Virus record (IMG/VR): IMGVR_UViG_3300038566_000114
Location: 1 to 24,238 of that record
DNA length: 24,238 nt
Origin: a virus
Direction: 5' to 3' (one strand)
Part shown: piece after piece, positions 1-24,238 of the stretch
How the letters are laid out: every line of letters starts with the position of its first letter
How positions within the stretch are numbered: position 1 is the stretch's first letter
Program-made: the position numbers and the translations under genes
Notes under the pieces: model-generated
Seen by the model: only the letters and a program-made list of their open reading frames with translations
Told to the model about the DNA's origin: nothing
Database searches by the model: none

Positions 1-201
1 GGGTGGGACTATGGTAAATAGGGCTAGACCCCCAGTTATAGGGGTTGCCCTTGGCAAGACCAGCAGATTGTCAAAGACGACTGCGGGGTTCCCCTGTAGA
101 GCCAAATATAGGCTGTATGAGCGATTCTATTCCTCGGAGGACTCAGAGTACCTGTGAACCTCTAGCGTGGCTAAATGCCGCAAGATTTTGAACCTCAGAG
201 G
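1..201. other. Gene-free stretch with short inverted repeats
   Basis: No ATG occurs on the minus strand here (no CAT on the plus strand), and no convincing gene is seen on either strand. The stretch follows the zinc-finger gene in the direction of transcription. It holds several short inverted repeats: CCCC/GGGG around 30-44, TTGCC/GGCAA at 45-57, GGGG/CCCC around 85-94, and ACCTC/GAGGT around 192-202. A leader, a terminator region or part of a genome-end repeat are all possible; none can be shown from this sequence. Confidence 0.45.
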
Positions 202-519
202 TCAACAAGGAACTCTTCGTGTGACATCTGTACGCTTGGGGTTCAACTTCAGCATTTTACAGATTCGACACACATATCCTGATCCATGTACTGCGACATC
301 ATCTACACAACCACAACCCGAACATTGAGTAGGGGCATGTGCTCTACCCTCATAGTCCCACTGGCAGACAGGAGAACAGTACACATGCTTAGGATGGTAC
401 TGGGTAAACTCCACCCCACACTGTTTACAGTCACAGGTTAGCCCCTGCTTATGGTGGGGCTTACGGGGGTTCGGGATGGCTCCCTGCTTGTTAGTGATCT
501 TCTTCTCTTTCTTAGCCAT
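202..519 (-). CDS. Small zinc-finger protein, probable first early gene
   Basis: A 105-aa protein with a basic N-terminus (MAKKEKKITNKQ) and two four-cysteine clusters: C31xxC34 with C48xxxC52, and C66xxC69 with C84xxC87. Both look like zinc ribbons or knuckles, so nucleic-acid or protein binding is likely. The family is not recognised. The start at 519 is chosen because AGAAAGGAAG lies just upstream; an in-frame ATG at 558 sits inside a 5' hairpin only about 9 nt from the expected transcription start and has no Shine-Dalgarno sequence. The gene lies directly downstream of a perfect sigma-70 promoter (574-602), so it should be transcribed by host polymerase immediately after infection. A role in host takeover is inferred from position only. 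Confidence 0.75.
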   Translation of the reverse strand: MAKKEKKITNKQGAIPNPRKPHHKQGLTCDCKQCGVEFTQYHPKHVYCSPVCQWDYEGRAHAPTQCSGCGCVDDVAVHGSGYVCRICKMLKLNPKRTDVTRRVPC

Positions 520-552
520 TGTCTTCCTTTCTGTTCTGGGTTGATTTTTCAC

Positions 553-565
553 CGGCATTTAGCCG
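553..565 (-). promoter_or_regulatory. Predicted 5' stem-loop of the early transcript
   Basis: The minus strand reads CGGCTAAATGCCG, a 4-bp GC stem with loop TAAAT, starting about 2 nt after the expected transcription start. Stem-loops at the very 5' end of phage mRNAs can protect against decay. A 12-nt inverted copy (CGGCATTTAGCC on the minus strand) occurs at 169-180, beyond the gene's stop codon. Confidence 0.4.
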
Positions 566-573
566 TCCTAGAC

Positions 574-602
574 ATTATACCATACCCAGAGACCATTGTC
601 AA
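574..602 (-). promoter_or_regulatory. Perfect sigma-70 promoter with extended -10
   Basis: Read on the minus strand, TTGACA (597-602) is followed by a 17-nt spacer and TATAAT (574-579). TGG immediately before TATAAT gives the extended -10 form TGnTATAAT. Both hexamers match the consensus exactly and the spacing is optimal. Transcription should begin near 567 and run leftward into the zinc-finger gene. This resembles the host-polymerase early promoters of T7-like phages. Confidence 0.9.
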
Positions 603-607
603 CTCCC

Positions 608-646
608 AAAGCCTAAATCCCCTAAGATTTAGCGTCTGAAGGCTTT
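608..646 (-). other. Stem-loop overlapping the terminase stop codon
   Basis: In the minus-strand transcript AAAGCC pairs with GGCTTT and, inside it, TAAATC pairs with GATTTA around loop TTAGGG, with a 9-nt bulge on the 5' side. The terminase large-subunit stop TAA is the first half of the inner stem, and the -35 box of the early promoter starts 5 nt beyond the structure. There is no U-run after it, so it is not a classical intrinsic terminator, though it could separate late from early transcription. Confidence 0.35.
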
Positions 647-2299
647 GGATCTGGTACGGCTGATAAAGGTGTGGGTCTTCTTAGCAGGAGTCTGACCTGT
701 AGTCTTCATAAACTCCTCTACTGTAGCCATGAACTCTTTCTGCTCATATTCCTCTACAGCCTGCTCTGTGTTCCTGAAGAGGGACCCCTGGAGGGCTTGT
801 ATAGCACCTGCTAACGCATCCACCTGGTCATCCTTCCGCAGACAGCCCCTCTCTCTGGTAATATGGGAGAGTTGGTACATGAGTTCTTTGTTGCGGGCCA
901 CACTCTGATCCACGATCATACGGTGGGCATTCATCACAGGCTCCAGAGTGTCGATAATCCGAGACTCCTTCTGCCCCTTTACAAGCTCACCATCTACAGA
1001 TATCTTGATGCCGAGGTGGGCAATGATGTTCGTAATCTGCTTGGCATACAGACCATCAGACCAGTTCTTCTCTACCACGATCCTCTTGATCCCACACTCC
1101 TGAGCATAGGATAACAGTTTCTTAATAGTAGCATCAGAATACCCACCGTCTAGACCACCTGCCCGCAATACATAGGCATTACCACCCAGGGTCTTGACGA
1201 TAGCATACCCTACCTGATCCCCACCATAGCCTGCTGGGTCAATCCACATCACCCCCTGCTCATACGGTATCCACTCTTTGGGATTCGTATAGTACATGGG
1301 GCGGTAGAACTGGTCAGCACCTATACCGGGGCTCTTGATCTCTCGTATGGGCTCTGTGGACCCCCAGACCACCCTAGGGGGGGCCTCATGGGTTCCAAGG
1401 TCCATGACGATAAGATCCTTGAGTTTCAGAGGGAACTTCTCAGAGTCAGCAGCAGAGGGGTCTAGCTGGAACTGAAGGGTAAACATGGACCTGCCCATGC
1501 GTGCTTCCCTTTTCGCCAGCTCCTCTGGGGGGAACCGTTCTGGGTATGTGGGGTCCCCCGGCTGGGCTCTCCCAGACTCCAGATTGTCTCGCACCCATCC
1601 AGGGATACCGAGCCCAGACATATCCTCCAGTGTCTCTGGATACTTGGCAGGGACACGGTACAGATCGTAGATCGCCTCTTCGATAAGCTCGAAGTACATA
1701 GACTCCATAGTCTGGGGAGTACCGATGATAAGAATCTTACAGTCATCACCATCGTTGATGATGCTCTCCAGGCCTCGAACACGCTCCCTGATCTTATCTC
1801 TCGCCTCTGGGGTCATGGAGTTCTCAGGGATCTCAATATCGTCGGTGATAATGGTATGGGCATGAGCACCAGTCATACCGGCATTCATACCGTAGGCAGC
1901 TACGGAGGGGTCCTTGGCAGCCTTATTCTTCCTATTGCCTACATCAAATCGTAACTCACCGTCAAGGTCGTTCTTATTAGGAGCCATATGGCTAAGAAGA
2001 GGCACAGACTTAATCATGGCCTTGGCTTGACGAACCAGATCCTTGGCTCTTTTTTCACTTGCAGAACAAACAAGGATTTTTCTCTCTGGATCTCGATAGA
2101 GTTCCCAACATATGTAAGCAGAGACAATGTTTGATTTCCCCATGTCTCGTTGGGCCATAGCCATCAACCGCTCTTCTGGTTGGGCAATGAAGTTAGCAAA
2201 CTCTACCTGACAAGGGTGGGCAGTCATCCCAATATAAGGAAAGATGATCTCCAGAAATACCGTAAAGTCCTCTGCCATTTCTGGGATGGTCACTGCCAT
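629..2299 (-). CDS. terL: Terminase large subunit (T7 gp19-like)
   Basis: DNA-packaging motor: ATPase plus nuclease that moves concatemeric phage DNA through the portal and cuts it. The protein has 556 aa, close to T7 gp19 (586 aa). A Walker A-like segment QRDMGKS lies at about residues 50-56 and a Walker B-like segment IITDDIE near 150-156. The C-terminal RNase H-like nuclease is marked by acidic residues in WIDPAGYGGD (around D354), VVEKNWSDG (E410) and DDQVDA (490-495). The ATG shares its A with the stop of the small-subunit gene (TAATG at 2297-2301), indicating translational coupling. It is the last gene of the late operon; a strong early promoter begins 27 bp after its stop codon. Confidence 0.96.
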   Translation of the reverse strand: MAVTIPEMAEDFTVFLEIIFPYIGMTAHPCQVEFANFIAQPEERLMAMAQRDMGKSNIVSAYICWELYRDPERKILVCSASEKRAKDLVRQAKAMIKSVPLLSHMAPNKNDLDGELRFDVGNRKNKAAKDPSVAAYGMNAGMTGAHAHTIITDDIEIPENSMTPEARDKIRERVRGLESIINDGDDCKILIIGTPQTMESMYFELIEEAIYDLYRVPAKYPETLEDMSGLGIPGWVRDNLESGRAQPGDPTYPERFPPEELAKREARMGRSMFTLQFQLDPSAADSEKFPLKLKDLIVMDLGTHEAPPRVVWGSTEPIREIKSPGIGADQFYRPMYYTNPKEWIPYEQGVMWIDPAGYGGDQVGYAIVKTLGGNAYVLRAGGLDGGYSDATIKKLLSYAQECGIKRIVVEKNWSDGLYAKQITNIIAHLGIKISVDGELVKGQKESRIIDTLEPVMNAHRMIVDQSVARNKELMYQLSHITRERGCLRKDDQVDALAGAIQALQGSLFRNTEQAVEEYEQKEFMATVEEFMKTTGQTPAKKTHTFISRTRSKAFRR

Positions 2300-2538
2300 T
2301 AGTTATCTTCTTTCTTCTTTGCTAGCTTCTTGGCCTGTCTCTGTGCATCCAGAAGCTCGGGACTCATGGTGGGACCCTCGGAGTCAATGATCCCAGTCTT
2401 ATCCATGAGCTTGACGATCTCAGCAAAGAGTCGTGCATCCAGCAAGGTCTGTGTATCGTTCGCATTCTTAAGGATATAGTAGCAGTGAATAAGAAACTCA
2501 TCCTGTACATCCGATATTCCGATTCTTTCCTCAGTCAT
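2299..2538 (-). CDS. terS: Terminase small subunit (T7 gp18-like)
   Basis: A 79-aa mostly helical acidic protein with a basic tail (KKLAKKKEDN). T7 gp18 has 89 aa. The small subunit recognises phage DNA and regulates the large subunit. The call rests on its size, its composition and its place immediately before, and overlapping, the large-subunit gene. GGGA upstream of the ATG lies in the 3' end of the preceding membrane-protein gene, which stops 2 nt before this start. No DNA-binding motif is visible by eye. Confidence 0.85.
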   Translation of the reverse strand: MTEERIGISDVQDEFLIHCYYILKNANDTQTLLDARLFAEIVKLMDKTGIIDSEGPTMSPELLDAQRQAKKLAKKKEDN

Positions 2539-2540
2539 AC

Positions 2541-2906
2541 TTATTTCCCTTCAAGAACATCAAGTTCTTTATTAAGTTCCATGACACGCTGCTTTAGGTA
2601 GGAGATTTCCTGTGTGTTTGACAACACGGTTTCTCTGGTTGCAATCAGATCCTTATTGGTTCCATCTATTGCATCCACAATCTTATCAAACCCCTTCTCA
2701 AGAGCGGAGGTCAGTTGTTTGTTGGAGTCAACCAATGAGTTAATGCGCTCACCGTTTATACTCTGCTGAGAGACAACTCTCTGCCATTCACCCCCTGGGC
2801 CAAATAACTCATTCTGTAGAGCAGAAGCACCACCAGCAGTAACAATCACTAGTCCAATAAGGGCTGCAATACCCTTATTTGTGTTTATATCTATAGAACC
2901 AGCCAT
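2541..2906 (-). CDS. Membrane-anchored coiled-coil protein, candidate lysis protein (i-spanin or holin)
   Basis: A 121-aa protein with one hydrophobic segment at residues about 12-30 (GIAALIGLVIVTAGGASAL) followed by a charged helical domain from about 45 to 121 with coiled-coil character (SYLKQRVMELNKELDVLEGK at the end). In T7 the corresponding interval between tail fibre and large terminase holds the holin 17.5 and the Rz-like spanin 18.5. A single N-terminal anchor with a periplasmic coiled coil would fit an inner-membrane spanin subunit; a one-segment holin is the alternative. It precedes the small terminase by 2 nt, and a candidate lipoprotein gene lies just upstream. Function is inferred from topology and position. 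Confidence 0.5.
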   Translation of the reverse strand: MAGSIDINTNKGIAALIGLVIVTAGGASALQNELFGPGGEWQRVVSQQSINGERINSLVDSNKQLTSALEKGFDKIVDAIDGTNKDLIATRETVLSNTQEISYLKQRVMELNKELDVLEGK

Positions 2907-2944
2907 ATATAATCCTTACTCAAGGGCACAGACAGGGATTGCTG

Positions 2945-3457
2945 TCAGGCATTCTTGATCTCCGTATCAGGGGTCTCTACTTTGACACTGCTGGCAATAA
3001 GGTCTTTAGCCCGCTCCTGCCCATAGTTGAAAGAGTCCATTTTCTCCTTAGCCAGCTTCTCCTTGGGCACATCGCCAGGGCGACGGAAGAAGAGACCAGC
3101 ACCAAACAGAGCAGCAGTGATCGCACCGCTGGCGGGGTTCAGCCCATAGGACGCAATAGCCTCCGGTGAGGTCAACTGTGAGAACACACCGACCCACTGG
3201 GCAGCCTTGTCCTCAGCCTCCTGGATGTTTGCAGCCCATGACTCCATAAACGCATTTTCTTGTCGTACATATGCGTTGTACTGTCGGATGCTCTGGTCCA
3301 ACTTGAGGTTTGATTCGATACCACGGGCCTCTGCACCCTTGGGAGGAGGGGCATCAATGATCTGACCCAGACATCCTGGGAGAACGGTGCCCACCATGAA
3401 GAGGGCAAAGATGGCAAGCCAGCCCTTAAGACTGACCTTACTGATAAGATTTTCCAT
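2945..3457 (-). CDS. Putative lipoprotein, candidate lysis-associated protein
   Basis: 170 aa. The N-terminus has Lys residues, a hydrophobic stretch (residues about 12-28, GWLAIFALFMVGTVLPG) and cysteine C29 in LPGC, a lipobox-like site although proline at -2 is not typical. A proline-containing linker (DAPPPKG) follows. The middle is helical and charged, and a second hydrophobic stretch lies near 111-124 (GAITAALFGAGLFF). Paired with the following membrane-anchored coiled-coil protein it could be the outer-membrane spanin partner, but it is long for that role and the second hydrophobic segment is unusual. The start at 3457 has AAGAAGGAG upstream. An ATG at 3486 in another frame gives an arginine-rich shadow frame and was discarded. 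Confidence 0.5.
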   Translation of the reverse strand: MENLISKVSLKGWLAIFALFMVGTVLPGCLGQIIDAPPPKGAEARGIESNLKLDQSIRQYNAYVRQENAFMESWAANIQEAEDKAAQWVGVFSQLTSPEAIASYGLNPASGAITAALFGAGLFFRRPGDVPKEKLAKEKMDSFNYGQERAKDLIASSVKVETPDTEIKNA

Positions 3458-3490
3458 ACGAAACTCCTTCTTGTGTTTTTAGACATGCTT

Positions 3491-3667
3491 TCATTGTTTA
3501 CTCTTGTTGTCTTCCTCGTACACAGGGGCTTGGTAGTCCCATATCTGTACGGTGAAGCCTGTGATTTGGATACCCTCTGTTGAGAACTTCGGTGGGAAAG
3601 CAGGCTTTCTTAGTGCTTGTCGCTGAGAAACCTTCTTTTCCTTACGCTTCTTTTTGTTCTTGGACAT
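3491..3667 (-). CDS. 58-aa basic small protein
   Basis: The minus strand from 3667 reads MSKNKKKRKEKKVSQRQALR at the N-terminus, then a neutral to acidic C-terminal half ending EEDNKSKQ and a TGA at 3491-3493. The first 20 residues are strongly basic, which suggests RNA, DNA or membrane contact. It begins 3 nt after the stop of the 35-aa gene and ends 33 nt before the lipoprotein start, so it fills a space that would otherwise be empty in a packed operon. Ribosome-binding sequence is weak, so translation may be coupled to the upstream gene. Family not recognised. Confidence 0.55.
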   Translation of the reverse strand: MSKNKKKRKEKKVSQRQALRKPAFPPKFSTEGIQITGFTVQIWDYQAPVYEEDNKSKQ

Positions 3668-3670
3668 AGG

Positions 3671-3778
3671 TTATGCCGGTAACTGTACAGGACCACCAAC
3701 AGGGGCGCCGCCAGAACCACCGCTAGGTCCTGTACCTCCAGCAGAGGAACTGATGACATATACTGAGTCTCTAATCAT
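3671..3778 (-). CDS. 35-aa glycine-rich microprotein
   Basis: A short frame that starts with the ATG in a TAATG overlap with the stop of the 128-aa gene, and ends with TAA at 3671-3673. The sequence starts MIRDSVYVISSSAGG and continues with repeated Gly/Pro/Ser (PSGGSGGAPVGGPVQLPA). The composition is flexible and linker-like. The TAATG junction, used at several other gene borders of this phage, is the main reason for calling it. It may be a tail-fibre accessory or may simply couple translation of the next gene; function is unknown. Confidence 0.5.
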   Translation of the reverse strand: MIRDSVYVISSSAGGTGPSGGSGGAPVGGPVQLPA

Positions 3779-4164
3779 TACAATACCTTACAGTGGAATG
3801 TGATCACCAGATAGTCAGTATTTGCACCAACACTATCCAGTGAGATTTCAAATGTGTCTCCAGCGGCAAACTGGTTCTCAGCAAGACCGACTGTTCCTGT
3901 CGTCTTTGTCACCTGACTGTCCACGGTTGCCAAGTTCCCATATTCAGATAGGGCCGTAGAGTTCTTCAGGACATCAAACTGGCTTGTGGCACTGCCGCTG
4001 GACACCTTATGGTTGTAGCTTACAGAGACAAGTTCAAACGGGTTCAAGATGTCGTTAGAGAGGGTGTAAACCTCACCAGCGGTGGGAGACCCAATCTCAC
4101 GGGTAAACTCGTATGTGACGATAACATCATCCATCATACTACTATCTACTTTAGTCTGTGACAT
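3778..4164 (-). CDS. Probable tail-fibre-associated structural protein
   Basis: A 128-aa protein rich in Thr, Ser, Val and Asp with alternating hydrophobic residues, so probably a beta-sandwich. The C-terminal half (FDVLKNSTAL, then FAAGDTFEISLDSVGANTDY) resembles small beta-rich proteins seen next to phage fibres and capsids. Its ATG overlaps the tail-fibre stop in a TAATG (4162-4166), so the two are probably made in a fixed ratio. A role as a fibre tip, adhesin or chaperone is inferred from position. No catalytic motif is visible. Confidence 0.6.
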   Translation of the reverse strand: MSQTKVDSSMMDDVIVTYEFTREIGSPTAGEVYTLSNDILNPFELVSVSYNHKVSSGSATSQFDVLKNSTALSEYGNLATVDSQVTKTTGTVGLAENQFAAGDTFEISLDSVGANTDYLVITFHCKVL

Positions 4165-5549
4165 TACAAATACTCCTGATAGGTAACACCGTTGATGGTA
4201 GCCCCGGCGCTTTTGGTGATAGTATAACCACCACCTGCTGGCACAAGGAAAGGCATGAGGTGTGTGCTTGTACCCGGTGCCCCAGGTCGGATGTTGCCAA
4301 CAGTGACAGAGCCTCCAGTAGGTGTGTTGACCGCAACAGAGGCGGTTTGTGAGTATGAATTCATGCCAATCTCAGCATAGTACATTCTTGCCTTGCTCCC
4401 TGAGTTTGTCCCGGTAGTAGAGTTTCCAGCACTTGTGACGCCGCCAACATTTACAGAACCAACAGCAGCTGAGATAGCGGCGTCCATCTGTGACTTGTTC
4501 ACAGCATCCGAAGAGGATGATCCAGCAGTAAGATTGGTGATCTTGTTGCTGTTCATACTCACATTTGCGGTAGGAACAGCAAAATCACTCAGTTTGTACG
4601 CCTTGACCACAGTAGAAAGATCGGAGATGTCAGAGGCTACAGCCACCCGTAGTGCGTAGGCACCAGCAGCATCAATAACAAGGAATCTCTTTGCAACCCC
4701 AGTCCCGAAGTTGATAGCATCCAGGCTTAGGGTATCATCTGCAATAGCAGACCCATCTACAATCTCAGCATTCAGGATAGAACGCACAACACCAGAGATG
4801 GTGAAGCAGTAGATAGGGACAGCATCGGGGGGTGCCGTGGTGAATGTGACAATGGGGTTAGCCGTATCGCCAGCAGACACTGCAAAGTCTGTGCCCGGCT
4901 TCTGGATAATACCGCCTACAAAGGTGATAATCTCCTCATCGTCTACGAAACCAACACCGGCCCCAGTCAGGGTAAAGGCAGTCTCTACACCGTCTCCAGT
5001 GAACCCAAAGAACCCAACATTGTCAATGGTGGATGTCTCTGCACCCTCTACAGCAGAAAGGAGCTGGCGTAGGTTCACCGCATCTGTGCTTGCTATGCCG
5101 TCTGCCAGATTGCAGATACGCTTATCCTGGGCATCAAAGCAATCATTCACAAGGTCCAGTGTGACGCTGTTCTGGCTCTGGGCCAACTCTTCTTGGATAA
5201 GGAATAGAAGCTGCTTGTTGTTCGCATCTAGATCATCAGAGTCCAGAGCGTTGTTATTCTCAAAGTCTACATACGCCCCGTCATTCTTGGTTGTCCTCTC
5301 AATGACAAGGACATCCCCTACAGCAAGGGCCGCTGCGGTGTCCCCTACAAGCGTGATCTCTTCCGCACCCTCATCTACAGTAAAGTCTGTAGTAAGAGTA
5401 AGGGTGGTTGTGTTGAGAACAATAGTAAGTTGCTCTGCATGGGTAATGTTGAGTGCTGCGATGAGGTCGATAGACCCATACGCAAATGTGGGAGTAGCTA
5501 CGGTGCCACTCGTCAATACATATCGTAGATAAGTCGTTGGTAGAGCCAT
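4164..5549 (-). CDS. Tail fibre protein (T7 gp17-like N-terminus)
   Basis: 461 aa. The first 130 or so residues match the T7 gp17 attachment domain in layout: an early beta region (TIVLNTTTLTLTTDF), then VLVIERTTKNDGAYVDFENN and ALDSDDLDANNKQLLFLIQE, equivalent to the VDF...YDLN...E segment of gp17, which docks the fibre to the tail. The rest is Ser/Thr/Gly-rich, with a likely helical coiled-coil stretch around SKQMDAAISAAVGS-like sequence and a beta-rich, Gly-rich C-terminus that probably contacts the host receptor. It is shorter than T7 gp17 (553 aa). AGGAGG precedes the ATG. A strong stem-loop lies upstream (5578-5605). Confidence 0.87.
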   Translation of the reverse strand: MALPTTYLRYVLTSGTVATPTFAYGSIDLIAALNITHAEQLTIVLNTTTLTLTTDFTVDEGAEEITLVGDTAAALAVGDVLVIERTTKNDGAYVDFENNNALDSDDLDANNKQLLFLIQEELAQSQNSVTLDLVNDCFDAQDKRICNLADGIASTDAVNLRQLLSAVEGAETSTIDNVGFFGFTGDGVETAFTLTGAGVGFVDDEEIITFVGGIIQKPGTDFAVSAGDTANPIVTFTTAPPDAVPIYCFTISGVVRSILNAEIVDGSAIADDTLSLDAINFGTGVAKRFLVIDAAGAYALRVAVASDISDLSTVVKAYKLSDFAVPTANVSMNSNKITNLTAGSSSSDAVNKSQMDAAISAAVGSVNVGGVTSAGNSTTGTNSGSKARMYYAEIGMNSYSQTASVAVNTPTGGSVTVGNIRPGAPGTSTHLMPFLVPAGGGYTITKSAGATINGVTYQEYL

Positions 5550-5569
5550 CTGGCCTCCTATGTGTTACT

Positions 5570-5605
5570 CTTAAATACTTACCCCAGAGTTTCCCCTAGG
5601 GTAAG
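5570..5605 (-). terminator. 12-bp GAAA-tetraloop stem-loop before the tail fibre
   Basis: In the minus-strand transcript CTTACCCTAGGG pairs with CTCTGGGGTAAG around loop GAAA: 12 pairs, two of them G-U. The wobble pairs would be A-C mismatches on the other strand, so the structure fits minus-strand RNA. The following TATTTAA is a poor U-run, so partial termination, RNA processing or protection of the tail-fibre message are all possible. It sits between the gp16-like gene and the tail fibre. Confidence 0.6.
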
Positions 5606-5640
5606 GCTGTGTGTTTATTTCTCGGATAAGAAGTAGCGAA

Positions 5641-8600
5641 CTACTTCTCCGAAGGGAATCCTTCAGTAACTCTTTCAGCACCACGAACCCACCACAGGTT
5701 TGTGACAGGCATGATACGCTTGAGATTCCTGATCTGGGACTCTGTAGGGCGTTCCCCATTTGCCAGAGCCTTCCCAATACCATATGCGGTTGAGAAGGTT
5801 CTGTCTAGGAATCCTAGAGCAGGGGCATCCAAGGTTGACTGAGCACCACCATAACCGGCGGCACCAAGCTGGAGAAGACCTGCCACTGGGTTGAACGAAC
5901 CCCAGAGTGGGGCACGAGCCAGTATGATAGCAATGTTCTTCTCGGGCTCCTCTGTCCACTTTTCCATAGCCTCGTCAATAGTGAGACCGTTGTATACCGT
6001 GTCCCGGTACATCTGGTTCAATATTTCTGAGGCAAGCCATGTTGCAAAGAACGCAGCCTGCTTGTGGTACGCCATAGACCCCACACGGGACATTGTAGCG
6101 GCTTGGAAAGCCATAGCCCACGAGGTAAAGGTAGTGAGCAGGTTGATCCAAGGGCTGTCACCAAATGCTCCTGAACTGGATGCCTTGGTAAGTGCAGAGG
6201 GTGTAGCAATGAGATTCTGAGAATCATGCCACGCCATTCTACGCAGTCTCTTGTCAAGTTCCTGGGCAAGAACCCTGTCTTGTCCGTCTAACTGTAAGAT
6301 CAAAGACCTCATGCGGTCAGGATGTGATAGAGCCTTACGATCTTTGGCGTTGATCTCCTTGGCAATACGGAGCATATCAGGGTCAAACAACCCATAGTGC
6401 TTCATACGCCTGAATCTGTCAATAGGAATGCCGATCTCTCGTGCAATCCGCTTGGCTTCCTTGATATCAGGGATGACACGCTGCACATCCATAGCGGCAA
6501 TCTTATCAAACTTTCTACGCACAGCCCATAGGTCACTATAGGTTGCATTGTAGTTCATGTGCTTTAGAGCACCAGTGCCGGGTCTCTCCAAAGAGACAAG
6601 TCGTGTGACATCAACAAGAAGCTGAGAACCCTTCACCCAGTTAGAGTTCTGATGCTCTTTACTCAGGTTAGCACCGGGGTGTGCAAACAGTCGGCTGGGG
6701 TACTGCTCAATAGCACCTTCAAACCCAAGACTCTTCGCATGGCCGGAGGATATGAAGTGCTTGAGGAAGTCACCCGTGTTCTGCACAAGGTTGACATAGG
6801 TAGCCGTTCTGGAGATAACACGGGGGGCTGTCATTACTCCGCCCTCTGAGGCAAGAATAGTTGGGCCAATGCCAGCAAGAGCCGCAGCGGATGTAGCACT
6901 GCCTAGTGTATAGGCAGCCCTCTGTCCCTCTGCCCTTTGCTTCATCCTGTGGGCATTGCTGAGGTCTGTAGTCTCGAAGATTTTTACAAGATCTTGTGCC
7001 TCTTTGTTCCCAGCAGCCATGTTCCTAAGTGCTTCAGTAAGCTCTCTCCAGGTGATCGTCTGCCCTGCGGCTTCCGAGATAGCAGACCCACGGTGTACAT
7101 TATACCCTGTGGACATCCTGTAACGGTGGATGATGCTGGTTGGGTCCAGTTCAATAGCACCTGTCTTCAGCACATCCTCAGACAGCAGCACCGCCTGCTC
7201 AATCTTCCTTGCCTTGTTGGACTGGACATAGTTGTTGACCTGCCGAGCCGCTGATGTATCCCCTCGGAATGGGGTATGGTAAGGGCTGTCAGCCATATTC
7301 GCATCAGGGTCGTGGCTGTAGTTCTTGGCCTGCTTACGCCAGATAGCAATCTCTGCCTCAGTCTTCAGAGACTCATCGAGAGCATTCAGATAGTCCTGAC
7401 GGTACTTCTCGTTGATCTCAGAGACCTTGTTAGGAATCAACATCTCACCAGTCACATCATCTACACGGGTAGAAAAGTCAGGTGGGACTTCCTTGGAGAA
7501 GATATGCCTAGGGGCTTCTGGGTCTTTGAGCAGATACCCAAGACGAGCCAGTGTATTGTTGTGTACATCGGCTGTCAGGATGTCAGCAGGCTTGTAGGCC
7601 CCACGAAGGTCCCTGTAGTATGATCCCACCATAGCAGACTCCATCTCTTCTGTGATGTTATCTGCGAGGTAAGTGGGGAAATAGTTGTCTTGGTAGTTCT
7701 CGATAACCCGATATTGGACACCCTGACGGCCCATATCATCAAAGTAGTCCCGCATCATACCGGAGACAACCTTGGTTTCTGGGCGAGCATCCTCTAGACC
7801 AGCAGCAGCACGGGCGTTGTTGATGAGGAGTTCACGCCCCACATCATCAGACCTGTCCTTAAGCATGGCCTCCTGCTGCCTCTGGAGGGGATCTACGATG
7901 CTAATCTCATCAGCCATTACCCTCTCAGCAGTGCTAAATGTCACCGTACCGTCGGGGTGTAGTAGTTTCTCATGTTCAGCAAGTGGTCCGTTGTCAATAA
8001 CACCAAATAGGCGGGCAATGACACGCTGAACCTTATCCTCGGAGGCCATAGCACGCTTGACCTTTATAGCCGGGGCCAAAGTGCCGGTAAGCTTACCTAG
8101 TTTGGAGTTCAGAATCCAGTTGTAGAGCCCATGACTGGGTGATGCTTCTACAACACCCTCATCACTAAACAACTCCTGAACCTTGGCTACACGGGCCTTG
8201 TGGGTAGGCTGTGAGGCAATGGGGATATCCTCTGCCTTTCTACGCATAGCATCCACAAAGCCCTCAACCTTGACAGCATTGCCTGTATCATCCAGACGGA
8301 ACTGCTTTACAAGGTCATCGTGGTTCAGTTCAGCCTCTCGCAAAGCCCGTCGAGCCTTGGAGATTGCCTTCTGATCCCCAGACTGTATAACCTTCTTCAG
8401 AGCCTCTGTAAGTTCCCATACCTTCTTCTTAGCCAAGGACATCTTGGTAGGGGGAATCTCACCAGAGTCCATTGCTCTTTGCAGAGGAGATATCGTGTCA
8501 CCATCAGCGACCTTTGTAAAGGACATAAGCTCATCATGCGTAGGTAGGCCTTCACGGATATACCTTGCAACGGTCTGAGCAGTCTTGGAGTCCTCGATCT

Positions 8601-9909
8601 TAACACCACCTTCAGCAAACAGGTCCCCAAGTTCTTGGAGTTCTCTACGCTGCTGGGGATGGTACATAACAGCAGTATACTGGTCAAGGGTGTCCAGAGA
8701 CTTCATATGCTCTACATCAATAGGCAGATCATACGACAGTGGCTGTGCTCTACGCCTACGGCCAATCACCTCTGTCTGTAGATTAATGACACCCGTGTTC
8801 TCCATGATGCTTCTGTTTGTGAAGGGCAGGGAGTTGTTGATAGCACGGACACCAAGTTCAGACATTGCAAGACCAAGGACACCACCAATACCGGCTTGAA
8901 GCCAAGGCACATCGAGGTCTTCCCCAGGGGCTTTAGCTGCGATACTAAAGTCATAGGACTGCTGTGCGTATCCCATAGCGGCACCGTAGGCACCGCCTGT
9001 GGCTGTGAATCCACCTTGCAGGATAGCACGGGATGTCAGACTACGGCCTTGTTCAGCAGCCGTTCTTGCGGCAACCTGTGTAGGACCTTCTGCAATAAAC
9101 TGAGCAATACTGGCCGTGTAGTCCCTACCTGTGATCTTCGCCATAGCAGCAGCCCGTTGCTCCACTGTACCTGTAGCAGCCATGCGGACAAGGCTCTTCT
9201 TGAGGCGATTCTTAGCAACAGCAGTAGCCCCTACAGAAAGTAGGAGCATGGGGTCTGTACCAATCTGTATGGCGACCGCTGACACTGCGGCCATCTTGCT
9301 ACGGATAGGCATCTGCTCTTTAGCGACCTGCAGCCACTGACGGCCCTGAATAACCTCTGACAACTTAGGCCAAGCGTTTGCAAAGTCCTCTGCTGAACTG
9401 ATCTGGATACCGCTGAGGGCTTCAGGGCTAAAGCCATTCTGTAGCAGCACACGCTGGAACAGGGGGTCAAAGGTATTCCACAGGTCTTTGATAGGAACCG
9501 TGCTGGCCTTACGCTGGGCAAAGCCGTTCTCCAGGTCTTCGGGAAGTTCGAGATACCAACCATCCTCATACTGAACTGTGAACGGGCCGGGCATGGAGAT
9601 ACCATCTTGGGAGCTATCAGCCACAAAGCCAAACAGGTAATCAGCACCACCAGACAGCATAATACGACCGAAACCCGAAAGCTCCTCTGTAGCGCGAGCA
9701 CCCTGGATGAGCCTTGCCGCAAGAGCCTTAGCAAAAGTGTCGTCTAAACCTAGAAAGGACTTAGAATCTGGCCGCAGCAGGGTAGGCTTACCGGAGTAGG
9801 TGAGGAATACCCGCTCAAAGGGGTCCGGGAAAGCGGCATTACGGATATCCGAAGCCAACGGAGCGTCAAACGGGTTGGGCACCGCTGGGCCGAATGGTAG
9901 TGCTGTCAT
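5641..9909 (-). CDS. Internal virion protein D (T7 gp16-like)
   Basis: A 1422-aa internal core protein, comparable to T7 gp16 (1318 aa), which is ejected at infection and helps DNA cross the cell envelope. Long helical charged regions alternate with hydrophobic patches, for example near residues 205-235 and in the C-terminal third (YTLGSATSAAALAGIG, WINLLTTFTSWAMAFQ). The C-terminus ends with a tail near RIMPVTNLWWVRG, similar to the closing motif of gp16-type proteins. No lytic transglycosylase motif (ES near GLMQ) is visible, unlike T7 gp16. AAGGAAAG precedes the ATG and the gp15-like gene stops 9 nt upstream. Confidence 0.88.
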   Translation of the reverse strand: MTALPFGPAVPNPFDAPLASDIRNAAFPDPFERVFLTYSGKPTLLRPDSKSFLGLDDTFAKALAARLIQGARATEELSGFGRIMLSGGADYLFGFVADSSQDGISMPGPFTVQYEDGWYLELPEDLENGFAQRKASTVPIKDLWNTFDPLFQRVLLQNGFSPEALSGIQISSAEDFANAWPKLSEVIQGRQWLQVAKEQMPIRSKMAAVSAVAIQIGTDPMLLLSVGATAVAKNRLKKSLVRMAATGTVEQRAAAMAKITGRDYTASIAQFIAEGPTQVAARTAAEQGRSLTSRAILQGGFTATGGAYGAAMGYAQQSYDFSIAAKAPGEDLDVPWLQAGIGGVLGLAMSELGVRAINNSLPFTNRSIMENTGVINLQTEVIGRRRRAQPLSYDLPIDVEHMKSLDTLDQYTAVMYHPQQRRELQELGDLFAEGGVKIEDSKTAQTVARYIREGLPTHDELMSFTKVADGDTISPLQRAMDSGEIPPTKMSLAKKKVWELTEALKKVIQSGDQKAISKARRALREAELNHDDLVKQFRLDDTGNAVKVEGFVDAMRRKAEDIPIASQPTHKARVAKVQELFSDEGVVEASPSHGLYNWILNSKLGKLTGTLAPAIKVKRAMASEDKVQRVIARLFGVIDNGPLAEHEKLLHPDGTVTFSTAERVMADEISIVDPLQRQQEAMLKDRSDDVGRELLINNARAAAGLEDARPETKVVSGMMRDYFDDMGRQGVQYRVIENYQDNYFPTYLADNITEEMESAMVGSYYRDLRGAYKPADILTADVHNNTLARLGYLLKDPEAPRHIFSKEVPPDFSTRVDDVTGEMLIPNKVSEINEKYRQDYLNALDESLKTEAEIAIWRKQAKNYSHDPDANMADSPYHTPFRGDTSAARQVNNYVQSNKARKIEQAVLLSEDVLKTGAIELDPTSIIHRYRMSTGYNVHRGSAISEAAGQTITWRELTEALRNMAAGNKEAQDLVKIFETTDLSNAHRMKQRAEGQRAAYTLGSATSAAALAGIGPTILASEGGVMTAPRVISRTATYVNLVQNTGDFLKHFISSGHAKSLGFEGAIEQYPSRLFAHPGANLSKEHQNSNWVKGSQLLVDVTRLVSLERPGTGALKHMNYNATYSDLWAVRRKFDKIAAMDVQRVIPDIKEAKRIAREIGIPIDRFRRMKHYGLFDPDMLRIAKEINAKDRKALSHPDRMRSLILQLDGQDRVLAQELDKRLRRMAWHDSQNLIATPSALTKASSSGAFGDSPWINLLTTFTSWAMAFQAATMSRVGSMAYHKQAAFFATWLASEILNQMYRDTVYNGLTIDEAMEKWTEEPEKNIAIILARAPLWGSFNPVAGLLQLGAAGYGGAQSTLDAPALGFLDRTFSTAYGIGKALANGERPTESQIRNLKRIMPVTNLWWVRGAERVTEGFPSEK

Positions 9910-9918
9910 TATCTTTCC

Positions 9919-12402
9919 TTATTTCGTACTAGCAGAGATGTCTGAGCGTCCGGGTATACTGATCGTGAAGACCATGACCGCACCTTTATTCTTCTGTCCC
10001 TGTGGGTTGAGGTATCGAGGTCCACGGCTCTGGAAGAACCCATTGTTAAAGTTTACAATACCAATCTCAAGGTTCTGCCCCTCTACTTGGAGCATAACAG
10101 GGACAGATGTATTGGAGGCAAGACTTGGCTTCACCACAATCTTAACCTTACCATCCTCTGCAAGCTGTTGAAGTCTCTTGGTCTCTTCTTGGATACTGGC
10201 TCCAGAGTCTCTTCCAAGTTGGAGACGCAGTTGTTGTGCTGCGTGCTCCCAGATGTTGTTGGTCTCTCCACCAGACATGGTGTTGGCAAGGTATCTTTGT
10301 AGAGGCACCTCATTACTAGGGTCACTTAGAGCCTCTGATACATCTGTAGATCTCCAGCCAATAGCTTCTGGGATAGCCTGTGAGGGGGTAATAGCAAAGA
10401 AGTCTCTACCTCCAGGTGTGTCTGCCGGTTCCCAGATAGCATAGAGACCTACTTGGTCTAGATGCTCCTTGATCTTCTCAGCAAGAACCTTGGGGTTAGT
10501 CGCTGATCCAGGGATGGATTCTAGAGGCACAAGGTTGAGCAGTCTGTTCGCAGCCTTCTCATCCAATGCATAGTTCTTATGCTTGCTCCAAACACCAGCA
10601 CCCATGAAGGCACGAGCAAAGTCGTGGGACTTCACAGCCTCATGTACAGTGGCATCTTCGTTGTTACCAACCTTGAATCGTGCCTGCTGATACTGGGCAA
10701 GGTTCCTATTGTAGTTCTCCAGTGTGGGGTCCTGACTCAGCAGGGTCTCCTTGAGGGCATACCGCTGTGCAGGACTTCCTACTTGCTGGGAAAGGAGTTC
10801 ATCTATACGGTCCCCACCCAACTCTTCAACAGCAGCCCTGACAATCAGGAAACCATCTTCCGAGGAGAAGTAGTTTTGATTGGATAGGAATGAGTTTAGG
10901 AATCCACGCTCATGCCGAGTGCCTGCAATACGGTCTGCGATGATAGCAGCACGCAAAGGCAGGTTTGTTGAAGCATCTGCCAGCAATGAGTTATATTGCT
11001 CTGGGCCTGTGACAGTCATACCACCAATGTCTCTTGATGCTCCTTCTGGGAACAAGTCAGAGGCTAGGGTAGTGTTCGCCATAGACGCCGCTGATGCTGT
11101 CACCCAGTCGTCTAGCGTAGCGTCCATGAGTGAGTTGAAGTCACCATCGGAAGCCGACACAGGGTTGAGCATATTTCGCACAGCCTGAGTCTGGAACTTT
11201 GTAAGAGACGGTGCATCAGGAGTCTGCATAAGTTTCTTGGATGCTGACACCACTGCATTCTTGAACGCACCGTTAGGTCCTGACTCTGGGAGTTGGGAGA
11301 TATCAGCAATAGTGAATGCTTCTTGACCGTAGGCTTCTGATAGGGCGGATCTCGCCATAGAATCTACAGCCTGATTCGCAGCCTCTACACCAAACTCAAC
11401 AACAGTGGAGGACCACTTTCTACCAAAGTTGTCACTCACAGCAGCCCCGTATGCCTCGTTACCAGCGGCAACAGCAGCGGAGAGTTTGTTCCTTACGGAG
11501 GGGCCTGTTACATGCTGAAGTGCCTCCCATGCGGATGCTGTACCATGCAGTATACCATCGGTATCACCAAGGTTGCTGGCTGTCTGGATATCGTTGAGAA
11601 TGGCATCAGCAAGGAACTGCGATGCCCTGTCCATATCCACATCAGCAACCTTCATCTTATCCTCAAACTGTTGCCATGAGATGTCACGACGGGAGAACCC
11701 GTTGACGGCACTCTTGGCAATGTCTGTGTTGGTCTTGATACGCTGCTGCTCTAGGTTACTCTCAAACTTCTGCTGGAACTGATTGTTGATGCCTATGACA
11801 GTTCGGGCAATGTTTTCTCTAGCTGCATCTGTAAGTACATCGGCAGCCCTCTCAGGCATGTTATCAATAACAACATCCTCAATAGCCGCCTGCCTATCGG
11901 AGTAGTCAGGGATTCTAAGGATCTGTTTTCTTGTGTCTTCATCCGCAAGAGCCTCCATAACAGCAGGCATAACCTTCAGGTCTACGAAAGCATCAGCAGC
12001 GGCCTCAAACTTACGCTCTGCTTTCTGGGCAAAGGCTGTTCGTGTGCTTTCGCCCATAGAGGCCACCTCAGACTCAAACCGTGTGCCAGCAAACTTCTTA
12101 GCAGCGGCATCGTAGGCGTAGAGGAAAGCACTCTCCTTGTTGGGGTCTCTCTGGGCTTCCTGCTGGAGCCTGATCAGGTTCGCAGACGATGCTTCATAAG
12201 CACTCTGCAACTCCTCATCTGACTTACGCTTGTCCTGCTCTTGAATAGCACCGATGGTCCCAACAGCCTGCTGTACAAGACCAAGGAGATTCCCAGCCGT
12301 GTTATCCGCTACAGGAGTAAAACTACCTGGGCTTACATTCCCAACCCCCGTAGGGATACCGGGTGAACTAGACAATCCTACTTGGGGTCGTATTCTACTC
12401 AT
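9919..12402 (-). CDS. Internal virion protein C (T7 gp15-like)
   Basis: An 827-aa mostly helical protein with a Pro/Gly/Ser-rich first 35 residues, then long Ala/Glu/Gln/Arg helices. T7 gp15 has 747 aa and forms the middle of the internal core and the periplasmic part of the ejection channel. Assignment is by size, composition and position between the gp14- and gp16-like genes. Translation start is 10 nt after the gp14-like stop; Shine-Dalgarno is weak (AAGAG), so coupling to the upstream gene is likely. No enzyme motif is visible. Confidence 0.85.
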   Translation of the reverse strand: MSRIRPQVGLSSSPGIPTGVGNVSPGSFTPVADNTAGNLLGLVQQAVGTIGAIQEQDKRKSDEELQSAYEASSANLIRLQQEAQRDPNKESAFLYAYDAAAKKFAGTRFESEVASMGESTRTAFAQKAERKFEAAADAFVDLKVMPAVMEALADEDTRKQILRIPDYSDRQAAIEDVVIDNMPERAADVLTDAARENIARTVIGINNQFQQKFESNLEQQRIKTNTDIAKSAVNGFSRRDISWQQFEDKMKVADVDMDRASQFLADAILNDIQTASNLGDTDGILHGTASAWEALQHVTGPSVRNKLSAAVAAGNEAYGAAVSDNFGRKWSSTVVEFGVEAANQAVDSMARSALSEAYGQEAFTIADISQLPESGPNGAFKNAVVSASKKLMQTPDAPSLTKFQTQAVRNMLNPVSASDGDFNSLMDATLDDWVTASAASMANTTLASDLFPEGASRDIGGMTVTGPEQYNSLLADASTNLPLRAAIIADRIAGTRHERGFLNSFLSNQNYFSSEDGFLIVRAAVEELGGDRIDELLSQQVGSPAQRYALKETLLSQDPTLENYNRNLAQYQQARFKVGNNEDATVHEAVKSHDFARAFMGAGVWSKHKNYALDEKAANRLLNLVPLESIPGSATNPKVLAEKIKEHLDQVGLYAIWEPADTPGGRDFFAITPSQAIPEAIGWRSTDVSEALSDPSNEVPLQRYLANTMSGGETNNIWEHAAQQLRLQLGRDSGASIQEETKRLQQLAEDGKVKIVVKPSLASNTSVPVMLQVEGQNLEIGIVNFNNGFFQSRGPRYLNPQGQKNKGAVMVFTISIPGRSDISASTK

Positions 12403-12411
12403 ATTATGCTC

Positions 12412-12915
12412 TTAGGTAACTGGTATCTTGAATGATGGGATAGAGAAGCCCGGACCTTGGATAGCTGCCGTAGATGTGGTTGCGGGTGCTGCTGCTGACC
12501 CTAACCCTCCTAGGCTGCTTCCGAGCATATAGCCCTGTAGACCGCCCTGTATGCTAGCAAATAGAGGACTCTGGTAGGCGGCATCTGCTCGCTGTTGTGC
12601 TTGCAGGTTGGAAAGTCGTAGGTTTGTGTTAACAGCACCCTGCTGGGCAATACCAGCGTAGCCTGCTGACTGTTGGGCAGCCAGAGCAGAGGCACTGCCA
12701 GCAACGCCACGAGCAGCAGAGGTAGCCCGAAGGCTTCCCTCTAACTGGGCGAAGTCTCTAGCCAGAGATTCCTTCTGCCTGTTTGCTGCTACTGTGTTGG
12801 CTGCCTTCTGCTGTGCTGCGGCTCTCTGGGCTGCTTGATTATTCTCAGACGCTTGTATGCCTGATAGGGCAGCCCCACCAACAGTAAGGCCAATAGTAAG
12901 GGGGTCGAATCCCAT
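12412..12915 (-). CDS. Internal virion protein B (T7 gp14-like)
   Basis: 167 aa (T7 gp14: 196 aa). It begins MGFDPLTIGLTVGGAALSGI, a hydrophobic N-terminal segment, then an Ala/Gln-rich helical region (NNQAAQRAAAQQKAANTVAA) and a Gly/Ala-rich C-terminal third, as expected for the core protein that inserts into the outer membrane during ejection. The start at 12915 is chosen over an upstream in-frame ATG at 13092 because AAGGAGG is correctly placed and because the longer frame would run 176 nt into the tail tubular B gene. The two genes are separated by a single base. Confidence 0.85.
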   Translation of the reverse strand: MGFDPLTIGLTVGGAALSGIQASENNQAAQRAAAQQKAANTVAANRQKESLARDFAQLEGSLRATSAARGVAGSASALAAQQSAGYAGIAQQGAVNTNLRLSNLQAQQRADAAYQSPLFASIQGGLQGYMLGSSLGGLGSAAAPATTSTAAIQGPGFSIPSFKIPVT

Positions 12916-12916
12916 A

Positions 12917-15397
12917 TCAGCCTCCTTGTGCTGTAGGTTGGTAGGCCCCTGCCTGTAGATCCCCAACAAACTCCATGTTGGTGATCTCTGACTGGAAGGG
13001 GGTATCGTTGAATAGTCGAATCTCCGTGTCGGCACCTCGCCCACGGATATGCACACGCTTGCGTGCAGATGCCTGAAGACCTGTAGCCCCAAGGATCATA
13101 GAACCAATACGGTTGGCAAGGTATCGTGTCGTCTTTGCGGGTCTACCCGGTGGAGTCACAATGACATCCAGAGTCGTAGTATTCCGCATGTAGATTTCCA
13201 TATAGAGCAACTGTAGGGCACCAAAGATGGTTTGCCCCTGCTGGTCCTTGGGATAAATCTTGGATAGGGTGCAGTCCATGTTGTAGGACTTGCCTACAAA
13301 GCAGGGGTGGGCAGAGAAGTTACCGTTGATCGTCAGGGTTGTTACACCCCCTGATGATCCAGTAGTCGCTGCTACCTTGATACCCTTCTGATTCCCCCAC
13401 CCAGCACCAAGAACAACAGTGTCCATATCGGCATCCAGGAATGGGAGAGTAAAGGTGGTCTGCTTTGTGGATGAACTGTAGACACCCGTGAGGCTCTGTT
13501 TACGATCTATGAGGAGTCGGTAACTTAGAGACCCGTTGGCATCACTCTCGTTATTAGGGGTAGCCAGAGGCATAGACTCCAACCAAGTATCCGTACCGTC
13601 TGTAAACATGATGTACAGCAGGTCTGATACAGTCTTGTAGCCAAGGATGGTGAATGAGTTATCAAACACCCACCTACACCAAGCATTCTGAATCTTCTGG
13701 TTGATGTTCCAGTGTGAGAATAGGCAGTAGATGGTATTAGGTTCATCACGAGAACTACACAACACAATGTTGTTGTTCTCACTGGCAGCAAACCTGTCTA
13801 GGTTGTCGGGGATGTAACGCTCCACATGCTTTGTAGAGTTTACACCGATGTTTGCATCAGCATCATAGTTGTAGAAATACTCCCACACATAGGAGAAGCT
13901 ACCCTGATTACTGGAGAAGTACAACTGCTGGCCTATCCGTGTTGGGTATGCCTGAGAGTCAGATTTGTAGTTGGATGTGGCAATGAGGTTCGTGTCTTTA
14001 GGGGTAAAGGCATTCTGAGACTTAACCTCAAACTGTTGTCCACCGTCTGCGAACACAACCATCGTCTTATCGAAAGGAACCATGAACTGCACATCGTGGA
14101 TATCCTCTGCTGCCAAAGGTAGGTCAATAGGATCTGAGTCCACAACATTCGTCCAGTCATCCACCCACAGGTTGAACAAGTCACCTGCTTGGGAGGCAAA
14201 GACATACGGGCCTGCCCCAAACCACATCCTATCCTGGAAGATAGAGATGTCCTGAATGGGGTTGCCGATGAACTCTGGGCCTGGGTTTGTAATATCATCC
14301 CCAGACATGCGATCATTCCACTTAATCACATCTAGTGAGAAGGTATCTGCATCCTCATCGTAGATAATACGAATAGGGAATGATCCGGCCTCTACCTCGT
14401 TACCGTCCTCTGGAGGAGGCACACGGGTATACCAAGGACCTGACTCATCAGGGCTCGTGTGGAGAGCAGCAATGATCTTGTAGAAGCCTACAGGATAGCC
14501 GTTCTGAGCCGACACAAGGTTGATATAATCATCTACATCCCACTGGCTGTTTGTGTATGTTCCACCGTCATTGGGGAACCGCATGACAGCCTGTGCGGAG
14601 ACATTGCTGTAGGATGGGGCTACGCCACCGAGATGGGTGGGGGCGGTCTTATTGACAATGAAGGTAGTATCACCGAATGTCAGCAGTCGATACTTTGTAC
14701 GGGCATCACCACTACCGTACCGTAGGTACGCTATGGTCTTGGGGATAGCCGTGGTAAGACTGTGTGCTACGCCTGCTACAGACCCAGCGGACAGTGTGAT
14801 CTCTGTGCCAGCCAAGGCATTGGCCTCACTACTGGCAAGCTGGACACGGTTGGCTGTCGTAGACTTGATGACATAGTATACCGTAGTGTCCACAAGACCT
14901 GTGGGGGCTGTGCCACCGCCGTCTGAATAAGTAACAGCATCCCCTGTCTCTATGTAGTCATAGAAGTAGGGGGTGACTGCAATCTCATCTGAGGCAACAA
15001 TGAGTACACTACTGTCGGTAAGGTCTAGACTTGTAGCGTCCAGTACTGGCGTGGATTCAATACTCACTGTCTTCTTTGCCCCAGATGAATCAAATATCTG
15101 GAGTCTGTCTGCCTGCACGGTCTGCTGATCGTCAAGCATGACAAAGAACCTGTCACTGTTGCTACGATCTATCCCGTGAAAGAACCACTTAGTAGAGGCA
15201 TCACCAGAAAGATCAAGGTATCCAGTGTCGGTGTCTGGAGAGTTGATGTAAGTAGTACCAAACCTTTTCTCAAGACCTCGCTGTAGAAACATGTTAACAT
15301 TGTCTGCATCCTCCAACTGGTTAGGGTCTCTGAAAGGTTCTGGTTGTCTGGATACACCCCCGGTCAGCGGGGACGCAGGGATTCTCCATTGTGGCAT
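12917..15397 (-). CDS. Tail tubular protein B (T7 gp12-like, nozzle)
   Basis: 826 aa, against 794 in T7 gp12, the hexameric nozzle of the short tail. The N-terminus (MPQWRIPASPLTGGVSRQP) is typical: these proteins open with a segment about lack of bias to Q-P and contain LEDADNVNMFLQRGLEKRFG, matching the conserved gp12 N-terminal pattern. Later signatures include DISIFQDRMWFGAGPYVFAS, a beta-propeller-like strand typical of the family. The ATG at 15397 overlaps the methyltransferase stop as TAATG with GGAG upstream; a GTG 12 nt earlier is possible but less likely. In T7-like phages this gene normally follows tail tubular A directly; here a methyltransferase lies between them. Confidence 0.93.
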   Translation of the reverse strand: MPQWRIPASPLTGGVSRQPEPFRDPNQLEDADNVNMFLQRGLEKRFGTTYINSPDTDTGYLDLSGDASTKWFFHGIDRSNSDRFFVMLDDQQTVQADRLQIFDSSGAKKTVSIESTPVLDATSLDLTDSSVLIVASDEIAVTPYFYDYIETGDAVTYSDGGGTAPTGLVDTTVYYVIKSTTANRVQLASSEANALAGTEITLSAGSVAGVAHSLTTAIPKTIAYLRYGSGDARTKYRLLTFGDTTFIVNKTAPTHLGGVAPSYSNVSAQAVMRFPNDGGTYTNSQWDVDDYINLVSAQNGYPVGFYKIIAALHTSPDESGPWYTRVPPPEDGNEVEAGSFPIRIIYDEDADTFSLDVIKWNDRMSGDDITNPGPEFIGNPIQDISIFQDRMWFGAGPYVFASQAGDLFNLWVDDWTNVVDSDPIDLPLAAEDIHDVQFMVPFDKTMVVFADGGQQFEVKSQNAFTPKDTNLIATSNYKSDSQAYPTRIGQQLYFSSNQGSFSYVWEYFYNYDADANIGVNSTKHVERYIPDNLDRFAASENNNIVLCSSRDEPNTIYCLFSHWNINQKIQNAWCRWVFDNSFTILGYKTVSDLLYIMFTDGTDTWLESMPLATPNNESDANGSLSYRLLIDRKQSLTGVYSSSTKQTTFTLPFLDADMDTVVLGAGWGNQKGIKVAATTGSSGGVTTLTINGNFSAHPCFVGKSYNMDCTLSKIYPKDQQGQTIFGALQLLYMEIYMRNTTTLDVIVTPPGRPAKTTRYLANRIGSMILGATGLQASARKRVHIRGRGADTEIRLFNDTPFQSEITNMEFVGDLQAGAYQPTAQGG

Positions 15398-15963
15398 TAT
15401 GTGCTCCACTGTTCGGCCATTGCCTTTGCAATGCCGGTGTATGTTTTACTTCTAAGCTTCCACCGATCTTTGGATGGGGGAAGTTTATGCAATCTTTGTT
15501 CTCTTCCTGAAACAATGTCTGTTGGGAATAGCTTTGGAAGACCTTTTAGCCAAAAGCATGTTGCTTTCGTTTCTCCGTGTCCAAACATCCAAGGTTGAAC
15601 AACTTGATCTTGTCTTCGGCCAATAATCTCAACAGCATACTTGTGCATGATTGGATTCTCAACACAGATACGATCGCAAGGAAGATCGAGCATACGCTTA
15701 AAAAACAACGCTGCTTCTTCCATCTTCTGCCTGCGGCCTTCTTGTTCTTTCAGCCACCGGACCCCAGAGTTGCACAAATATGTGCATGGGGGATGACAGA
15801 TCAACAAATCAAATCCAGTCCAGTCCTGCTCAAAGCAATCGCCTTGGATATGAGGACCGTCGATGTCACTGGGAAGTAGGTCACAGGACACAGCTTCATG
15901 TCCTTTCCTAATAAAAGCATTCCTTACAACACCACTATACTCACACAGTACTCCTACTTTCAT
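15397..15963 (-). CDS. C5-cytosine methyltransferase-like protein inserted in the tail cassette
   Basis: 188 aa. Motif I-like VLCEYSGVVRNAF with acidic CDLL (residues 5-30) suggests SAM binding; HPPC at 57-60 resembles the PC motif IV of C5-cytosine methyltransferases with C60 as the catalytic candidate; CVENP at 100-104 resembles the ENV motif VI; the C-terminal YTGIAKAMAEQW resembles motif X. The protein is much shorter than a typical C5 enzyme (over 300 aa), leaving little room for a target-recognition domain. It could protect phage DNA against restriction. GGACAGGAG precedes the ATG. The sequence appears more AT-rich than its neighbours, which suits acquisition by transfer, although composition was judged by eye. 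An N4 or N6 specificity cannot be excluded. Confidence 0.7.
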   Translation of the reverse strand: MKVGVLCEYSGVVRNAFIRKGHEAVSCDLLPSDIDGPHIQGDCFEQDWTGFDLLICHPPCTYLCNSGVRWLKEQEGRRQKMEEAALFFKRMLDLPCDRICVENPIMHKYAVEIIGRRQDQVVQPWMFGHGETKATCFWLKGLPKLFPTDIVSGREQRLHKLPPSKDRWKLRSKTYTGIAKAMAEQWST

Positions 15964-15981
15964 CTACTCCTGTCCTTCCCT

Positions 15982-15996
15982 AGCATCTAGGATGCT
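15982..15996 (-). other. Short stem-loop between tail tubular A and the methyltransferase
   Basis: AGCATC and GATGCT form a 6-bp stem with a 3-nt loop directly at the tail tubular A stop codon. No U-run follows. It may mark the junction where the methyltransferase gene was inserted, or reduce read-through; weak evidence. Confidence 0.3.
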
Positions 15997-16601
15997 TATC
16001 GTGGTCCTCTGAAGCCAACACGGTTTCTCTGGGTTCCCCAGCCTGTGTTGCCATTGAAGTTCTGGTTATAGTTTGCGTTACGGCTTCTGGCATCGTAAGC
16101 CTTAGCCCGTGCCTGGGCCCTCTGTAGACGCTCTGCTAAGAAGGCATCCATCTCCCGGCTACGTTGTGTCTGCATCTGATAGTTGCGGGCAGCGGAGGCC
16201 ATGATCCATTCCTGGATAGCGGTGGGGATGTCTTCAAAGTCAAGTTTGTAGGTGATCTTGAGTTCCACATACTCATCGTCTGGGAATGTGAATCTGTTGT
16301 TGTAGTTATCGTAGAGGAACTTACCCCTCTGTACATAATCACAGTGCAGGTTCCCGTTCCAAGGAACAAGATCAAGGATATTATCTGACAAAGAGATTTT
16401 ATTGTTCGCATCCTTGTAGAGTTTCTTGACTTCTGTGTTGAAGCTGAGGCCCCTGCTCTGTATTTTCAATATCTCTTTGTCAAGGACTGATTCGGCTAGG
16501 GAGACATCGTTTGTGCCATCAGACACCAGCGTTGCTACTGGCTGTTCTCCCGATGCCTCTAGCATCTCATTTACGGCATCTAGTCTCGTGTATGCTGGCA
16601 T
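15996..16601 (-). CDS. Tail tubular protein A (T7 gp11-like, gatekeeper)
   Basis: 201 aa (T7 gp11: 196 aa). It forms the dodecameric ring between portal and nozzle. The N-terminus MPAYTRLDAVNEMLEASGEQPV is characteristic of the family (TxLDAVNxML), followed by SLAESVLDKEILKIQSRG and a C-terminal helix rich in Arg and Gln (LAERLQRAQARAKAYDARS). The start at 16601 has GGGAG at proper spacing; an upstream in-frame ATG at 16634 lies in a terminator stem and has no ribosome-binding site. Two tandem stem-loops precede the gene. Confidence 0.93.
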   Translation of the reverse strand: MPAYTRLDAVNEMLEASGEQPVATLVSDGTNDVSLAESVLDKEILKIQSRGLSFNTEVKKLYKDANNKISLSDNILDLVPWNGNLHCDYVQRGKFLYDNYNNRFTFPDDEYVELKITYKLDFEDIPTAIQEWIMASAARNYQMQTQRSREMDAFLAERLQRAQARAKAYDARSRNANYNQNFNGNTGWGTQRNRVGFRGPR

Positions 16602-16620
16602 AGTAACTCCCGTTATAGGT

Positions 16621-16650
16621 AAAACGCAGAACACGACTTTCGCCGTGTTC
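16621..16650 (-). terminator. GAAA-tetraloop stem-loop before tail tubular A (second of two)
   Basis: In minus-strand RNA GAACACGGC pairs with GTCGTGTTC around GAAA, 9 pairs including one G-U, followed by TGCGTTTTA. It looks like an intrinsic terminator with a short U-run and stands 16 nt downstream of a second, similar stem-loop. T7 has its only class III terminator just after the capsid gene, a comparable place. Confidence 0.7.
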
Positions 16651-16656
16651 CACGCT

Positions 16657-16688
16657 GGAAAACACGAGGCAGGGCTTACGCCCTACCC
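16657..16688 (-). terminator. GTAA-tetraloop stem-loop downstream of the capsid-associated gene (first of two)
   Basis: In minus-strand RNA GGGTAGGGC pairs with GCCCTGCCT around GTAA (a GNRA loop), 9 pairs with two G-U, followed by CGTGTTTTCC. This is the first stem-loop met by transcripts that have copied the capsid genes, and is a plausible intrinsic terminator giving more capsid than tail message. Confidence 0.7.
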
Positions 16689-16759
16689 CATGCTGAGGAA
16701 AGGAGGACAAAGGACCGCACAAGGTTTCCCAAGTACGGCCCCGAAAGGAGTAGTAGGGT

Positions 16760-17164
16760 TTACGAACTGGAGAGTCGCTGCAAGTTTACACTCACGGCTG
16801 CTGCTGTAGAGGCAGCACCCCAGCGGTTGTTAATGGTGAGAACACCACTGTTGTTGTAGAAAGCAACCTTAGCGTTGGTAGGGGTTGCAGCAAGGCCAGC
16901 ACCAGCGTCCTGTACAATGGTCACAGTGCCTCCATCATCCAGACGGAAAACACCAAAGGTGGTGTTGTCGCCTGTGGTCAGGACAATACTGTAGAGACCG
17001 GCGTAGTCAGCACGCAGTGTGTCAACAATGGTTTCTGTAGGTGCAGCGTTATTACCAGCAGCCACATCGAACTTGTACGGTCGGCCTGGGGCTTCGCGGA
17101 ACAGGGGATGGGGACCCATTGTGGGTGCGGGCCGCGTAGCAGCGGCAGGAATACTTGAAGTCAT
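16760..17164 (-). CDS. Candidate capsid decoration or minor capsid protein
   Basis: 134 aa, directly after the major capsid protein and before the tandem stem-loops, so in the high-expression capsid unit. The first 30 residues are Ala/Pro/Arg-rich (IPAAATRPAPTMGPHPLFRE). The rest reads as beta strands: YSIVLTTGDNTTFGVFRLDD, TVTIVQDAG, AKVAFYNNSGVLTINN. This layout fits a small decoration or head-fibre protein. GGAGATAG lies about 11 nt before the ATG, a slightly long spacing. No family is recognised with certainty. Confidence 0.6.
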   Translation of the reverse strand: MTSSIPAAATRPAPTMGPHPLFREAPGRPYKFDVAAGNNAAPTETIVDTLRADYAGLYSIVLTTGDNTTFGVFRLDDGGTVTIVQDAGAGLAATPTNAKVAFYNNSGVLTINNRWGAASTAAAVSVNLQRLSSS

Positions 17165-17185
17165 TTTAATCTATCTCCTGTGTTA

Positions 17186-18325
17186 TTACGACTGAACAAG
17201 TTCAACGGCAGCCACGGGATCAAGAGTACCCGAGCCTGTCCACGACATAGCATAGGCAGTCTCTTCCATCTTGAGGGGCGGACGCTCGATATTAATACCA
17301 GTACGCATCACATCTGCCCAGCCACACGCTTCACTCTGGAAGACGAGACCAACGGTAGGCGTGAAGACACCGGGACGATCGGGATCTCCCGAACGGTCTG
17401 CACGGAATGCTGAGATTTCAGGGGAGAAGGCGGCATCGAAGAAGTTGTGAGCAAAGATGGTAAAGCCCATGTAGCTCAGAGGGGTCATATCACCGAACAT
17501 CTGGGTGAAGGGCATACTGGTGCCTACAATGTCGTTGTTGCCGTAGATACCGCCAGCAATCTTCTGGGTCTGGGTGGGGTACACGGTCTCAAGCTCACGG
17601 AAGTCGTAGAACAACTCAGTGGGGATGATACAGTAGCGGTTACGGGCACCGACATTACGCTTCTGCCAACCAATCGAGATGGTCTTGAGGGCCTTAGCGA
17701 GTGCCAGAGCGTTTGCCTGACCAGCCGTGTAGGAGGTGATGGTTGACGCGTTAAAGCCGAAGTCAGCGGTATAACCAGCGTTTGTACCTGAAGCATTGGC
17801 TACAAGAGCCTCGCCACCAGCGAACATGAAGTTGCCACCACGCAGGAACTCTACGGTGTCTTCAGAACCCACAGCCGCAGTACGGGCTGTCAGGGCAATC
17901 TGCTTCATAACCTCTACCTCATCGCGTGCAGCGAGGGCAAAGGCCATGTTGTCGAAAGTTCCCATACGGAAGTCAATCTGCTCAAAGCGGCGAGTGATGT
18001 GCTCATCGTTGATAGCAGTGACATTGGGGCGGTCATCAATACTGATACGCCGTGAGATGCTGTTGCGTTCCGTGCCGGTGATGGTATCACCCTTCAGGAA
18101 CTTCTCAGAGCCAACCTTACCAGTAACCAGGAAGTCCACATCCTTGTTGAAGTGGCCACCGGACTGGTACATGGGGGTAGCATTACGGATAAGTCGGGGG
18201 AGGAAGGTTGCGTTCTTGCGGGCCGTCTGGATCTCACCAGCCCACACATCCTTGTGATGGTCAAACTCCGTGGGAGTTGACTGCGAAGCATTGGCTTGGG
18301 GAAGCCAAATGTTTGTAGTACTCAT
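17186..18325 (-). CDS. Major capsid protein (T7 gp10-like)
   Basis: 379 aa; T7 gp10A has 345. HK97-type fold shell protein of the icosahedral head. The N-terminal region (FDHHKDVWAGEIQTARKNATFLPRLIRN), the E-loop region with SEKFLKGDTITGTERNSISR, and the axial part with RNRYCIIPTELFYDFRELE fit podovirus capsid proteins. Position after scaffold and portal supports the call. A purine-rich AAGGAAATAAATAA leader stretch precedes the ATG. It has a long, structured untranslated leader, suggesting separate control from the scaffold gene. Confidence 0.93.
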   Translation of the reverse strand: MSTTNIWLPQANASQSTPTEFDHHKDVWAGEIQTARKNATFLPRLIRNATPMYQSGGHFNKDVDFLVTGKVGSEKFLKGDTITGTERNSISRRISIDDRPNVTAINDEHITRRFEQIDFRMGTFDNMAFALAARDEVEVMKQIALTARTAAVGSEDTVEFLRGGNFMFAGGEALVANASGTNAGYTADFGFNASTITSYTAGQANALALAKALKTISIGWQKRNVGARNRYCIIPTELFYDFRELETVYPTQTQKIAGGIYGNNDIVGTSMPFTQMFGDMTPLSYMGFTIFAHNFFDAAFSPEISAFRADRSGDPDRPGVFTPTVGLVFQSEACGWADVMRTGINIERPPLKMEETAYAMSWTGSGTLDPVAAVELVQS

Positions 18326-18480
18326 TTATTTATTTCCTTAGTTTTAGTAAATCTCCTTGCCGTAAGTATCAGATAGTTCCTCGATAGTCCGTAGTAGGGT
18401 CTCAGAGTCATCAACTAAGAATACACACTATTGGGTCTGGGGACGCACCATGCGTGCCATAACGGAATGTGTGTAGGCAA
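18326..18480 (-). promoter_or_regulatory. Structured leader of the major capsid gene
   Basis: About 155 nt without a gene lie between the stem-loop at 18490-18515 and the capsid start. TACACAC (18422-18428) pairs with GTGTGTA (18469-18475), and between them ACGCA/TGCGT (18443-18455) forms a hairpin with a 3-nt loop. No clear sigma-70 promoter is visible. A phage-polymerase promoter, a processing site or a translation-control leader is possible. Confidence 0.4.
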
Positions 18481-18515
18481 ATATAAAACCCCTCACTATA
18501 TTTCTATAGCAAGGG
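18481..18515 (-). terminator. GAAA-tetraloop stem-loop between scaffold and capsid genes
   Basis: In minus-strand RNA CCCTTGCTATA pairs with TATAGTGAGGG around GAAA: 11 continuous pairs including a tandem U-G/G-U, followed by GTTTTATAT. It lies 27 nt after the scaffold stop codon. A terminator or a processing site that separates scaffold from capsid message is likely; the stem is AT-rich near the loop, so termination may be partial. Confidence 0.65.
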
Positions 18516-18542
18516 ACGAAAGATAGGAATTTATAATGTTGT

Positions 18543-19292
18543 TTATCGGTTCATAGCAGTAAAGGCAGCCACACGCTTGGAGACTTGTTCTCGGAAACTC
18601 GCGTCTGTCTTGTACCGTTCATCGTTGTACAGTTCAGAGAACTCAGCACTGTTGGGGTCCAGAGGCTTCTCATCGCTCTTCTGGGTGGTTACGGCATCAG
18701 GCAGAGGCTTAGGCTCATCACCATTCCCCTTGTAGTCACTGGCCTTCATCTCCTCCAGTGTGGTCTTCAGGGCATTCTCCCAGAGGCGGGGATGCTCAAG
18801 ATCACTAAGTCGTTCCTGAAGGGCCTGACCCTGATACTTCTCTTGCAGGTAGTTCAGGACATGGTTCTGGGAACCCTCAAACCCTGCTACCTTGTCCCAC
18901 TTGGAGGCACGGTCACGGGCGATGATCTCTCGGGCCTGCTTAATAGTCTGACCAAACTCCGTGGCAATCTCTTTAGGGACAGCCCCACTCTTATCCAGAT
19001 GCTCAATAAGCTCAGGGGTAAACCCCGTCTCTGACTCTGGGTTGAAGAAGTTGCTGGGGTTGGAGAAGTCAAACTGGGGCATGACATTGGGGTTCTCACC
19101 CTCTGGCTTCTGCTGCTGGGCTGCCTTTAGGGCTGCCAGCTCCTGCTGTGCCTGGGTCAGTGCCGCCTTGGTGTTCTTGTACCCGTTAGCAAGCTCTGTT
19201 TCACTCGTAAAGTTCGAGGCAATAGTCTTCCATTCAGGGGTACTCTCCGTAGTAGTCTGCGTAGTATTTTCTGTCTGTTGTTCTTCACTCAT
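18543..19292 (-). CDS. Capsid assembly scaffold protein (T7 gp9-like)
   Basis: 249 aa, acidic and helical; T7 gp9 has 307. The N-terminus is Thr/Gln/Glu-rich and disordered-looking (QQTENTTQTTTEST), a Gln/Ala-rich helix follows (LTQAQQELAALKAAQQQK), and the C-terminus has a charged helix (YKTDASFREQVSKRVAAFTA), the part that contacts capsid protein in scaffolds. It guides procapsid assembly and leaves before DNA packaging. GGAGGATAAG precedes the ATG. It starts 2 nt after the portal stop and ends before a stem-loop, so scaffold and portal share a message. Confidence 0.88.
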   Translation of the reverse strand: MSEEQQTENTTQTTTESTPEWKTIASNFTSETELANGYKNTKAALTQAQQELAALKAAQQQKPEGENPNVMPQFDFSNPSNFFNPESETGFTPELIEHLDKSGAVPKEIATEFGQTIKQAREIIARDRASKWDKVAGFEGSQNHVLNYLQEKYQGQALQERLSDLEHPRLWENALKTTLEEMKASDYKGNGDEPKPLPDAVTTQKSDEKPLDPNSAEFSELYNDERYKTDASFREQVSKRVAAFTAMNR

Positions 19293-19294
19293 TC

Positions 19295-20902
19295 TTATCC
19301 TCCTAGTTGTCCTTCTGCGATCTTACCGGCACTCTGAATGCCCTGCTGTGCTGCCTGTGCAGCTATGGCCTGTTGCTGTTGTGCTTGCCTCTGCTGTAGG
19401 ATTTCCTCTAGGGGCTTGGCATAACGCTCTACATCCAACCCAGAGTTCTTAATCGTGTCCTCTGCGAATGTGTGGCCGTTCAGTTTCTCAAGAATCTCAA
19501 CACCAAACTGTCCAGCACCACCTAGGGAAGCCAGCGTGTTGCCCACAGCCTGCAAGCGTAGGGTGTCTAGCTGCCTACCTAGAGCGTCTAGACCTGTCTT
19601 GATCTTGAGCTTGTAGGAACCAGCATCCAAGAGCTTCTTGAACGCTGGGGGCATCTTGTTGGAGCGTGTACGCAGGACGATGTGCCTGTTAATGACAGGA
19701 CGCTGCACCTGCTCTGCTGTATGTGTCAGCATACCACCCAGGGCCTCATCCTGTTCTGAGATGATATTGTCTACTTGGAAAGCAGTCACACGCTCCCCTT
19801 GGAGCCGTGCAGAGGCATTGGTCATAAATGCTTCATCCAAATCCTCCTCCATCATCCGCAGGGCTGCCTCAGCAGTAACTACAGACCCAGAGGTGTTAGC
19901 TTGGATGGTAAATACATCTTCTTCCCGAGCAGACACATAAGACCAGTTAGGTCTATCTTCCAAGTCTGCAATGTCGGTGATACCCGTGGGTGACACACCG
20001 ATGTTTCCTTGGCTGCCAGCCATAAGGCCCTCTACAAGAGCCTTGGCTGTGGCCTCACCACTACGGATAAGACCAAACACCTGTTCTACAAGGGAAGTAC
20101 CGTAGTCCTCTCCTGTAGACAGATTCCATTGCAGGATAAAGTAGGGAAGTTCATCTTTCTTGTAGGACCCTGTATCGTATACAGTATCCCTGAACTCTCT
20201 CTTCACAGTCCAGTTCTTTGTCTTGTTGTCTCTCTTGATCTCAGTGTACAGGGGCTCGTACCTGTCGTACTGTGTGCTCCCGTTCTTCTTGGGGATCTTA
20301 GACAGGGTATCATCCAGCAGGTCAGCCTCCACCCAATCACGGGTGATGATCTCTGCGATGTCTCCCTTGATGTCCCTACGAATCACAAACTGATCAATCC
20401 TGTAGCTCATAAACTTACCATCGTCATCCATGAACAGAAGGTCATTGGGCATGATGATGATCTTGAGAACAGACAGGAACAGTTGCTCTCGGAAGTTGCT
20501 GGCTTGGATATCAGAGTGGATAGCGTTCTCCTCAGAGACACGCATACGCTCCAACTCTTCCCATTCAATATCTGAAATCTGATCTGTACGCTTAAGTTCC
20601 CGTAGGGCCTCTGAAGCCTCCCATTCAAAGAAGGGGGTGCCGTTGGCGGGGAAGATGGCGTTGGTGAGTTTGTTAGCTAGTTTGACTGCGTTGAGCCCTG
20701 GCTTATGCCAGAACAACTCCACAAGGTCAGCGTCCTCTACACCGGGGATCTGTCGTTCCCAGCCGGACTCCAAGAGTCTGGGTAGGGTGTATGACACATG
20801 ATCCCTAGCTCGGGAGAGTACCCGCTCTCTTGCAGAGTGGTACGCTTGGTAGCGTTCCTCTACAGACATACCAGCGTTGAGGTTGTCATACAGTTGGGTC
20901 AT
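19295..20902 (-). CDS. Portal protein / head-tail connector (T7 gp8-like)
   Basis: 535 aa; T7 gp8 has 536. It forms the dodecameric ring through which DNA enters and leaves the head. The N-terminal segment (RERVLSRARDHVSYTLPRLL) matches the family's pattern around AQxxAxYTxPxL, followed by LVELFWHKPGLNAVKLANKLTNAIFPANGTPFFEW. The C-terminus is Gln/Ala-rich (QRQAQQQQAIAAQAAQQGI), as in many podovirus portals. The ATG overlaps the stop of the 68-aa gene as TAATG (20900-20904). Confidence 0.95.
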   Translation of the reverse strand: MTQLYDNLNAGMSVEERYQAYHSARERVLSRARDHVSYTLPRLLESGWERQIPGVEDADLVELFWHKPGLNAVKLANKLTNAIFPANGTPFFEWEASEALRELKRTDQISDIEWEELERMRVSEENAIHSDIQASNFREQLFLSVLKIIIMPNDLLFMDDDGKFMSYRIDQFVIRRDIKGDIAEIITRDWVEADLLDDTLSKIPKKNGSTQYDRYEPLYTEIKRDNKTKNWTVKREFRDTVYDTGSYKKDELPYFILQWNLSTGEDYGTSLVEQVFGLIRSGEATAKALVEGLMAGSQGNIGVSPTGITDIADLEDRPNWSYVSAREEDVFTIQANTSGSVVTAEAALRMMEEDLDEAFMTNASARLQGERVTAFQVDNIISEQDEALGGMLTHTAEQVQRPVINRHIVLRTRSNKMPPAFKKLLDAGSYKLKIKTGLDALGRQLDTLRLQAVGNTLASLGGAGQFGVEILEKLNGHTFAEDTIKNSGLDVERYAKPLEEILQQRQAQQQQAIAAQAAQQGIQSAGKIAEGQLGG

Positions 20903-21108
20903 TAGATACCACCATTACTTCCCCCGCCACCGCCTGAGCCAGGAACCTTTAGGCTGGGGTTGAGTAGGGATAGTACCCCCACCCGCTGTGTTCTGATTCT
21001 TGCAGACCTCTCTGCAGACTTGAGTTCCCCGATCTTCTGGGCACGCTCCTCCGCAGCAATCTGTGCTGGTGAGGGTCCGCTGTCCGGTCTTCCACCGAGT
21101 AAGTCCAT
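20902..21108 (-). CDS. 68-aa small protein coupled to the portal gene
   Basis: 68 aa: an N-terminal Gly/Pro part (MDLLGGRPDSGPSPAQ), a charged helix (AEERAQKIGELKSAERSARIR), and a Gly-rich tail (GSGGGGGSNGG). Small proteins of this layout often sit just before portal genes in T7-like phages, but their role is not known. GGAGGAG sits 7 nt before the ATG, the best ribosome-binding site near here, and the stop overlaps the portal ATG. The gene lies largely inside the 3' part of the preceding gene, in another frame. Confidence 0.65.
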   Translation of the reverse strand: MDLLGGRPDSGPSPAQIAAEERAQKIGELKSAERSARIRTQRVGVLSLLNPSLKVPGSGGGGGSNGGI

Positions 21109-21334
21109 TCTTAGTCTCCTCCGTCATGGAGTTTATTGTGTAGTTTATTGCCTGTAGAAGCCCAGCGGCCCTTGCCATAGCGTATTGGAGTTCCTGCGGG
21201 TCACACTTGCCAGCAGACATTGCCAGCAGGTTATCCACAGCGTTGTTGTATAACCGGATCATGTTGTCTACATGTTCTGGGTCTACAAAGTATTTCTTTT
21301 TCTTAGAGTCTTTGGAGTTCTTCGTAGAGTCCAT
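20915..21334 (-). CDS. 139-aa unknown, 3' half overlapping the next gene
   Basis: The first 75 residues look like a normal small protein: a Lys-rich start (MDSTKNSKDSKKKKYFVDPE) and a helical region (NMIRLYNNAVDNLLAMSAG, ELQYAMARAAGLLQAINYTI). From about residue 76 onwards the frame runs through the 68-aa gene in another frame and becomes rich in Cys, Gly, Gln and Arg, unlike the first half. GAAAGGA precedes the ATG. Either this is a true out-of-frame overlap of 194 nt, or the gene once stopped near residue 75 and lost its stop codon. Function unknown. Confidence 0.55.
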   Translation of the reverse strand: MDSTKNSKDSKKKKYFVDPEHVDNMIRLYNNAVDNLLAMSAGKCDPQELQYAMARAAGLLQAINYTINSMTEETKNGLTRWKTGQRTLTSTDCCGGACPEDRGTQVCREVCKNQNTAGGGTIPTQPQPKGSWLRRWRGK

Positions 21335-21707
21335 AGGGTGTCCTTTCTCTCACTTGTATGCCTCCCATTCCCAGTGCCTCTCGTGTAGCCCGTACACAAG
21401 TGTACGGTTCTGGAGGGAGACGCAGGAGGAACCACCATAGGGCCGTAGTCCACTTAGGGTACCGTCTACCTACTGGCAGTTCCTCCAGACGCTCCACATC
21501 AAAAGGAATAACAGGAATATGAAGGATAATGTCTGGTTCAGGGAAGGTCTCTAGGAGATACCAACCTGCTGTATGATTTTGGGATATGTTATATACTGCC
21601 CCCCTAGCCTCAAAGCACACATGAGTTATTGGCTCACTTGTGATCTTTCCTACAAGTGTCTCTGGGTTACAGTAGAAGTATATGTTCAGACAGTCTACTT
21701 TATCCAT
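21303..21707 (-). CDS. 134-aa unknown, possible permuted papain-like fold
   Basis: The protein has a His in ITHVCFEARGAVYNI (about H28) and a Cys in EPYTCVRATREALG (about C103). This order, His first with a Cys at the start of a helix near the C-terminus, resembles circularly permuted NlpC/P60-like (papain-fold) proteins, which occur in phages as hydrolases of unknown target. It is an inference from two motifs only. The gene starts 77 nt after the exonuclease and its 3' end overlaps the next gene by 32 nt. Ribosome binding site is weak (GAG). Confidence 0.5.
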   Translation of the reverse strand: MDKVDCLNIYFYCNPETLVGKITSEPITHVCFEARGAVYNISQNHTAGWYLLETFPEPDIILHIPVIPFDVERLEELPVGRRYPKWTTALWWFLLRLPPEPYTCVRATREALGMGGIQVRERTPYGLYEELQRL

Positions 21708-21784
21708 AGTTCACTCTATACCCATAATCTCACCGGGGGTGGGGATTTCGTATCCTTTAACGGTCTGAACCGTAAGTCAGGTGC

Positions 21785-22558
21785 TCAAAAAGGGCATTCA
21801 TCGTCTGTTACGGGGGTTTTTGAGGTGTCCTTTAGGAAGTCCTCTGGACGGTCATTCCAGAGCAGCATTTTGGCACAATCGTATTGAGCAGTCCAGTCTT
21901 TTAAGGTAAGTCCATTATCCAAGAAAACCTCTAGGCTGACCTGTGTTTCTCCATTTTTCCACCACTTCTTAAACCTAGCAATACCAAATCCTGGGATACC
22001 GGGGTACCCGTCTCCGGGATCTCCACAGGTGGTCTGGTACGCTAGGAACTTGTGGCAAGCATCCATATCAGGCTTGTGAGGCCACCTGTCCCTATCTGGG
22101 TTGAACTGCCAACTCGGGATCTGGAGCATATCCTTGTCTGTGGAGACAATGACCCTGATCTCCTTGTCTTGTGGTTCTGTACCCAAAATACCCATAACAT
22201 CGTCAGCCTCTAGGGTATCATGCTCATAGGTGGGGTAGGCATCCCGTAGGTACTGCTTGGCTTCATCTGTCCCCCTAGGTTTGGGTTGTGTACGGTTAGA
22301 CTTATACTTTGGGTATGCGTCGTATCTAAAGCTACGACCCTTGGACATACACACTACGAAGTCATCTGCACCACAAGCCTTCACCCAGTCATTCACCGTC
22401 TTACGGACCAGCATATGCAGGTAGGACTCCTCGTAGCCATCGTGAGCATCAAAGACAGCAGCGGACTTCACAGCCACGATATCACCGTCCAGCAGGGCCA
22501 CTACCTTGTGGTCCTTACGGACTCCGGTGTGGAAGTATAGGATATCATTCTTAGCCAT
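21785..22558 (-). CDS. 5'-3' exonuclease (T7 gp6-like, FEN/PIN fold)
   Basis: 257 aa. Acidic metal-binding residues are visible in order: LLDGD (22-26), LEADD (116-120), STDKD (139-143), and GDPGDGYPGIPGFG (179-192), the last being the helix-three-turn-helix DNA-binding segment. The basic helical arch is represented by YPKYKSNR (82-89). T7 gp6 has 300 aa; it degrades host DNA, removes RNA primers and helps recombination and concatemer processing. The start has AAGGAGAAG in front, and a 16-bp segment spanning this start is repeated at the start of the preceding gene. Confidence 0.92.
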   Translation of the reverse strand: MAKNDILYFHTGVRKDHKVVALLDGDIVAVKSAAVFDAHDGYEESYLHMLVRKTVNDWVKACGADDFVVCMSKGRSFRYDAYPKYKSNRTQPKPRGTDEAKQYLRDAYPTYEHDTLEADDVMGILGTEPQDKEIRVIVSTDKDMLQIPSWQFNPDRDRWPHKPDMDACHKFLAYQTTCGDPGDGYPGIPGFGIARFKKWWKNGETQVSLEVFLDNGLTLKDWTAQYDCAKMLLWNDRPEDFLKDTSKTPVTDDECPF

Positions 22559-22892
22559 CGTACTTCTCCTTGAGTCGTAGATACTCTGCCTTTTCCTTCT
22601 CAGTCTTTTTTCTTTCTGCTTCCTCTTTGTTCTTCTTCCTTGTCTCTCTGGCTTTTCTAGCCTTCTCTAGCCTCTTCTCTTTTTCTTGGTCAGTCTCAGG
22701 TCTGGTACCATATACACCATACTGGTCGTCGTTATCCCAATAAGGAGAATCTTCTACAATGCGGAGATTAGTGTGGTGTGGGTAGTCTTCTTTAATCCGC
22801 TGAAGTTCCTCTATCAATGTGTCTACAGGCCCTTCAAGATCATACATACCAAAGCTCTCCAACTTCTCTGTAATGTCCCTACTCTTGGCCAT
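22551..22892 (-). CDS. 113-aa unknown with charged coiled-coil C-terminus
   Basis: Begins MAKSRDITEKLESFGMYDLE and has a mixed N-terminal part (residues 1-65), then a highly charged Lys/Glu/Arg helix (about 66-113), very likely a coiled coil. It is acidic-basic mixed and presumably binds protein or nucleic acid, but the family is not recognised with certainty. GGAGAAG lies before the ATG at 22892, which is preferred over an in-frame ATG 15 nt upstream. It overlaps the preceding gene by 14 nt and the exonuclease gene by 8 nt. Confidence 0.7.
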   Translation of the reverse strand: MAKSRDITEKLESFGMYDLEGPVDTLIEELQRIKEDYPHHTNLRIVEDSPYWDNDDQYGVYGTRPETDQEKEKRLEKARKARETRKKNKEEAERKKTEKEKAEYLRLKEKYDG

Positions 22893-23211
22893 CGTACTTC
22901 TCCACATCCCAAAGATGTCTGTGTGTGCTCAATGTTTTCCACTTATTTAGGGTAGCAAATGGATTCATCTCGGTTTCATCCTTGCGTCTTTTTAGGAACT
23001 CTCTCAGAGTCTCTTTCTTAACCTCTGCCTCAAACCCTTCGGTATACAGCCAGAAATGAGTCCATGCCTCTGATTCAGAAGTAGAACAACAGTCAGCATA
23101 GCCGTAGCCTAGTTCTTCAGCCAGATCCCATTTCCCATAAAGTGTGAACACAGGCATGTCTGGTGCAAAGGTATCCCAAGGCAGGTTAATGTTAGTAGGA
23201 TCAATCCACAT
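22879..23211 (-). CDS. 110-aa unknown
   Basis: Starts MWIDPTNINLPWDTFAPDMP and contains aromatic residues and a Glu/Lys-rich helix (EAEVKKETLREFLKRRKDETE); no family is recognised. AAAGGGGAA lies before the ATG at 23211. An in-frame ATG at 23298 exists upstream, but that extension would overlap the preceding gene by 86 nt and has no good ribosome-binding site. The new start lies 1 base after the preceding stop codon. The C-terminus ends EKYDGQE because the same bases carry the ribosome-binding site of the next gene. Confidence 0.7.
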   Translation of the reverse strand: MWIDPTNINLPWDTFAPDMPVFTLYGKWDLAEELGYGYADCCSTSESEAWTHFWLYTEGFEAEVKKETLREFLKRRKDETEMNPFATLNKWKTLSTHRHLWDVEKYDGQE

Positions 23212-23212
23212 G

Positions 23213-23779
23213 CTATTCCCCTTTGTCAACATCCAACACACTACTATCCATAGCACCCTCCTGTACCCGTAGATACTCCTCCAGCAGTACAAGAGCATTC
23301 CATGCTGCTGCTGTCAGGTTGTACTCTGGGGTGTCCTCAGAGACACCAGAGATGTACCCCAGGAGGTGTCTGAACTGTGAGGACACCAGGGAGGACTCTG
23401 GTAGTCCCTTCTCCCAGTTACGCTGCCTGCCTAGTTCGCAGTCTACATGCTTGCAGACAGCCATGAGTGCCCGAGGGAACCCGCTGAGCAATAGGTCCGG
23501 TCTACCCCTCCCTGCTTTGGATTCTCGGAGAGCTCCTGTGCTGTGTTCTTCTAGCGTATGGTCTCCCACTTTCTTACCCTCCAACACACTACGGACCTCT
23601 TCTAGAGGCACAGGTTCCTTGGTGCCCCTGTCTCGGTATCGCCACATTTCCAGATCCGTTTTACCATCCCACGACTCCAATGTTTCAACATCAAAGTCAC
23701 ACCCCAACCAAATGTCGGTAGGCTCTTCTGACCAGTCGTACTCCAACTTACTCATATACTCTTTCTGATAGTCATTCAT
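23213..23779 (-). CDS. DUF5664-like protein, possible dATP/dGTP diphosphohydrolase
   Basis: 188 aa. The C-terminal half follows the DUF5664 layout: KAGRGRPDLLLSGFPRALM, a gap, GRQRNWEKG, then QFRHLLGYISG and LTAAAWNALVLLEEYLR, close to the K-x-RxDLLP...NW.KG...RHL.A...G...L.HAA.NAL.LLE pattern. That domain was linked to dNTP diphosphohydrolase activity (MazZ of a cyanophage with a 2-aminoadenine genome) and belongs to the all-alpha MazG-like fold. The N-terminal 80 residues are acidic (CDFDVETLESWDGKTDLE) and of unknown role. It may balance nucleotide pools for phage replication; the catalytic acid pattern could not be verified by eye. Confidence 0.6.
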   Translation of the reverse strand: MNDYQKEYMSKLEYDWSEEPTDIWLGCDFDVETLESWDGKTDLEMWRYRDRGTKEPVPLEEVRSVLEGKKVGDHTLEEHSTGALRESKAGRGRPDLLLSGFPRALMAVCKHVDCELGRQRNWEKGLPESSLVSSQFRHLLGYISGVSEDTPEYNLTAAAWNALVLLEEYLRVQEGAMDSSVLDVDKGE

Positions 23780-23818
23780 TCTTCCTATTCCTTTCTGGCA
23801 TCTACGATGTCTGGTTTC

Positions 23819-24031
23819 TCAAGCGTCTGGTATGTACCCATTGTCCTTGCAGTATGTCAGCATAGCCTGAGCCGCTGCGTACACCTCATCTAGATTAGAT
23901 AGAGATCCATCCATATGTTTTAGAAACTTACCCTCATAGAAGTACATGTACACAGATCCGTCTGTCCACTGCTCAAACTTGTATCTTTTGTCGCCATTCT
24001 CGTACAGGATATTTTTATTCGTTCTTTCCAT
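23819..24031 (-). CDS. 70-aa unknown
   Basis: A small, acidic, aromatic-rich protein (YKFEQWTDGSVYMYFYEGKF) with a predicted C-terminal helix (LDEVYAAAQAMLTYCKDNG). No family is recognised. GGAGGAAC precedes the ATG, and it starts 9 nt after the endonuclease VII-like stop. Its place among nucleotide and recombination genes is the only hint of its role. Confidence 0.65.
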   Translation of the reverse strand: MERTNKNILYENGDKRYKFEQWTDGSVYMYFYEGKFLKHMDGSLSNLDEVYAAAQAMLTYCKDNGYIPDA

Positions 24032-24040
24032 TGTTCCTCC

Positions 24041-24238
24041 TCAGTGTGTCTCGTACTTCTTCAAGTATTCTATAGCTCTTGTAAGCGATTCCACTTTGTC
24101 CCCCAACATTCCCATCGCTCGGTTACAGGGGTTGCATAAAAGACCCCGTATTTCTCCCGTTTCATGGTTATGATCTACGGCAAAATTCCAGTGTGACCTG
24201 CCACTAGTTCTGTTCTGCTTAACACCACAAATAGCACA
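24041..24238 (-). CDS. Endonuclease VII-like recombination nuclease, 3' part only
   Basis: Only the last 65 residues lie in the window; the gene continues beyond the right edge. CAICG, then VDHNHETGEIRGLLCNPCN match the recombination endonuclease VII (T4 gp49) family: two CxxC pairs for zinc and the D-H-x-H-x(n)-N nuclease core. Such enzymes resolve branched DNA before packaging. Stop is TGA at 24041-24043. T7 uses a different fold (gp3) for this job, and marine or T7-like phages often carry this type instead. Confidence 0.88.
   Translation of the reverse strand, partial: CAICGVKQNRTSGRSHWNFAVDHNHETGEIRGLLCNPCNRAMGMLGDKVESLTRAIEYLKKYETH

Follow-up and report, generated by a model that had tools for sequence, protein, structure and literature searches.

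In T7, annotation places the terminator Tphi between genes 10 and 11, at the border between capsid and tail tube A. In Pseudomonas phage LUZ100, terminators were mapped by ONT-cappable-seq, a full-length RNA sequencing method (PMC10134795), and they lie between scaffold and capsid (T13-T15), between capsid and tube A (T16), and between internal virion protein D and the tail fibre (T19). The authors of that study describe a strong terminator directly past the capsid gene and report that the termination sites are read through in sequence (PMC10134795). T16 folds as a 12-bp hairpin with a GAAA loop followed by seven U, and T19 combines a UUCG loop with a U-run; the mapped T13-T15 are not simple U-tailed hairpins. 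In vitro, T7 RNA polymerase terminates at terminators of many bacteria with a strength that grows with the number of U, such that two can suffice weakly and five are reliable (PMC8783025).

Here, we analyzed a window that comprises an entire virus contig of 24,238 bases, a 24-kb fragment of a T7-like phage that contains no RNA polymerase gene. Every credible gene is encoded on the minus strand, and the genes follow the order of T7: exonuclease, portal, scaffold, capsid, a 134-amino-acid gene, tail tube A, a methyltransferase-like gene, tail tube B, internal virion proteins, tail fibre, and large terminase. The portal (phrog_449, E 1e-90), tail tube B (phrog_457), and the tail fibre (4164-5549; phrog_2710, E 9e-24) were assigned from family matches, and the large terminase from its T7-type RNase H domain. 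The 249-amino-acid scaffold gene (18543-19292) rests on a match to phrog_1052 (E 3.5e-4) together with synteny with the relative L006, and the 1422-amino-acid internal virion protein (5641-9909) on position, size, and synteny with ivpD of relatives. The 379-amino-acid major capsid protein (17186-18325) is 42% identical to that of L006; it had no PHROG or Pfam match, and tblastn against annotated phages was also empty. The 134-amino-acid gene 3' of the capsid gene (16760-17164) is kept in L006 (30%). For tail tube A (15996-16602), the match to phrog_446 (E 2e-43) was obtained with the open reading frame 15996-16634, and the start at 16602 was set by reading the sequence. The methyltransferase-like gene (15397-15963; phrog_757, E 2e-59) sits between tail tubes A and B and is absent from the same place in L006.

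The L006/L089 population is the closest relative that the searches found, sharing 42-45% identity in tube B and 42% in capsid; the L006 group is a single population with at least 99.96% identity. Tube B of a further relative, L091, is 35% identical to that of the window, and the L091 genome encodes a T7-like RNA polymerase (PF00940, E 7e-112). Annotated phages gave no DNA match to the window, and queries with single proteins (tube B and capsid) returned no direct relatives from viral contigs or from whole-genome collections. A perfect sigma-70 promoter (TTGACA, 17 nt, TATAAT, extended TG) lies on the minus strand at 574-602, after the terminase gene and before a 118-amino-acid cysteine-rich gene, and probably marks where the early region begins and reads out past the contig end. 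A search of the window for a repeated phage-promoter motif found none.

GNRA hairpins at virion gene borders

A sequence-only reading of the window had reported four stem-loops with GAAA or GTAA loops, and folding of both strands bore this out: each stem is the optimal fold of the minus-strand RNA, and the plus strand folds much more poorly at each site. HP1 (18488-18517), at the scaffold/capsid border, has a 13-bp stem by script count and a GAAA loop followed by UUUUAUAUUU (-15.2 kcal/mol, z -3.6). HP2 (16661-16694) and HP3 (16623-16656) both have 15-bp stems; HP2 carries a GTAA loop (GUAA in RNA) and the short U-run GUGUUUUCC (-27.3 kcal/mol, z -6.0), and HP3 a GAAA loop and the short U-run GCGUUUUACC (-22.8 kcal/mol, z -5.0). 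HP4 (5578-5605), at the border between internal virion protein and tail fibre, has a 12-bp stem, a GAAA loop, and the poor U-run UAUUUAAG (-19.8 kcal/mol, z -3.9). The length of 12 bp originally given for HP4 is right, but those of 11, 9, and 9 bp for HP1, HP2, and HP3 were too short. As had been claimed, the stems contain G-U pairs that are valid in minus-strand RNA only: four each in HP1, HP2, and HP3 and two in HP4, 14 in total, all of which become A-C mismatches in the opposite strand.

The set of four was incomplete. HP5 (16711-16742, minus strand) consists of 10 bp, a 2x2 internal loop, 2 bp, and a GAAA loop, with the tail UUUGUCC (-20.9 kcal/mol). It adjoins the HP2/HP3 pair on the upstream side, placing three hairpins in a row at 16623-16742, at the border between the capsid block and tube A. 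All five hairpins have GNRA loops. HP2 and HP3 are identical at 25 of 41 bases and, judged by this similarity, are possibly copies of each other that arose by duplication, in which case the five loops would not be independent. The borders had been named as scaffold, capsid, tail tube, and tail fibre, and they stand as such, except that the gene on the "capsid" side at 16.6 kb is the 134-amino-acid gene after capsid; at the tail fibre border, the preceding gene can now be specified as the 1422-amino-acid internal virion protein.

In a whole-window scan of uninterrupted stems, HP1-HP4 were the top four non-coding minus-strand hairpins. The GNRA scan that the earlier reading had suggested identified four stems of at least 12 bp on the minus strand and none on the plus strand, compared to an expected mean of 0.003 from 300 dinucleotide-preserving shuffles. 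The hairpins occupy three of the longest intergenic gaps of the window. When the window was searched with 4227 Rfam covariance models, there was no match up to E 5. An additional minus-strand hairpin with 9 bp and a UUCG loop (5628-5649) spans the stop codon of the 1422-amino-acid gene, 22 nt upstream of HP4. Separately, we considered and rejected pairing between a CUCCUU stretch after the 134-amino-acid gene and the ribosome site of tube A, which was predicted in the window and L091, but not in L089.

The U-runs had been characterized as fair to poor, and their scores agree. HP1 has a moderate score (3.4), which makes it the most convincing candidate terminator by this measure. The scores of HP2 (1.7), HP3 (2.0), and HP4 (2.2) are low. 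In HP2 and HP3, the U-run counts four U, and two of these are paired within the full stem; the tandem placement of the two hairpins may offset this weakness. HP4 has almost no U-run and is doubtful as a strong terminator; here, the earlier objection to simple termination is a fair one.

We consider it likely that the hairpins are intrinsic, partly read-through terminators of a T7-like late operon, with one site at each of the three virion borders. Graded termination, one of the shared roles originally put forward, fits well with the recurrence of hairpins in relatives and with the presence of Tphi and the LUZ100 terminators at these borders. Most likely, the phage polymerase would undergo partial intrinsic termination at every border. 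As RNA polymerase copies a stem, the hairpin would form behind it; a fraction of polymerases would be released at the U-run and the remainder would read through. The capsid and later blocks would thereby be divided into overlapping transcripts of differing abundance, with the HP5, HP2, and HP3 cluster following the capsid block, where Tphi lies in T7. The GNRA sequence would serve as a fast-folding, stable loop, interchangeable with UUCG or UAAC. We infer termination itself, and with it its efficiency, the polymerase that would be stopped, and the effect on protein amounts. Most likely, these are ordinary but unusually uniform terminators that tune the amount of each virion protein.

The described systems resemble the window to different degrees. 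Like Tphi, HP5, HP2, and HP3 lie on the message strand of a T7-like late operon between the capsid block and tube A. Unlike at Tphi, there are three tandem GNRA hairpins with short U-runs at that border, and further hairpins are found before capsid and before the tail fibre. LUZ100 has its terminators at the same three borders, and T16 shares the GAAA loop and the 12-bp stem; however, the U-runs of T16 and T19 are longer, T13-T15 are not of the simple U-tailed type, and the stem sequences are unrelated. The window hairpins also resemble bacterial intrinsic (Rho-independent) terminators with stable tetraloops, which have a GC-containing stem, a GNRA or UUCG loop, and a U-rich tail, but the U-runs are weaker than is typical of these at HP2, HP3, and above all HP4.

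Hairpins at the same borders in relatives

Hairpins recur at these places in relatives. L089, whose tube B is 42% identical to that of the window, has U-tailed hairpins at all three borders: at 3379-3408 before capsid, at 5094-5125 before tube A, and near 15286 before the tail fibre, where 8 bp, a 2x2 internal loop, and 3 bp surround GAAA and are followed by UUUUUCUUU. In L091, a 13-bp hairpin with a UAAC loop lies at the scaffold/capsid border (7426-7455), and a bulged hairpin with a GAAA loop followed by UUUUCUU lies before tube A; there was no comparable U-tailed hairpin before the tail fibre. Among non-redundant T7-like loci, we searched the 250 nt preceding a gene for a hairpin with a U-run. 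Such a hairpin was present in 30 of 63 loci for tail tube A (Fisher p 1e-10), in 11 of 54 for capsid (p 0.001), and in 4 of 33 for the tail fibre (p 0.04). By comparison, the proportion was 1 of 66 for tube B and 0 of 31 for portal, and 2.8% of random positions had such a hairpin.

What recurs is the arrangement, hairpin plus U-run at the same three borders; the stems of relatives are unrelated in sequence and the loops are mixed (GAAA, UUCG, UAAC). Since the nearest relatives are at least 99.96% alike and the next ones already have unrelated stems, conservation here refers to position and pairing and not to base-by-base compensation. The 30 terminator-like hairpins before tube A have 6 GNRA loops (the window's included), 7 UNCG loops, and 17 others. 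That stem sequence and loop vary while position and pairing are kept fits the needs of a terminator; a sequence-specific loop function would give the reverse.

The same comparison bears on three alternative explanations. GC-rich GNRA hairpins resist exonucleases, and the hairpins could chiefly stabilize the capsid and tail messages from their 3' or 5' ends, with termination incidental. HP4, which is nearly devoid of a U-run, would suit such a role. End protection is, however, compatible with terminators and not separate from them, and it is U-tailed hairpins that recur in relatives; we regard it as very improbable as the chief function, and message protection as a possible by-product.

Processing by RNase III or another nuclease, cutting the polycistronic message at the borders, had also been suggested. 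T7 has RNase III sites, the late R sites, between its late genes, and the weak U-runs of HP2-HP4 would be in keeping with such a role. RNase III sites of the T7 R-site type have an extended duplex that is at least about 20 bp long and typically interrupted by an internal loop. HP1-HP4, by contrast, are uninterrupted tetraloop stems of 12-15 bp, shorter and more regular than the known T7 sites, and an internal loop is present only in HP5, which has 12 bp in total. RNase III is disfavored because the stems are short and regular; moreover, a U-run still follows the stem in relatives, although cutting would not require one, and the LUZ100 features mapped at these borders are terminators. We judge this explanation very improbable.

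A function specific to the GNRA design, in which an RNA receptor, or a protein of the phage or its host, would bind the loops and coordinate the borders, might be read from the five GNRA loops among five window hairpins, compared to 6 of 30 before tube A (window included). It is not supported, because the loops that relatives carry at these borders include UUCG, UAAC, and others; nor would the five count as independent should HP2 and HP3 be copies. We give this explanation very little credence.

A structured RNA upstream of capsid genes in T7-like phages

In 34 of 54 non-redundant T7-like loci, a motif lies 68-131 nt upstream of the capsid gene, with a short C-anchored 4-bp stem, a UGCG or UACG loop, and then A(C/U)AA or similar. 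The RNA structure consists of the 4-bp stem, a 1x4 internal loop with ACAA or AUAA, and outer GA-UC or GG-CC pairs. The alignment (A12) comprises 30 rows, L012 6894-6924, L034 7311-7341, L004 8148-8178, L002 8277-8307, and 26 more; because the pattern used to collect them demanded the 4-bp stem, pairing of the inner helix is circular evidence in these rows. The outer helix formed no part of the selection, and it covaries: columns 8 and 26 form 20 GC and 10 AU pairs and are never unpaired, while columns 7 and 27 are unpaired in 10 of 30 rows.

As an independent test, we scanned viral contigs for TGACCCNNTGCGNNGGACAATCT, a pattern in which pairing is not demanded. The scan identified at least 119 further loci, and the free NN/NN positions are complementary, G-U pairs allowed, in all 119 that were listed. 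In 116 of the 116 listed loci that could be judged (three run off the contig), a capsid gene starts on the same strand 83-141 nt downstream of the motif start. The carriers are many T7-like phages, mostly marine; cultured examples are Roseobacter phage CRP-114, pelagiphage HTVC011P, and Prochlorococcus phage P-SCSP1d, and Rhizobium phage RHEph21 carries the leader by covariance model (E 7e-5). RHEph21 also has an abiF RNA match (RF03085) at L003 7860-7895, near tRNA genes between scaffold and capsid. No Rfam family matched the leader RNA, and the leader model had no match at the capsid-leader place in the T7 stretch searched. A limited literature search found no description of this RNA, which is weak evidence of novelty. 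Our guess is that it controls either translation or processing of the capsid message.

The covariance model did not detect the RNA in the window, where its best hit (E 1.1) lay away from the capsid border. Between HP1 and the capsid start, the window has a non-coding leader block (18365-18480, minus strand) with base-level conservation with L091 and L089; local alignment scores are 60 and 44, compared to shuffle maxima of 42 and 39, respectively. Although missed by the model, this block may, from its sequence (GAGAC-CCUACUACGG-ACUAUC, 18379-18403), represent a diverged capsid-leader RNA. That the scaffold/capsid border holds two RNA devices, the HP1 terminator and then a divergent leader copy, is a tentative and rather unlikely proposal. 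A common stem around AUGGC...CCCCAG in the window, L089, and L091 was rejected: the folding z-score was unsupportive in two of the three, and a pattern scan found no other members. In the L091 genome, TGGATAACTATAGGA recurs, though not before the capsid gene. The same genome (G001) has a repeated TGGATAAC(T/C)ATAGGA at reversed coordinates 958, 29434, and 39692, which is probably a phage RNA-polymerase promoter.

Implications for T7-like phages

If the window does carry both devices at the scaffold/capsid border, capsid output would be set jointly by transcription stops and a dedicated structured leader. Across T7-like phages, the covarying capsid-leader RNA without an Rfam match may outrank the terminators in interest. 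If the hairpins act as we propose, the splitting of virion genes by terminators at fixed borders extends far past T7 and LUZ100 to T7-like phages that are deeply diverged, and the terminator stems are rebuilt each time from unrelated sequence. These borders would then be usable as transcription-unit markers when annotating uncultured phages.

Follow-up and report, generated by a model that had tools for sequence, protein, structure and literature searches.

Methylases encoded by phages are usually proposed to protect against host restriction, as set out in PMC6918029 and PMC10504331, the latter adding that a methylase may act on superinfecting DNA. One family of such enzymes, PHROG 757, is common and known in phages, and its carriers include five T7-like phages (P-SSP7, 9515-10a, NATL2A-133, Pasto, and MedDCM-OCT-S45-C18) that share a nozzle domain with the virus described here and have methylases 43–59% identical to its own. 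In all five, the methylase lies before or among the genes for RNA polymerase and replication, at least ~14 kb away from the nozzle (tail tubular B) gene: it is the second gene of P-SSP7 (PSSP7_002), ahead of RNA polymerase, and lies between terminase and RNA polymerase in 9515-10a, between SSB and endonuclease in Pasto, and between primase and DNA polymerase in MedDCM-OCT-S45-C18. Family members in structural regions occur in phages of other kinds, at junctions other than tail tubular A/B. The gp12 gene of Bcep1 sits behind the major head gene, and the notes on neighbours in the Bcep1 record imply that Bcep43 and Bcep781 have no gp12 homologue there; gp063 of phage D6 (27% identical over 70%) sits behind baseplate genes and ahead of a P1 dmt-like gene. 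A cargo gene of P-SSP7, psbA, has promoters and terminators in common with the capsid genes, according to a review (PMC10452541). In the accessible portions of the open-licence literature we found no description of this family's biochemistry or of a methylase at the tail tubular A/B junction.

A methyltransferase-like gene between tail tubular A and B

The window, by which we mean the whole stretch of DNA analysed, consists of a single uncultivated virus record, 24,238 bases in length. In its T7-like late region, on the minus strand, genes for portal, scaffold, capsid, and tail tubular A are followed by the methylase-like gene and then by those for tail tubular B, internal virion proteins, what is probably a fibre, and terminase. 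Gene order and T7 biology, and not profile matches, are the basis for the names scaffold, capsid, fibre, and internal proteins. The scaffold-like gene is separated from the capsid-like one by a terminator-like hairpin of 13 pairs that has a T-rich tail (18488–18517, minus strand).

The first-pass annotation had described a 188-aa gene with HPPC and CVENP motifs that separates the two tail genes and is joined to tail B by a TAATG overlap, and this is borne out by the open reading frame, by the junction itself, and by domain matches to the flanking genes (PF17212 and PF25675). Tail A lies upstream of the methylase and tail B downstream (Table 1). Nothing resembling a terminator was reported in the spacer that precedes the methylase, promoter-like matches around the methylase gene are at chance level (6 found against 6.6 expected), and a repeat search for phage promoters yielded no convincing series.

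Table 1. Features of the tail A–methylase–tail B interval (window positions)
Feature	Position	Strand	Basis
Tail tubular protein A	15996..16601 (ATG start; listed GTG start at 16634)	-	PF17212, E 2.5e-33; phrog_446
Spacer between tail A and methylase, 32 bp	15964..15995	-	AGGAG at 15971-15967, putative ribosome-binding site
C5-methyltransferase-like gene, PHROG 757, 188 aa	15397..15963	-	ORF from ATG to TAA, family match, predicted fold, invariant residues
GGAG, putative tail B ribosome-binding site within the methylase gene, 6 nt before the tail B ATG	15404..15407	-	Read directly; function putative
TAATG, overlapping methylase stop and tail B start	15395..15399	-	Read directly
Tail tubular protein B / nozzle	12917..15397 (ATG overlaps methylase stop)	-	PF25675, E 1.6e-108; phrog_457

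Tail tubular A and B had been said to be normally adjacent in T7-like phages, and we measured their spacing in four annotated phages and at 80 loci in viral contigs that a tail B alignment had identified. The two genes are adjacent in all 82 measurable pairs (78 of the 80 contig loci, two being excluded for want of a tail A match, and 4/4 phages), with gaps of -30 to +10 bp against 598 bp in the window. The first-pass annotation would have been refuted had relatives all carried the gene here with normal composition; a methylase lies between tail A and B in 0/82 of these pairs. They come from distant relatives (24–34% in tail B), and the insertion could still be shared by a closer, as yet unseen one. 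Scans of viral contigs found no close relative of the whole virus (tail A by itself at one distant locus, and no locus with only tail B).

Starting from the methylase, tail A or B was found near the homologue at 0/80 viral and 0/80 genome loci, within flanks of up to 6 kb, beyond which tail genes could be missed. Among the 25 most frequently matched of 141 neighbour families (123 neighbours scanned), 18 are of DNA replication or recombination, 2 are endolysins, 1 is CRISPR-associated, 4 are unnamed, and none is a head or tail family. Seven further methylase-carrying records (L018, L019, L020, L027, L046, L051, and L052) had been labelled T7-like from an exonuclease match; we dropped that label, as the nozzle domain was found in 0/20 methylase-carrying records searched, these seven included, several of the 20 being short fragments (a control search found the domain in 7/8). 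Late-region placement of the methylase is uncommon for T7-like phages but not unheard of, Bcep1 and D6 being precedents.

Composition and origin of the gene

The gene had been judged by eye to be more AT-rich than its neighbours, and computed GC contents agree: 0.448 for the methylase against 0.485 for tail A (from its ATG start) and 0.499 for tail B. GC content as low as this occurs in 3.5% of 567-bp windows, and because some other small genes in the window are lower (0.426 and 0.437), GC alone is not decisive. Codon usage of the methylase is the most atypical of the 21 genes (z -4.92, the next being -2.56), with GC3 of 0.40, and points to acquisition of the gene from elsewhere. In a tree, the window's methylase does not cluster with those of P-SSP7, 9515-10a, Pasto, or S45-C18, which suggests separate acquisitions; the tree is rough, with long branches, and the window's protein falls in no well-supported group.

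A gene of differing codon usage, in a single uncultivated virus record of this length with no close whole-virus relative in the viral contig scans, could also have been joined to the tail genes by misassembly. However, the TAATG and ribosome-binding-site junctions are clean, and the gene, like the rest of its genome, is without the tetramers ACGT, AATT, and GCGC (0 seen against 3.3 expected, a value of 0 being reached in 2.1% of synonymous shuffles), whereas none of 80 homologous genes lacks all three and these carry a mean of 6.3 sites per gene. The shared purge makes a fresh graft or a misassembly unlikely, and we consider an artefact highly improbable. It does not date the arrival of the gene, since the donor may have been a phage of the same host and purged beforehand. 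A decaying, inactive gene might be suspected from its long tree branch (0.71), but its frame is intact and its product has all 25 columns that are invariant in a 53-row homologue alignment (of which it is itself one row), and we think decay very unlikely.

Family, predicted fold, and conserved motifs

The product matches the PHROG 757 "DNA methyltransferase" profile over its full length (E 1.8e-59, residues 1–187 against positions 15–219 of 247). It has no match among Pfam, NCBIfam, or PADLOC families, including PF00145, the canonical C5-cytosine methyltransferase family, which is matched by 3/53 homologues at E up to 1 (best 0.013). By tblastn, 158 of 50,697 phage records contain the family, each at under 60% identity to the window protein; among 72,556 plasmid records, the number is 106. 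Scans of viral contigs found at least 589 stretches encoding it (best identity 72% among the matches listed), and those of bacterial and archaeal genome contigs found 134. Viral contigs L040 and L053 each have two closely spaced family copies with the same orientation (6001–7941 in both), perhaps with two specificities.

An AlphaFold2 model of the protein (pLDDT 93.1, pTM 0.89) was compared with solved structures. The best 50 Foldseek matches listed all come from C5 DNA methyltransferase entries (top E 6.4e-7), and a second structure aligner gave Z scores of 14.2 to DNMT3B and 13.7 to M.HhaI, with ~180 of the 188 residues aligned. The first-pass annotation had named absence of a SAM-binding fold as a second refuting condition; the predicted fold is that of a SAM-dependent C5-methyltransferase. 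Sequence searches of solved structures returned nothing for the single protein and chance matches only for the alignment. Residues P58, P59, C60, E102, P104, and G177 are among those invariant in all 53 aligned homologues. In a profile alignment, HPPC pairs with the catalytic PC motif (FPC) of 17 C5 enzymes (local E 8.2e-6, spanning motifs I to IV); the comparison was usable with these 17 and weak with three. The invariant E102 lies in ENP, whose pairing with ENV of motif VI was seen only in a forced global profile alignment.

Likeness to the canonical enzymes (M.HhaI, M.HaeIII, and DNMT3A/B) consists in the predicted fold and the PC catalytic motif, with EN as a candidate counterpart of their second motif. 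The differences are as follows: the protein has 188 aa compared with 324–327 aa for M.HaeIII and M.HhaI, it has no Pfam score, its motif I reads CEYSG and not the canonical FxGxG, and its recognition domain is reduced to ~27 residues, which separate the last core strand from the C-terminal helices and fall close to where the model is least confident. The description as C5-methyltransferase-like therefore stands as to predicted fold and PHROG 757 membership, but not as to a canonical C5 enzyme; by resemblance, the protein would work as C5 methyltransferases do, as a member of PHROG 757 and not of PF00145.

A homologue from PA11 (L251, 2995–3555) has a ribonucleotide reductase gene on either side and thymidylate synthase upstream, and some family members might act in nucleotide metabolism. 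This setting and the near absence of a recognition domain would fit a member of the C5-methyltransferase fold whose substrate is not duplex DNA but, for instance, RNA or a nucleotide. Homologues usually lie beside replication genes, and this one between reductase genes, which leaves room for other substrates. However, the best fold matches listed are all DNA methyltransferases and the named neighbour families are mostly of DNA replication or recombination; we regard a non-DNA substrate as improbable.

Loss of short palindromes

The genome is strongly depleted of several palindromic tetramers. The window contains one ACGT against 65 expected, three AATT against 38, and four GCGC against 32, and synonymous shuffling of the 20 other genes gives z values of -9.7, -8.9, and -7.1, respectively. 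AGCT, CGCG, and TCGA are also low in synonymous shuffles. None of 160 other loci in which enough sites were expected (48 + 53 + 54 + 5) avoids AATT to an observed/expected ratio of 0.2 or less. Tetramer loss of this kind suggests restriction pressure, exerted by several four-base restriction systems in the hosts. Of the 53 loci of at least 7.5 kb among the T7-like contigs that tail B identified (L087–L166), 22 have almost no copies of one or more palindromic tetramers, mostly GATC or CATG; such loss is therefore frequent in these phages, though at different sites. We considered whether CpG depletion in the window (O/E 0.53) is a footprint of the methylase, and rejected it, as the tail B-found contigs have a median of 0.46 and 32/53 are at or below 0.53.

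The methylase is not the answer to these four-base systems, since AATT holds no cytosine and both ACGT and GCGC are still purged; it may serve against other restriction systems. The purge of ACGT and GCGC despite the enzyme also fits an active C5 methylase that does not protect progeny DNA, and instead targets DNA of the host or of superinfecting phages, or that merely rides along at a place where insertion did no harm. Action on superinfecting DNA is one of the two proposals in PMC10504331, and homologues occur in many unrelated settings, as would a roaming cargo gene. Its catalytic residues are nevertheless kept and the gene shares the site purge of the genome, which suggests that it has been kept in use, and we hold a role other than progeny protection to be rather unlikely, though a serious candidate.

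Proposed role

The methylase observation is real and was accurately described, the gene's place being odd and its kind ordinary; beyond sequence, fold, and placement, we infer the late timing, the activity, DNA as the substrate, and protection as the benefit. With moderate confidence, we propose that the gene is an acquired orphan C5-methyltransferase, cotranslated with the tail genes, that probably methylates progeny DNA against restriction. An orphan C5-cytosine DNA methyltransferase-like cargo gene of PHROG 757 would have been acquired by a T7-like phage and settled at the tail A/tail B junction. Its translation would fall between those of tail A and tail B, the tail B ribosome-binding site lying inside the gene, and so, judging from gene order, it would be made late with the virion proteins. 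Most likely with S-adenosylmethionine as the donor, C60 as the nucleophile, and E102 in support, the enzyme would methylate cytosines of replicated phage DNA before packaging, and the packaged DNA would then resist some restriction enzymes of the next host cell.

Insertion is favoured by the strict adjacency of the tail pairs elsewhere together with the most atypical codon usage in the window, and DNA methylation by the PHROG 757 match, the C5 fold, the invariant P58, P59, C60, and E102, and the HPPC/PC pairing, although the nearly missing recognition domain and the CEYSG form of motif I weaken the latter. Protection is favoured by the genome-wide loss of short palindromes as a sign of restriction pressure, and weakened by the identity of the most avoided sites, AATT included, the purge of ACGT and GCGC indicating no protection by the methylase there. 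More speculatively, a low-specificity C5-methyltransferase almost free of a recognition domain, made in step with the nozzle and perhaps carried in the virion, could mark progeny broadly at or just before packaging, with late timing as its working principle and not an accident of insertion; we think this doubtful.

The locus shows that a cargo gene can be accommodated within the tail A/tail B pair of T7-like phages, which is otherwise strict, and it offers a natural case for asking whether a phage DNA methylase is effective if expressed late. If active, the enzyme would represent a minimal C5 methyltransferase family in which the recognition domain is almost absent. In other respects, the biology is familiar in kind.
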